Source: an uncultured Sphingomonas sp. (lineage in GTDB: Bacteria > Pseudomonadota > Alphaproteobacteria > Sphingomonadales > Sphingomonadaceae). From it: DNA of 64,000 nucleotides. Numbering within the stretch: the first letter of the stretch is position 1; the number at the start of each line of letters is the position of its first letter. Location: NCBI RefSeq assembly GCF_913062585.1, contig NZ_CAJXWX010000002.1:62001-126000 (forward strand). The letters run 5' to 3'. Both the position numbers and the translations under genes were made by a program. Positions 1 to 64,000 of the stretch are shown piece after piece. The notes under the pieces are model-generated. The model was given only the letters and a program-made list of their open reading frames with translations, was not told the origin of the DNA and ran no database searches.

Positions 1-81
1 GCCGGTGCGCGTGAAGCGATCGGCGTGCCGCTGGTCCTGTCGGGGCCGGGCCTGGTCGCGGGGAGCGTCGCGCAGGTGTGA
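1..81 (+). CDS. C-terminal end of a protein cut by the window edge, unidentified
   Basis: An open frame enters from the left edge and stops with TGA at 79-81. Only 26 residues are visible, ending in LVLSGPGLVAGSVAQV. The piece is too short to assign to a family. It reads convergently toward the rplA terminator that follows, which agrees with a real gene ending here. It could also be a chance open frame, because no start or domain is visible. Confidence 0.45.
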   Translation, partial: AGAREAIGVPLVLSGPGLVAGSVAQV

Positions 82-210
82 ATCTGGGGCCATGCCCCTC
101 CACCCCGCCCTGCGGGCGCGGTCCTCCTCCCCATCGGAGATGGGGAGGATTTGGGAGGTCCATTCCTCTCCAAGCTTGGCTTGGGGGGGCGCCTCGACGG
201 AAGACGTCAC

Positions 211-246
211 GAAAAAGGGGGCCGGAACCGAAGTCCCGACCCCCTG
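211..246 (-). terminator. Rho-independent terminator of the rplK-rplA operon
   Basis: Read on the minus strand, a GGGGGTCGG arm, a short CTTCGG-type loop region and a CCGGCCCCC arm are followed by TTTTT. It lies about 30 bases past the rplA stop codon. Confidence 0.85.
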
Positions 247-275
247 ATCCTGTCAGCCTGAGCTGGCGGCGTGGA

Positions 276-968
276 TTACGCGCCCGGGATTTCCGAGACG
301 TTCACCTTGATGCCGCGGCCCATCGTCGACGAGACGGCGACCTTGCGGACATACTTGCCCTTCGCGCCCGACGGCTTGGCCTTGATGAGAGCGTCGACCA
401 GCGCGTCGAAGTTGGCGCGCAGGTCCTCCGCCGGGAACGACGCCTTGCCGATGCCCGAGTGGATGATGCCGGCCTTTTCGACGCGGTACTCGACCTGGCC
501 GCCCTTGGCCGCCTTGACGGCTTCGGCGACGTTCATGGTCACGGTGCCCAGCTTCGGGTTCGGCATCAGGCCCTTGGGGCCCAGCACCTTACCGAGGCGG
601 CCGACGACGCCCATCATGTCCGGGGTCGCGATGCAGCGATCGAAGTCGATGGTGCCGCCCTGGATGGTTTCCATCAGGTCTTCGGCGCCTACGACGTCCG
701 CACCGGCGGCGCGTGCTTCGTCGGCCTTCACGCCCTTGGCGAACACGCCGACGCGAACGGTCTTGCCGGTGCCCTTGGGCAGGGTGACGACGCCGCGCAC
801 CATCTGGTCGGCGTGACGCGGGTCAACGCCCAGGTTGACGGCGACTTCGATCGTCTCGTCGAACTTCGAGGTCGCGTTGGTGCGCGCCAGCGAGATCGCT
901 TCGTCGATGCCGTGCAGCTTCTCGGCGTCGATCTGGACGGCCTTCTGCTTCTTGGTCAGCTTCGCCAT
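276..968 (-). CDS. rplA: 50S ribosomal protein L1
   Basis: L1 binds 23S rRNA at the mobile L1 stalk and, in many bacteria, its own mRNA as a translational repressor. The 230 residues match the usual length of about 230. Family signatures are visible: [18 protein letters not shown] near residues 55-72 and [12 protein letters not shown] near 133-144. The start is the ATG at 968, preceded by a GGAGGG ribosome site that overlaps the end of rplK. Only four bases separate the two genes, so they form the standard rplK-rplA pair. A strong terminator follows. No anomaly is seen. Confidence 0.98.
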
Positions 969-972
969 GATC

Positions 973-1404
973 TTAGCCCTCCACCACTTCGAGGCCCATC
1001 GCGCGGGCGGAGCCTTCGATGATCTTGGTCGCAGCCTCGATATCGTTGGCGTTCAGGTCCTTCATCTTGACCTGGGCGATTTCCGCGAGCTTCGAGCGCG
1101 CGATCTTGCCCGCCGACACCTTGCCCGGCTCCTTCGAGCCCGACTTCAGGTTGGCCGCCTTCTTGATGAGGTAGGTCGCAGGCGCGGTCTTCGTCTCGAA
1201 CGAGAACGAACGGTCGGCATAGACGGTGATGACGGTGGGCAGCGGGGTGCCCTTCTCGACTTCGCCGGTCTGCGCGTTGAACGCCTTGCAGAATTCCATG
1301 ATGTTCACACCGCGCTGACCCAGCGCCGGGCCGATCGGCGGCGAGGGGTTGGCGGCGCCTGCAGGGACCTGCAGCTTGATATAGCCGGTAATCTTCTTTG
1401 CCAT
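973..1404 (-). CDS. rplK: 50S ribosomal protein L11
   Basis: L11 sits at the base of the ribosomal stalk, contacts 23S rRNA in the GTPase-associated centre and is needed for stringent-response sensing. The protein has 143 residues, a typical length. The N-terminal proline-rich signature [17 protein letters not shown] at about residues 20-36 is diagnostic. It is the first gene of the rplK-rplA pair. An AGAGAG ribosome site precedes the ATG at 1404. The 327-base gap to nusG holds a terminator and a paired repeat, so nusG and rplK are probably separate transcripts. Confidence 0.98.
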
Positions 1405-1550
1405 GTCACTCTCTTTTCGAGTCTAGCGGTCGTGACGGGCACGAAGGCGAACGCCAGCGCACCCTCCCGCAAGGGTTCCGTCGCATGATGCTAGGGAAGC
1501 GCGGGCTCATAGGGAAAAGTGGTAGAAAAGGCAAGGCGACTCTGGCCCGC

Positions 1551-1644
1551 CCTCCGTTCGCACTGAGCGAAGTCGAAGTGCACGGGATTCCGTCTGCCGA
1601 AGGGGCGGGGCGTGGGCTTCGACTTCGCTCAGCCTGAACGGAGG
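1551..1644. repeat. Paired inverted dispersed repeat, family A (copy 1)
   Basis: This gap between rplK and nusG holds two oppositely oriented copies of a unit with the core TGAGCGAAGTCGAAG, here GTTCGCACTGAGCGAAG at the left and the inverted form CTTCGACTTCGCTCAGCC at the right. Nine further paired loci lie in the window. Confidence 0.8.
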
Positions 1645-1676
1645 TTTGTGAGGGGCGGGGAATGGGCGCCAGATAC

Positions 1677-1715
1677 GAAAAGGGCCGGTGGCGTTGCCGC
1701 CCCGGCCCCTGTTTC
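1677..1715 (-). terminator. Rho-independent terminator downstream of nusG
   Basis: On the minus strand the arm GGGCCGGGGCGG, a GCAA-like loop, CGCCACCGGCCC and then TTTTCG follow closely after the nusG stop codon. The hairpin is long and G+C rich. Confidence 0.8.
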
Positions 1716-1731
1716 GTCGGACGGCCCGAAC

Positions 1732-2268
1732 TTACTTCGAGCGTTCGACCTGCTCGAAGTCCAGTTCCACCGGGGTCGCGCGGCCGAAGATCGACACCGA
1801 CACCTTGACCTTGGACTTGTCGAAATCCAGTTCCTCGACCACGCCGTTGAAGCTGGCGAAGGGGCCTTCCAGCACCTTGACCGCGTCGCCGATCTCGTAG
1901 TCGACCTTGACCTTGTGCTTCGGGGCGGCGGCGGCCTCTTCCTTGGAATTCAGCATCCGCGTGGCTTCGCCTTCGCTGATCGCCTGCGGCTTGCCCATCG
2001 CGCCCAGGAAGCCGGTCACCTTCGGCGTGTTCTTGACGAGGTGATAGACCTGGTCGGTCATGTCGAGCTTGGCCAGCACGTAACCGGGCATGAACTTGCG
2101 CTCGACCGCGATCTTCTTGCCGCGGCGGGCCTCGGTCACGGTTTCGGTCGGCACCTCGATCTGGTCGACCAGATGGTCGAGGCCCAGACGGGTCGCCTCG
2201 GCCATGATCGAGTCGCGGACCTTGCCCTCGAAACCGGAATAAGCGTGGATGATGTACCAGCGCGCCAT
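1732..2268 (-). CDS. nusG: Transcription termination/antitermination protein NusG
   Basis: NusG binds the RNA polymerase clamp and links it to Rho or to ribosomal protein S10. The 178 residues contain an N-terminal NGN domain beginning MARWYIIHAYSGFEGKV and a C-terminal KOW domain around residues 125-160 (IGDAVKVLEGPFASFNGVV). Length is typical. It lies ten bases after secE, the conserved secE-nusG arrangement, and a terminator follows. The start is ATG at 2268. Confidence 0.97.
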   Translation of the reverse strand: MARWYIIHAYSGFEGKVRDSIMAEATRLGLDHLVDQIEVPTETVTEARRGKKIAVERKFMPGYVLAKLDMTDQVYHLVKNTPKVTGFLGAMGKPQAISEGEATRMLNSKEEAAAAPKHKVKVDYEIGDAVKVLEGPFASFNGVVEELDFDKSKVKVSVSIFGRATPVELDFEQVERSK

Positions 2269-2278
2269 GGAAAACCTT

Positions 2279-2476
2279 TTACTTCGCGAACGACAGCAGG
2301 GTGCGGACCAGCGTCTCGAAGAACGAGTCGACCGCCAGGAAGAAGATGGCGAGGATCGTGGTCATCACCACGACCATCACGCCGGTCATCACCGTTTCGC
2401 GCCGCGTCGGCCAGACGACCTTCTTGGTCTCGGTCTTGACCTGGTTGATGAATTCGATGGGGGTCGTCTTCGCCAC
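2279..2476 (-). CDS. secE: Preprotein translocase subunit SecE
   Basis: SecE clamps the SecY channel in the inner membrane. The 65-residue protein starts VAKTTPIEFINQVKTE at a GTG (2474-2476), which fits the family length of 60-70; longer upstream frames run into repeat DNA and are not credible. The conserved amphipathic segment with KKVVWPTRRET precedes one hydrophobic helix (about residues 31-50). It is followed ten bases later by nusG. No tRNA-Trp gene is visible upstream, although one often sits there. Confidence 0.93.
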   Translation of the reverse strand: MAKTTPIEFINQVKTETKKVVWPTRRETVMTGVMVVVMTTILAIFFLAVDSFFETLVRTLLSFAK

Positions 2477-2643
2477 TCGTGCCGTTCCCGCACCTGCGTT
2501 GAAATTACTGTCAGCGAGGCATAGGTCCGCCGTCGCCTGCCCCAAGGGGCCTGCAACGAAAGGTCCGTCCGCGCTGTTCGGATGGGGATGCGATGTAGCT
2601 GTGGCTCGGGGAAAAGGCAAGGGTTGGGGCGGGTGGGGGTTTA

Positions 2644-2966
2644 TGGTTCGCGCGAAGCCGCGATGGCGCGAAGGGTTTTGGTTCGCGCGGAGACGCGGAG
2701 ATTTGTTGTTCGCGCAGAGGCGCGGAGGACGCAGAGGGGGAAAGACCTCCATTCCCCCGTCCGTTCAGCCTGAGCGTAGTCGAAGGCCAAGGGGAGACAT
2801 CACCCCAAAGGTCTCGAAGCCGCAGGCTTGAGCCGCCAAGGCCTATCCGTGGCGGACGTTATCCCGTGGCCTTCGACTATGCTCAGGCTGAACGGAGGGG
2901 GGCATTATTCCCTCCGCGCCTCCACGCGAACCAACCTTCTTCGCGTCCTCGCGGCTTCGCGTGAAC
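2644..2966. repeat. Repeat-filled 490-base gap: paired family C repeat enclosing a family A pair
   Basis: The gap 2477-2968 contains no credible gene. Positions 2644-2740 carry iterated GCGCGGAGGCGCGGAGGAC-like units and a GCGAAGCCGCGATGGCGCG stretch. Their inverted partner is at 2911-2966. Between them, 2761-2795 and 2866-2899 are inverted family A units (TTCAGCCTGAGCGTAGTCG and its reverse). The nested symmetric layout suggests sequential insertions or a large composite palindrome. Confidence 0.75.
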
Positions 2967-2968
2967 GA

Positions 2969-3151
2969 TCAACAGCAACGCCCGCCATTCTTGCCCTCAT
3001 AGCGCGCCTGCTGCCGCTCGCGGAAGAACGTCACCTCATCCATCGGCTCACGGTCGGGATGCCTGGCCGCCATATGCGCCACATAGGCGTCATAGCTGGG
3101 CATCCCGACCATGGCGTTGCCGATCTGGCGCAGGCGGGCGAGCCAGCTCAT
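2969..3151 (-). CDS. ybdD: YbdD/YjiX family small protein
   Basis: This 60-residue protein starts MSWLARLRQIGNAMVGMP and contains the family pattern YDAYVAHMAARHPDREPM and a C-terminal KNGGRCC. Proteins of this family are encoded directly after CstA or BtsT carbon-starvation transporters, as here. The start ATG overlaps the cstA stop by four bases (ATGA), so translation is probably coupled. Its molecular role is not firmly established. A function as a partner or modulator of CstA is inferred from context. Confidence 0.9.
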   Translation of the reverse strand: MSWLARLRQIGNAMVGMPSYDAYVAHMAARHPDREPMDEVTFFRERQQARYEGKNGGRCC

Positions 3152-5193
3152 TCGGCCGCCACCATTTCGGGCGGGACTTCGGTCACGCTCGGCCGGTCGA
3201 TCCGGCGCGCGATCAGGCAGGTGCGCACCGCATAGACCAGGATCGCCAGCACCACGCCCAGGAAGATCGCGCACAGCCCTGCGTCGATCCGGTCGTTGAA
3301 GATGATCCGGCCCATATCCGCCATGGTCTTGGCGGGGGGCAGGACCTTGCCCGATGCCGCCGCGCTGGCGAACTTGTCGGCATGGGCCAGGAAGCCGACG
3401 CGCGGATCGGCGGAGAAGATCTTCATCCACCCGGCGGTCAGCGTACAGGCGAGCAGCCAGAGGGTCGGGATCACCGTGATCCAGGCAAAGCGATCCTTCT
3501 TCATCCGGAACAGCACCACGGTGGACAGCATCAGCGCCACGGCGGCAAGCATCTGGTTGGAGATGCCGAACAGCGGCCACAGGGTGTTCACCCCGCCCAG
3601 CGGATCGGTGACGCCCTGATAGAGGAAGAAGCCCCAGGCCGCGACGCAAAGCGCCGTCGCGATCAGGCCCGGCGCGACCTTGCTCGATCCCCGGAAGCTG
3701 GGGACGACAAGGCCGATCAGGTCCTGCAGCATGAAGCGGCCCGCCCGCGTGCCCGCATCGACGGCGGTCAGGATGAACAGCGCCTCGAACAGGATCGCGA
3801 AGTGATACCAGAAGGCCTTCATCGCCTGTCCGCCGAACAGGTGGCTGAAGATTTCCGCCATCGCCACCGCCAGCGTCGGGGCACCGCCCGCGCGGGAAAT
3901 GATCGTATGCTCGCCCACGTCGCGCGCGACCTGCACCAGCGTGTCGGCCGAGATGGGGAAGCCCATCGCGGTCACGGCGGCGGCGGCACTGGCCGGGTCG
4001 GTGCCCAGCACGGCGGCGGGCGCGTTCATCGCGAAATAGATGCCGGGGTCGAGGATCGAGGCGGCGACCAAAGCCATGATCGCCACCGCGCTTTCCATCA
4101 GCATCGCGCCATAGCCGATAAAGGGCGCGTCCTTCTCGCTGGCGATGAGCTTGGGGGTGGTACCGCTGGCGATCAGCGCGTGGAAACCCGACACAGCACC
4201 GCACGCGATGGTGATGAACAGGAAGGGAAAGAGCGGCCCCGCCCAGACCGGCCCGCTGCCGTCGATGAATTTGTTCAGGGCAGGCATCTTCAGCGGCGGC
4301 GCCATGATGACGATGCCGATGGCCAGCGCCACGATCGCGCCGATCTTGAGGAAGGTCGACAGATAGTCGCGCGGCGCCAGCAGCAGCCACACCGGCAGGA
4401 CCGAGGCGACCGCGCCGTATCCGATCAGCAGGAAGCAGAGCTGGACCGGCGTGAAGGTGAAGAGCGGCGCGAGGACGGCCGATTCCGCGATCGACTGGCC
4501 ATAGACGATCGCCAGGATCAGGCCGATGAAGCCGATGATCGATACCTCGCCGATCTTCCCCGGCCTCACCCAGCGGGTATAGCCGCCCATCAGCATCGCG
4601 AGCGGCACGGTGGCCGCCACGGTGAACAGGCCCCAGGGGCTCTCCGCCAGCGCCCGCACGACGATCAGCGCGAGGACGGCCAGGATGATGACCATGATCA
4701 TGAAGGCGCCGAACAGCGCGATGGTGCCCGCCACGGGGCCCATCTCCATACGGATCAGCTCGCCCAGTGACCGCCCGTCACGCCGCATCGACAGGAACAG
4801 GACCAGGAAATCCTGCACCGCCCCCGCCAGCACGACGCCCGCCAAAATCCACAGCGTTCCGGGCAGATAGCCCATCTGCGCCGCCAGCACCGGCCCGACC
4901 AGCGGACCCGCGCCCGCGATGGCCGCGAAATGGTGGCCGAACAGCACCGTCCGGTCGGTCGCGACATAGTCCAGCCCGTCGGCGCGGCGAATGGCCGGGG
5001 TGGGGCGGCCGGGGTCGATGCCGATCACCCTGGCGATGAACAGCGCATAATAACGATAAGCGATCAGATAGACCGAGACGGCGGCGGCCACGATCCACAG
5101 CGCATTGACGGACTCGCCCCGCACGGTCGCGACGACGCCCAGCGCGCCTGCGCCGACGATCGCCAGCGCGATCCAGGGAAGGTGTTTGGTCAT
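3148..5193 (-). CDS. cstA: Carbon-starvation protein CstA, pyruvate/peptide transporter
   Basis: CstA is an inner-membrane transporter induced by carbon starvation. The E. coli relatives CstA and BtsT import pyruvate, and CstA was also linked to peptide use. The 681 residues (E. coli about 700) form many hydrophobic segments throughout. The family motif GHHFAAIAGAGPLVGPVLA lies near residues 85-103. The start MTKHLPWIAL at 5193 is chosen because an AGAGGACC ribosome site precedes it and the next upstream in-frame ATG adds a charged, unlikely leader. It is followed by overlapping ybdD. Confidence 0.95.
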   Translation of the reverse strand: MTKHLPWIALAIVGAGALGVVATVRGESVNALWIVAAAVSVYLIAYRYYALFIARVIGIDPGRPTPAIRRADGLDYVATDRTVLFGHHFAAIAGAGPLVGPVLAAQMGYLPGTLWILAGVVLAGAVQDFLVLFLSMRRDGRSLGELIRMEMGPVAGTIALFGAFMIMVIILAVLALIVVRALAESPWGLFTVAATVPLAMLMGGYTRWVRPGKIGEVSIIGFIGLILAIVYGQSIAESAVLAPLFTFTPVQLCFLLIGYGAVASVLPVWLLLAPRDYLSTFLKIGAIVALAIGIVIMAPPLKMPALNKFIDGSGPVWAGPLFPFLFITIACGAVSGFHALIASGTTPKLIASEKDAPFIGYGAMLMESAVAIMALVAASILDPGIYFAMNAPAAVLGTDPASAAAAVTAMGFPISADTLVQVARDVGEHTIISRAGGAPTLAVAMAEIFSHLFGGQAMKAFWYHFAILFEALFILTAVDAGTRAGRFMLQDLIGLVVPSFRGSSKVAPGLIATALCVAAWGFFLYQGVTDPLGGVNTLWPLFGISNQMLAAVALMLSTVVLFRMKKDRFAWITVIPTLWLLACTLTAGWMKIFSADPRVGFLAHADKFASAAASGKVLPPAKTMADMGRIIFNDRIDAGLCAIFLGVVLAILVYAVRTCLIARRIDRPSVTEVPPEMVAAE

Positions 5194-5347
5194 GCCCCGT
5201 CCGGTCCTCTTATTGTGTTTTGCGGTCCCTTCTAACCCTCTCGGGAAGGCGCGCCAGCCCCGAAAGCGCGACAAATTGTGGCGGCGATCACGGCTTGCAC
5301 CGCGTCGCGGACCTGTCAGACTTGCGCTGGAGCAAGGACGGAGGCGT

Positions 5348-6292
5348 ATGCGTAAAGGTCGGATGCTGCTGGCGCTCGGGGTGTTGCTGGCCGCCGGCGC
5401 CGCCGATGCCAGGGGAACCTCGTCCTTGTCGGGTGCCGCCCGCTGCCGGTTGCCGCCGGGATGGGATCAGGTGGCGGCGCGCGGCGCGCGCTTCGTGGTG
5501 TTCGGCGAAATGCACGGCACGCAGCAATCTCCCCGATTTTTCGGCGATGTCGCCTGTGCCCTGGCGGCCAGGGGCGAGCGGCTGCTGGTGGCCGTCGAGC
5601 ATTTTTCCACCGTCAATGGGGATTTCCAAAAGGCCTGGGCCTTGCCGGACGCCGATTTCGTGCCGGCCTTGACCAAGGCGGGATGGGCCGGGCGTGACGA
5701 TGGCGTCGGCAGCGAGGCGATGTTGGCGATGCTGGTGCGGCTTCACCGGCTGGCGCGGGCGGGGTATCGGATCGACATCGTGGCATTCAGCGGCGTGAGG
5801 GACGAGGCCCAGCAGCGTCGATTCGCCAGCCTGGCGGGGCAGGGGCCGCACGACGCCGCCCAGGCCGAGAATATCCGGGAGGCCGCTGTCCGACGCCCTT
5901 ACGATCATGTCCTGATACTGGTCGGGAATGCCCATGCCCGCAAAAGCCCCGTGACCTACACGCCCGTGCCGTTCGAGCCGATGGCGATGCAACTCGGCAA
6001 GTCGGAGAGCGTCGTTTCCCTGAACATGAAATCGGCGGCGGGAACGATCTGGAACTGCGGACTGAAGCCGGACGTGGTTCGAAAGCCCGGCGTGCCGATC
6101 ACCAATGCCGACATCGCATGTGGCGCTCATCCGGCGACGGCCGATGCCGACCTGAAGCCGACGCCCTTCATCGCCCTGGGGGGCTTGCCGGGGCAGCAGC
6201 CCGACCCGGACTATGACGGCGTCTACTGGCTTGGCCCGATCAGCGCGTCGCCGCCTGCCGTTCCGGATCGGAGTCCGCCGCGAAATCCGTAA
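5348..6292 (+). CDS. Exported protein resembling the ChaN/TraB-Tiki/EreA fold
   Basis: The 314-residue protein starts with a signal peptide (MRKGRMLLALGVLLAAGAADA). It contains GEMHGT at 53-58, a Glu in AVEH at 84, and GNAHARK at 193-199. This spacing of a GE.HGT motif, a following glutamate and a late GNxHA motif is what the ChaN/Tiki/erythromycin-esterase-like superfamily shows. Members bind haem or metals, or hydrolyse esters or peptides. The substrate here is unknown. It is transcribed divergently from cstA. The C-terminal part (after about 260) is Pro-rich and unassigned. The fold assignment is inference from motifs. Confidence 0.7.
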   Translation: MRKGRMLLALGVLLAAGAADARGTSSLSGAARCRLPPGWDQVAARGARFVVFGEMHGTQQSPRFFGDVACALAARGERLLVAVEHFSTVNGDFQKAWALPDADFVPALTKAGWAGRDDGVGSEAMLAMLVRLHRLARAGYRIDIVAFSGVRDEAQQRRFASLAGQGPHDAAQAENIREAAVRRPYDHVLILVGNAHARKSPVTYTPVPFEPMAMQLGKSESVVSLNMKSAAGTIWNCGLKPDVVRKPGVPITNADIACGAHPATADADLKPTPFIALGGLPGQQPDPDYDGVYWLGPISASPPAVPDRSPPRNP

Positions 6293-6516
6293 CCCAGGCC
6301 CGGCCTAACCTGCATCCGCTGGCTCCGCTCGCGGATCAGCGGCGAATCGGCGGCCCGGCCGTCCAGCCGCTCGATATTGGCGAACAGGGTCAGCACATTG
6401 CGACGGGGCAGTGGGCGTAGGACGGAACGCCGCCCTTGCCCGCATCCTTGCAACCGCCCCGTCCATGGCAAACTTAGCGCTTGCTCCGCCGCGCTGTCCG
6501 GGGTGAAAGGCTCGGC

Positions 6517-7107
6517 ATGGCCCAAAACTCCTCCCCGCTCGTCGTCGGCATCGGCGGCACGATCGGCAGCGTCTCCTCGACCGAGCGCGCGCTTCGGACC
6601 GCGATGACCGCGGCGACGGAGGAGGGGTTCCGCACCCATGTCTTCGGCGGCGAGGATCTGGCGCACCTGCCGCTCTACAACCCCCGCGCCGGGGAGCGGA
6701 CCGAGGCGGAACAGGTGTTCGTCGATACGGTGCGACAGGCCTCGGCGATCATCATCGCCAGCCCCGGCTATCATGGCAGCATCTCGGGGTTGGTGAAGAA
6801 CGCGCTCGACCTGCTGGAGGAAACGGCGAAGGACGACCGGCCCTATTTCGCCGATCTGCCCGTGGGACTGATCGCCACCGCCTATGGCTGGCAGGCGACG
6901 GGCTCGACCATCGCGGCGCTGCGGTCGATCGTCCATGCGCTACGCGGCTGGCCCACGCCCTTTGCGGCGGCGGTGAATACGCAGCAGACGCGCTTCGACG
7001 AAGAGGGGCGGATCAGCGACCCGGCGGTCGAGGGGCAGTTGCGGCTGGTCGGCCAACAGGTCGCCCGCTTCGCGCCGCTGGCGGGGACGATCCGCGCGTC
7101 GAATTGA
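6517..7107 (+). CDS. NADPH-dependent FMN reductase-family flavoprotein
   Basis: The 196-residue protein has a flavodoxin-like fold. It opens with the strand VVGIGGTIGSVSSTERAL, a phosphate-binding loop for FMN. The hallmark SPGYHGSISGLVKNALD follows near residues 84-100, which is the NADPH-dependent FMN reductase/SsuE/ArsH-like signature. The start ATG at 6517 has a GTGAAAGG site upstream. Its physiological partner cannot be read from context: it stands alone, with a spacer of about 220 bases on the left and a repeat block on the right. Confidence 0.88.
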   Translation: MAQNSSPLVVGIGGTIGSVSSTERALRTAMTAATEEGFRTHVFGGEDLAHLPLYNPRAGERTEAEQVFVDTVRQASAIIIASPGYHGSISGLVKNALDLLEETAKDDRPYFADLPVGLIATAYGWQATGSTIAALRSIVHALRGWPTPFAAAVNTQQTRFDEEGRISDPAVEGQLRLVGQQVARFAPLAGTIRASN

Positions 7108-7118
7108 GGGGCTTTTTT

Positions 7119-7320
7119 GGTTCGCGCGGAGGCGCGAAGATTTTTACGTTCGCGCAGAGGCGCGGAGGACGCAGAGGTGAATGGCGCGCGGTCGCGCAAT
7201 TCTCTATTCTTCCTGTGTGAAGAAGGGCTGCGCGATCCGCCGGGTATGACACCTCCGCGTTCTCCGCGCCTCCGCGCGAACCATTTTCTTCTCTTCGCGC
7301 CATCGCGGCTTCGCGTGAGA
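7119..7320. repeat. Paired inverted repeat, family C (copy 2)
   Basis: The gap 7108-7500 has no gene. Its left part (7119-7178) is GTTCGCGCGGAGGCGCG-type sequence and its right part (7251-7320) is the inverse, ending GCGGCTTCGCGTGA. This is the same composite as at 2644-2966. Confidence 0.75.
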
Positions 7321-7360
7321 CGAATGATGGCACGCACCGCACCCGTCGAATGGACTCGTT

Positions 7361-7484
7361 CCCCGGCGAAGGCCGGGGTCCAGTTTATATGCGCCATCGA
7401 GCACCTGATGGCCTTGCCTCCCACGCAACGTTCGGGCGCGCCACCAGCTTGGTAGAAACTGGACCCCGGCCTTCGCCGGGGAAC
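7361..7484. repeat. 124-bp inverted-ended element, family B (copy 1)
   Basis: It begins CCCCGGCGAAGGCCGGGG and ends with the inverted form CCCCGGCCTTCGCCGGGG. Each end is itself a palindrome. The interior carries TTGCCTCCCACGCAACG, which recurs in other copies, so the element is more than two chance palindromes. Confidence 0.8.
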
Positions 7485-7500
7485 AGGTTCCGGGGAACGG

Positions 7501-8172
7501 TTAGCGTAGGCGCTGCGTCACCAGCGTGGTGATCTCGTCCGCGATCTCGGCGGGATCGCGCAATTCGCCATGCGCCACGGTCGACACGGTCGTCCATTCG
7601 CCCAGCATCGCGCCGTCGGCCATCGCGGCGTAATTGGCACGGACCCGCGCCTGGAGCCCCAGGTCCGCCTCATAGGCGTCGTACGTATCGTCGGTATAGC
7701 TGCGCTTGCGCTTGCGGGCGATCAGGTCGCGCGCGACGTCGAGCGGCGTGTCGAGATAGACCGACAGATGGGGGGCTGGCAGGCGGAACTGGACCGTCTC
7801 CAGCTGCTCGATCCATTGCAGCAGCGCGGGTGCCTGTTCGGGCGGGACCTGCGCGGCCTGATAGGCCATGTTCGACGCGATATAGCGGTCGAAGACGATG
7901 ACGTCATGGCGCTCGGCCAGCTCAATCAGGTGCGGTCGCGACTCGAATCGGTCGAGCGCGTACAGCGTCGCCGCCGTCTCGGGCGCCGCCGCATGGGGCA
8001 GGCGGCCCGCCAGATATTCGCCCAGCGCCCAGCCGCCGACCGTCTCGGCATAACGAGGGAAGGACAAGGCGGCGGCGGACAGCCCGGCGGCGTTCAGCCG
8101 CTCGGTCACGGCCGCCGTCGCGGTCGCTTTCCCGGCGCCGTCCGCGCCCTCGATCGCGAGTAGAAACGCCAT
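7501..8172 (-). CDS. tmk: Thymidylate (dTMP) kinase, FPRY-type
   Basis: It phosphorylates dTMP to dTDP for DNA synthesis. The 223 residues show a P-loop GADGAGKAT at 9-17, FPRY at 39-42, and DRYIASN at 95-101. The FPRY strand and the DRYxASN loop resemble the mycobacterial enzyme more than the usual proteobacterial one, which has FTREPGGT. This comparison is from memory of the families. It overlaps the stop of aroQ by one base, so the two genes are cotranscribed. A second tmk elsewhere in the genome is possible. Confidence 0.88.
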   Translation of the reverse strand: MAFLLAIEGADGAGKATATAAVTERLNAAGLSAAALSFPRYAETVGGWALGEYLAGRLPHAAAPETAATLYALDRFESRPHLIELAERHDVIVFDRYIASNMAYQAAQVPPEQAPALLQWIEQLETVQFRLPAPHLSVYLDTPLDVARDLIARKRKRSYTDDTYDAYEADLGLQARVRANYAAMADGAMLGEWTTVSTVAHGELRDPAEIADEITTLVTQRLR

Positions 8173-8450
8173 CAGCCGCGCAAGCGTTCGTGGTGACGGA
8201 TCACCTCGTCGATGATGAAGCGCAGGAATTTTTCCGAAAATTCCGGGTCCAGCTGCGCATCGCTCGCCAGTTGCCGCAGCCGGGCGATCTGCGACTCCTC
8301 GCGGCCCGGATCGGCGGGGGGCAGTTCGTTCTCCGCCTTGTAGCGGCCGACGGCCTGGGTGATCTTGAATCGCTCGGCCAGCATGAAGACCAGCGCGGCG
8401 TCGATATTGTCGATCGACTGGCGATAGCCCGTCAGCACGGTGTCGGACAT
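8172..8450 (-). CDS. Chorismate mutase, AroQ class
   Basis: It converts chorismate to prephenate in phenylalanine and tyrosine synthesis. The 92-residue all-helical protein carries the expected active-site series: R10 in GYRQSID, R27 in AERF, K38 in GRYKAE, and the following acidic R50-E-E stretch. The start MSDTVLTGYR at 8450 gives the normal monofunctional length of about 90-100. It is the upstream gene of an aroQ-tmk pair that overlaps by one base. Confidence 0.92.
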   Translation of the reverse strand: MSDTVLTGYRQSIDNIDAALVFMLAERFKITQAVGRYKAENELPPADPGREESQIARLRQLASDAQLDPEFSEKFLRFIIDEVIRHHERLRG

Positions 8451-8560
8451 GGTCGGCGTATCTCCCTCTGGCGGCCCGCGCCGCACATGAATTCGCGTTC
8501 GCCCTTTCGCGCTTAGGCTTGCGTTCGGCAAGCGTTGTCGCCAGAGGCTCTTACCTGCCC

Positions 8561-9571
8561 ATGACCGTAACCGCCACCCGCCTCGCCAAGCCCGCGCCCT
8601 CGCTGGACCCGATGATCCGGCTGGTGGCGGACGACATGAACGCCGTGAACCAGGTCATCATCGACCGGATGCGGTCGGAAATCCCGTTGATCCCGCAACT
8701 TGCCGGCCACCTGATCTCGGGCGGCGGCAAGCGGATGCGCCCGATGCTGACGCTCGCCAGTGCGCAACTGCTGGGATATCAGGGCACCAGCCACCATGTT
8801 CTGGCGGCGGCGGTCGAGTTCATCCATACCGCCACGCTGCTGCACGACGATGTCGTGGACGGGTCGGACCTGCGGCGCGGACGGCGCACCGCCAACATCA
8901 TCTGGGGCAATCCCGCCAGCGTGCTGGTCGGCGACTTCCTGTTCAGCCGCTCCTTCCAGCTGATGGTCGATGCGGGCAGCCTGAAGGTACTCAGCATCCT
9001 GTCGGGCGCGTCGGCGGTGATCGCCGAGGGCGAGGTGAACCAGCTGACCGCCGTGCGGCAGGTCGAGCTGCCCGAGGAGCGCTATCTCTCGATCATCGAC
9101 GCCAAGACCGCCGCGCTGTTCGCCGCCGCCTGCCGCATCGCCGCCGTCATCGCCGAACGGCCCGAGGCGGAGGAACTGGCGCTGGAGGCCTATGGCCGGA
9201 ACCTGGGCATCGCGTTCCAGCTGATCGACGATGCGATCGACTATGTGTCGGACGCGGGCACCATGGGCAAGGATGCGGGCGACGATTTCCGCGAGGGCAA
9301 GATGACCCTGCCGGTGATCCTCGCCTATGCGCGCGGCAATGAGGAAGAGCGGACCTTCTGGAAGGACGCGGTTGAGGGACGTCGGACCTCGGACGAGGAC
9401 TTCACCCATGCCATCGCGCTCGTTCGCAAGAGCCGGGCGGTCGACGACACCATGGCGCGTGCGCGGCACTATGGCGGGCTGGCGATCGAGGCGATCCGGG
9501 GTTTTGCGGACGGTCCGGCCAAGGCGGCGATGATCGAGGCGGTCGAGTTCGCGGTCGCGCGGGCTTACTGA
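8561..9571 (+). CDS. Long-chain polyprenyl diphosphate synthase (IspB/octaprenyl type)
   Basis: It elongates farnesyl diphosphate with isopentenyl diphosphate to make the side chain of ubiquinone. The 336 residues contain GGGKRMRP at 54-61, the first Asp-rich motif DDVVD at 96-100 followed by GSDLRRG, and the second motif DDAID at 223-227 with a conserved GKD after it. The start is ATG 8561, which gives MTVTATRLAK. Chain length (C40 versus C50) cannot be read safely, though a decaprenyl product is common in this bacterial group. It is divergent from aroQ-tmk. Confidence 0.93.
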   Translation: MTVTATRLAKPAPSLDPMIRLVADDMNAVNQVIIDRMRSEIPLIPQLAGHLISGGGKRMRPMLTLASAQLLGYQGTSHHVLAAAVEFIHTATLLHDDVVDGSDLRRGRRTANIIWGNPASVLVGDFLFSRSFQLMVDAGSLKVLSILSGASAVIAEGEVNQLTAVRQVELPEERYLSIIDAKTAALFAAACRIAAVIAERPEAEELALEAYGRNLGIAFQLIDDAIDYVSDAGTMGKDAGDDFREGKMTLPVILAYARGNEEERTFWKDAVEGRRTSDEDFTHAIALVRKSRAVDDTMARARHYGGLAIEAIRGFADGPAKAAMIEAVEFAVARAY

Positions 9572-9582
9572 CCATCCATTGA

Positions 9583-9706
9583 CCCCGGCGAAGGCCGGGG
9601 CCCAGTTGCGGTGGATTATCGAAGGCGCGGGGCGGTTTGCCTCTCCCGCCGCGTCTGGCGCGCCACCGGCTTGGCGGAGCCTGGGCCCCGGCCTTCGCCG
9701 GGGAAC
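9583..9706. repeat. 124-bp inverted-ended element, family B (copy 2)
   Basis: The same palindromic ends as at 7361-7484 are present (CCCCGGCGAAGGCCGGGG and inverse), with exactly the same 124-base length. The interior again has GCCTC and GCGCGCCACC sequence. Confidence 0.8.
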
Positions 9707-9732
9707 GGCTTTGCTGAGAGTACGCCCCAGTC

Positions 9733-9829
9733 CCCGTTCAGCCTGAGCGTAGTCGAAGGCAAAGGGAAACCCTGTCCGCTGGGCGAATGTTAAAGCGTGG
9801 GCTTCGACTTCGCTCAGCCTGAACGGAGG
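9733..9829. repeat. Paired inverted repeat, family A (copy 3)
   Basis: GTTCAGCCTGAGCGTAGTCG at 9734 faces its inverse CTTCGACTTCGCTCAGCC near 9802. Together with the preceding element it fills the 310-base gap between the prenyl synthase and hrpB. No gene is seen there. Confidence 0.8.
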
Positions 9830-9881
9830 TGGGGACGGCGCATGTCTTCACCCCGCCCTGCAAACCCCCTATCGCAAGCCG

Positions 9882-12332
9882 ATGACCCTGCCCGTCACCG
9901 CCGTCCTGCCCGAACTGCTGACCGCGCTCGCCGATGCTCCCAACGCGGTCCTCGTCGCGCCCCCCGGCGCGGGCAAGACCACCGCCGTTGCGCCCGCTTT
10001 GCTCGACGAGCCCTGGTGCACCGGGGAAGTCCTGCTCCTCTCCCCACGCCGCCTCGCCGCGCGTGCCGCCGCCGAGCGGATGGCGGCGCTGGCGGAAGAG
10101 CCGGTCGGCCGCACCTTCGGCTATGCCACGCGGATGGATACGAAGGTCAGCGCCACTACCCGCGTGACCGTCGTGACCGAAGGCATCTTCGTCGCCCGCA
10201 TCCAGGCCGATCCCGAATTGGCGGGCGTGTCGGCGGTGCTGTTCGACGAGGTCCACGAACGCAGTCTCGATGGCGATTTCGGCCTGGCGCTGGCGCTCGA
10301 TGCGCAAGGAGGCTTGCGGCCCGACCTCCGGCTGGTCGCTATGTCGGCGACGCTCGACGGTCGCCGCTTCTCCAGCCTGATGGGTGATGCCCCCGTGATT
10401 GAGAGCGAGGGGCGCAGCTATCCGCTGACCCTGCGCCATCTCGGTCGCGCGGTCGAAGCGCGAATCGAGGATTCGGTCGCCGCCGCCATCCGCCGCGCGC
10501 TTCAGGAAGAGGCGGAGGGCGATATTCTCGCCTTCCTCCCCGGCACCGCCGAGATCGCGCGCACCGCCGAGCGGCTCGCGAACCTGCCCTCCGCCATCGC
10601 CATTCACGAACTCCATGGTTCGCTCGACCCGGCGGCGCAGCGCGCGGCGATCCGGCGCGATCCCGAGGGGCGGCGGCGGATCGTGCTCGCCACCTCGATC
10701 GCGGAGACCAGCCTGACGCTCGACGGCGTGCGGATCGTCGTCGATTCGGGGCTTGCCCGCCGTCCGCGCTATGACCGCGCGGCGGGCATGACCCGGCTCG
10801 TCACCGAGCGCGCCAGCCAAGCCGCCGTCACCCAGCGTGCGGGCCGCGCCGCGCGTCAGTCGCCCGGTGTCGCCTATCGCCTGTGGGAGGAGGCCGCGAC
10901 GGCGGGCCTGCCGCGCTTCGACCCGCCCGAAATCCTGGAGGCGGACCTGTCGGCGCTGCTGCTCGGCACGGCATTATGGGGCGTGAGCGATCCGCGCGCG
11001 TTGCCTTGGCTCGACCCGCCGCCCGAAGCCGCCGTCGCCGAAGCGCGCGCCCGGCTGACCGTGCTGGAGGCGCTGGACGAGACCGGCCGCCCGACCGCGC
11101 ATGGCAAGGCGATTGCGCGCCTCCCCATGGCCCCGCGTCTGGCGCATATGCTGATTCGCAGCGGGGAGCGGGGCCTGGCCGCCACCGCCGCCGAGGTCGC
11201 GGTGCTGCTGGGCGAACGGGGAATCGGTGGCCAGGATGTCGATATCGAACAACGCCTGCGCCGCTGGCGAACCGAGCGCGGCCCCAAGGCCGAGGCGGCG
11301 AGGGCGATGGCAAAGCGTTGGACGGGCCTCGCCCCCAAGCCGATCGAGCAGGAGGCCTGGGATTACCCGGCGGGTGTGTGTCTGGCGCTGGCCTATCCCG
11401 ACCGGGTCGCGCGGCGGCGCGACTCGACCGGCGAGAATTGGGCGAGCGTGGGGGGCAGGGGCTTCCGGCTCGATCCCGCCTCGGGGCTGGCGAGTTCGGA
11501 ATGGCTGGCGGTCGGCGAGACGCAAGGTGCGGCATCGGGCGCACGAATCCTGTCCGCCGCCCCGCTCGACCTCGCGACCATCGAGGCGCTGTTCGCCGAG
11601 CGGATCGAGACGCGGCGCACCGTCACCTTTAATCCCGCGACCGGCGGGGTTGAGGCGCTGCGCGAACGGCGGCTGGGCGGGCTTCGCCTGTCGAGCGGCC
11701 CCGATTCGGGGGCGTCTGCCGAAGCCATCGCCGAGGCTTTGGTCCAGGGGGTGCGGACGCACGGCCTGTCGCTGTTGCCCTGGAGCGACGGGGCAGGGGC
11801 CTATCGTGCGCGCGCCGCCTATGCCGGGGTGGCGTTGGATGACGAAACGCTGATCGCGCGGGCAGACGACTGGCTGCCCGCGCTGGTAGCGGGCAAAAGG
11901 CGGTTGGACGCCATCGCGCCCGGCGCGCTGACCGAGGCGATCCGCAACCTGATCGACTGGAACGACCAGAAGCGGATCGATTCGATGGCGCCTGCCCATT
12001 TCACCAGTCCGGCGGGCAGCACCCATGCGATTGATTATGCGGCCGAAGGCGGCCCGCGCGTCGAGCTGCGCGTACAGGCGCTGTTCGGCCTGGCCGAGCA
12101 TCCGGTGATCGGCACCGAGCGGGTGCCGTTGGTCCTCAGCCTGACCTCACCCGCCGGGCGGCCGATCCAGACGACTCGCGACCTGCCCGGTTTCTGGGCG
12201 GGCAGCTGGAGCGCGGTGGCCAAGGAAATGCGCGGTCGCTACCCCCGCCATCCTTGGCCCGACAACCCTGCCGCGGCCTCCGCGACCCTGCGCACGAAAA
12301 AGGCGGATGCAAGAGCCGCCGGTTCGCGATAA
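9882..12332 (+). CDS. hrpB: ATP-dependent helicase HrpB (DEAH/DExH box)
   Basis: This 816-residue protein is a superfamily 2 RNA/DNA helicase. Walker A APPGAGKTT lies at 26-34, DEVH at 123-126, and the SAT motif near 155-158. The later helicase half contains SIAETSLTLDGVRIVVDSG and QRAGRAARQSPGVAYRL. The C-terminal HrpB-specific region continues to the end. Length matches E. coli HrpB (about 809). Its physiological role is poorly defined in most bacteria. The ATG at 9882 is preceded only by a weak ribosome site. Confidence 0.94.
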   Translation: MTLPVTAVLPELLTALADAPNAVLVAPPGAGKTTAVAPALLDEPWCTGEVLLLSPRRLAARAAAERMAALAEEPVGRTFGYATRMDTKVSATTRVTVVTEGIFVARIQADPELAGVSAVLFDEVHERSLDGDFGLALALDAQGGLRPDLRLVAMSATLDGRRFSSLMGDAPVIESEGRSYPLTLRHLGRAVEARIEDSVAAAIRRALQEEAEGDILAFLPGTAEIARTAERLANLPSAIAIHELHGSLDPAAQRAAIRRDPEGRRRIVLATSIAETSLTLDGVRIVVDSGLARRPRYDRAAGMTRLVTERASQAAVTQRAGRAARQSPGVAYRLWEEAATAGLPRFDPPEILEADLSALLLGTALWGVSDPRALPWLDPPPEAAVAEARARLTVLEALDETGRPTAHGKAIARLPMAPRLAHMLIRSGERGLAATAAEVAVLLGERGIGGQDVDIEQRLRRWRTERGPKAEAARAMAKRWTGLAPKPIEQEAWDYPAGVCLALAYPDRVARRRDSTGENWASVGGRGFRLDPASGLASSEWLAVGETQGAASGARILSAAPLDLATIEALFAERIETRRTVTFNPATGGVEALRERRLGGLRLSSGPDSGASAEAIAEALVQGVRTHGLSLLPWSDGAGAYRARAAYAGVALDDETLIARADDWLPALVAGKRRLDAIAPGALTEAIRNLIDWNDQKRIDSMAPAHFTSPAGSTHAIDYAAEGGPRVELRVQALFGLAEHPVIGTERVPLVLSLTSPAGRPIQTTRDLPGFWAGSWSAVAKEMRGRYPRHPWPDNPAAASATLRTKKADARAAGSR

Positions 12333-12344
12333 GGGACAGACATT

Positions 12345-12626
12345 ATGGCCACTGCTCGCATCTTCCAGCGCCCCAAGAACGCGATGCAATCCGGCAAGTA
12401 CCGGACCGATCGCTGGCAACTCGAATTCGAACCCGTCGAGGCGAAAAAGCCCGATCCCCTGACCGGCTGGGCCGGCAGCGGCGACACGCGGGAGCAGGTT
12501 CGCCTGACCTTCGCGACGCTGGAAGAGGCGATCGCCTATTGCCAGCGCGAGGGGCTCGACCACCATGTCGTGCCGACGCCGCAAAAGACGCTGAAGCTGC
12601 AAAGCTACGCCGACAATTTCCGCTGA
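12345..12626 (+). CDS. NDUFS4-like accessory subunit of NADH:quinone oxidoreductase (ETC complex I family)
   Basis: The 93-residue protein MATARIFQRPKNAMQSGKY matches the alphaproteobacterial and mitochondrial 18-kDa complex I subunit family. It has the basic QSGKYRTDRWQLEFEP segment, a tryptophan-containing WAGSGDT stretch and the C-terminal LKLQSYADNF. In bacteria with this subunit it attaches peripherally to complex I near the electron-input module. It lies 12 bases after hrpB with its own GGGACA site, and is not next to nuo genes. Confidence 0.92.
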   Translation: MATARIFQRPKNAMQSGKYRTDRWQLEFEPVEAKKPDPLTGWAGSGDTREQVRLTFATLEEAIAYCQREGLDHHVVPTPQKTLKLQSYADNFR

Positions 12627-12668
12627 GCGCGGGCGGGCCGTCACCCTGCGCGTCTTTCGCTGACAGGG

Positions 12669-13070
12669 TTACAGGCCCGCCATCGCCATCAGGACCGCCC
12701 ATTCCGCCTCGCCCACTGGCGAGACGGACAGCCGCGACTGGCGCAGCATCGGCAGCGCGGCGAGAGCGGGTTCCGCCTTCATCGCGGCCAGCGTCACCGG
12801 CCGGGGCAGCGGGCGGTCCGGCGACACCTGTACCGAAACCCAGCGGCCATCATCGCCATCCGCCCGCGCGGTGCGGCTGATCGTTGCGATCCCGACCGCC
12901 GCCTTGTCCTTGCCGCTATGGTAGAATAGCGCCCGGTCGCCGACCGCCATGGCGCGGAGATGCCCGGCGGCGGCGGCATTGCGCACCCCGTCCCATTCGG
13001 TCGCGCCGTCACGGACCAGATCGTCCCAGCCATAGCTGTCCGGTTCCGATTTTAGCAGCCAATGCGCCAT
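12669..13070 (-). CDS. EVE domain-containing protein
   Basis: The 133-residue protein begins MAHWLLKSEPDSYGWDDL, the typical opening of the EVE (thymocyte nuclear protein 1-like) domain, and includes WDGVRNAAAAGHLRAM and GDRALFYHSG. EVE domains are YTH/PUA-like folds that recognise modified bases in nucleic acids, which is family knowledge. Its target here is unknown. It is convergent with the NDUFS4-like gene and divergent from the small secreted protein at 13209. No restriction gene is nearby, so a defence role has no local support. Confidence 0.93.
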   Translation of the reverse strand: MAHWLLKSEPDSYGWDDLVRDGATEWDGVRNAAAAGHLRAMAVGDRALFYHSGKDKAAVGIATISRTARADGDDGRWVSVQVSPDRPLPRPVTLAAMKAEPALAALPMLRQSRLSVSPVGEAEWAVLMAMAGL

Positions 13071-13208
13071 CGCCACCCTTCTCCTGAACCGCACGTAAAC
13101 GCCCTATTCCGCGTCCATTCAGCCCGATCGTGGCAAGGACCGCAACACGGACCCCGCGTGCGCGTTTTGCCATCAGCGGACCGGGCGTATTTGTATCGGA
13201 GGTTCGGT

Positions 13209-13604
13209 ATGAACGGAATGTTGAAGAAGCTGGGACTGGGCCTCGCTTTGGGAGCGACCGCGTTGACGGCGGCGGCTCCGGCCGAGGCGCAGCGTTGGGG
13301 CCGTGGCTGGGGCGGCGGCTATGGCGGCTATTACCACCGCGATCGCGGCGGCGATGCGGTCGCGGGTGCGCTGATCGGTGGCATCCTCGGCCTGGGCGTG
13401 GGTGCGGCAATCGCGAGCAGCAACCAGCCGCGCTATGTCGATCGAGGCTATTACTATAACCGGGGCTATGACCCCTATTATGCGCCGCCGCCCCCGCCGC
13501 CGGTGGTGACCTATGAGTATCGCAGCTACGCGCCGCGCTGCTGGAACGACTGGCGCTGGGATCCCTATTGGGGCCGCAGCGTGCCGGTCCGGGTCTGCAA
13601 CTAA
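13209..13604 (+). CDS. Small secreted Gly/Tyr-rich protein with glycine-zipper-like segment
   Basis: The 131-residue protein has a signal peptide ending near PAEAQ, then a Gly/Trp/Tyr-rich region. A hydrophobic Gly/Ala stretch (AGALIGGILGLGVGAAIASS, about residues 56-75) recalls glycine-zipper outer-membrane proteins. A Tyr/Pro tract and two cysteines, in PRCWNDW and RVCN, close the sequence. A GGAGG site precedes ATG 13209 and a strong terminator follows, so it is a single-gene unit. The function is unknown; an envelope location is inferred. Confidence 0.85.
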   Translation: MNGMLKKLGLGLALGATALTAAAPAEAQRWGRGWGGGYGGYYHRDRGGDAVAGALIGGILGLGVGAAIASSNQPRYVDRGYYYNRGYDPYYAPPPPPPVVTYEYRSYAPRCWNDWRWDPYWGRSVPVRVCN

Positions 13605-13611
13605 AGCCCAT

Positions 13612-13646
13612 GGCGGCGTCGGGAGCGATCCCGGCGCCGCTTTTTC
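13612..13646 (+). terminator. Rho-independent terminator after the 13209 gene
   Basis: GGCGGCGTCGGGA, the loop GCGA, TCCCGGCGCCGC and then TTTTT lie directly after the stop codon. Confidence 0.88.
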
Positions 13647-13694
13647 TCGGGCCCCTGCTTGGCAGCGCGCCCGACTCGGGGTTAAGGCCGGACC

Positions 13695-13976
13695 ATGACC
13701 GATACCGTTCCCGATCGCCTGTCCACCAACCCGGACAGCCCCTATTTCGACCAGGACCTCCTCTCGCGTGGGGTCGGCATCCGCTTCAAGGGCAATGAGC
13801 GCCGCGACGTCGAGGAATATTGCATTTCCGAGGGCTGGATCCGCGTCGCGCTGGGCAAGAAGGTCGACCGCCATGGTCGCCCGCTGACCCTGAAGCTGAA
13901 CGGCGAGGTCGAGGCGTGGATCGAGAATCCGGCCGGTGGTGAAGACGCCGAGGGTTCGGAAGAAACCGAAGCGTAA
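13695..13976 (+). CDS. DUF3297 family protein
   Basis: The 93-residue acidic protein has the family opening PDRLSTNPDSPYFDQDLL, then GVGIRFKGNERRDVEEYCIS and GWIRVALGKKVDRHGRPL. DUF3297 is a small family found in proteobacteria, with no assigned function known to me. The C-terminus is rich in Glu (GEDAEGSEETEA). It sits alone between a terminator and a repeat block. Confidence 0.9.
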   Translation: MTDTVPDRLSTNPDSPYFDQDLLSRGVGIRFKGNERRDVEEYCISEGWIRVALGKKVDRHGRPLTLKLNGEVEAWIENPAGGEDAEGSEETEA

Positions 13977-13988
13977 TTACTAGGCGTA

Positions 13989-14111
13989 CCCCGGCGAAGG
14001 CCGGGGTCCAGTTGCTGGGCGCCTTCGAGGGTGGGGTGTCGTTGCCTCCCACTTGCCGGATAGCGCGCCATCGACCTGCTCGAAACTGGGCCCCGGCCTT
14101 CGCCGGGGAAC
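13989..14111. repeat. About 123-bp inverted-ended element, family B (copy 3)
   Basis: The palindromic ends CCCCGGCGAAGGCCGGGG and inverse are present, with interior GTTGCCTCCCACTTGCC similar to copies 1 and 4. Confidence 0.8.
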
Positions 14112-14142
14112 AGAAGGAAATTTGGGGAGGGCATTCCCCAAA

Positions 14143-14274
14143 CCCCCGTTCAGGCGGAGCGAAGTCGAAGCCCACGGGAATCCCTCAGCGCACTTCGACT
14201 TCGGCGCGACGCGCCGAAGTTTATCCTGAGCGGCTGGCTTGCCAGCCCGCCGAAGGGCTCAGTGCGAACGGAGG
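14143..14274. repeat. Family A repeat cluster (copy 4, extended)
   Basis: GTTCAGGCGGAGCGAAGTCG is followed by inverted and partial units (CACTTCGACTTCGG, then CGGCGCGACGCGCCG, then CTCAGTGCGAACGGAGG). It fills the rest of the 310-base gap before the ABC-F gene. No gene is seen. Confidence 0.7.
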
Positions 14275-14287
14275 ACGGGAGGGGACC

Positions 14288-16150
14288 TTACGCCGCCTCC
14301 ATCGCCTCGCCGGCTTCCATCCAGCGCATTTCCGCCTCGGCCAGCTTGTCGACCACTTCGGCGCGGCGCTTGTTCAACTCGCCCATCGACAGTTTCGCAT
14401 GGCGCGGTTCCGCCGCCGCCGGATCGTTCATCGCCTTGTCCAGCGCATCGCGCTCGCGGGTCAGCTTGGCCATTTCGTCTTCGATACCACGCAGCGTCTT
14501 CTTCATCGCGTTGAAGCGTTCGCGCTGCTCGGCCGAGGCTTTCTTGCTCGCCGCCCGATCGGCCTTGGACGCGGCATCGCCCTGGCCCGCATCGCCCTTC
14601 AGGACGAAGGCGATATAATCGTCCAGCGACCCGTCGAATTCCTTGGCGGTGCCGTTGTCGACCAGCACCAGCCGGTCCGCCGTCATCTCCAGCATGTGGC
14701 GGTCGTGGCTGACCAGCACGACGGTGCCCTTGTACATGTTGAGCGCCTGGACCAGCGCCTCGCGCGCGTCGACGTCCAGGTGGTTGGTCGGCTCGTCGAG
14801 GATCAGCATGTGCGGCGCGTCGCGCGTAATCAGCGCCAGCGCCAGCCGCGCGCGCTCGCCGCCCGACAGCTTGCCGACCTTCGTCGTCGCCTTATCGCCC
14901 GAAAAGCCGAAGCGGCCGAGCTGCGCACGCACCGCCGCCGGGGTCGCGCCGCGCATGATGCGTGTCATATGCTCCAGCGGCGTGTCGTCGGTGTCGAGTT
15001 CTTCGACCTGATACTGGGTGAAGTAGCCGACCCGCATCTTGCCCGACGAGTTCATGTCGCCTTCCATCGGCGTCAGCTGCGCGGCGAGCAGGCGGGCCAG
15101 CGTCGTCTTGCCGTTGCCGTTCCGGCCCAAAAGCGCTATCCGGTCGTCCGGGTCGATGCGCAGGTTCAGCCGCTTCAGGATCGGCGTCTCGGCATAACCC
15201 ACGCTCGCCAGGTCCAGCGTGATGAGCGGCGGGCGCAGCTGGTCGGGATCGGGGAAGTCGAAGGACAGCGAGGGGTCGTTCGCCATCTCGGCGATCGGCT
15301 GCATCTTGGACAGCATCTTGGCGCGGCTCTGCGCCTGCTTGGCGGTCGAGGCGCGGGCCGAGTTGCGCGCGATATAGTCCTGCAACTTGGCGCGCTGCGC
15401 GTCCTGGTTGGCCTTGGCGGCGGCGAGCTGCGCCATCCGCTCGGCGCGCTGGCGCTCGAACGAGTCGTACCCGCCGGGATAGAGCGTCACCTTGCCGCCC
15501 TGCAGGTGCAGGATATGGTCGACGACATTGTTCAGGAAGTCGCGCTCATGGCTGACCAGCAGGATCGTCGCGCGATAGGATTTGAGGAAATCCTCCAGCC
15601 ACATCACCGCTTCAAGGTCGAGGTGGTTCGACGGTTCGTCGAGCAGCAACACGTCGGGTGCGGAGAACAGAAGGGCGGCGAGCGCCACGCGCATCTTCCA
15701 CCCGCCCGAATAGCTCGACAGCGGACGCGCCTGCATCGCCTCGTCGAAACCCAGGCCCTGGAGGATGCTGGAGGCGCGCGCGGGCGCGGTATAGGCGTCG
15801 ATCGCGATCAGCCGCTCATAGATGTCACCCAGCTTTTCGGGATCGCTCTCGGTCTCGCTGCGCTCCATCAGCTCGGCGCGCTCGATGTCGGCGGCCAGCA
15901 CCGTCTCGAACGGCGTCGCGGTGCCGTCGGGGGCTTCCTGCGCGATATAGCCGAGCTTGGCGCCCTTGGGCATTTCGCAAGCGCCGTCATCGGCCTCCAG
16001 CTGGCCTGCGATCACGCGGACGAGCGTCGACTTGCCCGCGCCATTGCGGCCGATCAGGCCGACCCGGCTGCCGGGGGGAAGGGCCGCGGATGCACCGTCG
16101 AGGATCGTGCGGCCGCCCAGGCGCACGGTGATGCCATTCAGATTGAGCAT
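14288..16150 (-). CDS. ABC-F family ATPase (translation factor type)
   Basis: The 620-residue protein has two ABC domains and no membrane segment. The first Walker A GRNGAGKST lies at 34-42, with an LLDEPSNHLDLE Walker B. The second domain has GRNGNGKTT and LILDEPTNHLDVD, with signature loops YSGGWKMR and SGGERARL. A Lys/Arg/Glu-rich coiled coil ends the protein. ABC-F proteins act on the ribosome E site and rescue or tune translation; some give antibiotic resistance. It looks like a YheS/Uup-type housekeeping member, but the subtype is uncertain. The start MLNLNGITVR at 16150 precedes a full first ABC domain. Confidence 0.94.
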   Translation of the reverse strand: MLNLNGITVRLGGRTILDGASAALPPGSRVGLIGRNGAGKSTLVRVIAGQLEADDGACEMPKGAKLGYIAQEAPDGTATPFETVLAADIERAELMERSETESDPEKLGDIYERLIAIDAYTAPARASSILQGLGFDEAMQARPLSSYSGGWKMRVALAALLFSAPDVLLLDEPSNHLDLEAVMWLEDFLKSYRATILLVSHERDFLNNVVDHILHLQGGKVTLYPGGYDSFERQRAERMAQLAAAKANQDAQRAKLQDYIARNSARASTAKQAQSRAKMLSKMQPIAEMANDPSLSFDFPDPDQLRPPLITLDLASVGYAETPILKRLNLRIDPDDRIALLGRNGNGKTTLARLLAAQLTPMEGDMNSSGKMRVGYFTQYQVEELDTDDTPLEHMTRIMRGATPAAVRAQLGRFGFSGDKATTKVGKLSGGERARLALALITRDAPHMLILDEPTNHLDVDAREALVQALNMYKGTVVLVSHDRHMLEMTADRLVLVDNGTAKEFDGSLDDYIAFVLKGDAGQGDAASKADRAASKKASAEQRERFNAMKKTLRGIEDEMAKLTRERDALDKAMNDPAAAEPRHAKLSMGELNKRRAEVVDKLAEAEMRWMEAGEAMEAA

Positions 16151-16199
16151 GGCCGCGCGCGTAGCAAATTCCGGCGCGAAAGGGGAGGGGGGCCTTTCA

Positions 16200-16332
16200 T
16201 CCTCCCCTACAAGGGGAGGGGGACCATCCGAAGGATGGTGGAGGGGTGTCGCCGCCAGCGAGAGGCAAAGCCATTCGCCGTGACACCCCTCCGTCAGGCC
16301 TGCGGCCTGCCACCTCCCCTTACAGGGGAGGA
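16200..16332. repeat. 133-bp palindromic element, family D (copy 1)
   Basis: The outer arms are TCCTCCCCTACAAGGGGAGG and the inverse near 16310-16332. Inner arms GGAGGGGTGTCGC and GTGACACCCCTCC face each other, separated by a variable middle. Three more copies occur in the window. Confidence 0.8.
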
Positions 16333-16343
16333 ATAGGGAGACT

Positions 16344-17051
16344 TCAGCGCGCCGCCAGGTTCGTCGCGCCGGCGGGCGGCCAGTTCTGGGGGCCGCACTT
16401 CTTGACGACCCATTCGGCCCTCTTGTTCCAACACAGCGCATCCAGGCGCGGCATGGTCGCGGCGAAATGCTCGCGGCCGATATAGCGGGGGAAGCGCTGC
16501 TCGCCATAAGGGACCAGGCTGTTGCGCAGTTCCTGCATCCGCTCGACCGCCAGTTCGCCCAGATGGCCGCGCGGGGTGAAGACCGCCGCGTGCAGGATCG
16601 AGCCCGCCGTCTGGCAGAAGCCGAGCTGCCCCGCGACCGAGGAGAAGCTGGCATAGGTGCGCGTGCCATATTGGTCGAGCGCGTTCTGCCCTTCCCTCAG
16701 CCCCTTGTTCGTCCGCTTGAAATAGGCGCCCAGCGTGTCGAACGCGCCCTTCAGCTCGGCCTCGTGGTCCTTCAGCACGGCGTTGTAATTGGCGACCGTG
16801 GAGAGCATCGGTTCGAACTGGCATTGCAGCGCGGCCACGTTCAACGCCGCACGCATGTTCCACAACAGTCCCGCGCGCATCTCCGCCGGGGTCGCGCCGG
16901 GCAACGGCTGGCCGATGCCCGGCTCGTCGCCGCGAACGGGTTTCCCCTGGAAATTATAGGGCTGCAGGAAGAATTGTGCCGATGCGGGCGCCGCTGCGCC
17001 CATCCCCCAAAACGCCACGCCAGCGACCAGCGCGGTACGCACCACCTTCAT
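16344..17051 (-). CDS. Exported protein of unknown function
   Basis: The 235-residue protein has a signal peptide (MKVVRTALVAGVAFWGMGAAAPASA, cleavage near SAQF). The mature part is mostly helical, with four cysteines (LQCQFEP, GFCQTAG, ALCWNKR, KKCGPQN) that could form two disulfides in the periplasm. I recognise no domain. It starts at ATG 17051 with a GGGGAAGGAT site. Its neighbours are the ABC-F gene downstream and a small lipoprotein upstream; the lipoprotein terminator separates them. Confidence 0.8.
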   Translation of the reverse strand: MKVVRTALVAGVAFWGMGAAAPASAQFFLQPYNFQGKPVRGDEPGIGQPLPGATPAEMRAGLLWNMRAALNVAALQCQFEPMLSTVANYNAVLKDHEAELKGAFDTLGAYFKRTNKGLREGQNALDQYGTRTYASFSSVAGQLGFCQTAGSILHAAVFTPRGHLGELAVERMQELRNSLVPYGEQRFPRYIGREHFAATMPRLDALCWNKRAEWVVKKCGPQNWPPAGATNLAAR

Positions 17052-17228
17052 TATATTCCGATCCTTCCCCCGGAGGGCCTTCGAGCGTCCCGAAACATAA
17101 CGCTTTTTGGGGTTCGACCCAAATGGAAATCGTGCCTGTGCGACGATTGTCGGGGCAGGGCGGTCGTTACGGAAAGGTAGCGAAATCAGCGCTTTTCCGG
17201 GCTTTCGGGTCCCTGTTCTCAGCCCATG

Positions 17229-17266
17229 AAAAAGGGGCCGCCCAGTCGCCCGGACGGCCCCTTTCG
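17229..17266 (-). terminator. Rho-independent terminator after the 17288 lipoprotein gene
   Basis: On the minus strand AAAGGGGCCG pairs with CGGCCCCTTT across a GC-rich loop and runs into TTTTTC. It lies just after the lipoprotein stop codon. Confidence 0.85.
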
Positions 17267-17287
17267 TCGGGATGACCCCAACGATGA

Positions 17288-17551
17288 TTACATCGCGTTG
17301 GTCGCGTTGGTGGTCATCGTGTCGTTGGCCATCATCATGTCGTTGCCCATGGTGTCGTTGGCCATCATGCCACCGTTCATGGCGCCGTCGACGGCGGTCA
17401 TGTTGTCGGTGGTGGTGTCCATGCCTTCCGACGCATTCATGGTCATGTTGGCGTCGGCAGTGTTCTCGGTCTTCGAACCGCAAGCCGAAACCGCGAGCGC
17501 CGCGCCGGCGATGATCGAGCCCGTCAGGACCTTGGAGATGATTGCACGCAT
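17288..17551 (-). CDS. Small Met/Asn/Thr-rich lipoprotein
   Basis: The 87-residue protein starts MRAIISKVLTGSIIAGAAL and has a lipobox AVSAC, so it should be lipid-anchored after cleavage before the cysteine. The mature part is unusual: it consists almost only of Met, Asn, Asp, Thr, Ala and Gly, with repeated ANDTM and NMT units (for example GGMMANDTMGNDMMMANDTM). No known domain is seen. Met-rich stretches can bind copper(I), but there is no other support for that. An AAGGGAG site precedes the start and a strong terminator follows. Confidence 0.8.
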   Translation of the reverse strand: MRAIISKVLTGSIIAGAALAVSACGSKTENTADANMTMNASEGMDTTTDNMTAVDGAMNGGMMANDTMGNDMMMANDTMTTNATNAM

Positions 17552-17641
17552 TGGAAGCTCCCTTGATATTAAGGATTTGGAACGGCTTGCTGGCCCTATT
17601 ACCCAAATCGGGGTGGACATTAATCGGATACCGTCTGGTCC

Positions 17642-18295
17642 TCAAGCCTCGTTTTGTCGCAGTGCACCGAGATCGTCGAGGAATGCCGGAAAGGTGAACG
17701 CCAGCGCCTCGTCAAAGGTTTCCAAGGACTTGACGCCGTTTAATGCAAAAAGACTGGTCACCGGGAACTCCGGCAGGCCGCATGGGACGATGCCCCCGAA
17801 ATGGGACAGGTCGGGTGCAATATTGATCGCAAAGCCGTGCAGCGTGACCCAGCGCTTCACCCGGACGCCGATCGCGCCGATCTTCGCCTCCGGTCCGCCG
17901 TCGCGCGTCCAGATGCCGACGCGCCCGTCCACGCTGAACGCCTTCACCCCCAGATGGGCCAGCGCGGCGATCAGCCAGTCCTCCAGCCCGTGGACGAAGC
18001 GGCGCACGTCGCGCCCGCGCTTCGTCAGGTCCAGGACCAGATAGCCGGTCCGCTGGCCGGGGCCGTGATAGGTATATTTGCCGCCGCGCCCGGTCTGGAA
18101 CACCGGAAAGCGCGGGTCGACCAGTTCGACCGGATCGGCGCTGGTCCCCGCCGTATAGACGGGGGGATGTTCGAGCAGCCAGACCAGTTCGCGTGCCTCG
18201 CCCGTGGCGACGGCAGCGGCGCGCGCCTCCATCTCGGCCAGGGACTGGTCATAGGGAGTCAGGCCCGGGCTGATCCGCCATTCGATATCGGGCAT
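17642..18295 (-). CDS. lipB: Octanoyl-[acyl carrier protein]:protein N-octanoyltransferase
   Basis: LipB transfers octanoate from ACP to lipoyl domains of 2-oxoacid dehydrogenases, the first step of lipoate synthesis. The 217 residues (E. coli 213) contain [20 protein letters not shown], the catalytic Lys region [18 protein letters not shown] and the catalytic Cys in [14 protein letters not shown]. The start MPDIEW at 18295 is chosen by family length. A GTG at 18313 (VTHLPDMPD) is an equal alternative; neither has a strong ribosome site. It is convergent with nothing and stands alone. Confidence 0.95.
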
Positions 18296-18444
18296 GTCGG
18301 GTAGGTGGGTCACGATGCCAGCGTCTCTGCGCCTCCCTCCGCGCCGATGCAAGGGGCGGGAAATGGTGGCGCCCGATGGCGTTGTGCAGGGCAATGGTCT
18401 AGGCGAGGAGGGTCGGGCGGGGTGACCCGGCCAAGGGAGGAACG

Positions 18445-19299
18445 ATGACGGTCAGGATCGGAACCGTGTGGGACAGCACGCAGCAGGTGCTGGCGGGCAG
18501 GACAAGCATGCTGGCGCCCTTCGCCGCGATCGGCTTCGTTCTGCCGTCCGTGTTGCAGCTGCTGCTGATGCCGCGCGGCGGCATGGCTGCGGGGCATGTC
18601 GGGCTGCCCGGCCTTGCCGTCACGATCCTGTCGGTCGTGCTCGGCATATGGGCACAGCTCGCCATCATGGCGCTGGCCACCCATCCGGCGACCACCCCCG
18701 CCGAGGCGTCGCGCGCCGGGTTCCGCCGCCTGTTCGCGGTACTGGGCGTCGCGATCGCGCTCCTGATCGCCTTTGCGCTGATCGTCCTGGTGCCGTTCGC
18801 GGTGCTGGGCGCGTCGGGCTATGACTTCAACGCGGCGATGGCCGCCAATGGCGATCCGACGAAGCTGCCCCCGATGGCGAGCGGCGCGGCGCTGTTCGTG
18901 CTGCTCTATGGCCTGGTGATCCTGGTCGCGGCGCTCTGGCTCGTCGCGCGGTTGATGCTGGTCTATGCGGTCGTGCTGAACGAAGGGCGCGAGTTGGGCG
19001 CCATCCGACGCTCGATCGTGCTGACCCGGGGGCTGACCTGGCGTCTGCTCGGCGCCTTCCTGCTGTTCCTGATCGTGATCTCCGTCGCGACCTTTGCGGC
19101 CCAGAGCGTGCTGGGCGCGGTCCTGCGCCTGATCCTGGGGCCGAACCAGCTGGGCCTGGCGGTGGGGCTGGCGACGCTGGTGGGATCGGTCATCAGCGCG
19201 GGCTTCATGACGCTCGCCTATGTCTTCATCGCGCGCCTTTATGTCGCGACGGCGGGCGAGGAGACGATCGGCCGGGAGGACGGTTCGCCGTCGCTGTGA
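18445..19299 (+). CDS. Polytopic inner-membrane protein, unidentified (first of a coupled pair)
   Basis: The 284-residue protein has about six hydrophobic segments and few charged residues. It includes [24 protein letters not shown] between helices; such an xxIxxSxxLTRG loop is typical of the YciC or glycerophosphodiesterase-membrane-domain type of protein. A GGGAGGAAC site precedes ATG 18445. Its stop overlaps the start of the next gene (GTGATG), and that next protein has a similar loop (MSALSRSVKLTRGAGLS), suggesting paralogues or a heteromer. The function is unknown. Confidence 0.75.
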
Positions 19300-20051
19300 T
19301 GGGATTGGATGTCATTGCCACGTTGCGGGACGCTTGGGGCCTGTTCCGCCGCGACCGGACCCTGCTGGTCGCGCTGATCGCGCCCTTCGTCTTCTGGCCG
19401 ACGCTCGCGGTCTATCTGCTGGTGCCCGCGCCGCCCAAGCCGGCGGAGGGCGCGGGGGCTTCGAGCACGGGCATGTTGGCCTGGGTCGATTCGGTCGGCG
19501 CCTGGGCGGGCCAATATGGCGGCTGGTATGTCGCGGCCTATGCGATCGGGCTGATCGGCACGGCGGCGGTGCTGGCGCTGCAACTCGGCGCGGGGCGGCC
19601 GACGGTCGCCGACGCGCTGGCGCGGACGGGGCGCATGATGCCGCGTTTCCTGCTGGCGATGATGCTGGTCGGCCTGCCGGTGGGGGCGGGGATGCTGCTC
19701 TACATCCTGCCGGGCCTGTATGTGGCGGGACGGTTGATGCTGGTCGGCCCGGTGCTGTTCGCCGAGCGGCGGATGGCGGCGATGAGCGCGCTGTCGCGGT
19801 CGGTGAAGCTCACCCGGGGGGCGGGGCTGTCGATGGCGGCGCTGGTGGCGTGCACCTATCTGGGCGGCATGATCGCGGCCCAGCCCTTTCTGTCGCTGGT
19901 CGATTGGGTCAAGGGCGATAGCGGCATCGGCAATCCGGTGGCGATCGCCCTGCTGCAATCGGGCGCGGCGGCGGTGGCGATGGCGACCGGCCTGGCCCAG
20001 GCGCTGATCTCGGTCGCGGCCTATCGTCGGCTGGTCAGTCTGATCCACTGA
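19299..20051 (+). CDS. Polytopic inner-membrane protein, unidentified (second of a coupled pair)
   Basis: The 250-residue protein starts [19 protein letters not shown]. It has about five to six hydrophobic segments and the loop FAERRMAAMSALSRSVKLTRG, the same type as in the preceding gene. ATG 19299 overlaps the upstream stop (TGATG), so the two should be made together. A GTG at 19296 is an alternative start. The domain resembles glycerophosphoryl-diester-phosphodiesterase membrane domains, an inference from the loop motif. No catalytic domain is present. Confidence 0.75.
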   Translation: MGLDVIATLRDAWGLFRRDRTLLVALIAPFVFWPTLAVYLLVPAPPKPAEGAGASSTGMLAWVDSVGAWAGQYGGWYVAAYAIGLIGTAAVLALQLGAGRPTVADALARTGRMMPRFLLAMMLVGLPVGAGMLLYILPGLYVAGRLMLVGPVLFAERRMAAMSALSRSVKLTRGAGLSMAALVACTYLGGMIAAQPFLSLVDWVKGDSGIGNPVAIALLQSGAAAVAMATGLAQALISVAAYRRLVSLIH

Positions 20052-20088
20052 CGAGGAAGCGGCGCCGCCCCGATCCAGCTTCGCTGGA

Positions 20089-20682
20089 TCAGACTCGCAC
20101 GTCCAGCCGGGGGATCTGTGGCGCGGCGTCCGGCGGTAGCAGGCCCAGCGCGCGCGGATCGGGAAAGGTCTCGATCGCGCGGGAGACGGCGACGAAGCCC
20201 TGCCTGCGATAGAAATTGAGCGCGGAAGGGTGGTCGAGCGTGCAGGTATGCACCCAGACCCGCTCCAGCCCGGGCGTCCAGGCGCGCATCAGTGCTTGCG
20301 CCATCAGCCAGCGGCCATGGCCCTGTCCCGCCAGTTCGGGGATCAGCCCGAAATAGCCGATCTCGCATTCGCCCGCCCGGCGATGGTCGAGTTCGAGCAG
20401 CCCGACCTCGATCCCCGCCCGGTCGACGACCGCAAGGACCGAGACGGCGGGGTCATGGATGATCGCGGTCAGCGCGGCATCGTCCATCACCAGCCGCGAG
20501 AACCACAGCCACGGCGCGCCGACCCGCGCGAAGAGCGTGCGATACTTGGCCGGATCGGGCAGGCCCCAGGCGACCAGCCTCAGCGGCGAGGCGGGCAGCG
20601 GGCGCGGGCGGGGCCGCTCGCGCATCTCCAGCGTGGTGACGATCGTGGCGATCTCGGCAGGGTCGACGGGGATCAGCGCCAT
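20089..20682 (-). CDS. GNAT family N-acetyltransferase
   Basis: The 197-residue protein contains the acetyl-CoA-binding motif ELAGQGHGRWLMAQAL, preceded by the beta-strand CEIGYFGLIP and followed by HPSALNFYRRQGF. These are the standard motifs A and B of GNAT enzymes. The acceptor is unknown. It begins four bases after hemF, with a ribosome site AATAGGACC at the end of hemF, so it is the last gene of apt-trmL-hemF-GNAT. Confidence 0.88.
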   Translation of the reverse strand: MALIPVDPAEIATIVTTLEMRERPRPRPLPASPLRLVAWGLPDPAKYRTLFARVGAPWLWFSRLVMDDAALTAIIHDPAVSVLAVVDRAGIEVGLLELDHRRAGECEIGYFGLIPELAGQGHGRWLMAQALMRAWTPGLERVWVHTCTLDHPSALNFYRRQGFVAVSRAIETFPDPRALGLLPPDAAPQIPRLDVRV

Positions 20683-20686
20683 GGTC

Positions 20687-21547
20687 CTATTCCCAGGTGG
20701 CCAGCGGCGGCAGGCTCATCAGGATCGCGTCGATATTGCCGCCAGTCTTCAGCCCGAACAGCGTGCCACGATCATAGACCAGGTTGAACTCGGCATAGCG
20801 CCCGCGCCATGCCAGCATCTGCGCCCGGTCCGCCTCGGTAAAGGGCATGGCCATCCGCCGCCGCACGATGCGCGGGAAGATGTCCAGGAACGCCTCCCCG
20901 ACATCGCGGGTGAAGGCGAAATTGCCGTCGAAGTCGCCTTCCAGATGGTCGTAGAAGATGCCGCCCACGCCGCGATGCACCTGGCGATGGGGGATGTAGA
21001 AATACTCGTCGGCCCAGGCCTTGAACCGGGGATAATGATTCGGGTCATGCGCATCGCACGCGGCCTTCAGCCGGGCGTGGAAGTCGGCGGTGTCCTCCTC
21101 GATCGGCAGCGGCGGGTTCAGGTCGGCGCCGCCACCGAACCAGCGCTTCGTCGTGGTCAGGAAGCGGGTGTTCATATGCACCGCGGGGACATGCGGGTTC
21201 GCCATATGTGCGACCAGGCTGATGCCGGTCGCCACGAAGCGCGGATTGTCGCCAGCGCCGTGGATCGTCTTGGCGAACGGCCCCTCGAAGGTGCCGCCGA
21301 CGGTCGAGACGTTGACGCCGACCTTCTCGAACACGCGCCCCTTCATCACCCCGCGCACGCCGCCGCCGCCGGGCTCGCCGCTCGGGTCGGTGCGGTCCCA
21401 GGCGGTGTATTGAAAGGCTGCGTCCGATCCCGCCTCGCGCTCGATCGCTTCGAACGCCGCGCAGATCCGATCGCGCAGCGATTCGAACCACAGGCGGGCG
21501 GCGTCCTGCTCGGCATCGAGCGCGATATCGGGGGAGCGGCTGGTCAT
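20687..21547 (-). CDS. hemF: Oxygen-dependent coproporphyrinogen III oxidase
   Basis: HemF decarboxylates two propionates of coproporphyrinogen III with O2 to give protoporphyrinogen IX in haem synthesis. The 286 residues (E. coli 299) include RFVATGISLVAHMANPHVP, WFGGGADLNPP, FKAWADEYFYIPHR, VGGIFYDHLEGD and VYDRGTLFGLKTGGNID. All are family signatures. The start MTSRSPD at 21547 follows trmL by 35 bases. A strictly oxygen-dependent enzyme fits an aerobic organism. Confidence 0.96.
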   Translation of the reverse strand: MTSRSPDIALDAEQDAARLWFESLRDRICAAFEAIEREAGSDAAFQYTAWDRTDPSGEPGGGGVRGVMKGRVFEKVGVNVSTVGGTFEGPFAKTIHGAGDNPRFVATGISLVAHMANPHVPAVHMNTRFLTTTKRWFGGGADLNPPLPIEEDTADFHARLKAACDAHDPNHYPRFKAWADEYFYIPHRQVHRGVGGIFYDHLEGDFDGNFAFTRDVGEAFLDIFPRIVRRRMAMPFTEADRAQMLAWRGRYAEFNLVYDRGTLFGLKTGGNIDAILMSLPPLATWE

Positions 21548-21582
21548 GATGCGCGGTTTCTGGGCGGGCGAGGGGCCGGGGG

Positions 21583-22038
21583 TCAACCCGGCATTTGGTC
21601 CCAGCCGGTCTGGCGGCGCGCCTCGGCCAGCAAAATCCCGCCGGTGATCGCGACATTGAGCGATCGGACGCCGGCGCGCATCGGCACGCGCACGCGGATA
21701 TCGGCGGCATGGTGGACCGCCTCCGGCACGCCCGCGCCTTCCGAGCCCAGCAGGATCACATCGTCCGGGCGGAAGATCATCTCGGGGAGCGGCAATGCGC
21801 CCAGCGTGGTGGCCAGCACGATCCGCCCGCGCGTCGCGGCGCGGAACGCGTCCCAGTCGGCATGGCGGACGACCTGGGCCATGGCGGCATAATCCATCGC
21901 CGATCGGGCGAGTGCGCGGTCCGAATAGGGAAAGCCCATCGGCTCGATCAGGTCGACCGCCACGCCGAAACAGGTTGCGGTGCGGATCAGCGTGCCGACA
22001 TTGCCCGCAATATCGGGCTCATGGAGCGCGAGGCGCAT
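21583..22038 (-). CDS. trmL: tRNA (cytidine/uridine(34)-2'-O)-methyltransferase
   Basis: TrmL is a SPOUT enzyme that methylates the wobble ribose of tRNA-Leu isoacceptors. The 151-residue length matches the minimal TrmL family. Signatures are MRLALHEPDIAGNVGTLIRT, MGFPYSDRALARSAMDY, and the knotted SAM site LLGSEGAGVPEAV with VPMRAGVRSLNVAI. Its start overlaps the apt stop by one base, so the genes are coupled. Confidence 0.95.
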   Translation of the reverse strand: MRLALHEPDIAGNVGTLIRTATCFGVAVDLIEPMGFPYSDRALARSAMDYAAMAQVVRHADWDAFRAATRGRIVLATTLGALPLPEMIFRPDDVILLGSEGAGVPEAVHHAADIRVRVPMRAGVRSLNVAITGGILLAEARRQTGWDQMPG

Positions 22039-22574
22039 CAGTGACCCGGGAAGGATAGCAGCGCGTCGACCGCGACGTCCTCGGCCCGCAACGCCTCCGC
22101 GCCGCCCAGATCGGGCAGGTCGACCAGGAACTGCGCCTGTTCCACCACGCCACCCGCCTTGCGGATGAGGCGAAGGGCCGCCCGCGCGGTGCCGCCGGTG
22201 GCGATCAGATCGTCGACCAGCAGGACGCGGGCGCCGGGGACCAGTGCATCCTCATGGATGGCGATCCGGTCCTGGCCATATTCCAGCGCATAATCCTCGG
22301 CGATCGTTGCGCCGGGCAGCTTGCCGTCCTTGCGGATCAGCAGCACGCCCGCGTTCAGCGGCACCGCCAGCGCGGCGGCGAACAGGAATCCGCGCGCTTC
22401 GATCCCGGCAACCAGGTCGACCGGCCCGCGGGTGGCGGCGACCATCCGTTCGATCGTCTGCGCAAAGCCTTTGGGATCGAGCAGCAGGGTGGTGATGTCG
22501 CGGAACTGGATGCCGGGCTTGGGAAAGTCCGGGATCGTGCGGATCAGGGCTTTCAGATCGTCATGGGCGTTCAT
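22038..22574 (-). CDS. apt: Adenine phosphoribosyltransferase
   Basis: It salvages adenine with PRPP to give AMP. The 178 residues show FPKPGIQFRDITTLL at the N-terminus, GIEARGFLFAAALA in the middle and the PRPP-binding motif VLLVDDLIATGGTARA near 118-133. The start at MNAHDDLK (22574) has a GAGGCTCC site. It is first in the apt-trmL-hemF-GNAT cluster. A family A repeat lies between it and the pet operon terminator. Confidence 0.96.
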   Translation of the reverse strand: MNAHDDLKALIRTIPDFPKPGIQFRDITTLLLDPKGFAQTIERMVAATRGPVDLVAGIEARGFLFAAALAVPLNAGVLLIRKDGKLPGATIAEDYALEYGQDRIAIHEDALVPGARVLLVDDLIATGGTARAALRLIRKAGGVVEQAQFLVDLPDLGGAEALRAEDVAVDALLSFPGH

Positions 22575-22630
22575 GCGGAGCCTCATGGGCTTGCGGCGGG
22601 CGGGGGTAAAGGCTCGATCCCCCTATTCCA

Positions 22631-22738
22631 CCCTCCGTTCAGCCTGAGCGAAGTCGAAGGCCAAGGGAATCGTGCGCCGGAGGGGCGAGTGGAAAGGTCC
22701 GTCCATGGGCTTCGACTGCGCTCAGCCTGAACGGAGGT
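22631..22738. repeat. Paired inverted repeat, family A (copy 5)
   Basis: GTTCAGCCTGAGCGAAGTCG and its inverse CTTCGACTGCGCTCAGCC frame about 35 bases of unique sequence in the gap between apt and petC. Confidence 0.8.
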
Positions 22739-22762
22739 TGGGAGTGGGGTGGTGGGGTACTC

Positions 22763-22800
22763 AAAACAAAAAGGGCGGCTCCCCTACCGGAAACCGCCCC
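22763..22800 (-). terminator. Rho-independent terminator of the petABC operon
   Basis: On the minus strand GGGCGG, a GC-rich loop, CCGCCC and then TTTTTGTTTT lie about 30 bases after the petC stop. Confidence 0.88.
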
Positions 22801-22826
22801 AGGCTCTCGTATCACATGGTCACGCC

Positions 22827-23675
22827 TCAGTGCTTCACGTCACGCCAGACATTCTGATAGGCGCCCCAGGCCAGGAAGCAGAAGATCGCGATGAACACGA
22901 ACGCGCCGATCCCGGCCGCGTGGCGCGATTCCAGCTTGGGCTCGGCGGTCCAGGTCAGGAAGGCGGCGACGTCCTTGGCCATCTGGTCGCGAGTCGCGAG
23001 CGTGCCGTCGGCATATTGGACCTGCCCGTCCTGGGTCAGCGGCGGCGGCATCGCGATGTTGAGGTTCGCGAAATAGGGATTATAGTGCAGACCCGTCGGC
23101 GTCTTGATGTCCGGGAATTTGCGCAGCAGCTCGGCCGGTTGGTTGCGATAGGCGTCGGGGCCGACCAGCGAATAGACGTAATTGGTGCCGTCATGCCGCG
23201 CCTTGGTCATCAGCGACAGGTCGGGTGGCAGCGCATTGTTGTTCGCCGCGCGCGCCGCCACCTCGTTGGCGAAGGGCGAGGGGAAATGGTCGGCGGGGAC
23301 GTTCTTGCGCGTCGTCGCCTCGCCCGTTTCCGGGTTGATGCTCGGCTGTTCGATCACCCATTGGTTGGCGATCGCCTTCACCTCGGGCTCGTTATAGCCC
23401 AGCTCCTTCAGGTCGCGGAACGCCACCAGCCGCAGCGAGTGGCAGGCCGCGCAGACCTCCTTATAGACCTGGAAGCCGCGTTGCAGCTGGCGGCGGTCGA
23501 ACCGCCCGAAAATGCCGTCCGACGCCAGATGCGCCGCCTTGGGATGAAGGTGGAATTCCTCCTCGGCGGTCGGTGCGGGCGGGTCGGAGACGAGCCCCGA
23601 CACGCTGCCCCACAGCGCGATGGCAAGGACCAGGGTGAAAGCCGCCCCGACCAGAAATGCGATGCCACGAACCAT
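22827..23675 (-). CDS. petC: Cytochrome c1 subunit of the bc1 complex
   Basis: Cytochrome c1 takes electrons from the Rieske protein and passes them to a periplasmic cytochrome c. The 282 residues have an N-terminal hydrophobic segment, the covalent haem site CAACH at 75-79, a probable axial Met in NIAMPPPLTQDG, and a C-terminal anchor helix GAFVFIAIFCFLAWGAY. It is the last gene of petA-petB-petC and is followed by a strong terminator. A GAGAGGAT site precedes ATG 23675. Confidence 0.97.
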   Translation of the reverse strand: MVRGIAFLVGAAFTLVLAIALWGSVSGLVSDPPAPTAEEEFHLHPKAAHLASDGIFGRFDRRQLQRGFQVYKEVCAACHSLRLVAFRDLKELGYNEPEVKAIANQWVIEQPSINPETGEATTRKNVPADHFPSPFANEVAARAANNNALPPDLSLMTKARHDGTNYVYSLVGPDAYRNQPAELLRKFPDIKTPTGLHYNPYFANLNIAMPPPLTQDGQVQYADGTLATRDQMAKDVAAFLTWTAEPKLESRHAAGIGAFVFIAIFCFLAWGAYQNVWRDVKH

Positions 23676-23700
23676 GTTCTTTATCCTCTCTCGGTTCGCG

Positions 23701-24999
23701 TCAGGCCGAGGCCGAAGGGGTTAGGGCCGACTTGGTGGGAGCCGTGCCGCCATGCTTGGATAGCACGGCCTCGGTGATCGAGTTGGGCAGCGGCGCGGGA
23801 CGCTCCGTCCGGGCGATCCAGGGCAGGATCACCAGGAAGTGGAGGAAATAATAGGCCGCCGTGATCTGGCTGAGGATGATGAAGAAGGGCGTCGCGGGCG
23901 AGCCCCCGCACCAGCCGAGCAGCAGCACGTCCGCCACCAGCACCCAGAAGGCGATCCGCGCCTTGGGCCGGAAATTGTTCGACCGCACCGGCGAGCTGTC
24001 CAGCCAGGGTAGGAAGAACAGCAGGAGGATCGACCCGAACATCGCCAGCACGCCCCAGAGCTTGGCGGGCAGGATGAAGTCGGCGGTGAAGGCGCGCAGG
24101 ATCGCGTAGAAGGGCCAGAAATACCATTCGGGCACGATATGCGCCGGGGTCGAGAGCGGGTTTGCCGGGATGTAATTGTCCGGGTGCCCCAGATAATTGG
24201 GGAAGAAGAACAGCATCACCGCGAAGACCAGCAGGAACACACCCAGCCCGACCGCATCCTTGGCGGTATAATAGGGGTGGAAGGGCACCGTATCCTGCTC
24301 GCCCTTCACGTCGACGCCGGTCGGGTTGTTGGAACCCGGAATATGCAGCGCCCAGATGTGCAGGATGATGACGCCCGCAATCACGAAGGGCAGCAGATAG
24401 TGGAGCGAGAAGAAGCGGTTGAGCGCGGCATTGTCCGGCGCGAACCCGCCCAGCAGCCAGATGCGGATCGTGTCGCCGACCAGCGGGATCGCCGAGAAGA
24501 AGCCGGTGATGACCTGCGCGCCCCAGAAGCTCATCTGCCCCCAGGGAAGGACATAGCCCATGAAGGCGGTCGCCATCATCAGGAGGAAGATGACGACGCC
24601 GAGCAGCCACACCATCTCGCGCGGGGCCTTGTACGATCCGTAATAGAGGCCGCGGAAGATGTGGGTGTAGACGACGATGAAGAACATCGACGCGCCGTTG
24701 GCGTGGGCATAGCGCAGGAACCACCCTGCGTTCACGTCGCGCATGATGCTTTCGACCGAGTCGAAGGCGACGCCCGCATTGGCGGCGTAATGCATCGCCA
24801 GCACGACGCCGGTGATGATCTGGATGGCGAGCGCTGCACCCGCCAGCACGCCGAAATTCCAGAAATAGTTGAGGTTGCGCGGCACCGGATACCCGGCCCC
24901 CACCGCATTGTAGACGAGTCGCGGCAGCGGCAGCTTCTCGTCCAGCCAGCGCATGACCGGCTGCTTGGGTTCATAATGTTTGGCCCAGGGAAAGCTCAT
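23701..24999 (-). CDS. petB: Cytochrome b subunit of the bc1 complex
   Basis: It carries haems bL and bH and the quinol/quinone sites in the inner membrane. The 432 residues contain the His-bearing helices ([49 protein letters not shown]) and an N-terminal sequence close to other alphaproteobacterial cytochrome b. The PEWYFWPF segment in the Qo region is present. It is 14 bases after petA with an AAGGGGGA ribosome site. Confidence 0.98.
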
Positions 25000-25013
25000 G
25001 TCTCGGGTCCCCC

Positions 25014-25607
25014 TTAAGCGGCCGCGCCGACCGTGACGGTCGTGTCGGTGTTGAACTTGTAATCCGGTACGAACAGGTTCTTGGGCGCCGGACCTTTGCG
25101 GATGCGCGCGGCGGTATCATAGGCCGAGCCGTGGCAGGGGCAGAAATAGCCGCCATAGGGCCCGCGATTCTCGCCCTCGCCGGCACCCAGCGGCACGCAG
25201 CCCAGATGGGTGCAGACGCCCAGCGTGATCAGCCAGTTCTTCTTGCCCGGCTTGGTCCGCTCCTCCAGCGTCTGGGGATCGCGCAGCTCGGACAGGGGCA
25301 CGGCGTCGGCCTCGGCGATTTCCTTGGGCGTCAGGTTGCGGACGAACAGCGGCTGCTTGCGGAAGCTGGCCTTGATCGCCTGGCCCGGCTGGATCTTGGA
25401 CAGATCGAGCTCGGTCGTCGACTGGGCCAGCACATCGGCCGAGGGGTTCATCTGGTTGATCAGCGGAAAGACGATCGCCAGCGCGCCCACGCCCGCAAAG
25501 GATGCGGCGGCGACGTTGATGAAGTCGCGGCGGCGGGGATCATGGACCTCTTCCTGGAATGGCTCCGGCGCCTCGCCGGGGGGTACGGTGTTCTCCGTCA
25601 TCGCCAT
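25014..25607 (-). CDS. petA: Rieske iron-sulfur subunit of the bc1 complex
   Basis: The 197-residue protein carries a 2Fe-2S cluster that oxidises quinol at the Qo site. Cluster ligands are visible: C132 and H134 in CTHLGC, and C156 and H159 in CPCHGS, with C137 and C158 able to form the usual disulfide. A twin-arginine-type segment DPRRRDFI at about 23-30 precedes the single hydrophobic helix, which fits Tat export. The start MAMTEN at 25607 has an AGGAC site. An ATG six bases downstream is an alternative. Confidence 0.96.
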
Positions 25608-25894
25608 TCGTCCTGTCCCTCCACCTTCGCTCGCGTGCGCCATGGTACGCTTTGGCGGTCGTGCCGGATTGCTTCCGGTCATGCGCCGCCTGTCTCGCCC
25701 GCCCATGATGAACGGTGCTTCAGGTTAGCCTTGCTTGAGCCGCTTTGCCAATCCCCCTTTACAGGCGCCGTTCATGGTCCGTGCATGGGGGATGATATAG
25801 GAACCATGGCTTGGTGCCCGGGTTGACCGGTGACGGACGAAAGCGGCGGCCCCTGCCGGTTTCGCGGAACGGGTCTGGGGCATGGAGAGGGACG

Positions 25895-26422
25895 ATGGTC
25901 CTGGGTCGGACGATATGGGCGGCGGCGATGGCGGCCGGTGTGATGGCGCTGGGCGGGTGCACCGACGGCTATGGCTATAGCGGTGTGTCGGTCGGCGCGG
26001 GCTATGGCGGCGGTTATGCGCCGGGCTATTACGGCTATGGCGGCGGCTATGGCTATGCGCCGTCCTATTTCGGCTGGTACGACAATTTCTATTATCCGGG
26101 CACCGGCGTGTACGTCTACGACGCCTATCGCCGACCCTATCGCTGGAGCGATACGCAGCGGGCCTATTGGGAAGGGCGCCACAATGCGTGGCGTGGCGGC
26201 CCGATCCGCGATCAGTGGCATGGCTGGGGCCGGGGCGGCTGGCGCGGGCCGGTGCCGGGGGCCGGGGTCGCCCCTGGGACACCGGGCGGATGGCGCGGTT
26301 CGCCCGGTGGCTGGCGCGGCAATGGCGGCATGCGCCCGGCGCCGTCGGGTCCGCGTCCCGGCGGCTGGCACGGGGGCGGGCCTGGCGGCGGTCGACCCGG
26401 CGGCGGTCGCGGGCGTCACTGA
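25895..26422 (+). CDS. Gly/Tyr/Arg-rich lipoprotein of unknown function
   Basis: The 175-residue protein has a signal peptide with the lipobox MALGGC, so it is probably lipid-anchored. The mature half is rich in GYGGGY repeats. The second half is rich in Gly, Pro, Trp and Arg, ending GGGPGGGRPGGGRGRH-like. A central segment YDAYRRPYRWSDTQRAYWEGRH is the least repetitive and could be a folded part. A GGAGAGGGAC site precedes ATG 25895. It is divergent from the pet operon. The function is unknown; a cell-envelope role is inferred. Confidence 0.8.
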   Translation: MVLGRTIWAAAMAAGVMALGGCTDGYGYSGVSVGAGYGGGYAPGYYGYGGGYGYAPSYFGWYDNFYYPGTGVYVYDAYRRPYRWSDTQRAYWEGRHNAWRGGPIRDQWHGWGRGGWRGPVPGAGVAPGTPGGWRGSPGGWRGNGGMRPAPSGPRPGGWHGGGPGGGRPGGGRGRH

Positions 26423-26445
26423 TCGTCCGCCCGCGAGCCAGCGGA

Positions 26446-26892
26446 TCAGGCTGGCCGCGCGCGGATCATGACGGTCGGGCGCATCGTCATGACCGTCACC
26501 CCGTCCTGATTGACGACGCTCCACCGGCTGGTGACGAAGCCCATTTCCGGGCGGCTGGCGGAACGGCGGGTTTCCAGCACCTCGGTCTCGCAGTGGAGCG
26601 TGTCGCCCGGATAGACGGGCGTGCGCCAGCGCAATTCGTCGACGCCCGGCGAGCCCAGGCTCTGAAAGCCGGTCTCGCGGAAATGCGCCACGATCATCGC
26701 CATCGCCATCGACGCGGTGTGCCAGCCGCTGGCCGACAGCCGCCCGAAATGGGTCGCCGCCGCCGCCTCGTCGGACAAGTGAAAGGCCTGGGGGTCGTAA
26801 CGTTCCGCAAAGGCGACGACCTCGTCGCGTTCGACCCGGTACGATCCGAACCGCGCCACGTCGCCGACCGCGACATCTTCCAGCCAGATCAT
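26446..26892 (-). CDS. MaoC-like hot-dog dehydratase family protein
   Basis: The 148-residue protein opens MIWLEDVAVGDVARFGSY and contains ERYDPQAFHLSDEAA, with the Asp-x4-His arrangement of the R-hydratase/MaoC active site (D and H in YDPQAFH). ASGWHTASMAM follows, then VYPGDTLHCETEVLETR. This is the usual single-domain MaoC layout, a family active on enoyl-CoA substrates. The specific substrate is unknown. It is convergent with the lipoprotein gene and 23 bases downstream of the NPP-type gene, so it may share that transcript. Confidence 0.9.
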   Translation of the reverse strand: MIWLEDVAVGDVARFGSYRVERDEVVAFAERYDPQAFHLSDEAAAATHFGRLSASGWHTASMAMAMIVAHFRETGFQSLGSPGVDELRWRTPVYPGDTLHCETEVLETRRSASRPEMGFVTSRWSVVNQDGVTVMTMRPTVMIRARPA

Positions 26893-26915
26893 GTCCTCTC
26901 TCCTCATCCGTGTCT

Positions 26916-28220
26916 TTATCGTTTGAATGCGCGGCGGAACGGCGCATCATTGCCGTCCAGCCCCTGCCCAGGCGGCAGGCCGATCAGGTCGCGCAGCAGT
27001 GGCGCGACATCGACATTGTCGAACGGCGCGAGCTTGAGACCCGAGCGAAAGGCCGGGCCATTGGCGATGAACAACGCCGCCATGCTGGGATCCGCATTGT
27101 CATAGCCATGCGTGCCCCCGGCAAAGGGCTTTTCCGGCGCCTTCGCCGCGATCGTCCACCCGGCCTGGGCCAGGCAGAAATACGGGGCGATGCGGGCATT
27201 GGCGCCATAATGGAAGCGCGCCGAAATCTCGCTTTTGCGCCAACAGTCCAGATGATCGCGATGGCCGAGCAGCTTGGCCTCCAGCGCCGCCTCATGCCCC
27301 GGCTTGGCCCGGATCATCGCAAAGGGGCCGTCTTCGGACAGTTCATAGTCGGCCGGGTTCAGGAATCGGTCGAGCACGATCATGCGATCGCTCGACGTCG
27401 CGGCCATGCCATGGTCGGCGACGATGACCAGATTGGCGGGCTGCCCCATCTCGGCCAGCCCCGCGACCAGCCGTCCGATCGCCTGGTCGGCGCTGGCGAC
27501 GGCGGTGTTCACCTCCGCCGAATCCGGCCCGCCGTCATGCCCGGCAATGTCGACCTCGTCGAAATACAGGGTCAGGAAATGCGGGCGATCGGCGGCCGGA
27601 CGGCGCAGCCAGTCGAGGATCGTGTCGACCCGCTGGCGATCGTTCACATATTTGCTGAACTGCTGCCAGTCATGGGGGCGCACGCCACCGGTGAAGCCGT
27701 GCCCGCCATCATCCTTTTCGGTCGCCCCCCAGGCGACATTGGAGCCCGGCCAGAACATGGTGCCGGTCTGAATCCCCGCCCGCTCGGCCGTGACCCAGAG
27801 CGGTTCGGCCTCATCCCACCAATAGGGCTGGTCCGACGACATGGTGAAATGCTCGCCCGGATGCGCCGGGTCGGTAAAGCCGTTGGCGATGATGCCGTGC
27901 CGATCGGGCACGACGCCCGTCACCAGCGTCCAGTGATTGGGAAAGGTCTTGGACGGGAAGGACGGACGCATCGAAGCGCTGACACCCCCGGCCGCCAGTC
28001 GCGACAAATTGGGGGTGATCCCCCGATCCAGATAGGGCGCCCAAAAGCCGTCGATCGACACCAGGATGGTGACGGGGGCGCGGGCCTCCTGCGGCGCGGC
28101 GGGGACCGAGGCCTGGACCGGGGCGGGTGCCGCGACCGAGGACAAAGCAGGCGGAGTATAGGGATAGGCGCAGCCCGCCAGCAGGGCGAGCGCAAGCGCC
28201 GTCAGGGAGAGTCGGATCAC
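26916..28220 (-). CDS. Nucleotide pyrophosphatase/phosphodiesterase-family lipoprotein
   Basis: This 434-residue protein belongs to the alkaline-phosphatase superfamily, NPP subgroup. A lipobox LLAGC places the lipid-anchored Cys at 17. The zinc ligand Asp in VSIDGF (57) and the nucleophile Thr in PSKTFPNH (T92) are visible, as are EVDIAGHDGG and VADHGM, further metal-binding segments. The likely reaction is hydrolysis of phosphodiester or pyrophosphate bonds outside the cytoplasm. The start is GTG 28220 with a GAAAGGAAAC site. Confidence 0.92.
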   Translation of the reverse strand: MIRLSLTALALALLAGCAYPYTPPALSSVAAPAPVQASVPAAPQEARAPVTILVSIDGFWAPYLDRGITPNLSRLAAGGVSASMRPSFPSKTFPNHWTLVTGVVPDRHGIIANGFTDPAHPGEHFTMSSDQPYWWDEAEPLWVTAERAGIQTGTMFWPGSNVAWGATEKDDGGHGFTGGVRPHDWQQFSKYVNDRQRVDTILDWLRRPAADRPHFLTLYFDEVDIAGHDGGPDSAEVNTAVASADQAIGRLVAGLAEMGQPANLVIVADHGMAATSSDRMIVLDRFLNPADYELSEDGPFAMIRAKPGHEAALEAKLLGHRDHLDCWRKSEISARFHYGANARIAPYFCLAQAGWTIAAKAPEKPFAGGTHGYDNADPSMAALFIANGPAFRSGLKLAPFDNVDVAPLLRDLIGLPPGQGLDGNDAPFRRAFKR

Positions 28221-28312
28221 GGAATGCGTTTCCTTTCGGATCCGCCAGATAGCGTCCCCTTATGGCAGTGGCGAGTATTCCGTTGCGACCGAGCGGGGGA
28301 AACGGCGGCGGA

Positions 28313-28705
28313 TCAGTCTACCGGGAAATATTGCCGGATCTCGGGATCGGCATTGCGCAGCAACAGGCGCAGCCGCTCGGCGGCGTCGCGGGGCTGGTCG
28401 CCGGGCAGGCCGGCCATCGCCCATTCGCCGAATTCGGGTGCGTCGACCATCCGGTCGTCCAGCATGACGATATCGCGATGGCGGGGATCCTGGGCGATCC
28501 GCTCGAACGTCTCGCCGACGCTGTCGACGGGCCCCTCCAGCAACTGGCGATATTGGCCGTCGCCGATCCACAATATGCCCGAAATCCCGTCCATGCCGTT
28601 GTTGCGGCGCGACGTGGCCAGGATCGCCTGATGATCGGCGCGCACATCGTCGCCCGTCGGGCTGCTGCGATAGATGATACGACGATAAGGTTTAACCTGT
28701 GTCAT
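28313..28705 (-). CDS. Stand-alone BLUF blue-light sensor protein
   Basis: The 130-residue protein is one BLUF domain with a short tail. Key flavin-site residues are visible: Y12 in RIIYRSS, the Asn pair in RRNNG (35-36), Q54 in QYRQLLEG, and W95/M97 in EWAM, matching the Tyr-Gln-Asn-Trp/Met photocycle set. Family members bind FAD and change hydrogen bonding when lit. There is no attached output domain, so it must act through a partner protein. No GGDEF, EAL or regulator gene is adjacent. The ribosome site is weak. Confidence 0.92.
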   Translation of the reverse strand: MTQVKPYRRIIYRSSPTGDDVRADHQAILATSRRNNGMDGISGILWIGDGQYRQLLEGPVDSVGETFERIAQDPRHRDIVMLDDRMVDAPEFGEWAMAGLPGDQPRDAAERLRLLLRNADPEIRQYFPVD

Positions 28706-28747
28706 GATTCGAGGCGTAGCGGCCCCAAGCCCAACTGCAAAGCGCGA

Positions 28748-28779
28748 ATGCGCCGATCGGTCGTCCCCGACCGGCGCAT
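28748..28779 (-). terminator. Hairpin after ychF, probable terminator
   Basis: ATGCGCCG and its inverse CGGCGCAT form a long stem in the six bases after the ychF stop region. A run of T is missing on the minus strand (TCGCGCTTTG), so the hairpin may be only partly intrinsic. Confidence 0.5.
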
Positions 28780-28785
28780 CCCGGA

Positions 28786-29886
28786 TCAGACGTTGAAGCG
28801 GAACAGCATCACGTCGCCGTCCTGGACGACATATTCCTTGCCTTCCGCGCGCAGCTTGCCCGCATCGCGTGCGCCCGCTTCGCCCTTGCAGGCGATATAG
28901 TCGGCAAAGGCGATGGTTTCGGCGCGGATGAAGCCCCGCTCGAAATCGCTGTGAATCTCACCCGCCGCATTGGGCGCCTTGGCGCCGCGATGGACGGTCC
29001 AGGCGCGCGCTTCCTTCGGGCCGACGGTGAAGAAGGTCAGCAGGTCGAGCAGCGCGTAACCGGCGCGGATCACGCGGGCGAGGCCGGTTTCGGCGAGACC
29101 CAGCTCGGACAGGAATTCGCCGCGATCCTCGGCCGGCATGGTCGCGATGTCGGCCTCGATCGCCGCCGACACGACGACGGCCTGCGCGCCCTCGGCGGCG
29201 GCCTTCTCGAACACGCGTTGCGAGTGGGCGTTGCCGTTCGCGGCGTTCGATTCCTCGACATTGCAGACATAAAGGACCGGCTTGGCGGTCAGCAGCTGCG
29301 CCTGGGAGAAGACGCGGGCTTCCTCTTCGTCCTTCGGCTTGGTCAGCCGCGCGGGCTTGCCCTCGCGCAGCAGGTCGAGCGTCTGGCCGAGCACCGACGC
29401 GGCGATCTTGGCTTCCTTGTCGCCCTGCTGGCCCTTCTTGATGAAGGCGGGGACGCGCTTTTCCAGGCTTTCCAGGTCGGAGAGCATGAGTTCGGTCTCG
29501 ACCGTCTCGGCATCGGCGATCGGATCGACCTTGCCCTCGACATGGGTGACGTCGCCATCCTCGAAGCAGCGCAGGACATGGACGATCGCGTCCACCTCAC
29601 GGATATTGCCCAGGAACTGGTTGCCCAGCCCCTCGCCCTTGGACGCGCCGCGCACCAGGCCCGCGATGTCGACAAAGGCGAGCTGCGTCTCGATGATCTT
29701 GGCCGAGCCGGCGATTTCGGCGAGCTGGTACAGGCGCGGATCGGGCACCGCGACGTTGCCGACATTCGGCTCGATCGTGCAGAACGGATAATTGGCGGCC
29801 TGCGCCGCCGCCGTTTCGGTCAGCGCGTTGAAGAGGGTGGACTTGCCGACATTCGGCAGGCCGACGATGCCGCAGCGGAAACCCAT
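28786..29886 (-). CDS. ychF: Redox-regulated ATPase YchF (OLA1-type)
   Basis: YchF is a universally conserved Obg-family P-loop ATPase that binds ribosomes. The 366 residues start MGFRCGIVGLPNVGKSTLF. The base-recognition motif is NVEE (in YVCNVEE) instead of NKxD, which is why this family prefers ATP. A C-terminal TGS domain ends with KLRAEGKEYVVQDGDVMLFRFNV-type sequence. Length is typical (about 363-366). The start is ATG 29886 with an AGGAT site. Confidence 0.97.
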   Translation of the reverse strand: MGFRCGIVGLPNVGKSTLFNALTETAAAQAANYPFCTIEPNVGNVAVPDPRLYQLAEIAGSAKIIETQLAFVDIAGLVRGASKGEGLGNQFLGNIREVDAIVHVLRCFEDGDVTHVEGKVDPIADAETVETELMLSDLESLEKRVPAFIKKGQQGDKEAKIAASVLGQTLDLLREGKPARLTKPKDEEEARVFSQAQLLTAKPVLYVCNVEESNAANGNAHSQRVFEKAAAEGAQAVVVSAAIEADIATMPAEDRGEFLSELGLAETGLARVIRAGYALLDLLTFFTVGPKEARAWTVHRGAKAPNAAGEIHSDFERGFIRAETIAFADYIACKGEAGARDAGKLRAEGKEYVVQDGDVMLFRFNV

Positions 29887-29968
29887 GCGTCGCTTATCCT
29901 GTGGATCAAGGGGAAAGCGCCCCTCTAGCGACGATGGGGATATTTCTCAACCGAGCGCTTATCCCATG

Positions 29969-30074
29969 CTCCGTTCAGCCTGAGCGAAGTCGAAGGGCAA
30001 GGGATGACGGTTGGGCGGGGCGCCATTGTCGGATGTTCCAGCGTGGCCTTCGACTTCGCTCAGGCTGAACGGAC
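29969..30074. repeat. Paired inverted repeat, family A (copy 6)
   Basis: GTTCAGCCTGAGCGAAGTCG and the inverse CTTCGACTTCGCTCAGGC lie between ychF and the small membrane-protein gene. Confidence 0.8.
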
Positions 30075-30095
30075 TGGGGGGAAGGGGTTATGGGG

Positions 30096-30290
30096 TCAGG
30101 CGATCCCGACCATCATCGCGGCGGCCCAGCCTAGCAGCAGGACGCCCAGCGCGCCCGAAAAGCCCATCAACACCAGGCCCATATAATAGAGCATCGGCGG
30201 ATGCGCGCGCTGCGCCTTCCTGTTCCGGCCGAGACCCGACAGCACGAAGCTCGCCAACATGCCAAAGGTGAAGACACAAAATTCGAGCAT
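30096..30290 (-). CDS. Small two-helix membrane protein
   Basis: The 64-residue protein has a hydrophobic N-terminal helix (MLEFCVFTFGMLASFVLSGL), a basic loop GRNRKAQRAH and a second helix (YYMGLVLMGFSGALGVLLLGW). The clean helix-basic loop-helix plan supports a real gene; the overlapping alternative frame is Arg/Ala/Gly-rich noise. No family is recognised. The downstream end abuts a family A repeat. Confidence 0.65.
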   Translation of the reverse strand: MLEFCVFTFGMLASFVLSGLGRNRKAQRAHPPMLYYMGLVLMGFSGALGVLLLGWAAAMMVGIA

Positions 30291-30448
30291 GGGGCGTAAC
30301 GTCCGGTCCTGGGGGCTGCGATCGATTCCTCCCTAACCGATACAGGTTAATCACTCGATATCGGCGCGACGAAGCGCCTCAAATCACAGGCAAGGCGTTG
30401 GAACTTTTCGTCTCGTCGCGGGTGAGGTGCGCGTTGTCGTGGGCGTTC

Positions 30449-31051
30449 CTAACGATAGTTGAAGCTGACGCTGATCCGCTCGCCCTTGGCGCCGTTCGGC
30501 ACCACTTCATGCCGCAGCCAGCTTTCCCAGAGCAGCACCGTACCCGGCTCGGGCGTGGCGGTGGCGAAGGTCGCCAGATCATCCGGCGCATCGGCGCGGC
30601 GGGGCGGCGCGGCCATCAGCATCGGCAGCCGCGGATCCTCCAGCTTGAGCGCGCCCGAACCCTTGGGCATGGCGACATAGAGCGTGCCCGAGACGACCGA
30701 ATGCGGATGGATATGCGCCGAATGATGGCCACCGGGCTTCAGGACATTGACCCACAGGCTGTCGAGCTTCAGCTTGCGCCCGCCCAGATCGAACGCGCAT
30801 TCCTCGGCGAAGCGCGCGACATGGCGGTCGAGCTTCTTGCGCAGATCGGCAAAGACCGGATCGCGGATCGGCAGGTCGTTGAGCGAGGCATAGCTGGTAT
30901 AGCCGCGATAGCCATGCTCCTTGGACCAGCGCCGCCCGGCGCGGTCGTCCTCGGCCAGCGCCCAGCAGCTCTGCTCGATCTCCTCCAGCAGGTCGGCGTC
31001 ATCCAGCTGGCCCTCATAGAGGAGCGAGGCGAAGAGGCGGCGCACGCTCAT
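30449..31051 (-). CDS. Putative 2-oxoglutarate/Fe(II)-dependent oxygenase (TIGR02466-like)
   Basis: The 200-residue protein shows a double-stranded beta-helix core: LKLDSLWVNVLKPGGHHSAHIHPHS (an HxH metal site), SGTLYV strands, then GTVLLWESWLRHEVVPN and RISVSFNYR, in which a distal His and an Arg bind metal and 2-oxoglutarate. The start MSVRRLFASL overlaps the pth stop by four bases. This coupling to peptidyl-tRNA hydrolase hints at a translation-linked substrate, which is inference only. The target is unknown. Confidence 0.85.
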   Translation of the reverse strand: MSVRRLFASLLYEGQLDDADLLEEIEQSCWALAEDDRAGRRWSKEHGYRGYTSYASLNDLPIRDPVFADLRKKLDRHVARFAEECAFDLGGRKLKLDSLWVNVLKPGGHHSAHIHPHSVVSGTLYVAMPKGSGALKLEDPRLPMLMAAPPRRADAPDDLATFATATPEPGTVLLWESWLRHEVVPNGAKGERISVSFNYR

Positions 31052-31623
31052 GCGGGGTCTCCCATGCGCAGCGCGACGTCGTTGACGAAGCGGACATCGT
31101 CGCCCTCGGCCAGCCAATGCGCCTCCGCCGATACCGCGCCGAGCAGGTCGGACAGCGGCTCGATCTCGGCCTTGGCGTAATTGCCGAGCACATAGCCGGT
31201 GACGCGGTCCTTATGCCCCGGATGTCCGATGCCCAGCCGCACGCGGCGGAAGTCCGGCCCCAGATGCTGGTCGATCGAGCGCAGCCCGTTATGCCCCGCC
31301 GTCCCGCCGCCGGTCTTCACCTTCACCCGGAAGGGGGCGATGTCGAGCTCGTCGTGGAAAACGGTCAGCGCCTCGACCCCCAGCTTGTAGAAGCGTAGCG
31401 CGTCGCCGACGCTGCGGCCGCTTTCGTTCATGAAGGTCGCGGGCTTCAGGAGCAGGATCTTCTCACCCCCGATGCGCCCTTCCTGGGTCCAGCCCTGGAA
31501 CTGCTTCTTCACGGGGCCGAAATCATGCACCTCGGCAATGGCGTCCATCGCCATGAAGCCGACATTGTGGCGGTGCATCGCATATTGCGGCCCCGGATTG
31601 CCCAGCCCGGTCCAGACCTGCAT
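31048..31623 (-). CDS. pth: Peptidyl-tRNA hydrolase
   Basis: Pth cleaves the ester between peptides and tRNA on prematurely released peptidyl-tRNA. The 191 residues contain N9 in GLGNP, catalytic H19 in HRHNVGF, the catalytic Asp in VFHDELDIA, and GGGTAGHNGLRSI. Length is typical (about 190). The start is ATG 31623 with an AAGGAATA site. It overlaps the downstream oxygenase gene by four bases. Confidence 0.97.
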   Translation of the reverse strand: MQVWTGLGNPGPQYAMHRHNVGFMAMDAIAEVHDFGPVKKQFQGWTQEGRIGGEKILLLKPATFMNESGRSVGDALRFYKLGVEALTVFHDELDIAPFRVKVKTGGGTAGHNGLRSIDQHLGPDFRRVRLGIGHPGHKDRVTGYVLGNYAKAEIEPLSDLLGAVSAEAHWLAEGDDVRFVNDVALRMGDPA

Positions 31624-31699
31624 GTGATATTCCTTGTTCGCTTGGTTGGGCAGGCCCCTAGCATTGGGGGGCGGGGGTTTCCAAACCTATCGGGGCGGC

Positions 31700-31795
31700 G
31701 TGGCCTTCGACTTCGCTTAGGCTGAACGGAGGTTGGTATGTGTGTCGGGTATCCCCAACCTCCGTTCAGGCTGAGCGAAGTCGAAGCCCAAGGGA
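31700..31795. repeat. Paired inverted repeat, family A (copy 7)
   Basis: CTTCGACTTCGCTTAGGC and GTTCAGGCTGAGCGAAGTCG face each other between pth and radC. Confidence 0.8.
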
Positions 31796-31796
31796 A

Positions 31797-32483
31797 TCAA
31801 ATCAACCCCTGCGCCCGCAAGCTCACATGCCCCGACGTGCCGATGATCAGATGGTCGTGCACCGCAATCCCCAACGGCTTGCCCGCCTGTGCGATGGCGC
31901 GGGTCACGTCGATGTCCGCCCGGCTGGGCGAGGGGTCGCCGCTGGGGTGGTTGTGGACCAGGATCACCGCCGCCGACCCGAATTCCAGCGCGCGGCGGAT
32001 GACCTCGCGAATATAGACCGGCGCCTGGTCGATCGAGCCCTGGCCCATCAGCTCGTCCTGGATCAGCATGTTGCGCGTGTTGAGGTGCAGGACCCGGAAC
32101 CGTTCGACCCCGTGATGCGCCATGTCGGCATGGAGATAGTCGAGCAGCGCCTGCCAGCTCGACAGAACGGGCCGTTTCGCCGCCTCCGCCTGGACCAGCC
32201 GAAGCGCGCAGGCATGGGCGATCTTCAGCGTGGCCGCCGCCGTCTCGCCCACCCCGTCCACCCGTTGCAGCGCGACCGGATCGGCGGTCAGGACCCCGCC
32301 GATATCGTGGAATTCGCGCAAGAGCGCCTTGGCGATCGGCTTGGTGTCGCGGCGCGGGATCGCGGTGGTCAGTAGATATTCGAGCAATTCATGATCGAGC
32401 AATACGCCGCCCGCCAGTAATCGGTCGCGCAGGCGCCCGCGATGTCCGGCATGATCGGCCTGTCGGTCGCTGTCGTCGCGCAT
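31797..32483 (-). CDS. radC: RadC family protein (JAMM/MPN+ metalloprotein)
   Basis: The 228-residue protein has an N-terminal helix-hairpin-helix part (LQRVDGVGETAAATLKI) and a C-terminal JAMM domain with the zinc motif VHNHPSGDPSPSRAD at 176-190 (H177, H179, D190). The historical link to DNA repair is weak; a peptidase or isopeptidase function is implied by the fold. The start ATG 32483 has an AGGGGGTGGG site and gives a complete RadC protein. It is divergent from the ydbH gene. Confidence 0.93.
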   Translation of the reverse strand: MRDDSDRQADHAGHRGRLRDRLLAGGVLLDHELLEYLLTTAIPRRDTKPIAKALLREFHDIGGVLTADPVALQRVDGVGETAAATLKIAHACALRLVQAEAAKRPVLSSWQALLDYLHADMAHHGVERFRVLHLNTRNMLIQDELMGQGSIDQAPVYIREVIRRALEFGSAAVILVHNHPSGDPSPSRADIDVTRAIAQAGKPLGIAVHDHLIIGTSGHVSLRAQGLI

Positions 32484-32555
32484 GTCCCACCCCCTGTCGG
32501 GCCAGCATAGGGCAGGTGGCGGGAACTGTCGCCGGGGCTCGTGCGATTGCGTGGC

Positions 32556-35500
32556 ATGGGGCCCCGCGGCTATGATGCGGATCAGGACGGGAGACGGGAC
32601 ATCGGGGTGGACGGCGCGAGCGAGGAAGCCGAAACGCGCGTGAGCCCCGTCCGGCGGTTCCGGCGGCTGCAGCGCATCCTGATCGCCATTGCCCTGATCC
32701 TGCTGGTCGCGCTGATCGCCCTGTGGATCGAACGCAAGCCGCTGGTCGGGGGCGCGATCGACCGCGAACTGGCGCGGCGCGGCGTGCCCGCCCGCTACGA
32801 GATCAGCGATCTGGGGCTGGGCCGGCAGCGTCTGACCCATGTGGTGATCGGCGATCCGCGCCGCCCCGATCTGGTCGCCGACTGGCTGGAGACGCGCACG
32901 CGAATCGGCTTGTCCGGTCCGGTGGTGACCGGCGTGCGCGCGGGCCGGGTCAGGTTGCAGGGGCGGCTGATCGAGGGGCGGATCAGCCTGGGGATGCTCG
33001 ACAAGCTGATGGGGGCGTCTTCGGGCAACAAGCCCTTCGCGCTGCCCGCGCTCGACGTCGATGTTCGCGATGGCGGTATCCGGCTGGAGACGCCGCATGG
33101 GGGCGTCGGGCTCAGCCTGTCGGGCCGAGGCGTGCTGAACGACGGTTTCAGCGGGCGGCTGGGGGCGGTGGCACCGCGTCTGGCGATCGGCGATTGTGTG
33201 TTTACCGGGCTTGCCGCACCGCTTCGCGTGCGTGTGGTCCGCGATCGGCCCAGCCTGAGCGGGCCGGTGCGGCTGGCCGGTCTGCAGTGCGGCGCGGTGA
33301 CCGCGCGCAACCTGGCCGCGCGGGTCGAGGCCACGCTGGAACCCGCGCTCGACCAATGGCGCGGAACCGCCGCGCTGGAAGGCGGTGCGCTTCGCCATCC
33401 GGTCGCGGCGACGGCGGCGCTGGGCGGGCGCCTCGATTTCGCAGGCAATGCGGCGGCGACCAGCGGGCGGCTGGACTTGACCGCGCGTGGCGTGACGACC
33501 CGGATGGGCCGCGCCGATCGCCTGGGAGTCGACGGACGTTATCTGGTCGGGCACGCGATGCGGTTTGACGGCGATGTCCGCCTGGGCGGCGCGCAGGTCG
33601 CGCCCGCGATGCTGGCGCGACTGAACGACGGGGCTCGCACGGTGGCCGGAACGCCGGTCAGCCCGGTGGCGCAGGCCGTGCTGGACGCGGTGGCGCGGAG
33701 CGGGCGGGGTTTCGCCGCCGATCTGCGGCTTGCGCTGGACCGCGAGGCGGGGGCACGCGCCGATGGCGTCGCGATCCGGCTGCCCAGCCTGACCCTGGCC
33801 TCGAACAGTGGTGCACGCGTCGCGCTCGGCGGGGGCGAGGGCTTTATGTACGATACGCGCGGGGCGCGGATCGACACCATGCTCGCCACGGGTGGCGGCG
33901 GGTTGCCCATGATCCGCGCGACATTGCGCCAGGATGCGCCCGGCGCGCCGGTGCGGGGTATGGCAACGATGGCGCGCTATCCCGCGGGCGGCGCGGCGCT
34001 GGCGCTCGACCGGGTGGTGTTCTCGGCGGCGGGCGACGGAACGACGGCGGTGACGACGCGGCTGTCGCTGTCCGGGCCGATCAGCGGCGGGCGGATCGAC
34101 GGCCTGGTCCTGCCGATCGCTGCGCGCTGGGACGGCGGGCGGCGCCTGCTCGTCAACCCGACCTGCCAGCCGCTGGCGATCGATCGGCTGGCGCTATCGG
34201 GATTGCGGCTGGCGCGGGTGGCGACGCGGGTCTGTCCACTTGAGGGTGCGCTCGTGCGGCTCGACGGCACGCGGATCGGCGGCGGGGCGCAGCTGGGGCA
34301 GACGATGCTGACCGGCACCATCGGCAGCAGCCCGTTGCAGCTCTCCGCCGCGACGACCCGCTTCGCGCTCGCCGATCGCGGCTTCACCCTGACCGGGGTA
34401 AAGAGCCAAATCGGCCGCCCCGAGTCGCCGACCCGGATCGACGCGGCCACCTTGGTTGGCCGGATCACGCCCGAGGGTATCGCCGGGCAGTTCACCGGCG
34501 GCGCGGGGCAGGTGGGGCAGGTGCCCCTGCTGCTGGGCGAGGCGGCGGGCGACTGGCGGCTGGCGGGGGGCGTGCTGAGCCTGAACGGCGCGCTTCAGGT
34601 GCGCGATGCGCGGGCCGATTCGCCGCGCTTCCTGCCCATGGCCGCGCGCGACGTCACCCTGACGCTGGCGGGCAGCCGGATCGACGTCAAGGGGACGCTT
34701 TATGAACCGACCAAGTCGGTCAAGGTCGCCGACGTCACCATCACCCATGCGCTGAACACCGGCGCGGGGGAGGCCGATCTGGCGGTGCCGGGCATCACCT
34801 TCACCAAGGACTTCCAGCCCGAACTGCTCACCCCCGTCACCAAGGGTATTATCGAGGATGTGCGTGGATCGATCTCGGGAACGGGGCGGATCCTCTGGGA
34901 TTCGAATGGCGTGCGCTCGACCGGGCGATTCGGGACCGAAGGCATCGACCTGGCCGCCGCGCTCGGCCCGGTCAGCGGGATTGCGGGCACGATCCAGTTC
35001 ACCGACCTGCTGGCGCTGGAAAGCGCGCCCGGTCAGGTGGCGACGATCAAGACGATCAATCCGGGCATCCAGGTGACGAACGGCACCATCCGTTACCAGA
35101 CGCTGTCGGGCGCACGGGTAAAGGTGGAGGGCGGGACCTGGCCCTTTGCCGGCGGCAAGCTGACCCTCGACCCGACGCTGCTCGACTTCTCGCAGCCTGT
35201 CGAGCGGCGCATGACCTTCCATGTCGAAGGGGCGGCCGCCGACCAGTTCCTGCTCCAGTTCGACTTCCAGAATTTGAACGCGACGGGCGTGTTCGACGGG
35301 ACGCTGCCGATGATTTTCGACCAGAATGGCGGGCGGATCGAGGGCGGGCGGCTGATCGTCCGGCCGGGCGGCGGCAGCATCGCCTATCTGGGCGAGATCA
35401 GTCAGAAGAATCTGGGCTTCTGGGGCAACCTCGCCTTCGGGGCGCTGCGTTCGCTGAACTATCGTTCGCTTCGGATCGACATGAACGGGCCGCTGGCGGG

Positions 35501-35783
35501 CGAAATGGTGACGGACGTGCGCTTTGCCGGGATCAGCCAGGGCAAGGGCGCCAAGTCCAACTTCATCATCCGGCGGCTCCAGCGGCTACCCTTCATCTTC
35601 AACGTGCGGATCAAGGCGCCCTTCCGCGGGCTACTCGACTCGGCCCAGTCCTTCTACGACCCGCGCCGCCTGATCCAGCGCAACCTGCCCGCGCTGCTGG
35701 ACGAACAGAACAAGCGCGCCGCACCGCCCGTCACCTCGTCCACCACGCCCATTCAGCCCTCCGCAAGCGAGACCGTGCCATGA
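32556..35783 (+). CDS. ydbH: YdbH-family AsmA-like intermembrane phospholipid bridge protein
   Basis: This 1075-residue protein has one N-terminal inner-membrane helix (LQRILIAIALILLVALIAL) and then a very long beta-rich repeated region with the AsmA/TAM-like groove typical of YdbH. The family carries phospholipids toward the outer membrane with YnbE and YdbL, whose genes follow with overlapping starts. The C-terminal region (LQFDFQNLNATGVFDGTLPM, IRRLQRLPFIFNVRIKAPFRG) matches family ends. The start is unsure: ATG 32556, GTG 32541 or GTG 32607 are all possible. Confidence 0.9.
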   Translation: MGPRGYDADQDGRRDIGVDGASEEAETRVSPVRRFRRLQRILIAIALILLVALIALWIERKPLVGGAIDRELARRGVPARYEISDLGLGRQRLTHVVIGDPRRPDLVADWLETRTRIGLSGPVVTGVRAGRVRLQGRLIEGRISLGMLDKLMGASSGNKPFALPALDVDVRDGGIRLETPHGGVGLSLSGRGVLNDGFSGRLGAVAPRLAIGDCVFTGLAAPLRVRVVRDRPSLSGPVRLAGLQCGAVTARNLAARVEATLEPALDQWRGTAALEGGALRHPVAATAALGGRLDFAGNAAATSGRLDLTARGVTTRMGRADRLGVDGRYLVGHAMRFDGDVRLGGAQVAPAMLARLNDGARTVAGTPVSPVAQAVLDAVARSGRGFAADLRLALDREAGARADGVAIRLPSLTLASNSGARVALGGGEGFMYDTRGARIDTMLATGGGGLPMIRATLRQDAPGAPVRGMATMARYPAGGAALALDRVVFSAAGDGTTAVTTRLSLSGPISGGRIDGLVLPIAARWDGGRRLLVNPTCQPLAIDRLALSGLRLARVATRVCPLEGALVRLDGTRIGGGAQLGQTMLTGTIGSSPLQLSAATTRFALADRGFTLTGVKSQIGRPESPTRIDAATLVGRITPEGIAGQFTGGAGQVGQVPLLLGEAAGDWRLAGGVLSLNGALQVRDARADSPRFLPMAARDVTLTLAGSRIDVKGTLYEPTKSVKVADVTITHALNTGAGEADLAVPGITFTKDFQPELLTPVTKGIIEDVRGSISGTGRILWDSNGVRSTGRFGTEGIDLAAALGPVSGIAGTIQFTDLLALESAPGQVATIKTINPGIQVTNGTIRYQTLSGARVKVEGGTWPFAGGKLTLDPTLLDFSQPVERRMTFHVEGAAADQFLLQFDFQNLNATGVFDGTLPMIFDQNGGRIEGGRLIVRPGGGSIAYLGEISQKNLGFWGNLAFGALRSLNYRSLRIDMNGPLAGEMVTDVRFAGISQGKGAKSNFIIRRLQRLPFIFNVRIKAPFRGLLDSAQSFYDPRRLIQRNLPALLDEQNKRAAPPVTSSTTPIQPSASETVP

Positions 35784-36001
35784 CCGTAACAGGATTGAAA
35801 ATGCTGGTGAGGACGCCGATCTTGGATGGGACACGATGGATGCCGGTCGCGCTGACCTTGCTGAGCGGAGGATGCGTCAACATCTCCGCCCCGGAGAAGC
35901 CGATCGAGATCAATCTGAACATCAATGTGACGCAGGAAGTGGTATATCGCCTGGATGGCGAGGCCAAATCGCTGATCCAGCAGAATCCGGGGATATTCTG
36001 A
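35780..36001 (+). CDS. ynbE: YnbE-family outer-membrane lipoprotein
   Basis: The 73-residue protein has a hydrophobic signal ending in the lipobox LLSGGC (C32) and then the compact YnbE domain PIEINLNINVTQEVVYRLDGEA. In E. coli, YnbE strands stack on the YdbH end to complete the intermembrane bridge. Its ATG overlaps the ydbH stop by four bases (ATGA), and its stop overlaps ydbL by one. The start could be an internal ATG that shortens the leader. Confidence 0.92.
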   Translation: MTVTGLKMLVRTPILDGTRWMPVALTLLSGGCVNISAPEKPIEINLNINVTQEVVYRLDGEAKSLIQQNPGIF

Positions 36002-36381
36002 TGAAGACGAAGACGATGATCCTGGCGCTGGGCACGGTGGCGTTGCTGGGCGTGTCGGGCATGGCGATGGCGCAGCGCGATCCGGCCTATGCGGCCGCGC
36101 GCGCCGAAGGCTTGGTCGGCGAACAGCCCGACGGCTATCTGGGAATCGTGGGCGCCGCCACGCCCGCGCTGCGGACGCTGGTCAACAGCATCAACATCCA
36201 GCGTAAGGCCGCGTACACCCAGAAGGCGCAGGCCAGCGGCGCGACCGTTGAGCAGATGGCCTTTACCAGCGGCTGCAACCTGATCGCGCAAACGGCGAGC
36301 GGCGAGAAATATAAGACGCCCGAAGGCGTGTGGAAGACGCGCACGGGCGCGGCCCCGGAGCGCGCGCCGGCCTGCGTCTGA
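36001..36381 (+). CDS. ydbL: YdbL-family (DUF1318) periplasmic protein
   Basis: The 126-residue protein has a signal peptide ending AMAQ and the DUF1318 pattern AAARAEGLVGEQPDGYLGIV, followed by NSINIQRKAAYTQKAQASG and TSGCNLIAQTASGEKY. YdbL works with YdbH and YnbE; current models give it a chaperone-like role in limiting YnbE polymerisation. ATG 36001 overlaps the ynbE stop by one base. It is the last gene of ydbH-ynbE-ydbL. Confidence 0.92.
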   Translation: MKTKTMILALGTVALLGVSGMAMAQRDPAYAAARAEGLVGEQPDGYLGIVGAATPALRTLVNSINIQRKAAYTQKAQASGATVEQMAFTSGCNLIAQTASGEKYKTPEGVWKTRTGAAPERAPACV

Positions 36382-36384
36382 CCT

Positions 36385-36560
36385 TCTTCCTCCCCTCCCG
36401 CAGGCGGGAGGGGCTGGGGGAGGGGACTCCGGTTGCGGTCAGGCGATCGGCTTGAGGGGAGCGCGGCCAAGCACTCAATCTCAGAAGATATCGCCTGCCG
36501 ACGGCGCCAGCCCTCCCCCGACCGCTCTCGCCTGCGGGAGGGGAGAAGGAAGAAGAGGAA
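36385..36560. repeat. 176-bp inverted-ended element (family E)
   Basis: The left end CTTCTTCCTCCCCTCCCGCA has its near-perfect inverse at the right end (GCGGGAGGGGAGAAGGAAG). A second internal inverted pair (CTGGGGGAGGG versus CCCTCCCCC) sits inside. It fills most of the 368-base gap before the atp operon. No gene is seen. Confidence 0.65.
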
Positions 36561-36643
36561 GAAAAACCGCCCCGCGATACCTCGTCCTGTCTCTCCGTGG
36601 ACACAATCCTTAACACATCTGTCACAACCCCAACCCCAAGCGG

Positions 36644-36672
36644 TTGACTTGGGAAGACACGCTTTCTAAACG
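36644..36672 (+). promoter_or_regulatory. Candidate sigma70-type promoter of the F0 ATP synthase operon
   Basis: TTGACT is followed after 17 bases by TAAACG, about 80 bases before the first atp start codon. It lies downstream of the family E element. Support is pattern match only. Confidence 0.4.
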
Positions 36673-36749
36673 GGCCTCGCCTTGGCGGGGTCGCTCGCCG
36701 TTCGCGCGCACTCTCCCCTTCGGTGACGAAAACAGGTGAGGGTGGCTGC

Positions 36750-37067
36750 GTGGCGGAGACGGAACCCGGACAGGACTTTGGCGATGCGGACGATCCGCGT
36801 CTGGCCGCGCTGGATCAGCGATTGGCTAAGGCGAAAGCGGAAGGCGTAGCGCGGCAGGGGGTGAAGGTGGATGCCGACAGGGGTTATTCCCAGGGCAGCC
36901 GCGTCATCTCCGCGCTGATCGGAAGTCTTGTCGGCAGTGCGTTGATCGGCTGGCTTTTCGACCGCTGGTTCGGCACCGCACCCTGGGCCCTGATCGTGAT
37001 GCTGTTCCTGGGGATCGGCGTGGCGTTCAGGCAGATCATTCGGATTTCTGGTGAGCGCCCGGAGTAA
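36750..37067 (+). CDS. atpI: AtpZ/AtpI-like ATP synthase assembly protein
   Basis: The 105-residue protein has two hydrophobic helices (VISALIGSLVGSALIGWLF and PWALIVMLFLGIGVAF) after a charged N-terminus. It is the standard first gene of F0 operons in alphaproteobacteria. AtpI-type proteins help assemble the c-ring. The start GTG 36750 is chosen because GGTGAGGG precedes it; a GTG at 36723 would add nine residues without a good site. atpB follows. Confidence 0.9.
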   Translation: MAETEPGQDFGDADDPRLAALDQRLAKAKAEGVARQGVKVDADRGYSQGSRVISALIGSLVGSALIGWLFDRWFGTAPWALIVMLFLGIGVAFRQIIRISGERPE

Positions 37068-37103
37068 CCGGGCGTTCGTCATATGTGGGAACGAAGCAGC
37101 GTG

Positions 37104-37892
37104 GCGGCAGAATCGGGCGGCAAGATTGATCCGATGCACCAGTTCCTGATCGAGCCGGTGCTCGGTCAGCACTGGGTGGTCGGCGGCTACGACCTTTCCT
37201 TCACCAATTCCGCTCTGTGGATGGTGGCGACGCTGGTCGCGCTTTGGGTGTTCATGATCGGCGGCATGAAGCGCGATCTGGTCCCGGGTCGCTGGCAGGC
37301 GGCGGTCGAGGGTTTCACCGGCTTCGTCAATTCGATGCTGACCTCGAACATCGGCCCCGAAGGCAAGCGCTTCCTGCCCTATGTCTTCTCGCTGTTCATG
37401 TTCATCCTGTTCGCCAACGTGCTGGGCCTGCTGCCCTTCGGCGTGGTGCCGGGTGTCCATCCCTTCACCGTGACCAGCCATGTGACCGTGACCGGCGTGC
37501 TCGCGCTGATCTCGTTCGCGATCGTGCTGATCGTCGGCTTCGGTCGTCACGGCTTCCACTTCTTCGCGCTGTTCGTGCCGCACGGCACGCCCAAGCTGAT
37601 GATTCCGCTGATCTTCGTGGTCGAGCTGATGAGCTTCCTGGTGCGCCCCTTCTCGCTGGGTCTGCGACTGTTCGTCGCGATGACCGCGGGGCACATCCTG
37701 CTGAAGGTTCTCGCCGCCTTCGTCATCAACGGCATCAATATGGGCCCGGGCTATGCCGCGCTCATCACCCTGCCGAGTTTCCTGCTGATGATCGGCATCA
37801 CGCTTCTCGAACTGCTGGTCGCCGCGATCCAGGCCTATGTCTTCGCGCTGCTGACCTCGGTTTACCTGAACGACGCCGTCAACCTGCACTGA
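37104..37892 (+). CDS. atpB: ATP synthase F0 subunit a
   Basis: Subunit a forms the two proton half-channels beside the c-ring. The protein has 262 residues from GTG 37104. The essential arginine lies in the helix SLGLRLFVAMTAGH, and family segments KIDPMHQFLIEPV and NLLGLLPF-type (NVLGLLPFGVVPG) are clear. About five to six transmembrane helices are present. An ATG at 37083 would add seven residues. Related proteins begin with a short leader before KIDPMHQF, so the later start is preferred. Confidence 0.96.
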   Translation, partial: AAESGGKIDPMHQFLIEPVLGQHWVVGGYDLSFTNSALWMVATLVALWVFMIGGMKRDLVPGRWQAAVEGFTGFVNSMLTSNIGPEGKRFLPYVFSLFMFILFANVLGLLPFGVVPGVHPFTVTSHVTVTGVLALISFAIVLIVGFGRHGFHFFALFVPHGTPKLMIPLIFVVELMSFLVRPFSLGLRLFVAMTAGHILLKVLAAFVINGINMGPGYAALITLPSFLLMIGITLLELLVAAIQAYVFALLTSVYLNDAVNLH

Positions 37893-37972
37893 TCGGGCAA
37901 GCCGGATCGGGCGGGCGAACGCGCCGCTGAGTTGAATACCCAAACGACCCTTTTTGAACTGGAGTGATTGAA

Positions 37973-38200
37973 ATGGACGCAGAAGCCGCGAAGCTGATCG
38001 GTGCCGGTCTGGCCGCTATCGGCATGGGCATCGCCTCGCTCGGCGTGGGCAACGTGTTCGCCAAGTTCCTCGAAGGCGCGCTGCGCAATCCGGGTGCGGC
38101 GGACAGCCAGCAGGGCCGCCTCTTCATCGGTTTCGCCGGTGCCGAGCTTCTGGGCCTGCTCGCCTTCGTGACGATGATCATCCTGGTGTTCGTCGCCTAA
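37973..38200 (+). CDS. atpE: ATP synthase F0 subunit c
   Basis: The 75-residue two-helix protein forms the rotating c-ring. The proton-carrying carboxylate is E58 in FAGAELLGLLAF. The polar loop between the helices is GALRNPGAADSQQGRLF. ATG 37973 has GGAG eight bases upstream. The GASLGVGN-type glycine-rich first helix is typical. Confidence 0.97.
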   Translation: MDAEAAKLIGAGLAAIGMGIASLGVGNVFAKFLEGALRNPGAADSQQGRLFIGFAGAELLGLLAFVTMIILVFVA

Positions 38201-38258
38201 TCATTCGGATCGGCCGGGCGGCCCCGTGTTGCCCGGTTGATATGGCAACGAGGACTCC

Positions 38259-38753
38259 ATGCCCCAGATAGCACAGATCAGTGCGACCTATGCGTCGCAG
38301 ATCTTCTGGCTCCTGATCACCTTCGGCCTGCTGTATTTCGTGGTCGGTCGTGGGATGGTGCCCAAGATTCAGGCGACCGTCGACGCTCGCGAAGCCCGTA
38401 TCGCCGGCGATCTGGCGGCGGCCGAGGCCGCGCGTGCCGAGGCCGACCGGGTCGAGGCGGCATGGCGGGCCGAGATGGACGCCGCGCGCGTCGCCGCGAT
38501 GGCCGAGACCAATGCGGCCAAGGCGCGGGCCACCCATGCCTTCGAGGCGCAGGTCAAGGCGGCCGATGCCGACCTGGCCGAGCGTCTGGGTCATCACGAC
38601 CTGGCGATCGCCAATGCCAAGGCCGAGGCGATGGCCAATCTTCAGACCGTGGCGGCCGAGGCCGCGCGCGATCTCGTCGCCAAGCTGTCCGGCGTCCAGG
38701 TGGGCGAGGATGCGGCGGCCGACGCGGTGCGAAAGGTGAGCGCGCATGGCTAA
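38259..38753 (+). CDS. atpF': ATP synthase F0 subunit b' (first b-type subunit)
   Basis: The 164-residue protein has one N-terminal transmembrane helix (SQIFWLLITFGLLYFVVG) and then a long charged Ala/Glu-rich helix forming half of the peripheral stalk. The position directly after atpE and the presence of a second b gene overlapping its end mark it as one of the b/b' pair used by alphaproteobacteria. GAGGA precedes ATG 38259. Which of the two is b and which is b' is by gene order. Confidence 0.92.
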   Translation: MPQIAQISATYASQIFWLLITFGLLYFVVGRGMVPKIQATVDAREARIAGDLAAAEAARAEADRVEAAWRAEMDAARVAAMAETNAAKARATHAFEAQVKAADADLAERLGHHDLAIANAKAEAMANLQTVAAEAARDLVAKLSGVQVGEDAAADAVRKVSAHG

Positions 38754-39417
38754 TCATTCCGCAACCGGCGCGCTGGTCAACGGCGATGCGCAGGTCGCGC
38801 AGAACCTGGCCGATGCCGCATCGGCCGAGGGCATGACCCAGAAGCCGATCCGCGAGGGCGATGGCTTGAATGGGGGCCTGACCGGCAACACGGTCGTGCC
38901 CGCCGAGGCCGAACATGCCGCCAGCCCGACCGCGCTGGGTTTCGATTCGACCGGCTGGGTGGCGCTCGCCGCTCTGGTCGTGCTGATCGGGATGCTGGTC
39001 AAGAAGGTGCCGTCGATGATCGGTCGTTCGCTCGACCAGAAGATCGCCGGAATCCGCGCCCAGCTCGACGAAGCGAACAAGCTGCGTCAGGAAGCCGAAG
39101 CACTGAAGGCCGAATATGAGGCCAAGGCCAAGGCCGCCCATGCCGATGCCGAGGCGATGCGCGCCCAGGCCCAGCATGAAGCGGGTCAGCTGCTCAGCAA
39201 GGCCAAGGCCGATGCCGAGGCGCTGATGGAGCGTCGCGCCAAGATGGCCGAGGACAAGATCGCCGCCGCCGAGCGTACCGCGATCGCCGAAGTCCGCGCC
39301 CGTGCCGCCGAGGCTGCTGCCAAGGCCGCCGGTCTGCTGATCGCCGAGCATCACTCGGCCGATGCGGACCGTGCGATGATCGACCGCAGCATCGCGGGGC
39401 TTGGCCGCCCGAACTGA
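38746..39417 (+). CDS. atpF: ATP synthase F0 subunit b
   Basis: The 223-residue protein overlaps the preceding b' gene by eight bases. It has an unusual N-terminal extension of about 65 residues (low-complexity, Ala/Gly/Asn rich) before the membrane helix GWVALAALVVLIGMLV. The long coiled coil rich in KAEYEAKAKAAHADAEAMRA follows and ends IAGLGRPN. No F1 genes follow, consistent with a separate F0 operon. Confidence 0.92.
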   Translation: MANHSATGALVNGDAQVAQNLADAASAEGMTQKPIREGDGLNGGLTGNTVVPAEAEHAASPTALGFDSTGWVALAALVVLIGMLVKKVPSMIGRSLDQKIAGIRAQLDEANKLRQEAEALKAEYEAKAKAAHADAEAMRAQAQHEAGQLLSKAKADAEALMERRAKMAEDKIAAAERTAIAEVRARAAEAAAKAAGLLIAEHHSADADRAMIDRSIAGLGRPN

Positions 39418-39440
39418 TCGGCTTTCGGGCCAAAGACAGG

Positions 39441-39468
39441 ACCGCGCTTCGGGCGACCGAGGCGCGGT
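39441..39468 (+). terminator. Hairpin after the F0 operon, probable terminator
   Basis: ACCGCGCTTCGG, a GCGA loop and CCGAGGCGCGGT form a strong stem 23 bases past the atpF stop. The following sequence has only a short T run (CGTTTCTGG). Confidence 0.5.
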
Positions 39469-39498
39469 TCGGCCGTTTCTGGCGGCCGAATGACCACC

Positions 39499-39605
39499 AA
39501 CTCCGTTCAGGCTGAGCGAAGTCGAAGCCCAAGGGAATCCCTCTCCCCGCCCGCCAGGAAAGGGCAGGGCATGGGCTTCGACTCCGCTCAGCCCGAACGG
39601 GGGTG
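39499..39605. repeat. Paired inverted repeat, family A (copy 8)
   Basis: GTTCAGGCTGAGCGAAGTCG faces its inverse CTTCGACTCCGCTCAGCCC across about 30 unique bases. Confidence 0.8.
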
Positions 39606-39612
39606 GGAATGA

Positions 39613-39676
39613 CCCCTTCCTCCCCAAGCTGTGCTTGGGGAGGGGCCCCGCCGGGCAACGCCCGGTCGTGGAGGGG
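39613..39676. repeat. Tandem hairpins (CCTCCCCAAG palindrome)
   Basis: CCTCCCCAAGC, TGT, GCTTGGGGAGG is a near-perfect hairpin, followed by a second short one (CCGGGCAACGCCCGG). It completes the 368-base gap before the Gdx gene. No gene is seen. Confidence 0.6.
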
Positions 39677-39785
39677 CAATGTCCCCAAACCCATAGCCCG
39701 CACCGACGGGCCCGCATCGCCGTCTCTTCCGGGTTTCCGACGACGATGCCCATAGTGCCGAGCCCGTGACCAAGGAGACGCTCCG

Positions 39786-40106
39786 ATGGCATGGGTCATA
39801 TTGGGCATTGCCGTGATTACCGAGATTTGCTGGGCGCTCAGCCTGAAATGGGCGGCGACGCTCGCCACCTGGCAGGCGTCGAGCGTGCCGATCCTGCTCA
39901 GCTTCGTGAATATGGGCCTGCTGGCGCTCGCCATGCGCGGGCTTCCTGCGGGCACCGCTTATGCGGTGTGGACGGGCCTGGGCGCGATCGGGGTGGTGAT
40001 CGGCGGGGCCATCGTGTTCGGCGACAAGATCGCGCCGATCCAGGCGGGCTTCATGGTCCTGACCGTGATCGGCGTGATGGGCACCAAGCTCTTCGCGCAG
40101 GGCTGA
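39786..40106 (+). CDS. SMR-family guanidinium exporter (Gdx/SugE type)
   Basis: The 106-residue, four-helix protein carries the essential E13 in AVITEICWALSLKW and the Gdx-like GLPAGTAYAVWTGLGAIGVVI. The order MAW...WALSLKWAATL and the RGLPAGTAYAVW segment are close to Gdx-Eco, which exports guanidinium, rather than to EmrE. No clear guanidine riboswitch precedes it. It may act as a dimer. AAGGAG precedes ATG 39786. Confidence 0.9.
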   Translation: MAWVILGIAVITEICWALSLKWAATLATWQASSVPILLSFVNMGLLALAMRGLPAGTAYAVWTGLGAIGVVIGGAIVFGDKIAPIQAGFMVLTVIGVMGTKLFAQG

Positions 40107-40113
40107 ACCCTAT

Positions 40114-40226
40114 TCCTCCCCTGCAAGGGGCGGTGGCAGTCCGCAGGACTGACGGAGGGGTGTCGCCATCAGCAGGGACACCCCTCCACCAGCTTCGCTG
40201 GTCCCCCTCCCCTTGCAGGGGAGGAA
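40114..40226. repeat. 113-bp palindromic element, family D (copy 2)
   Basis: The outer arms TCCTCCCCTGCAAGGGG and CCCCTTGCAGGGGAGGA enclose inner arms GGAGGGGTGTCGC and GGGACACCCCTCC. Confidence 0.8.
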
Positions 40227-40263
40227 GAGTCGGACGATCGCACTCGGCGCGAACCCGAAAAAA

Positions 40264-40294
40264 CCTTCGTGTCTTCGCGGCTTCGCGTGAACCA
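40264..40294. repeat. Partial family C repeat
   Basis: CTTCGTGTCTTCGCGGCTTCGCG is a single half of the composite at 2644 and 7119. No inverted partner is seen nearby. Confidence 0.55.
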
Positions 40295-40345
40295 AGCCCT
40301 CTCACAGGGTAGCGATCCGTCCGCCGCGCCCCTAAATCGGCACCA

Positions 40346-42265
40346 ATGTCCGAGCCTCCCGTCGACCGCTTCAACGAAGAGAAATCCACCTTCACCCTGC
40401 GCGGCGCCGACTCGCCCGATCTGAATGCGGGGGTGGCGGCAATCCGCAACGTGCTGGCGACCTTGCCGCTGCGGCCGGGCGTCTACCGAATGCAGGATGC
40501 GCGCGGCGACGTCCTGTATATCGGCAAGGCGCGCGCGCTGAAGAACCGCGTCGCCAATTACACCCAGGTCGAGCGACTCCCGAAGCGCCTGCAACGCATG
40601 GTGGCGCAGACCCGGTCGATGACGATCGTTACGACCAATAACGAGGCCGAGGCGCTGCTGCTCGAGGCGCAACTCATCAAGCGCTATCGTCCCGCCTTCA
40701 ACGTCCTGCTCCGCGACGACAAGAGCTTTCCCTTCATCCTGCTGCGCAACGACCATGACTTCCCGCGCATCCAGAAGCATCGCGGCGCGCGGCGGGCGGT
40801 CGGCAATTATTACGGCCCCTTCGCCAGCGCGGGCAGCGTCAACAACACGCTGAACGCGCTGCAAAAGCTGTTCCTGCTCCGGTCGTGCACCGACAGCTTC
40901 TTCAAGGGGCGCGACCGGCCGTGCCTGCTCTACCAGATCAAGCGCTGCTCGGCCCCCTGTGTCGGCCGGATCGACGAGGCGGCCTATGCCGAGCTGGTCG
41001 CCGACGCGAAGAACTTCCTCGGCGGCAAGTCGACCCAGGTCCAGGCCAAGCTCGGCAAGCAGATGCAGGACGCCGCCGAGGCGATGGACTTCGAGCTGGC
41101 GGCGATCCTGCGCGACCGGCTGAAGGCGTTGACCTTCATCCAGGGGACTCAGGCGATCAACGCCGAAGGGGTGGGCGACGCCGACATCTTCGCGCTGGCC
41201 AATCGCGAGGGGGTGATGGGCATCCAGGCCTTCTTCATCCGCGGCGGCCAGAATTGGGGGCATCGCAGCTTCTTCCCCGCGCACACCACCGATGTGCCCG
41301 AGGAGGAGGTGCTGACCAGCTTCCTCAGCCAATTTTATGAGGAAGTGCCGCCCGCCAAGACGATCCTGCTCGATCGCGAATTGCCCGAGGGCGAATTGCT
41401 GACCGAGGCGCTGGGCGAGCGGGCCGGGTATAAGGTGCAGCTCGCCGTGCCGCAGCGGGGCGACCGCCGCCGCCTGCTCGATCAGGCCAAGCGCAACGCG
41501 GTCGAGGCGCTCGACCGGCGGCTGGCCGAGTCGACCACCCAAGCCAAGCTGTTGCGCGAAGTCGCCGATTTCTTCGACCTGTCCGAACCGCCGCAGCGGA
41601 TCGAGGTCTATGACAACAGCCATATCCAGGGCACCAATGCGCTGGGCGCGATGGTCGTGGCGGGGCCGGAGGGGTTCCAGAAGGGCCAGTATCGCAAGTT
41701 CAACATCAAGGGGAACGAGGCGGCGACCAACGACGATTTCGGCATGATGCGCGAAGTCTTCCGCCGCCGCTTCGCGCGCCAGTTGGAGGAAAACCCCGAC
41801 CGCGACGACGCGACCTGGCCCGACCTGGTGCTGATCGACGGCGGGCGCGGCCAGCTCAATGCCGCCAAGGCGGTGCTGGAGGATCTGGGCATCGAGGATG
41901 TCTGCCTGGTCGGCGTCGCCAAGGGCCCGCATCATGGCCGCGAGGGGCGCGAGGTCTTCCACATGATGGACGGCAGCGAGCGGATGCTGCCGGTCAATGC
42001 GCCGCTATTGTTCTACCTCCAGCGGCTACGCGACGAGGTCCACCGCTTCGTGATCGGGGCGCACCGCGACAAGCGCGCCAAGGCGATGGGCGCGAGCCCG
42101 CTGGACGAAGTGCCCGGCATCGGCCCGGCGCGGAAGAAGGCGCTGCTGATGCACTTCGGCACGGGCCGGGCGGTAAGAAATGCGAGCCTGGAGGATCTGC
42201 AGAAGGCGCCGGGGGTGAGCCAAGCGGTGGCGCAGCAGGTGTACGACTTTTACCATAGCCGGTAA
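40346..42265 (+). CDS. uvrC: UvrABC nucleotide excision repair endonuclease subunit UvrC
   Basis: UvrC makes both cuts around DNA damage. The 639 residues contain the N-terminal GIY-YIG nuclease (PGVYRMQDARGDVLYIGKA, near 47-65), a UVR region in the middle (FELAAILRDRLKAL), the RNase H-like 5' nuclease (IEVYDNSHIQGTNALGAMV, LVLIDGGRGQ) and a C-terminal double helix-hairpin-helix (EVPGIGPARKKALL). Length is typical (about 610-640). The ATG at 40346 gives MSEPPVDRFNEE, an acceptable N-terminus with a weak ribosome site. Confidence 0.97.
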   Translation: MSEPPVDRFNEEKSTFTLRGADSPDLNAGVAAIRNVLATLPLRPGVYRMQDARGDVLYIGKARALKNRVANYTQVERLPKRLQRMVAQTRSMTIVTTNNEAEALLLEAQLIKRYRPAFNVLLRDDKSFPFILLRNDHDFPRIQKHRGARRAVGNYYGPFASAGSVNNTLNALQKLFLLRSCTDSFFKGRDRPCLLYQIKRCSAPCVGRIDEAAYAELVADAKNFLGGKSTQVQAKLGKQMQDAAEAMDFELAAILRDRLKALTFIQGTQAINAEGVGDADIFALANREGVMGIQAFFIRGGQNWGHRSFFPAHTTDVPEEEVLTSFLSQFYEEVPPAKTILLDRELPEGELLTEALGERAGYKVQLAVPQRGDRRRLLDQAKRNAVEALDRRLAESTTQAKLLREVADFFDLSEPPQRIEVYDNSHIQGTNALGAMVVAGPEGFQKGQYRKFNIKGNEAATNDDFGMMREVFRRRFARQLEENPDRDDATWPDLVLIDGGRGQLNAAKAVLEDLGIEDVCLVGVAKGPHHGREGREVFHMMDGSERMLPVNAPLLFYLQRLRDEVHRFVIGAHRDKRAKAMGASPLDEVPGIGPARKKALLMHFGTGRAVRNASLEDLQKAPGVSQAVAQQVYDFYHSR

Positions 42266-42394
42266 GGGGAGATAGCCTCCGAACCCCTGGTTGAGCGTCG
42301 CAGGCCTTTCACTTTCCTCGTTTAGCGAGGCGGTTGTGGGAACAGGCCGTGAGGTGCCCGTTGCCTTACACTCGCGCGTGCGCAATCCTTCAGC

Positions 42395-42886
42395 ATGGCT
42401 TCTCCTGTGATCCGCCCCTTTCATCCAACGGACGTATCCGGCGTCGTCGAACTCATATTGCCGATTCAGCAACAGGAGTTCGGCATTGCGATAGAGCGGG
42501 AAGACCAGCCTGATCTGTCCGACATACCATCGTTCTACCAAAAGGGTGCCGGTGGCTTTTGGGTCGCGGAAGACGTGGGGCGGATCGTCGGCACGATTGC
42601 CCTCAAGGAACTTGGAAGCCGCCGAGCCGCTCTGCGAAAGATGTTCGTCGCCTCGCCATTCAGGGGAAGCGCGCATGGTCTAGGCGCCAAGCTTCTCGAT
42701 ACACTTACCCGGCACGCAAGAAGACAAGGCGTTGTCGATATTTATCTCGGCACGACGGAAGCGTTTTTAGCGGCGCATAGATTCTATGAGAAGAACGGTT
42801 TTGAGGAGGTCGCCCGATCCACGCTTCCGGCTGATTTCCCTGTGATGGAAGTCGATCGAAAGTTCTACAGGATGGCACTGCCGTGA
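42395..42886 (+). CDS. GNAT family N-acetyltransferase (lower G+C segment)
   Basis: The 163-residue protein begins MASPVIRPFHPTDVSGVVE, a frequent GNAT opening. It has an acetyl-CoA site FRGSAHGLGAKLLDTL and the late VDIYLGTTEAFLAAHRFYEKNGFEEV. The whole stretch from about 42280 to 43060 uses visibly less G+C and less strict third-position bias than its neighbours, which hints at recent transfer. The acceptor is unknown. It is separated from recO by a 178-base non-coding gap. Confidence 0.88.
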   Translation: MASPVIRPFHPTDVSGVVELILPIQQQEFGIAIEREDQPDLSDIPSFYQKGAGGFWVAEDVGRIVGTIALKELGSRRAALRKMFVASPFRGSAHGLGAKLLDTLTRHARRQGVVDIYLGTTEAFLAAHRFYEKNGFEEVARSTLPADFPVMEVDRKFYRMALP

Positions 42887-43064
42887 GTCGATTACGGCCT
42901 ATGGCTATGCACACACGCGATGCCCTTGTGCGCTCCTGCTCCCATTTCGCCATCGCTTCCAAAAAGGAGCAACGTCCAGCTCGTTGGTCATGATGGCAGC
43001 CGGTACGTTTGTGCACTCCCCCCACACATAGCCTCCCGCCCCATTCCCCCCTACATCGGAACCC

Positions 43065-43796
43065 ATGCACCGGGTCGCCCCCGCCATCATCCTGTCGGTC
43101 CGGCCGCATGGCGAGCATGGGGCGATCGTGCGGGCTTTGACCCGCGAGGATGGCGTGCAGCCCGGTTATGTGCGCGGCGGTAGGTCGCGGGCGCTCAGGC
43201 CGGTGCTGCAACCGGGGAACGGGATCATCGGCGAGTGGCGGGCGCGGACGGTCGAGCAACTGGCCGCGCTGACCGTCGAGCCGGGGCATAGTCGCGCGGG
43301 GCTCCACGGCGAGCCGCTGGCCGCCGCCGGGATCGAGTGGCTGTGCGCGCTGACCGCCGCGACGCTGCCGGAGGAACAGCCTTATCCGGTCCTGTACGAT
43401 GCGCTCGACGCGGTGCTGACCGCGATCGAGTCGGCGCCGTCGGCGCGCGGCTGGGCGGGGGCGTTGGTGCGCTATGAGCTGCTGCTGCTGGGGCAGTTAG
43501 GGTTCGGGCTCGATCTGGAGCGGTGTACCGTGACCGGCGGGACGGACGACCTCGCCTTTGTCAGCCCCAAGAGCGGGGCGGCGGTGTCGGTGGGAGCGGC
43601 GTTCGGCTATGAGGCGCGGCTGTTTCCGCTGCCCGCCTTTCTGCGCGAGGGCGGGGTAGGGGATTGGCCGGAGATTTTCGCCGCGGGGCGGATCACGGCG
43701 CATTTCCTGGCCCGCGATATTCTGGTCGGTCTGCGCCATGATCCGATGCCGGCGCGGGCGCGGCTGTTCGATCGTTTCAAAAGGGCGGTTGCGTGA
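43065..43796 (+). CDS. recO: DNA repair protein RecO
   Basis: RecO loads RecA with RecR in the RecF pathway. The 243 residues start with an OB-fold ([30 protein letters not shown]) and continue with a helical domain ([19 protein letters not shown]). The usual C-terminal zinc cysteines of many RecO proteins are not evident here: the expected CxxC pair near 150 is a single C. Length matches other alphaproteobacterial RecO. Confidence 0.9.
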
Positions 43797-43850
43797 TGCC
43801 CGCCCGCTAAGGCAAAGGGCGCTCCGAACATAGGTAAGAAGGGGCCAGCC

Positions 43851-44894
43851 ATGGCATTGATCGCGATCCTCGCCGGTGACGGCATCGGCCCGGAAGTGAC
43901 GGCGGAAGCGCGGCGCGTGCTGGAGGCGCTGGACCTGGGCCTGACCTTCGAGGAGGCCAAGGTCGGCGGGGCGGCCTACGAAGCCGCGGGCCATCCGTTG
44001 CCGCCCGAGACGCTGGCGGTGGCGGAGCGCGCCGATGCGCTGCTGTTCGGCGCGGTGGGCGATCCGCGCTTTGACGCGCTGGAGCGTGCGCATCGGCCCG
44101 AACAGGCGATCCTGGGCCTGCGCAAGGCATTCGGGCTGTTCGCCAATCTACGCCCCGCGCGGCTGTTCGAGGGGCTGGAGGACGCCAGCTCGCTGCGCCC
44201 CGATATCGCGCGCCGCATCGACATGGTGATCGTTCGCGAGCTGACCGGCGACGTCTATTTCGGCGCCAAGGAGCGCGGCACCACCGAGGCTGGCTTGCGC
44301 GAAGGCCATGACCTGATGCGCTATGACGAAGAGGAAGTGGCGCGGATCGCCCGGGTCGGCTTCGAGACCGCGATGCGCCGCCGCCGCCGCCTGTTGTCGG
44401 TGGACAAGGCCAATGTGCTGGAAACCTCGCAGCTTTGGCGCGACGTGGTGATCGAGGTGGCGAAGGACTATCCGGACGTTGCCCTCGAACACATGTATGT
44501 CGACAATTGCGCGATGCAGCTGGTGCGCGATCCGGGCCAGTTCGACGTGATCCTGACCGGCAATCTGTTCGGCGATATTCTCTCGGATCAGGCGTCAATG
44601 TGCGCGGGCTCGATCGGGATGCTGCCCTCTGCCGCACTGGGGGCGACGGGCAAGGGGCTGTACGAGCCGATCCATGGCTCGGCGCCGGACATTGCCGGGC
44701 AGGGCAAGGCCAATCCATGTGCGGCGATCCTGTCCTCGGCGATGATGCTGCGCCACTCGCTGGGCATGGCAGAGGCGGCCGACCGGATCGACGCGGCGGT
44801 GGCGGGCGCGATCCGGGACGGCGCGCGGACCGGCGATCTGGGCGGCAGCCTGTCGACCCGCGCCATGGCCGACGCGATCCTCGAGCGGCTCTGA
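43851..44894 (+). CDS. leuB: 3-isopropylmalate dehydrogenase
   Basis: LeuB oxidises and decarboxylates 3-isopropylmalate with NAD+ in leucine synthesis. The 347 residues begin [16 protein letters not shown]. The substrate-binding segments [16 protein letters not shown] and [10 protein letters not shown] are present, as is [19 protein letters not shown] with the metal-binding aspartates. Length is normal (about 350-360). An AAGAAGGGG site precedes ATG 43851. The stop is followed five bases later by the GT2-GtrA gene. Confidence 0.97.
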
Positions 44895-44899
44895 CGCCC

Positions 44900-46000
44900 G
44901 TGAGCGCGCTCCTCGAACTCGCGGTCGTGATCCCGACCTTCAACGAGCGCGCGAATGTGCCCGTGCTCATCGCCAAGCTCGACCAGGCGCTGGCCGGGCG
45001 GCGGTGGGAGGCGATCTTCGTCGACGACAACAGCCCCGACGGCACCGCCGATGCCGCGCGCGAGCTGGGCAAGGTCGATCCCCGCGTCCGGGTGATCCAG
45101 CGGATCGGGCGGCGCGGGCTGTCCTCGGCCTGTATCGAGGGGATGTGTGCCACCGCCGCGCCGATGGTGGCGGTGATCGACGGCGATCTGCAGCATGATG
45201 AGACGCTGCTGCCGAAGATGCTCGACCGGTTGCAGGCGGAAAGCGACCTCGACCTGGTCGTCGGCTCGCGCTTCGTCGATGGCGGCGGCACTGGCGACTG
45301 GGACCGCGACCGGGTCGCCAAGTCGGCCTTTGCGACGAAGCTGTCGCAGCGGGTGCTGAATGTGAACCTGTCCGACCCGATGAGCGGCTTCTTCATGGTC
45401 CGCACGGCGGTGGCGCGCGGGACGGTGCCGCATCTGTCGGGCATCGGCTTCAAGATCCTGCTCGACATCATGAGCGCCTCGCCGCGTCCGCTGCGTGCCG
45501 CCGAAATGCCCTATGTGTTCCGCGTGCGGACCGAGGGTGAGTCTAAGCTCGATCATGTCGTGGCGATGGAATATCTGATCGCGCTGTACGACCGCCGCTT
45601 CGGCAAGGTGGTGCCGGTGCGTTTCGCCATGTTCTCGGCGATCGGCGTGCTGGGCGTGGGCGTGCATATGGCGGTGATCAGCCTGTTCTTCGTGGCTCTG
45701 GGCGCCACCTTCCTCGCTAGCCAGATCGTCGCGGTGGCGGCGGCGATGACGTTCAACTTCTTCCTGAACAATGCGCTGACCTATCGCGACCGGCGCTTGC
45801 GCGGGTTCAAGCCGCTGCTCGACGGTTGGGTGTCCTTCTGCCTGGTCTGCGCGGTGGGGGCGATCGCCAATGTCGGCGTCGCGGCCTTCCTGCACGATGC
45901 GCGGGCCAATGAATGGGCGGTGTCGGCGCTGATCGGCGTGCTGGTAGGCGCGGTGTGGAATTATGCGCTGTCGTCGCGGTTCGTCTGGGGGCGGTATTGA
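44900..46000 (+). CDS. Polyprenyl-phosphate glycosyltransferase (GT2) fused to GtrA membrane domain
   Basis: This 366-residue protein has two parts. Residues 1 to about 225 are a GT2 domain of the dolichyl/polyprenyl-phosphate-mannose-synthase type: VVIPTFNERANVP, DDNSPDGTAD, RGLSSACIEGM, DGDLQHDETLLPKM and SDPMSGFFMVR. From about 235 to the end is a four-helix GtrA-like domain (FAMFSAIGVLGVGVHMAV, NFFLNNALTYRDRRLRG). It probably makes a lipid-linked sugar and keeps it at the membrane. The start GTG 44900 follows leuB by five bases. Confidence 0.92.
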   Translation: MSALLELAVVIPTFNERANVPVLIAKLDQALAGRRWEAIFVDDNSPDGTADAARELGKVDPRVRVIQRIGRRGLSSACIEGMCATAAPMVAVIDGDLQHDETLLPKMLDRLQAESDLDLVVGSRFVDGGGTGDWDRDRVAKSAFATKLSQRVLNVNLSDPMSGFFMVRTAVARGTVPHLSGIGFKILLDIMSASPRPLRAAEMPYVFRVRTEGESKLDHVVAMEYLIALYDRRFGKVVPVRFAMFSAIGVLGVGVHMAVISLFFVALGATFLASQIVAVAAAMTFNFFLNNALTYRDRRLRGFKPLLDGWVSFCLVCAVGAIANVGVAAFLHDARANEWAVSALIGVLVGAVWNYALSSRFVWGRY

Positions 46001-46014
46001 TCGAGGCGTTGGGC

Positions 46015-46101
46015 GTGGCCTTCGACTTCGCTCAGGCGGAACGGAGCGAGGGGATCGAACCCAACCCCCGTTCGGGCTGAGCGAAGTCGAAGCCCAAGGG
46101 A
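46015..46101. repeat. Paired inverted repeat, family A (copy 9)
   Basis: CTTCGACTTCGCTCAGGC and GTTCGGGCTGAGCGAAGTCG frame the short convergent gap between the GT2-GtrA and PMT-family genes. Confidence 0.8.
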
Positions 46102-46106
46102 AACCC

Positions 46107-47363
46107 TCACCGCCAATCGGTAAACCACGTCCACCGAAGGAAGGACCTCGGTCCCGCCAAGGCCCCGGCGGTCAGGATCGGGTAGAAATAGAAGAACAGA
46201 CAGACGGCCGCGACCAGATAGGCCTCGTCCCAGTCGCGCAGCCACGCCCGCCACCGGTCGATCGCCACCGCCAGCGCCACCGACAGCCAGATGGCGGGCA
46301 GGAAGTAATAATAATAGAAGCCCAGCGACTTGGGGATGATCGCCCACACCGCGAAGCCGCCGATCCAGAGCGCGGCCGCAAAGCCCAGCCGCACCTCGCG
46401 CGTCCGCAGCCAGCCGAGCGCGCACACCGCCACCGCGACCAGTCCGCCCCACATCACCGCCGGATTGCCGAGCAGGAAGATGCCCCGCTGCGCCCCGTCC
46501 GCCACCTGATAGAAATACCAGATCGGCCGCCCGATGACCGGCCAGCTCCACCAGCTGGACTGATAATGATGCGGCGGCAGCACCTGTGTCTGGCGCGCAT
46601 ACATCTCCAGCTGAAAGGGCAGGAGGTTCGCCAGCGTCATCGGCTCGCGGGCATAGAAGAAGGCGGGCGCGAAGGTGGCGAGATAGGCCGACCCCGCCGC
46701 CAGCCCGAGCAGACCCCAGGCCGACCACCAGCGCAGGCCCGGCCAGCGCGTCGAATCGCCGCGCTTCATCAGTACGAAGCCGATCGCGGCATAGCCGAGA
46801 TAGGGCACCGCCGCCCATTTCACCCCGATCGCCAGCCCCAGCAGCACCGCACCCAGCGTCCAGCGCCACCGGCTCTGCGCCGGGCTGCCCCGCATCGCCC
46901 AGCCCATGGTCGCGACCGCCAGCACGACAAAGGCCGCCATGAACCCGTCGAGCATCGCGATCCGCGCCTGGACCAACACCATGAAGTCGACCAGCGTCAG
47001 CCCACCCGCGATCGCCGCCGCCCGCGTCCGCCTGGTCATCAGCCAGACGATGCCGAACACCCCGCCGACGATCGCGGTCCCGGCCAAGGTCGACAGCGCC
47101 CGCCAGCCGAGCGGCCCGTCGCCGAAGAGCAGGATGCCCAGCGCGATCAGCGCCTTGCCGAGCAGCGGATGCTCGATATTCACCGGCCCCTCCAGCGCCA
47201 GCAGCGTGCGCGCGGCGGGGACATAATGGATCTCGTCGAACACCAGCATGTGCGGCGTGGTCAGCCGCCAGCAGAACAGCGCCTGCGCGGCGACCAGCAG
47301 GGCGAGCAGGGCCGGGACCGGACGATGGAGCGGAGCAAGCAGGCGACGCATGACCGGGGTCAT
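46107..47363 (-). CDS. PMT-family (GT39-like) membrane glycosyltransferase
   Basis: The 418-residue protein is polytopic (about ten or more helices). Near the N-terminus it has LVFDEIHYVPAARTLL (an acidic DE in the first periplasmic loop) and VNIEHPLLGKALIALGI, which are dolichyl-phosphate-mannose protein mannosyltransferase signatures. Enzymes of this type take sugar from a polyprenyl-phosphate donor. The acceptor may be protein or another glycan. It is convergent with the GT2-GtrA gene that could supply the donor. The start MTPVMRRLL at 47363 avoids a short poorly supported extension. Confidence 0.9.
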   Translation of the reverse strand: MTPVMRRLLAPLHRPVPALLALLVAAQALFCWRLTTPHMLVFDEIHYVPAARTLLALEGPVNIEHPLLGKALIALGILLFGDGPLGWRALSTLAGTAIVGGVFGIVWLMTRRTRAAAIAGGLTLVDFMVLVQARIAMLDGFMAAFVVLAVATMGWAMRGSPAQSRWRWTLGAVLLGLAIGVKWAAVPYLGYAAIGFVLMKRGDSTRWPGLRWWSAWGLLGLAAGSAYLATFAPAFFYAREPMTLANLLPFQLEMYARQTQVLPPHHYQSSWWSWPVIGRPIWYFYQVADGAQRGIFLLGNPAVMWGGLVAVAVCALGWLRTREVRLGFAAALWIGGFAVWAIIPKSLGFYYYYFLPAIWLSVALAVAIDRWRAWLRDWDEAYLVAAVCLFFYFYPILTAGALAGPRSFLRWTWFTDWR

Positions 47364-47526
47364 GGCGGGCCGGGCAGACCGGCACAAATGCTTTTTCGGT
47401 AAGTGCCTCTATTACAAAATATCCCTAACCGATCCTTTAGAGTCTGTCCTTATGTCGCTTTTCCCGGAGCGAATTCCATTGGCCGATTGGGGGCAATACG
47501 GCCGCAACAGGGGAACGAACGGCGCT

Positions 47527-48861
47527 ATGGGTTGGCTGGGCAAGAAGGAAGCGAGTCTGAAGGATCGGCTGGCGAGGGCGGTCTTCGAGCATTCGCCTGA
47601 TGCAATGATGCTGTTGTCGAATGGGCTTTTCGTCGCGGCCAATGCCGCCGCCGAGCGGATCTATGAACGTCCCGTGAGCGATGTGATCGGTCAGAATCCC
47701 GCGACCTTTTCCGCCCCCTGCCAGGCGGATGGCCGACCGACCGAAATTCATGTCGAAGAACGGGTGAACCAGGCCCTGAAGGACGGTTACGCCCGTTTCG
47801 AATGGTTGAACCTGGATGGCCGGGGGCAGGTGAAGCGCTTCCTCGTCACGCTGATTCCCGCCCATGTCGTGACGCCGCAGGACATACTGATCCTGTGCCA
47901 GGAGATGGGCGAGACGATGGCGATGGTGAACCAGCTGGGCGACGGCCTCTCGCGCCTGGCCAATGGCGATCTGACCCACCGTATCGAGACGCCGTTCCGC
48001 GAAGATTACGAGCCGCTGCGCCTGCACTTCAACGAAACCGCACAGATGCTGGGCGATTCGATCCAGTCGATCCATGAGTCGTCGCAGCGGGTGAACAATG
48101 CCGCCTCGGAGATCGGCAAGGCGGCGGGCGACCTGTCGCGCCGTACTGAGCATCAGGCGGCGTCGCTGGAGGAAACGGCGGCGGCCATGCGGCAGGTGAC
48201 GACCGCGATCCAGGAATCGGCACACCATGGTGCCAAGGCCGCGCAGGTCGCCGCCTCGGCCCAGAGCAATGCCGCGCAAAGCGGCGTGGTCGTGCAGCGC
48301 GCGATCGACGCGATGGGCGGGATCGAGCGGACCTCCAGTGAAATCTCCGAGATCATCGGCGTGATCGACGGCATCGCCTTCCAGACCAACCTGCTTGCGC
48401 TCAATGCCGGCGTCGAGGCGGCGCGGGCGGGCGATGCGGGCAAGGGCTTCGCGGTCGTCGCCTCCGAAGTCCGCGCGCTGGCGCAGCGTTCGGCCGATGC
48501 CGCCAAGGACGTGAAGAGCCGGATCGGTGCGTCCGATGCGCAGATCCGCGCCGGGGTGCAGGAAGTCGATGCCGCCGGGGCGACGCTGCAGCGGATCGCG
48601 GGGCAGGTCGGCGAAATGGCCTCGCTGATCGATGAGATCGCCAGTGCATCTCAGCAACAGGCGAGCAGCGCGGCCCAGATCACGACCGCGATCAGCGATC
48701 TGGATGCCGTCACCCAGCAAAATGCCGCGATGGTCGAAGAGGCGACCGCCGCCGCCCGCGAACTGGTGGGCGAGGCGAGCGCGATGAACAGCCAGGTCGG
48801 CCGCTTCCGCCTGGCCACGCGCGCGTCGGGCACGGTGCAACCGCTTTGGAAGGCGGCCTGA
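47527..48861 (+). CDS. Cytoplasmic methyl-accepting chemotaxis protein (PAS-HAMP-MA)
   Basis: The 444-residue protein lacks a transmembrane helix. It has an N-terminal PAS domain (FEHSPDAMMLLSNGLFVAANAAAERIYE), a HAMP-like segment (VNQLGDGLSRLANGDLTHRI) and a long MCP signalling coiled coil with the hairpin tip EIIGVIDGIAFQTNLLALNAGVEAARAG-type sequence. It should sense a soluble or cytoplasmic signal. No che gene is adjacent. The start is MGWLGKKEAS at ATG 47527 with AGGGGAA upstream; ATG 47452 is an alternative. Confidence 0.92.
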   Translation: MGWLGKKEASLKDRLARAVFEHSPDAMMLLSNGLFVAANAAAERIYERPVSDVIGQNPATFSAPCQADGRPTEIHVEERVNQALKDGYARFEWLNLDGRGQVKRFLVTLIPAHVVTPQDILILCQEMGETMAMVNQLGDGLSRLANGDLTHRIETPFREDYEPLRLHFNETAQMLGDSIQSIHESSQRVNNAASEIGKAAGDLSRRTEHQAASLEETAAAMRQVTTAIQESAHHGAKAAQVAASAQSNAAQSGVVVQRAIDAMGGIERTSSEISEIIGVIDGIAFQTNLLALNAGVEAARAGDAGKGFAVVASEVRALAQRSADAAKDVKSRIGASDAQIRAGVQEVDAAGATLQRIAGQVGEMASLIDEIASASQQQASSAAQITTAISDLDAVTQQNAAMVEEATAAARELVGEASAMNSQVGRFRLATRASGTVQPLWKAA

Positions 48862-48918
48862 ACCTCATCGCTTTCTGCTCGAGAAAAGGCGTAACTTTCA
48901 TTTATCAGACAATTTGAC

Positions 48919-48967
48919 GAGGGCCCCCCTCGCATGGCACCCATGGTGTCGAAGCGAGGCGGGGGCT
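48919..48967 (+). other. Large inverted repeat between the chemoreceptor and GH35 genes
   Basis: GGGCCCCCCTCGC pairs with GCGAGGCGGGGGC, and the loop itself holds GGCACCCATGGTGTC. It could be a terminator of the upstream gene (a TTT follows) or a regulatory structure ahead of the GTG at 49011. Confidence 0.4.
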
Positions 48968-49010
48968 TTGGTCCATTGGGAACCCCGCCCGTCCACTACG
49001 GGAGAGTGAC

Positions 49011-50882
49011 GTGACCCAGCGGTTCCGACCGATGATTCTGGCCATATTGGCGGCAAGCGCGCTGTCGCCCTATCCTGCGCAGGCTCAGGCGCCGGCGCCG
49101 ACCGCCAATGACGGCCCGGCGCGCAGCTTCGTGGTGCAGGGCAAGGGTTTCCTGCGCAACGGCCAGCCGCATCAGGTGATCTCGGGCGAGATGCATTATG
49201 TCCGCATCCCGCGCGCCTATTGGCGCGACCGGTTGCGCAAGGCCAAGGCGATGGGGCTGAACACCATCACCACCTATGCCTTTTGGAACGCGCATGAGCC
49301 GCGCCCGGGCGTCTATGACTTCAGCGGTCAGAACGACATCGTCGCCTTCATCCGCGATGCGCAGGCCGAGGGGCTGGACGTGATCCTGCGCCCCGGCCCC
49401 TATGTCTGCGCCGAATGGGAACTGGGCGGCTATCCGTCCTGGCTGCTCAAGGACCGCAGCCTCGTCCTGCGCTCGACCGACCCGAAATATACCGCCGCGG
49501 TCGATCGCTGGCTGATGCGGCTGGGGCAGGAGGTGAAGCCGCTGCTGCTGAAGAATGGCGGGCCGATCGTCGCGGTGCAGCTGGAAAACGAATATGGCGC
49601 GTTCGGCAGCGACCAGGATTATCTGCGCGGGCTGGAGGCCAGCTACAAGCGCGCCGGGCTGGGCGACGGGATTTTGTTCACGTCGAACCAGGCGGGCGAC
49701 CTGGCCAAGGGGTCGCTACCCAATCTGCCCTCGGTCGTGAATTTCGGGTCGGGCGGCGCCGAGAATGCGGTCGCCAAGCTGGAGGCTTATCGCCCGGACG
49801 GCTTGCGCATGGTCGGCGAGTACTGGGCGGGCTGGTTCGACAAATGGGGCGAGGAGCATCACGAGACGGACGGCAAAAAAGAGGCTGAGGAAATGGCCTA
49901 TATGCTCAAGCGCGGCTATTCGATCTCGCTCTACATGGTGCATGGCGGCACCACCTTCGGCTGGATGAACGGCGCGGATTCGCACACCGGCAAGGATTAT
50001 CACCCCGACACGACCAGCTATGACTATGACGCGCCGATCGATGAGGCGGGCAATCCGCGCTACAAATACGGCCTGATCGCCGCCGCCATCGCCGAGGTGA
50101 CCGGCAAGCCCGCAGCACCCACCCCCGCGCCGACCGTGGCGACGACCTTCCCGGTGTCGGCGGTGCGGCGCAGCGCCTCGCTCTGGGACAATCTGCCGAC
50201 GCCCGTGCGGGCCGAAAAGCCGATGACGTTCGAGGAACTCGACCAGAATTACGGTTATGTCCTCTACCGCGTCACCGTGCCCGCCGGCGCGGCGGGGCCG
50301 CTGACGCTGAAGGGGATGCACAGCTATGCCCAGGTCTATCTCGACAAGACGCTCGTCGGAACGCTCGACCGGCGGCTGGATCAGGAGACGGTCGAACTGC
50401 CCGCCCGGGCCAAGCCGAGAGTGTTGAACATCCTGGTCGAGAATACCGGCCGCGTGAACTATTCCCACGCGATCCGCACCGAGCAGACCGGTCTGACCGG
50501 CGCGGTGACGCTGGCGGGTGCGCCCTTGCGCGATTGGCAGATGTTCCGCCTGCCGATGGACAATCTGGCCGGCCTGAAGCTCTCGGCCAGGCCGTGCAGC
50601 GGTCCCTGTTTCTATGAGGCGGAGATGACGGTCGCCAAGCCCGGCGACACCTATCTCGACATGCGGGGCGCGCATAAGGGGCAGTTGTGGCTCAACGACC
50701 ATAATCTGGGTCGTTTCTGGGGCATCGGGCCGGTGCATACGCTCTATACGCCTGCGCCCTGGCTGAAGGCGGGGGCGAACCGGGTGCTGTTCTTCGATCT
50801 GACCGGGGATGCCAGCGACCGGCTGAGCACGGTGGACAAGCCGATCTACGGCAAGGTGACGAACCACCGCGAGGCGCAGTAA
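49011..50882 (+). CDS. Secreted GH35 family beta-galactosidase
   Basis: The 623-residue protein has a signal peptide (MTQRFRPMILAILAASALSPYPAQAQ) and a GH35 (beta/alpha)8 barrel. The catalytic acid is E194 in QLENEYG and the nucleophile is E270 in VGEYWAGWFDKWG. The hallmark SGEMHYVRIPRAYWRDRL lies at about 58-75. C-terminal beta domains (from about 395) should assist substrate binding. It likely removes beta-galactosyl residues from plant or bacterial polysaccharide in the periplasm. The start GTG 49011 has GGAGAG five bases upstream. Confidence 0.95.
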   Translation: MTQRFRPMILAILAASALSPYPAQAQAPAPTANDGPARSFVVQGKGFLRNGQPHQVISGEMHYVRIPRAYWRDRLRKAKAMGLNTITTYAFWNAHEPRPGVYDFSGQNDIVAFIRDAQAEGLDVILRPGPYVCAEWELGGYPSWLLKDRSLVLRSTDPKYTAAVDRWLMRLGQEVKPLLLKNGGPIVAVQLENEYGAFGSDQDYLRGLEASYKRAGLGDGILFTSNQAGDLAKGSLPNLPSVVNFGSGGAENAVAKLEAYRPDGLRMVGEYWAGWFDKWGEEHHETDGKKEAEEMAYMLKRGYSISLYMVHGGTTFGWMNGADSHTGKDYHPDTTSYDYDAPIDEAGNPRYKYGLIAAAIAEVTGKPAAPTPAPTVATTFPVSAVRRSASLWDNLPTPVRAEKPMTFEELDQNYGYVLYRVTVPAGAAGPLTLKGMHSYAQVYLDKTLVGTLDRRLDQETVELPARAKPRVLNILVENTGRVNYSHAIRTEQTGLTGAVTLAGAPLRDWQMFRLPMDNLAGLKLSARPCSGPCFYEAEMTVAKPGDTYLDMRGAHKGQLWLNDHNLGRFWGIGPVHTLYTPAPWLKAGANRVLFFDLTGDASDRLSTVDKPIYGKVTNHREAQ

Positions 50883-50892
50883 GCGGCGGCTT

Positions 50893-51004
50893 GCCCCTGA
50901 AAGGGGAGGGGGACCAGCAAAGCTGGTGGAGGGGTGTCCCGCTATCGAGAAGGCGACACCCCTCCGTCACGCTACGCGTGCCACCTCCCCTTGCAGGGGA
51001 GGAA
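50893..51004. repeat. About 112-bp palindromic element, family D (copy 3)
   Basis: Outer arms TTGCCCCTGAAAGGGGAGG and CCTCCCCTTGCAGGGGAGG enclose the inner pair GGAGGGGTGTCCC and GCGACACCCCTCC. Confidence 0.8.
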
Positions 51005-51014
51005 TTTGGTGTTT

Positions 51015-51320
51015 TTAGCGAACCGCCGCCGCTTGGTTCGCGACGATCGCGTCGCGCTGTTCCTGGCTCATCGCGCTGGCATTGATGTCCGCCGCCTTGA
51101 TCGCGTCGGCGCGGTCTTCGGCATAGTCGCGGGTCTTTTCGGCTCGCTTGTCGAGCATCTTGGCCTCGTTGCGCAGCATGTCGGCCTGGCTTTCCATATT
51201 GTCGGCGCGATTGTCGGCGGCGTCCTCCACGCGGTCGGCCAGCTTGTCGGTGCCCTTGCTGTTGCACGCCGACAGCGACACCAGCGCGGTGGCCAGCAGC
51301 AGGCCGATACGGATCTTCAT
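51015..51320 (-). CDS. Small helical lipoprotein
   Basis: The 101-residue protein has a signal with lipobox VSLSAC. The mature chain is nearly all charged helix: DKLADRVEDAADNRADNMESQADMLRN and similar units, which forms a heptad-like coiled coil similar in style to Lpp or Pal-adjacent small lipoproteins. No named family is recognised. It is divergent from metZ, and a hairpin (51359-51394) lies between them. Confidence 0.75.
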   Translation of the reverse strand: MKIRIGLLLATALVSLSACNSKGTDKLADRVEDAADNRADNMESQADMLRNEAKMLDKRAEKTRDYAEDRADAIKAADINASAMSQEQRDAIVANQAAAVR

Positions 51321-51358
51321 CGTCAGTCTCCCTGTTCGTTTCGGTCGCAATAACCGGG

Positions 51359-51394
51359 GTCGCCGCAATTCCGTTCCGCTTCGGTAACGGCGAC
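51359..51394 (+). promoter_or_regulatory. Leader hairpin upstream of metZ
   Basis: GTCGCCG and CGGCGAC enclose a loop containing CCG/CGG, about 60 bases before the metZ ATG. It is not recognisable as a known SAM riboswitch. A regulatory or chance origin cannot be decided. Confidence 0.25.
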
Positions 51395-51456
51395 ACATGG
51401 CCCCGACCGTCCGAAATTCCTTGAACCCCGCCCCCCGGACCGGCAAATGGACGGCC

Positions 51457-52665
51457 ATGAAGCGCAAGACTGGCCAGGACCGTTCGATCACCACCAAGTG
51501 GCGCCCCGCGACGCAGGCCGTGCGCGGCGGCACCGCGCGGTCGGAATATGGCGAGACGTCGGAGGCGCTCTTCCTGACCTCGGGCTATTGCTACGACCGG
51601 GCGGGCGATGCGGCGGCGCGGTTCGCGGGCGAGCAGGAGGGGATGACCTATTCCCGCCTCCAGAATCCGACCGTCCAGATGCTTGAAGAGCGCATCGCCC
51701 TGCTCGAAGGCGCCGAGGCCTGCCGGACCATGGCGTCGGGCATGGCGGCGATGACCGCGGTGCTGCTCTGCCAGTTGCAGGCGGGCGACCATCTGGTCGG
51801 CGGTCGCGCGGCGTTCGGATCGTGCCGCTGGTTGACCGACACGCTGCTGCCCAAGTTCGGCATCGCCACCACCGTCGTCGATGCGCGCGACCCGCAGGCG
51901 TTCCTGGACGCGGTGCGCCCCGAAACGAAGGTCTTCTTCTTCGAGACGCCCGCCAACCCGACCATGGACGTGGCCGATCTTCAGGCGATCTGCGACATCG
52001 CGCGCGAGCGCGGGATCACCACGGTCGTCGACAATGCCTTCGCCACCCCCGCGCTCCAGCGTCCGATGGAGTTCGGCGCGGACGTGACCGCCTATTCCGC
52101 CACCAAGATGATGGACGGGCAGGGGCGCGTGCTGGCGGGCGCGGTGTGCGGGACCGAGGACTTCATCACCAACACGCTGCTGCCCTTCACCCGCAACACC
52201 GGCCCGACCCTGTCGGCGTTCAACGCCTGGGTGGTTCTGAAGGGGCTGGAGACGCTCGACCTGCGTATCCACCGCCAGTCGGAATCGGCGCTGAAGGTCG
52301 CGACCTTCCTGGAGGGGCGTGTCCCCCGCGTCCTGTGCCCGGCGCTGCCCAGCCACCCGCAGCATGAACTCGCCATGCGCCAGATGAAGGCGGGCGGCAG
52401 CATCTTCGCGCTCGAACTGGATGGCGGACGCGAACAGGCGCACGGCCTGCTCGACGCGCTGGAACTGATCGACATCTCGAACAATATCGGCGACTCGCGC
52501 TCGCTGATGACCCATCCCGCATCGACCACCCATGCGGGTGTCGCCGAGGACAAGCGGGTGGAAATGGGCATCGGCGAGGGGATGCTGCGCCTCAATGTCG
52601 GGCTGGAGGACGTAGACGACCTGATCGACGATCTCGACCAGGCGCTGCGCGTCGTGGGTCTGTGA
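51457..52665 (+). CDS. metZ: O-succinylhomoserine sulfhydrylase
   Basis: MetZ makes homocysteine from O-succinyl- or O-acetylhomoserine and sulfide in methionine synthesis. The 402-residue PLP enzyme contains TYSRLQNPTVQMLEERIA, the cofactor strand VVDNAFATPALQRP, and PLP-lysine K217 in YSATKMMDGQGR. The latter form is typical of MetZ rather than cystathionine gamma-synthase. The start MKRKTGQDRS at 51457 fits length. It overlaps apaG by four bases (GTGA). Confidence 0.94.
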   Translation: MKRKTGQDRSITTKWRPATQAVRGGTARSEYGETSEALFLTSGYCYDRAGDAAARFAGEQEGMTYSRLQNPTVQMLEERIALLEGAEACRTMASGMAAMTAVLLCQLQAGDHLVGGRAAFGSCRWLTDTLLPKFGIATTVVDARDPQAFLDAVRPETKVFFFETPANPTMDVADLQAICDIARERGITTVVDNAFATPALQRPMEFGADVTAYSATKMMDGQGRVLAGAVCGTEDFITNTLLPFTRNTGPTLSAFNAWVVLKGLETLDLRIHRQSESALKVATFLEGRVPRVLCPALPSHPQHELAMRQMKAGGSIFALELDGGREQAHGLLDALELIDISNNIGDSRSLMTHPASTTHAGVAEDKRVEMGIGEGMLRLNVGLEDVDDLIDDLDQALRVVGL

Positions 52666-53060
52666 AGGCGCTCTTCTCCCACGCATTGACCACCGGGCCG
52701 GTGACGGTCCGCGTGTCGGTCAGCTATCTGCCCGAACAGTCGGAGCCCGAGCGTGGGCGCTGGTTCTGGGCCTATCATGTCCGTATCGAGAATGACGGCG
52801 AGCAGCCGGTGCAGCTGCTCACCCGCCGCTGGATCATCACCGACGGGCGCGGCGCGCGCCATTCGGTCGAGGGCGAGGGCGTGGTCGGCGAGCAGCCGGT
52901 GATCCAGCCGGGTGGGGCCTATGACTATGTCTCAGGCTGCCCGCTGGCGACGACCAGCGGCGCGATGCAGGGCAGTTACCGGATGGTCGGCGCGGACGGC
53001 GTGACCTTCGACGCCGCCATCCCGCATTTCGCGCTGATCGCGCCGGCGGTGGAATCGTGA
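52662..53060 (+). CDS. apaG: ApaG family protein
   Basis: The 132-residue protein has the ApaG immunoglobulin-like fold: VRVSVSYLPEQSEPERGRWFWAYHVRIEN, QLLTRRWIITDGRG, VEGEGVVGEQPVIQPG, YDYVSGCPLATTSGAMQGSY. Its function is not firmly assigned, though the family is linked with diadenosine-tetraphosphate hydrolase ApaH and with Co2+ and Mg2+ handling. It starts at GTG 52662 overlapping metZ and ends overlapping the LysR gene. Confidence 0.95.
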   Translation: MKALFSHALTTGPVTVRVSVSYLPEQSEPERGRWFWAYHVRIENDGEQPVQLLTRRWIITDGRGARHSVEGEGVVGEQPVIQPGGAYDYVSGCPLATTSGAMQGSYRMVGADGVTFDAAIPHFALIAPAVES

Positions 53061-53848
53061 AGCGCACGCACCTGCCGCTGAACGGCCTGCGCGTGCTGGA
53101 CGCCGCCGCGCGCCATCTGAGCTTCACCCGCGCCGCCGACGAGCTGGCCGTGACTCCGGCGGCGGTCGGTCAGCAGATCCGCGCGCTGGAGGATACGCTG
53201 GGCGTCGTCCTGTTCCGTAGGACCACGCGCGGGCTGGAGCTGACCCCGGAAGCCGAGGCGGGGCTTGCGCCGCTCCGTGCGGGTTTTCTGCAATTCGAAG
53301 ACGCCGTGCGCGCGATGCAGGCGGGCCAGTCGTCCAAGTCACTGACCATCGCCGCCCCGCGCGACGTGACCGAGAAGTGGCTGATGCCGCGCCTGGCCGC
53401 GATCGCCGCCAGCGATCCCGACCTGCGCTTCTCGCTGATCGCATCGGACGAGGGGCTGGACTTCACCGAGGCCAATCTGGACCTCGCCATCCGCTGGGGT
53501 GATGGGCCCGGCGGTCTGGAGGGCGAGGCGATCGAGTCGGATGGGATGATCGCGATCGGTGCTCCTGGCGGGCCTGCCGATGCACCGCTGATCGCCTGGC
53601 CCGGCGCGCCGGAAGACGGCACGCCGCTTGTCCGCGTGACCGATGCGGGGCTGGCCATCGACGCGGTCGCGGCGGGGCTGGGTAGGGCGGTGGTGCCGCA
53701 ACTGCTGGCCGAGCGCGACCTGGCCGAGGGGCGCGTGGTCGCCACGGGCGAGGCCGTGCCGTCGCGTATGGGCTATTGGCTGGTCGCCCCGCTGCCGCAA
53801 TGGCGCCAGCAAAAGGTCAAGGCGCTGGTCGAGGCGCTGGGGGGCTAA
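53057..53848 (+). CDS. LysR-family transcriptional regulator (GcvA-like)
   Basis: The 263-residue protein has an N-terminal winged helix-turn-helix (LNGLRVLDAAARHLSFTRAADELAVTPAAV) close to GcvA-like regulators, then a shortened effector domain (SLTIAAPRDVTEKWLMPRLA). It starts at GTG 53057 and overlaps apaG, so it is probably cotranscribed with metZ-apaG instead of being divergent as usual. The regulated genes are unknown. Confidence 0.92.
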   Translation: MKRTHLPLNGLRVLDAAARHLSFTRAADELAVTPAAVGQQIRALEDTLGVVLFRRTTRGLELTPEAEAGLAPLRAGFLQFEDAVRAMQAGQSSKSLTIAAPRDVTEKWLMPRLAAIAASDPDLRFSLIASDEGLDFTEANLDLAIRWGDGPGGLEGEAIESDGMIAIGAPGGPADAPLIAWPGAPEDGTPLVRVTDAGLAIDAVAAGLGRAVVPQLLAERDLAEGRVVATGEAVPSRMGYWLVAPLPQWRQQKVKALVEALGG

Positions 53849-53868
53849 CCTCCAATATATCCCCCGTA

Positions 53869-54022
53869 CCCCGGCGAAGGCCGGGGCCCAGTTGCGGTGC
53901 GGCCAGGGGAGTGGCGTGCGCCCCATAGAAGGCGAAAGCGAGTGGGTGGCGATGCCGCCCACGCAACGTATCGCGCCTTCTTACCCGACATCGAAGCTGG
54001 GCCCCGGCCTTCGCCGGGGAAC
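53869..54022. repeat. Inverted-ended element, family B (copy 4, 154 bp)
   Basis: CCCCGGCGAAGGCCGGGG and its inverse enclose GATGCCGCCCACGCAACG, matching the interior of copy 1. It is longer than the other three copies, so it may carry a small insertion. Confidence 0.8.
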
Positions 54023-54037
54023 GAAGAGTCTTCCCAT

Positions 54038-54154
54038 TCCTCCACTGTAAGGGGAGGGGGATCATCCGAAGGATGGTGGAGGGGTGTCGCCCTCTCGATA
54101 GCGGGACACCCCTCCGTCAGGGCTTCGCCCTGCCACCTCCCCTTACAGGGGAGG
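54038..54154. repeat. 117-bp palindromic element, family D (copy 4)
   Basis: TCCTCCACTGTAAGGGGAGG and the inverse end (CCTCCCCTTACAGGGGAGG) enclose the inner pair GGAGGGGTGTCGC and GGGACACCCCTCC. It directly follows the family B copy, and together they fill the 314-base gap before hslO. Confidence 0.8.
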
Positions 54155-54162
54155 TGGCAGGA

Positions 54163-55077
54163 TTACGCCGCCGGTGCCGCGTCGAAGGGCACCGGGAATT
54201 TCTTCGCACAAAACGCGCAGTCCACCTGGATCAGCCCCTCGGCATCCGCCATCTCGCGCCGTTCCTCGACCGAGAATTTGGTGATGACGCTGGCGATATA
54301 CTCCGCCGAGCAGCGGCAGCCGCGCACGATGGCGGGGCTTTCCGACACGCGGACATTCTGCTCCTCGTTGAACAGCCGCCACACCAACGTCTCCAGCGGC
54401 AGGGCGGCGTCGGCCAGTTCCTCGACCTGCATCGTCTGGCCGAGCGCCTGGACATGCTCCCATTCGGGATGGTCGAGCTTGACGTGCAGCCGCTCGCGGC
54501 CTTCCTCGCCCTCGGGCAGATGCTGGAGGAACAGGCCGCCCGCGACCGTGCGACCGTCCGGCCCCTTGGTGATCCCGACGCGCAGCAGGCTGGGGATCTG
54601 TTCCGACTGGATGAAATAGCTCTCGGCGGCGGCCGACAGCGTCTCGCCGTCGAGCGGCACGATACCCTGGTAACGCTCGCCGGTCACCGCCAGGTCGAAG
54701 GTGATCGCCAGATAGCCCTGGCCGAACAGCGCGAACAGCGTCGGGTCGGCGGGCAGCTCGGCCAGCCGGTCCTCGTCATACTGGATATAGCCACGCAACT
54801 CGCCACCGCGATAGTCGCAGACGAGCAGCCGGATCACGCCGCTGTCGCTGCGCGTCTGGATGGTCAGCTGGCCGTTCGTGTCCTTCAGGGTCGCGCCCAT
54901 CAGCGCGGTCAGGGTCAGCGCTTCGGTCAGCAGCCGCTCGATCGCGGGGGGATAGGCGTGCGCCGCCAGGATCTCGTCCAGCACCGGGCCCAGCCGCACC
55001 AGTCGTCCGCGCGCATGTTGCTCGGGGATGGTGAACGCGATCGCGCGGTCGAGGTCGGGCAGGGTGATGTCGGTCAT
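54163..55077 (-). CDS. hslO: Hsp33 redox-regulated chaperone
   Basis: Hsp33 is activated by oxidation and holds unfolding proteins. The 304 residues end with the zinc-binding redox switch: C254 and C256 (CRC) and C287 and C290 (CAFC), the CxC-x30-CxxC pattern. The N-terminal part has RGRLVRLGPVLDEIL and the middle IVPLDGETLSAAAESYF. The start MTDITLPDLD at 55077 gives the usual length. It lies 133 bases downstream of argF, with a terminator between. Confidence 0.96.
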   Translation of the reverse strand: MTDITLPDLDRAIAFTIPEQHARGRLVRLGPVLDEILAAHAYPPAIERLLTEALTLTALMGATLKDTNGQLTIQTRSDSGVIRLLVCDYRGGELRGYIQYDEDRLAELPADPTLFALFGQGYLAITFDLAVTGERYQGIVPLDGETLSAAAESYFIQSEQIPSLLRVGITKGPDGRTVAGGLFLQHLPEGEEGRERLHVKLDHPEWEHVQALGQTMQVEELADAALPLETLVWRLFNEEQNVRVSESPAIVRGCRCSAEYIASVITKFSVEERREMADAEGLIQVDCAFCAKKFPVPFDAAPAA

Positions 55078-55141
55078 GCTCGTGCCTTTACGCACCGGAT
55101 GATGTCCGGGCGATATGGTGCCGGTGCGGCAGGGGAAAGAG

Positions 55142-55170
55142 AAAAGGCCGACGAACCCGCCGGCCTTTCC
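55142..55170 (-). terminator. Terminator of argD-argF
   Basis: AAAGGCCGGCGGG, loop TTCG, and CGGCCTTTTCTC on the minus strand form a strong hairpin with a T run, located about 40 bases past the argF stop. Confidence 0.8.
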
Positions 55171-55210
55171 ATAGATAGGATGAGTCGTGCGGCGATCAAC
55201 CGAGCCACTT

Positions 55211-56131
55211 TCACACTTGGCCGAAGCACCAACGCAGCACCGATTTCTGCGCATGGAGACGGTTTTCCGCCTCCGGCCAGATCAGCGACTGCGGGCCGTC
55301 GATCACTTGCCCGGTGACTTCCTCGTCGCGGTGGGCGGGGAGGCAGTGGAGGAACTTCGCATCCGGCTTGGCCAGCGCCATCAGTTCGGCATTGACCTGG
55401 AACGGCATCATCGCCGCCAGCTTTTCCTCGGCATGGGCCTGGCCCATCGAGATCCAGGTGTCGGTGACGACGATGTCCGCACCCTCGACCGCCGCACGCG
55501 GATCGGTGGTGCAGGTCGCGCGGCCCCGACCCAGCTCCAGCGTGCCTGGTTCCGGGTGATAGCCATCCGGGCAGGCGGCGACCACGTCGAAGCCGAGCAG
55601 CCCGCCCGCCTCGACGATCGAGTGCAGGACGTTGTTGCCGTCGCCCAGCCATGCGACCTTCAGGCCCGACAGGGTCTTGCCCGCCTCTGTCACGGTCAGC
55701 AGGTCGGCCATGATCTGGCACGGGTGCGACAGGTCGGTCAGGCCGTTGATGACCGGCACGCTGGCATAATGCGCCATCTCCTCGACCTTGGCATGGTCGT
55801 CGGTGCGGATCATGATCGCGTCAGTATAGCCCGACAGGATGCGCGCGGTGTCGGCGATCGTCTCGCCGCGACCCAGCTGCATGGTCCCGGCATCGAGCAC
55901 GATCGAGGTGCCGCCGAGCTGGCGGATCGCCATGTCGAAGCTGACGCGGGTGCGGGTCGAGTTCTTCTCGAACACCATGGCGAGGACATGCCCGGCCAGC
56001 GGGGCATCGGCATCGACGCGGCCCTTGGTGAAACCCGCGCGCGCGGCCTTGCGGGCCTGTGCGTCGGTCAGAATGGCGGTCACACCCTCGGGACCGGCGT
56101 CGGCGAGGTTCAGGAAGTGGCGGATCGTCAT
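55211..56131 (-). CDS. argF: Ornithine carbamoyltransferase
   Basis: It makes citrulline from ornithine and carbamoyl phosphate in arginine synthesis. The 306 residues include the carbamoyl-phosphate loop [10 protein letters not shown] (near 55-64), [13 protein letters not shown], and the ornithine-binding [13 protein letters not shown] near the end. GGAG precedes ATG 56131. It follows argD by 50 bases in one transcript. Confidence 0.97.
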
Positions 56132-56181
56132 GGGTCGGTACTCCGTCCCCCGGCGGTTTCATGCCGCCGGGGTGGCAGGGA

Positions 56182-57372
56182 TTAATCGTCGGCGGCGGGG
56201 ACATAGACGCGCGCGGCGTCCGACAGCTTCGTCGCGAACTCGGTGATGTGGCTCTCGTCGATGGTAAGCGGCGGCAGGATGCGGATCACATTCTCGCCCG
56301 CCGCGACCAGCAGCAGCCCGTGATTGTCGCGGCAATGCGCCACGAAACGACGGCTGTCGCTCTTCATCTTCAGACCCTGCATCAGGCCATGACCGCGCAC
56401 TTCCTCGAACAGATGATCGAAGTTCGGGATCATCTGCTCCAGCGTCGAGCGCAGCCGCTGGCCCATCGCCTCGACATGTTCGAGGAAGCCCGGCTCCTGG
56501 ATCACGTCGAGCACCGCTTCACCGGCGGCCATGGACAGCGGATTGCCGCCATAGGTCGACCCGTGCGTGCCGATCACCATGCCCTTGGCCGCTTCCTCGG
56601 AGGCGAGGCACGCGCCGAGCGGGAAGCCGCCGCCGATGCCCTTGGCCACGGCCATGATGTCGGGCGTCACGCCGTACAGTTCATGCGCGAAGAACTTGCC
56701 GGTGCGACCGTAACCGCACTGCACCTCGTCCAGCACCAGCAGCAGGCCATGCTCGTCGCACGCCTTGCGCAAGCCTTGGAGGAACTCCATGCTGGCGGGA
56801 CGCAGACCGCCTTCGCCCTGGATCGGCTCGACAAGGAAACCGGCGGTGTTCTCGTCGATCAGCGCCAGCGCGGCCTCCAGATCGTCGAACGGCGCGTAAG
56901 CGAAGCCTGGCAGCAGCGGCTCGAACCCATCCCGCATCTTGGGCTGGTTGGTCGCCGAGATCGCGCCCAGCGTCCGGCCATGGAACGCGTTGTTGAACGT
57001 GATCAGCGTATGCTTCTGCGGATTGCCATTGGCGAAGTGATAGCGGCGCGCGGTCTTGATCGCGCACTCGACTGCTTCCGCGCCCGAATTGGTGAAGAAC
57101 ACCGTATCGGCAAAGGTCGAATCGACCAGCCGCTGGGCGAAATGCTCACCCTGCGGGCTGCCGTACAGGTTCGACACATGCATCAGCGTCGCGGCCTGTT
57201 TCGCGATCGCCTCGACCAGTTTGGGATGGCCATGGCCCAGCGCGTTCACCGCGATACCGGCGGCAAAGTCCAGATACTGCTCGCCATTTTCGCCGTACAG
57301 ATAGACGCCTTCGCCTCGGACCGGACGCACCCCGCACCGTGGGTAAACGGGCATCAGGGCGGTGATGGTCAC
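56182..57372 (-). CDS. argD: Acetylornithine/succinyldiaminopimelate aminotransferase
   Basis: ArgD is a class-III PLP aminotransferase in arginine synthesis; many also act in lysine synthesis. The 396 residues include FFTNSGAEAVECAIKTAR, DEVQCGYGRTGKF and PLP-lysine K244 in AVAKGIGGGFPLG. The start is GTG 57372 with a GAAGGAGA site nine bases upstream. A hairpin immediately upstream (57394-57418) separates it from the preceding gene. Confidence 0.97.
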   Translation of the reverse strand: MTITALMPVYPRCGVRPVRGEGVYLYGENGEQYLDFAAGIAVNALGHGHPKLVEAIAKQAATLMHVSNLYGSPQGEHFAQRLVDSTFADTVFFTNSGAEAVECAIKTARRYHFANGNPQKHTLITFNNAFHGRTLGAISATNQPKMRDGFEPLLPGFAYAPFDDLEAALALIDENTAGFLVEPIQGEGGLRPASMEFLQGLRKACDEHGLLLVLDEVQCGYGRTGKFFAHELYGVTPDIMAVAKGIGGGFPLGACLASEEAAKGMVIGTHGSTYGGNPLSMAAGEAVLDVIQEPGFLEHVEAMGQRLRSTLEQMIPNFDHLFEEVRGHGLMQGLKMKSDSRRFVAHCRDNHGLLLVAAGENVIRILPPLTIDESHITEFATKLSDAARVYVPAADD

Positions 57373-57393
57373 GGGACGTCTCCTTCAAACAGC

Positions 57394-57418
57394 AAAGGGC
57401 GGCTCTAGGGCCGCCCTT
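57394..57418 (-). terminator. Hairpin between the 57467 gene and argD
   Basis: AAGGGCGGC and its inverse GCCGCCCTT form a perfect stem with a CTAGA loop, 22 bases upstream of the argD start. It ends the upstream gene or acts as a leader structure for argD. Confidence 0.6.
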
Positions 57419-57466
57419 CCTCATCATACGGGCTATTGCTCGCCTGCGTCAACGCATTGGCCGACG

Positions 57467-58588
57467 TCAACTCGTGGTGTCGGCCGTCAGATCGAAGGTG
57501 TTGAGCTCCCAACTCGATGCGCGGCTGCGAACCCGCGAGCCTTTATAGGCGGCAAGGGGCGAAACGATGCTGAAACGTTCCAGACGCTGGCCCTTTCTGG
57601 GGTCGTGATCGTTGCGCGGCGTATAACGACGCAGTGCCAGTTTCTGGCTGATCACCTCGACCCATTGGGCCGGAAGCTTGTCGCTGATATTTTCGGGGGC
57701 GATGTCGACCACATGTCCATCCGGGGTGATCCGGTAGCTGAAATCAATGAAATTGGCTTTGGCCTGTCCGGGGGCGGAGCCGAAATGCAGTTCTTCCTGG
57801 CGGATCGACGGGGAGAAGACCAGCATCTGACGACCGTTCTGCCCCGGTTCCATTTCCGCGATCACGCGGTCCGCGACGGCGGCGCGGTCCTTCTCATCGG
57901 CCAGTTGGATCTGGATCGCCCGCGCGGCATTGCGATAGGGGAGCATCTCGGGCTCGGAACGCTTGAGAATTCGCTCCGCCATGTCGCGCGCGCGGGTCCG
58001 ATATTCGGGGTAGAGCGAACCGAGTGCGCTCTGCAGAACCGCGGCGCGGAGATAGGCCTGGCCTACCAGATTGAAGTCGCCGACTTTGTCGGCCTCGCGT
58101 GCCACCCAGTCATAATGTTGGAACGCCCCTTCTGCACGCCCCTCCCGGGCCAGTTCGTCGCCCACCTCCAGCCGCTGGGCCAGAATGGCGGGATCGTTCG
58201 CCGGCAGTCCTGCGCGCAGGGCATAGACCGCATCGGCCGCATCGACGCGGGGGTTGATCGGAACCCCGTTCAGGCGGGCCAGGCGGCTGGTGGCGCGGTG
58301 GAGGTCGGCAACCTCCTTGGGCAGCACCGCGTCATAGCGGCCATTGCGGCCACGCGACGATAGCAGCGTGCGGTAGCTGGCCTGATAATCGCCGCTCAGA
58401 AACTGCATCTCTGCATAGGCCAGTGAGCGGGCGATGTCTTCCTTGGGCGGGCAATGATACGCCAGGCACTCGGCAAGCGCCTTCTTGGTCGCCGCCAGAC
58501 TGTCCGCCGTGACGACGACGGTCGGTCCATTTTCGACCGGGATGGGCAAGCTAAGTTGCGATTGCAGAAGCAGTGTCAGCAGGATCAT
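57467..58588 (-). CDS. Exported protein with TonB-C-like C-terminal domain, unknown function
   Basis: The 373-residue protein begins with a hydrophobic stretch (MILLTLLLQSQLSLPIP) and a helical middle (60-220) resembling TPR-like repeats (RSLAYAEMQFLSGDYQASYRTL, AEGAFQHYDWVAREADKVGDF). The end, IDFSYRITPDGHVVDIAPENIS, resembles the energy-transducer TonB C-terminal beta motif, which is inference. A role in the envelope is likely. A strong AGAAGGAATT site precedes ATG 58588. It is upstream of argD in the same direction, with a terminator between. Confidence 0.7.
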   Translation of the reverse strand: MILLTLLLQSQLSLPIPVENGPTVVVTADSLAATKKALAECLAYHCPPKEDIARSLAYAEMQFLSGDYQASYRTLLSSRGRNGRYDAVLPKEVADLHRATSRLARLNGVPINPRVDAADAVYALRAGLPANDPAILAQRLEVGDELAREGRAEGAFQHYDWVAREADKVGDFNLVGQAYLRAAVLQSALGSLYPEYRTRARDMAERILKRSEPEMLPYRNAARAIQIQLADEKDRAAVADRVIAEMEPGQNGRQMLVFSPSIRQEELHFGSAPGQAKANFIDFSYRITPDGHVVDIAPENISDKLPAQWVEVISQKLALRRYTPRNDHDPRKGQRLERFSIVSPLAAYKGSRVRSRASSWELNTFDLTADTTS

Positions 58589-58716
58589 CAGCCGAATTCC
58601 TTCTCCCAGCGCGCCGACATGAGTCGGCCGCGTGATGAACGCCGGATGGGAGAAGAATATTCGTCCTAATATGACCGATCCTGCAAGTTACAAAATGTGA
58701 ATCGTCGTGTCGGTCG

Positions 58717-60696
<1,980 letters not shown>

Positions 60697-60753
60697 AACG
60701 GGAACTATAGGCGCTGCGGCGCGCTTGCGCCAGCTTCGTGGCGCGTGGCAGGA

Positions 60754-60782
60754 TTGCAACAAAACTTTGCCGAAAATTTAAC
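60754..60782 (+). promoter_or_regulatory. Candidate sigma70-type promoter of the outer-membrane protein gene
   Basis: TTGCAA, a 17-base spacer and TTTAAC stand about 70 bases before the start codon of the next gene. The region is A+T rich compared with the window. Support is pattern match only. Confidence 0.45.
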
Positions 60783-60848
60783 CTGGGATATTTCCACGGG
60801 CCCGGTCCGTTAGCCCGTTACCTTTATGCCAAGGGTACGGGAGTGATA

Positions 60849-61709
60849 ATGATGAAATTCTGGAAGGCGGGGGCCATGGCCTCGGCGCTGATCGCCGCGC
60901 CGGCGATGGCGCAGGACACTGGTTATGCGGGTGCGGACGATGCGCCGTTCTCGGGGGCCTATATCGGCGGCAGCTTCGGCTATGACGTGCAGCCCAACGA
61001 TGTCGGCTCGCGTTTCCTGTTCGATCGCAACCTGGACGGGCGGTTCGGCGATGTCGTGACGACCTCGACCGGCGCCAACGCCTTCTCGCCGGGTTTCTGC
61101 AACGGCCGCGCGCGCAGCACCCTGTCGCCGCAGAACGCCGCGACCGGATGCGGCAACGACAAAGACGGCATCGCCTATTATGGCCGGGTCGGGCTGGACC
61201 ATCAGGCGGGCAACATCGTCTATGGCGTGGTCGGCGAGTTCGGCAAGTCGGAGATCACCGACAGCGTCTCCGCCTTCTCGACGACGCCCGCCTGGTACAC
61301 CATGACCCGCAGCATCGATTGGGAAGGCTCGGTGCGCGGACGCCTGGGCTATGCGGCGAACACGACGCTGTTCTACGGCACGTTCGGCGGCGGCTATGCG
61401 CGGATCAAGCGCGAATTCGCGACCTCGAACGGCGCCAATGCCTTTGCGATCAACGGCAAGCGCGAACAGTTCGGCTTCCTCGGCGGCGGCGGCATCGAAC
61501 AGAAGATCGGCCGCAACTTCTCGATCGGCATGGAATATATGTACCACCAGTATCGCGACGACGATACGCGCGTGCGGGTGACCCAAGGGTCCGCGCCTGC
61601 GACCAATCCGTTCGTGCTGGCGCCCAATACGACGGGCACGGATATTCGCCGGTCGGACGACAAGTTCCGCTGGCACTCCTTGCGCGCCACGGCGGCGTTC
61701 CGGTTCTGA
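60849..61709 (+). CDS. Outer-membrane beta-barrel protein
   Basis: The 286-residue protein has a signal peptide (MMKFWKAGAMASALIAAPAMAQ), then alternating beta strands, each with an exposed loop (GAYIGGSFGYDVQ, GSVRGRLGYAANTTLFYGTFGGGYA, FLGGGGIEQKIGRNFSIGMEYMYH). It ends in an aromatic Phe (AAFRF), the usual C-terminal signature for outer-membrane assembly. It resembles small Omp25/porin-like barrels, with no named family certain. The start ATG pair at 60849-60854 follows GGGAG. Confidence 0.88.
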   Translation: MMKFWKAGAMASALIAAPAMAQDTGYAGADDAPFSGAYIGGSFGYDVQPNDVGSRFLFDRNLDGRFGDVVTTSTGANAFSPGFCNGRARSTLSPQNAATGCGNDKDGIAYYGRVGLDHQAGNIVYGVVGEFGKSEITDSVSAFSTTPAWYTMTRSIDWEGSVRGRLGYAANTTLFYGTFGGGYARIKREFATSNGANAFAINGKREQFGFLGGGGIEQKIGRNFSIGMEYMYHQYRDDDTRVRVTQGSAPATNPFVLAPNTTGTDIRRSDDKFRWHSLRATAAFRF

Positions 61710-61746
61710 GGTGACGCGTCCCGTCGCTCAGGGAGAGCGGCGGGGC

Positions 61747-61834
61747 GTGCACTTCGACTTCGCTCAGTGCGAACGGCTGTAGGGGAACCTGTCCCACCCT
61801 CCGTTCAGCCTGAGCGCAGTCGAAGGCCAAGGGA
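61747..61834. repeat. Paired inverted repeat, family A (copy 10)
   Basis: CTTCGACTTCGCTCAGTGC and GTTCAGCCTGAGCGCAGTCG face each other between the outer-membrane protein gene and gcrA. Confidence 0.8.
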
Positions 61835-61847
61835 TTCCGCTTGCCAC

Positions 61848-61884
61848 GAAAAAGCCTGCCGGTCCCAAAACCGGCGGGCTTTTC
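61848..61884 (-). terminator. Rho-independent terminator of gcrA
   Basis: On the minus strand AAAAGCCCGCCGGT, loop TTTGGG, ACCGGCAGGCTTTTT form a strong hairpin with a T run just past the gcrA stop. Confidence 0.85.
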
Positions 61885-61898
61885 CAATCCAACCCGAA

Positions 61899-62555
61899 TC
61901 AGCGGACGCGCGGGCCGCCGAACGGCAGCGGCGGCGGCGGGCGACGGTCGCGGCGGGGCAGCTGCGCCTGATAGGCGTGGCCGCAATGCGCGACGCAGTA
62001 GGGGAAACCCGGATTCACCTTGTCGCCGCAAAAGTGGAAGTCCGGCTCGCCCGGATGGCCGATCGGCCATTTGCAGATGCGGTCGTTCAGGTCGAGCAGC
62101 GAGGTCTTGCCCGCCATCTCCGGGCTGGGCTTGGCCGGGACCAGGCGACGCGGCGGGGCGGGCGAGGGCGGGGGCTGCTGCTCGCCGGGCGACTGGCGGA
62201 CGAAGCCGCCGGGGCCGACCGACCGCAGGATCGGCTGCGGCTCGCGCACCGGTGCGGCTTCGGCCTCGACCTCGGGTTCGTCATCGATCTCGGGCGCCGC
62301 GCGAACGGGCTCGGGAGCCGGTTCCGGCGCGGGGGGCGGCGGAGGCGGCGGTGCGGCCATGACCGGTTCGGCGGCGGCGGGTGCCGGGTCATTGGCCTTT
62401 ACGGGCGACGGACGCGCCTGCAGCCCCAGCCTGTGCGCCTTGCCGATCACCGCGTTGCGGCTGACCCCGCCCAGTGCTTCGGCGATCTGGCTGGCGGTCT
62501 GCCCCGCCTCCCACATCGTCCTGAGCGTATCGATCCGCTCATCGGTCCACGACAT
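61899..62555 (-). CDS. gcrA: GcrA family cell-cycle regulator
   Basis: GcrA binds RNA polymerase sigma-70 and promoters, and in Caulobacter its target preference depends on CcrM adenine methylation at GANTC. The 218 residues start with the DNA-binding domain SWTDERIDTLRTMWEAG, continue with a Pro/Ala/Glu-rich linker and end with a zinc-like CKWPIGHPGEPDFHFCG...YCVAHC domain. GAGGAAAGG precedes ATG 62555. A terminator follows. It indicates an alphaproteobacterial cell-cycle circuit. Confidence 0.96.
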   Translation of the reverse strand: MSWTDERIDTLRTMWEAGQTASQIAEALGGVSRNAVIGKAHRLGLQARPSPVKANDPAPAAAEPVMAAPPPPPPPAPEPAPEPVRAAPEIDDEPEVEAEAAPVREPQPILRSVGPGGFVRQSPGEQQPPPSPAPPRRLVPAKPSPEMAGKTSLLDLNDRICKWPIGHPGEPDFHFCGDKVNPGFPYCVAHCGHAYQAQLPRRDRRPPPPLPFGGPRVR

Positions 62556-62637
62556 TCGAAACCTTTCCTCATTCCAGTCATCGCACCGGCCAGTTATCGT
62601 ACCGGGTTGCGGGCGGCCACGGCAACGGTTACGCGCT

Positions 62638-63495
62638 ATGGCGATGAGCAGCCAGCCCCCTATCGGCGAAATTCCCTCGGCGGTGCGCGCCGCCCCCGGT
62701 GAGCCCGTAATCCGGAACATCAACTGGGGCGGCCTCAAGACCCTCTATATCAAGGAGGTGCGCCGGTTCTTCAAGGTGCAGCTCCAGACGATCTGGGCGC
62801 CGTCGGTCACGACGCTTCTTTATCTCATCATTTTCACCACCGCTCTGGGCGGGCGCCACGCCGTGCCCGTGGCCGGAATGCAGGTGCCGTTCGCCGATTT
62901 CATCGCGCCGGGCCTGATCGTGATGGGCATGATGAACAATGCCTTCGCCAATGCCAGCTTCTCGCTGCTGGTCGGCAAGATCCAGGGCACGATCGTCGAT
63001 TATCTGATGCCGCCGCTGTCGACCGCGGAGCTGCTGGCGGCGCTGGTCGGCGGCGCGGTGACGCGCGCGGTGTTGGTCGGGGTGACCGTCTGGGCCGCGA
63101 TGGCGATCTGGCCTGGGGTGCATGTGACTCCCCACGCGCTGTTCGCCGTGCTGTGGTTCGGCCTGCTGGGGTCGGTATTCCTGGCGTTGCTCGGCGTGCT
63201 GACCTCGATCTGGGCAGAAAAGTTCGACCACGCCGCCGCTGTCACCAATTTCGTCGTCGTGCCGCTGTCGCTGCTGTCGGGCACCTTCTATTCGGTCGAT
63301 GGCCTAGCCCCGGCCTTCCGCGCGATCAGCCATGCCAACCCGTTCTTCTATGTCATTTCGGGCTTCCGCTATGGTTTCCTGGGCCTGGCCGACTCACCGG
63401 TGACGCTGGGCGGGTTCGTCGTGCTGGGCATCGACGTGGTGATGGCGATCCTCTGCTATGTCCTGCTGCGCAAGGGCTGGAAACTGAAAAATTGA
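62638..63495 (+). CDS. ABC-2 type transporter permease
   Basis: The 285-residue protein has a soluble N-terminus followed by six hydrophobic segments and the ABC-2 permease pattern (PSVTTLLYLIIFTTALGG, GTFYSVDGLAPAF, ANPFFYVISGFRYGFLG). Such permeases export drugs, polysaccharides or lipids with an ATPase partner. No ATPase gene is adjacent. It is divergent from gcrA and the substrate is unknown. The start ATG 62638 gives MAMSSQPPIG; an ATG two codons later is possible. Confidence 0.9.
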   Translation: MAMSSQPPIGEIPSAVRAAPGEPVIRNINWGGLKTLYIKEVRRFFKVQLQTIWAPSVTTLLYLIIFTTALGGRHAVPVAGMQVPFADFIAPGLIVMGMMNNAFANASFSLLVGKIQGTIVDYLMPPLSTAELLAALVGGAVTRAVLVGVTVWAAMAIWPGVHVTPHALFAVLWFGLLGSVFLALLGVLTSIWAEKFDHAAAVTNFVVVPLSLLSGTFYSVDGLAPAFRAISHANPFFYVISGFRYGFLGLADSPVTLGGFVVLGIDVVMAILCYVLLRKGWKLKN

Positions 63496-63497
63496 GG

Positions 63498-63516
63498 CGG
63501 GTTTAACCCGGTCTTT
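63498..63516 (+). terminator. Weak hairpin after the permease gene
   Basis: CGGGT, loop TTA, ACCCG is followed by GTCTTT. The stem is short, so termination is uncertain. Confidence 0.3.
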
Positions 63517-63642
63517 ACCAAGCTCGGACGATATCCGGCATTCTGCTTTAGCAGCGGAATCTCCCTCGACCGGTTATCAGCATGGCCGGTCAGGTCCTTG
63601 GGCGGGGCCGCTCATGCGGTCCTGCCCATTCTTTGCCGCGCA

Positions 63643-63700
63643 TTCCCGGTCCGAATCATTCCCGGCCCGAATCATTCCCGGCCCGAATCATCCCGGCATT
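63643..63700. repeat. 16-bp tandem repeat (3.6 units) upstream of queC
   Basis: The unit TTCCCGGCCCGAATCA occurs at 63643, 63659 and 63675, with one base change (T for C) in the first copy, then a truncated fourth unit at 63691. It ends 37 bases before the queC start. Confidence 0.85.
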
Positions 63701-63737
63701 GCAACCGCGCGCCAATCGGCGTAGCGCGGGGGCCATC

Positions 63738-64000
63738 ATGACATCTTCTGCTCCCATGGCGGTCGTGCTCGTTTCGGGCGGGCTGGACTCGATGATTTCC
63801 GCCGCCTCGGCCAAGGCCGCTGGCTATCGCATCCTCGCCCTCTCGGTGGACTATAACCAGCGCCACCAGATCGAACTCGCCGCCGCCCGGCGAGTCGCGC
63901 ATGAGCTGGGCGCCGAACGGCACATCGTGCTGCCGCTCGACCTGTCCGCGTTCGGTGGCTCCGCGCTGACCGCCGATATCGACGTGCCCAAGGACGGCGT
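63738..64000 (+). CDS. queC: 7-cyano-7-deazaguanine synthase, 5' part (cut by window end)
   Basis: QueC converts CDG to preQ0 with ATP and ammonia on the way to queuosine. The visible 87 residues contain the PP-loop VVLVSGGLDSMISA near 9-22, and SVDYNQRHQIELAAARRVA, both diagnostic of QueC. A probable start is ATG 63738. The gene continues beyond 64000. A tandem repeat lies just upstream; no preQ1 riboswitch could be recognised. Confidence 0.95.
   Translation, partial: MTSSAPMAVVLVSGGLDSMISAASAKAAGYRILALSVDYNQRHQIELAAARRVAHELGAERHIVLPLDLSAFGGSALTADIDVPKDG

Follow-up and report, generated by a model that had tools for sequence, protein, structure and literature searches.

Enzyme pairs in which a sugar-lipid is made by one partner and its sugar is transferred onto exported proteins by the other are known from yeast and mycobacteria. 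The ArnC/ArnT system likewise combines a polyprenyl-phosphate-sugar synthase with a GT-C transferase, which adds L-Ara4N to lipid A. Sphingomonads are not known to make lipid A and have glycosphingolipid in place of LPS. Among bacteria, protein O-mannosylation has been demonstrated in actinobacteria, including work on the PMT of Mycobacterium tuberculosis (MtPMT) (PMC12331936), and a polyprenol-P-Man synthase (Ppm1) and a GT39 enzyme (Pmt) have been described in Streptomyces coelicolor (PMC5882110). No study of PMT in Sphingomonadales was found in the open-licence literature.

The window, i.e., the whole stretch of 64,000 nucleotides that was analysed, contained a GT2-GtrA fusion gene (44900..46000, forward strand) and a PMT gene (46107..47363, reverse strand), which were convergent and did not form an operon. 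The gap between them contained a REP-like inverted repeat with 29-nt arms and a 23-nt spacer (46016..46096), but the window contained eight pairs of this type in total, and this one was not specific to the two genes. The pair would be expected to have the same two activities as actinobacterial Ppm1 and Pmt, and its PMT similarly lacks a MIR domain and possesses the DE motif and the second Asp. In contrast to the actinobacterial systems, the host is Gram-negative and without an LpxC match, the genes are convergent neighbours, and the synthase carries a GtrA-type domain, as in the archaeal enzyme. The ArnC/ArnT system resembles the pair in its synthase-transferase logic and in the GT-C fold, but it matched both window proteins much more weakly.

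It is probable that GT2-GtrA and PMT constitute a two-enzyme system for protein O-mannosylation. GT2-GtrA would transfer mannose from GDP-mannose onto polyprenyl phosphate at the cytoplasmic face of the membrane, and PMT would take the mannose from polyprenyl-P-Man, its likely donor, at the periplasmic face and attach it to Ser/Thr of exported proteins, with D43 acting as the base. The supply-and-transfer relation of the two proteins is well supported, in line with the original prediction of a lipid-linked sugar supply and transfer pair: a lipid-linked sugar synthase and a PMT-type transferase were both found, with conservation in relatives, and the structure of the transferase could be matched with confidence to those of protein O-mannosyltransferases. 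With a minimal PMT next to its DPMS partner in a Gram-negative bacterium that is easy to handle, the role of the modification could be tested directly without mycobacterial envelope chemistry, and the window PMT offers structural studies a compact enzyme that lacks MIR.

PMT gene and the probable acceptor of the sugar

The PMT gene, which runs from an ATG start at 47363 down to 46107, encodes a protein of 418 amino acids corresponding to the core of a GT39 protein O-mannosyltransferase. PF02366 (N-terminal half; 43.9), PF16192 (PMT_4TMC, C-terminal half; 39.3), and PF13231 (26.4; cut-off 26.1) all scored above their cut-offs. The best NCBIfam match was the protein O-mannosyltransferase model, although this match was partial (65.3 bits vs cut-off of 800). 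A single-sequence PDB search gave no match at E <= 1, whereas a profile search matched yeast Pmt1 (1.6e-17, in two stretches that flank the MIR region), the fungal Pmt of 9i5k (9e-13), and Pmt4 (1.1e-5).

Structure prediction with AlphaFold2, one of the checks proposed with the original prediction, yielded a model (pLDDT 90.4, pTM 0.91) that was most similar to protein O-mannosyltransferases. It aligned with Chaetomium Pmt4 over 402 of the 418 residues (Z 38.1, rmsd 2.7) and with 6p25_B (Pmt2) over approximately 400 residues (Z 36.5), and the top seven ranks in Foldseek were all PMT chains. ArnT aligned over 344 residues (Z 26.9). Its fold rank was far below those of the PMTs and it was absent from the profile-search matches at E <= 0.01, and assignment of the protein to the ArnT family was rejected. 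Overall, the likeness to fungal Pmt1, Pmt2, and Pmt4 (6p25, 9e61, 9i5k) included the fold over approximately 400 residues (Z 35-38) and the DE, HPxLxK, second Asp, HxYxS...W...R, and LGN motifs; the window PMT differed in having no MIR domain. The PMT fold of the model included a beta hairpin at residues 281-297 (strands 281-288 and 291-297), located at the spot equivalent to the EL4 hairpin of the PMT acceptor groove described in PMC12331936.

The DE and EHP(L)LGK signatures that had been noted in this protein were both located. The DE motif (D43-E44; 47232..47237, reverse strand, as for all motifs of this gene) lies in the first external loop and aligned with D77/E78 of Pmt1; it contains the candidate catalytic base, by reference to the role of D74 in MtPMT (PMC12331936). 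EHPLLGK corresponds to residues 64-70 (47154..47174). D43, E44, E64, H65, P66, and K70 were invariant in all 103 aligned sequences, including that of the window. The second acidic residue, D139 (D189 in Pmt1, D176 in MtPMT), was found in external loop 2 within RIAMLD (residues 134-139; 46947..46964), and this position was Asp in 97 and Glu in 6 of the 103 sequences. The candidate equivalent of Rx2Y/F, which binds phosphate in external loop 5 of other PMTs, is K345-x3-F349 (46317..46331), with both residues conserved in 103/103. F349 aligned with F652 of Pmt1, and K345, with its x3 spacing, was one column off R649. MtPMT differs in having R-x2-Y (R441/Y444) at this site; its R441K variant retained nearly full activity (PMC12331936). 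The K345 column, Lys in all 103 aligned sequences, was Arg in 8/8 relatives of group f161 (see below). The alignments covered 30 of the 91 matches (A1) and 55 of the 80 loci plus the window (A3), the loci being the best 80 of at least 565 relatives. Open frames of up to 1320 amino acids near some PMTs, considered as possible PMT fusions, were taken as frames antisense to the divergent neighbour.

The fold and the conserved PMT-specific loops point to protein as the probable acceptor. A different acceptor, an outer-membrane glycolipid such as glycosphingolipid to which the PMT-type enzyme would add a polyprenyl-P-linked hexose, seems unlikely, although several observations are compatible with it. 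LpxC had no match in the genome of the window, which was rated 100% complete, while the control search found LpxC in 4 of 14 genomes, including those of E. coli and Caulobacter; the envelope should therefore rely on other glycolipids. On the same result, lipid A is an unlikely acceptor and was rejected, and action on LPS, raised originally as a possible refutation, is improbable. In addition, the set of glycosyltransferases known for bacterial glycosphingolipid synthesis still lacks several members, according to PMC13028669, and ArnT, a GT-C enzyme acting on lipid, has the same fold. However, the top structure and sequence matches were all PMTs with protein acceptors, approximately 8-11 Z units above ArnT, and the protein has both PMT_4TMC as its second half and the EL4 hairpin. 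Moreover, full-length relatives of PMT were detected in at least nine large genomes of the f161/g320 group with up to four candidates scored per genome. These genomes are presumably those of Bradyrhizobium, which makes LPS. Finally, 108 of the 199 genomes of the family sample yielded no PMT, which thus meets no universal need. In the f161/g320 scan and in one further scan, which scored up to four and up to six candidates per genome, respectively, a miss is not proof of absence.

Distribution of the two genes

PMT relatives were identified in 91 of the 199 family genomes, and GT2-GtrA relatives above 250 bits in 117. The two genes were convergent within 2 kb in 73 of the 91 PMT genomes, so that the pair was conserved in relatives. 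Co-location itself, which had been put forward as evidence of a shared function, proved less informative. Across 70 PMT loci, GT2-GtrA was present in 48, compared with 57 for leuB, 59 each for recO and lysR, and 60 each for metZ and apaG. Adjacency is weak evidence, because the flanking housekeeping genes were conserved at least as well, and it was dropped as a functional argument after this control. The supposed absence of other glycan genes nearby was not borne out either: a GH35 beta-galactosidase, a hydrolase, was encoded at 49011-50882, although just four of the 70 related loci had such a gene.

These counts favour the alternative that the two enzymes serve separate pathways and are neighbours merely through vertical inheritance of the recO-leuB ... 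metZ-apaG block, as do the convergent, non-operonic arrangement and the position of leuB directly after PMT in 10 of the 15 synthase-less loci examined. We regard this alternative as quite improbable in view of the genome-wide data. GT2-GtrA above 250 bits occurred in 90 of the 91 PMT genomes vs 27 of the 108 without PMT, as counted on sampled PMT carriers, with some genomes falling in both samples and shared ancestry uncorrected. The single PMT genome in which no full-length synthase was found (G018) was 85% complete, and its own PMT was a fragment. In each of the 24 genomes with no synthase within the DNA fetched for the PMT locus, a synthase or its contig-end remains were found elsewhere (22 intact, one split over contig ends, and one as contig-end scraps). 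Further, of the 27 genomes with a synthase and no PMT, 14 were placed on the synthase tree, and none of these 14 showed the synthase clade of the pair. Trees were built with FastTree with local support only, and 16 duplicate loci were left out of the synthase tree.

The synthase found elsewhere was of a diverged type in 15 of these 24 genomes; the labels of the seven close ones and of the split one were based on identity and not on tree placement. On the PMT tree, which comprised PMT carriers only and had 3 of 103 rows unlabelled (L131, L146, L069), the synthase type changed nine times, eight of the changes being forced by well-supported branches, with loss and gain indistinguishable. Co-occurrence and this repeated change of synthase with PMT retained are firmer evidence than adjacency. 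In the f161 relatives, no GT2-GtrA was found within the 16-19 kb fetched around PMT (8/8 loci, from eight of the nine genomes).

Dedication of the synthase to PMT, also part of the original prediction, was upheld only in part. Its clade was confined to PMT carriers among the genomes on the tree, as described above, but strict dedication is not supported, since some synthases elsewhere adjoin other GT-C-like enzymes. Among neighbours chosen by eye from those listed, two of the three tested beside diverged synthases away from PMT matched the GT-C family PMT_2, one of them above the cut-off, and four of eight did so when all synthase neighbours tested were considered, again with one above the cut-off. 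The chances are about even that slightly less than half of the sampled Sphingomonadaceae-type genomes (91/199; absence of lipid A was tested in the genome of the window alone) perform a eukaryote-like periplasmic O-mannosylation with a MIR-free PMT and an often-exchanged donor synthase, in which one polyprenyl-P-Man pool could feed several GT-C enzymes.

GT2-GtrA synthase and its sugar

The GT2-GtrA gene extends from a GTG start at 44900 to the end of the stop codon at 46000 and encodes 366 amino acids. As originally predicted from its motifs, the protein contained a GT2 catalytic domain (PF00535, 99.1 bits; best stretch at residues 9-172, 44924..45415) and a GtrA membrane domain (PF04138, 75 bits; residues 245-363, 45632..45988), both above the curated cut-offs and both on the forward strand. 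A GT2 domain followed by a GtrA/DPMS transmembrane domain is the order of the Pyrococcus DPMS (PfDPMS, 5mlz), which aligned with residues 5-363, near the full length (E 8e-51), compared with E values no better than 2e-9 for chains of ArnC and GtrB. The protein is thus a probable polyprenyl-phosphate-mannose synthase of the DPMS type. Since the window synthase is bacterial, unlike PfDPMS, its acceptor lipid is presumably undecaprenyl phosphate.

Among the 75 synthase copies at PMT loci, window included, 13 of 15 mapped active-site positions were identical throughout (E16, D43, D94, D96, Q98, H99, R124, R138, S142, F184, K185, R210, and K216). The remaining two varied, with 67 Gly and 8 Ala at G122 and 73 Glu at E206; Leu69, also named in PMC5526996, was left out of the 15. 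The Pyrococcus counterparts of the invariant residues bind GDP-Man, metal, and Dol-P (PMC5526996). DGDLQH (45179..45196, forward strand) corresponds to the metal/sugar-binding motif 89-DADLQH-94 of PfDPMS, which reads DADLQD in the glucose enzyme GtrB (PMC5526996).

Judging from these signature residues and from homology, mannose is the likely sugar of the pair. A supply-and-transfer pair using another donor sugar (glucose, galactose, or uronic acid) is very improbable: the sugar is not fixed by the family name, and the DPMS-like AepG produces Dol-P-glucuronic acid (PMC9943897), but the near full-length likeness and the contact residues, including H99 (Asp in GtrB), fit a GDP-mannose enzyme, and the genome encodes an intact GDP-mannose pyrophosphorylase domain, indicating a GDP-mannose supply. 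Elsewhere in the genome, a second GT-C protein matched PF13231 weakly (C23; 23 bits, below the cut-off), and a stand-alone GtrA was encoded at C1.

The predicted synthase and PMT

The window encodes a GT2-GtrA protein of 366 aa (44900-46000, + strand; hereinafter the synthase) and, convergent to it, a 418-aa membrane protein (46107-47363, - strand; PMT). The source genome has a size of 3.9 Mb and a completeness rating of 100%; the window spans 62001-126000 of its contig C2. The synthase carries PF00535 (GT2 domain, residues 9-172, 99.1 bits) followed by PF04138 (GtrA/DPMS membrane domain, residues 245-363, 75 bits), and the PMT carries PF02366 (43.9 bits), PF16192 PMT_4TMC (39.3) and PF13231 (26.4); all five exceeded the curated cut-offs. 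The coordinates and motifs in the original prediction were correct for both genes.

In a PDB search, residues 5-363 of the synthase matched the dolichyl-phosphate-mannose synthase (DPMS) of Pyrococcus furiosus (Pf; E 8e-51), followed by ArnC and GtrB chains (E 2e-9 to 5e-6). Residues of Pf DPMS binding metal, GDP-mannose and Dol-P have been identified (PMC5526996), and 15 contact positions reported there were mapped onto the synthases. All 75 synthases encoded at a PMT locus, including that of the window, were identical at Pf E12, D39, D89, D91, Q93, H94, R117, R131, S135, F177, K178, R202, and K208; the remaining two positions, G122 and E206 of the window's synthase, varied, with Gly at the former in 67 copies and Ala in the other 8, and Glu at the latter in 73. 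Thirty synthases located elsewhere were all identical at 12 of these 13 positions; at F177, 19 kept Phe and 11 had Tyr. Mannose is favoured as the sugar, short of proof, because H99 of the synthase corresponds to the Pf residue touching the mannose C3 hydroxyl, a position occupied by Asp in the glucose enzyme GtrB (PMC5526996). H99 does not prove mannose, since AepG, a DPMS-like archaeal enzyme, is reported to produce Dol-P-glucuronate (PMC9943897). An intact GDP-mannose pyrophosphorylase domain was encoded in the source genome.

A single-sequence PDB search with the PMT gave no match. A 30-sequence PMT profile matched yeast Pmt1 (1.6e-17, in two stretches flanking the MIR region), one fungal Pmt at 9e-13 and Pmt4 at 1.1e-5, with ArnT absent among matches at E <= 0.01. 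The AlphaFold2 model (56 sequences; pLDDT 90.4, pTM 0.91) superposed on Chaetomium Pmt4 (Z 38.1, rmsd 2.7, 402 residues aligned) and yeast Pmt2 (6p25_B, Z 36.5), and less well on ArnT (Z 26.9, rmsd 3.9, 344 residues); in Foldseek, ranks first to seventh were all PMT chains. D43 and E44 (Pmt1 D77/E78), H65, P66, K70, and R88 were present in 103/103 PMT sequences (101 different), and the second acidic residue, D139, was Asp in 97 and Glu in the other 6. In Mycobacterium tuberculosis PMT (MtPMT), D74, D176, R441, and Y444 are required (PMC12331936). Counterparts of D74 and D176 exist in the Sphingomonas PMT; R441 and Y444 appear to correspond to invariant K345 and F349, with spacing one residue longer. 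The K345 column was Arg in eight relatives from another genus (f161/g320), and MtPMT R441K is reported to retain almost full activity. The MIR domain is missing, as the same report states for bacterial PMTs, and hairpin 281-297 of the model is the positional counterpart of the EL4 hairpin at the acceptor groove described there. On this similarity, fold and residue evidence, the protein was filed as a GT39 PMT of predicted activity; the original prediction had named both enzymes correctly.

Conservation and co-occurrence of the pair

PMT was found in 91/199 family genomes (44 of 96 genera), and GT2-GtrA above 250 bits in 117/199. In the 91 PMT genomes, the genes were convergent within 2 kb in 73 and within 20 kb in 77; the other 14 comprised different contigs (6), other arrangements or distances (7), and one genome with no full-length synthase, which was 85% complete and had a fragmentary PMT match. 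The synthase was convergent in 56 of 80 named loci (51 at <= 500 bp, 4 more at <= 2 kb, 1 at 3.7 kb).

The prediction had argued from co-location that the two enzymes may form a pair supplying and transferring a lipid-linked sugar. This argument failed a neighbour control using 70 loci with >= 5.5 kb on each side, in which the synthase was present in 48, leuB in 57, recO and lysR in 59 each, and metZ and apaG in 60 each. Adjacency tells little of function, because recO-leuB-synthase / PMT-metZ-apaG-lysR is inherited as a whole block and its housekeeping genes are kept in more loci than the synthase.

Co-occurrence and change of synthase provide a better argument for linkage, by which the supply-and-transfer reading is plausibly right. 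The synthase was present in 90/91 PMT genomes vs 27/108 without PMT (raw counts, kinship ignored); only 2/117 synthase genomes, both lacking PMT, had two copies above 250 bits (G025, G027). Twenty-four named loci, two with short flanks, had no synthase in the sequence examined. The genome held a close copy (70-78% identity) for 7, about 7 kb away in one or more of them (L127, whose genome was sampled again as G155), and a diverged full-length copy (48-59%) for 15; one copy was split across contig ends, and one genome had contig-end scraps only. leuB directly followed PMT in 10/15 synthase-less loci examined (9 by ORF call, L146 by tblastn). In the synthase tree, all 75 PMT-locus copies formed one clade (local support 99). 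The 14 copies taken from genomes lacking PMT all fell outside it, as did all of the 16 diverged copies sampled elsewhere in PMT genomes. Across the PMT tree, in which 100 of 103 rows carried a label, synthase type changed at least 9 times, counted irrespective of direction; well-supported branches force 8 of these changes. Such changes of synthase alongside a retained PMT are what dependence of PMT on the synthase product would predict. Of eight proteins adjoining synthases elsewhere, four matched GT-C family PMT_2, one above its cut-off, so the lipid-linked sugar donor may be common to several GT-C enzymes. Diverged GT2-GtrA genes outside the block (L216, L085, L091, L223, others) often adjoined large membrane proteins (~500 aa).

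Distribution and possible acceptor

Among the best 80 of 565 PMT relatives, the top named ones were from Sphingomonas, at 92% in sp. LC-1 and at 86-89% in S. sanguinis and its kin. In a 289-genome class sample, full-length matches came from four genomes, all within the source family, and 21 further matches were partial and weak. A 398-genome phylum sample yielded full-length PMT in 12 genomes of the family, plus 9 (6-9 Mb; 271-288 bits) of one other genus (f161/g320), probably Bradyrhizobium. Full-length relatives in these large-genome alphaproteobacteria (L251-L258) shared ~31-35% identity, and no GT2-GtrA lay beside PMT in 8/8 loci of 16-19 kb each. One genome of another class (G671) had three weak pieces (3-66, 68-213, 261-411) together covering most of the profile. 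Within the searchable literature, PMTs of bacteria other than Actinobacteria have received little study.

Lipid A is unlikely as the acceptor, because LpxC had no match in the source genome; the control search was positive in 4/14 genomes, including E. coli and Caulobacter. Glycosphingolipid is another candidate. Sgt1 and Sgt2 are named as ceramide glycosyltransferases in a study of sphingomonads (PMC13318209, 2026), and several glycosyltransferases of bacterial glycosphingolipid synthesis are described as still unidentified (PMC13028669, 2026); 'dolichyl' and 'GT39' are absent from the main texts of both. The predicted PMT fold argues for exported proteins, rather than glycosphingolipid, as putative acceptors.

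Neighbouring genes and repeats

The claim that no other glycan genes lie nearby did not hold, as a GH35 beta-galactosidase starts 1.6 kb past PMT. This gene (49011-50882) and one for a methyl-accepting chemotaxis protein (47248-48861) lie between PMT and metZ in this strain; in relatives, they occupied that place in 4/70 and 6/70 loci, respectively, and most lacked both. The sole other GtrA match in the genome was a stand-alone 142-aa protein (L002; contig C1, 353043-353402) adjoining a methyltransferase-like ORF. Two loci recorded as 'Arthrobacter sp. TPD3018' (L133) and 'Bacillus sp. 2B10' (L142) contained a block of Sphingomonas type, including synthase, leuB, and recO at 63-81% identity, and these record names look wrong.

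The 106-bp gap between synthase and PMT contains an inverted repeat of a REP-like palindromic family (core CTTCGACTTCGCTCAG), which had 18 matches in the window at <=1 mismatch vs 0.00 expected. Sixteen formed eight inverted pairs 54-68 bp apart (1563/1617, 9743/9802, 22644/22710, 29980/30048, 31705/31771, 39512/39576, 46020/46077, and 61752/61810), and two were single (2770, 14155).
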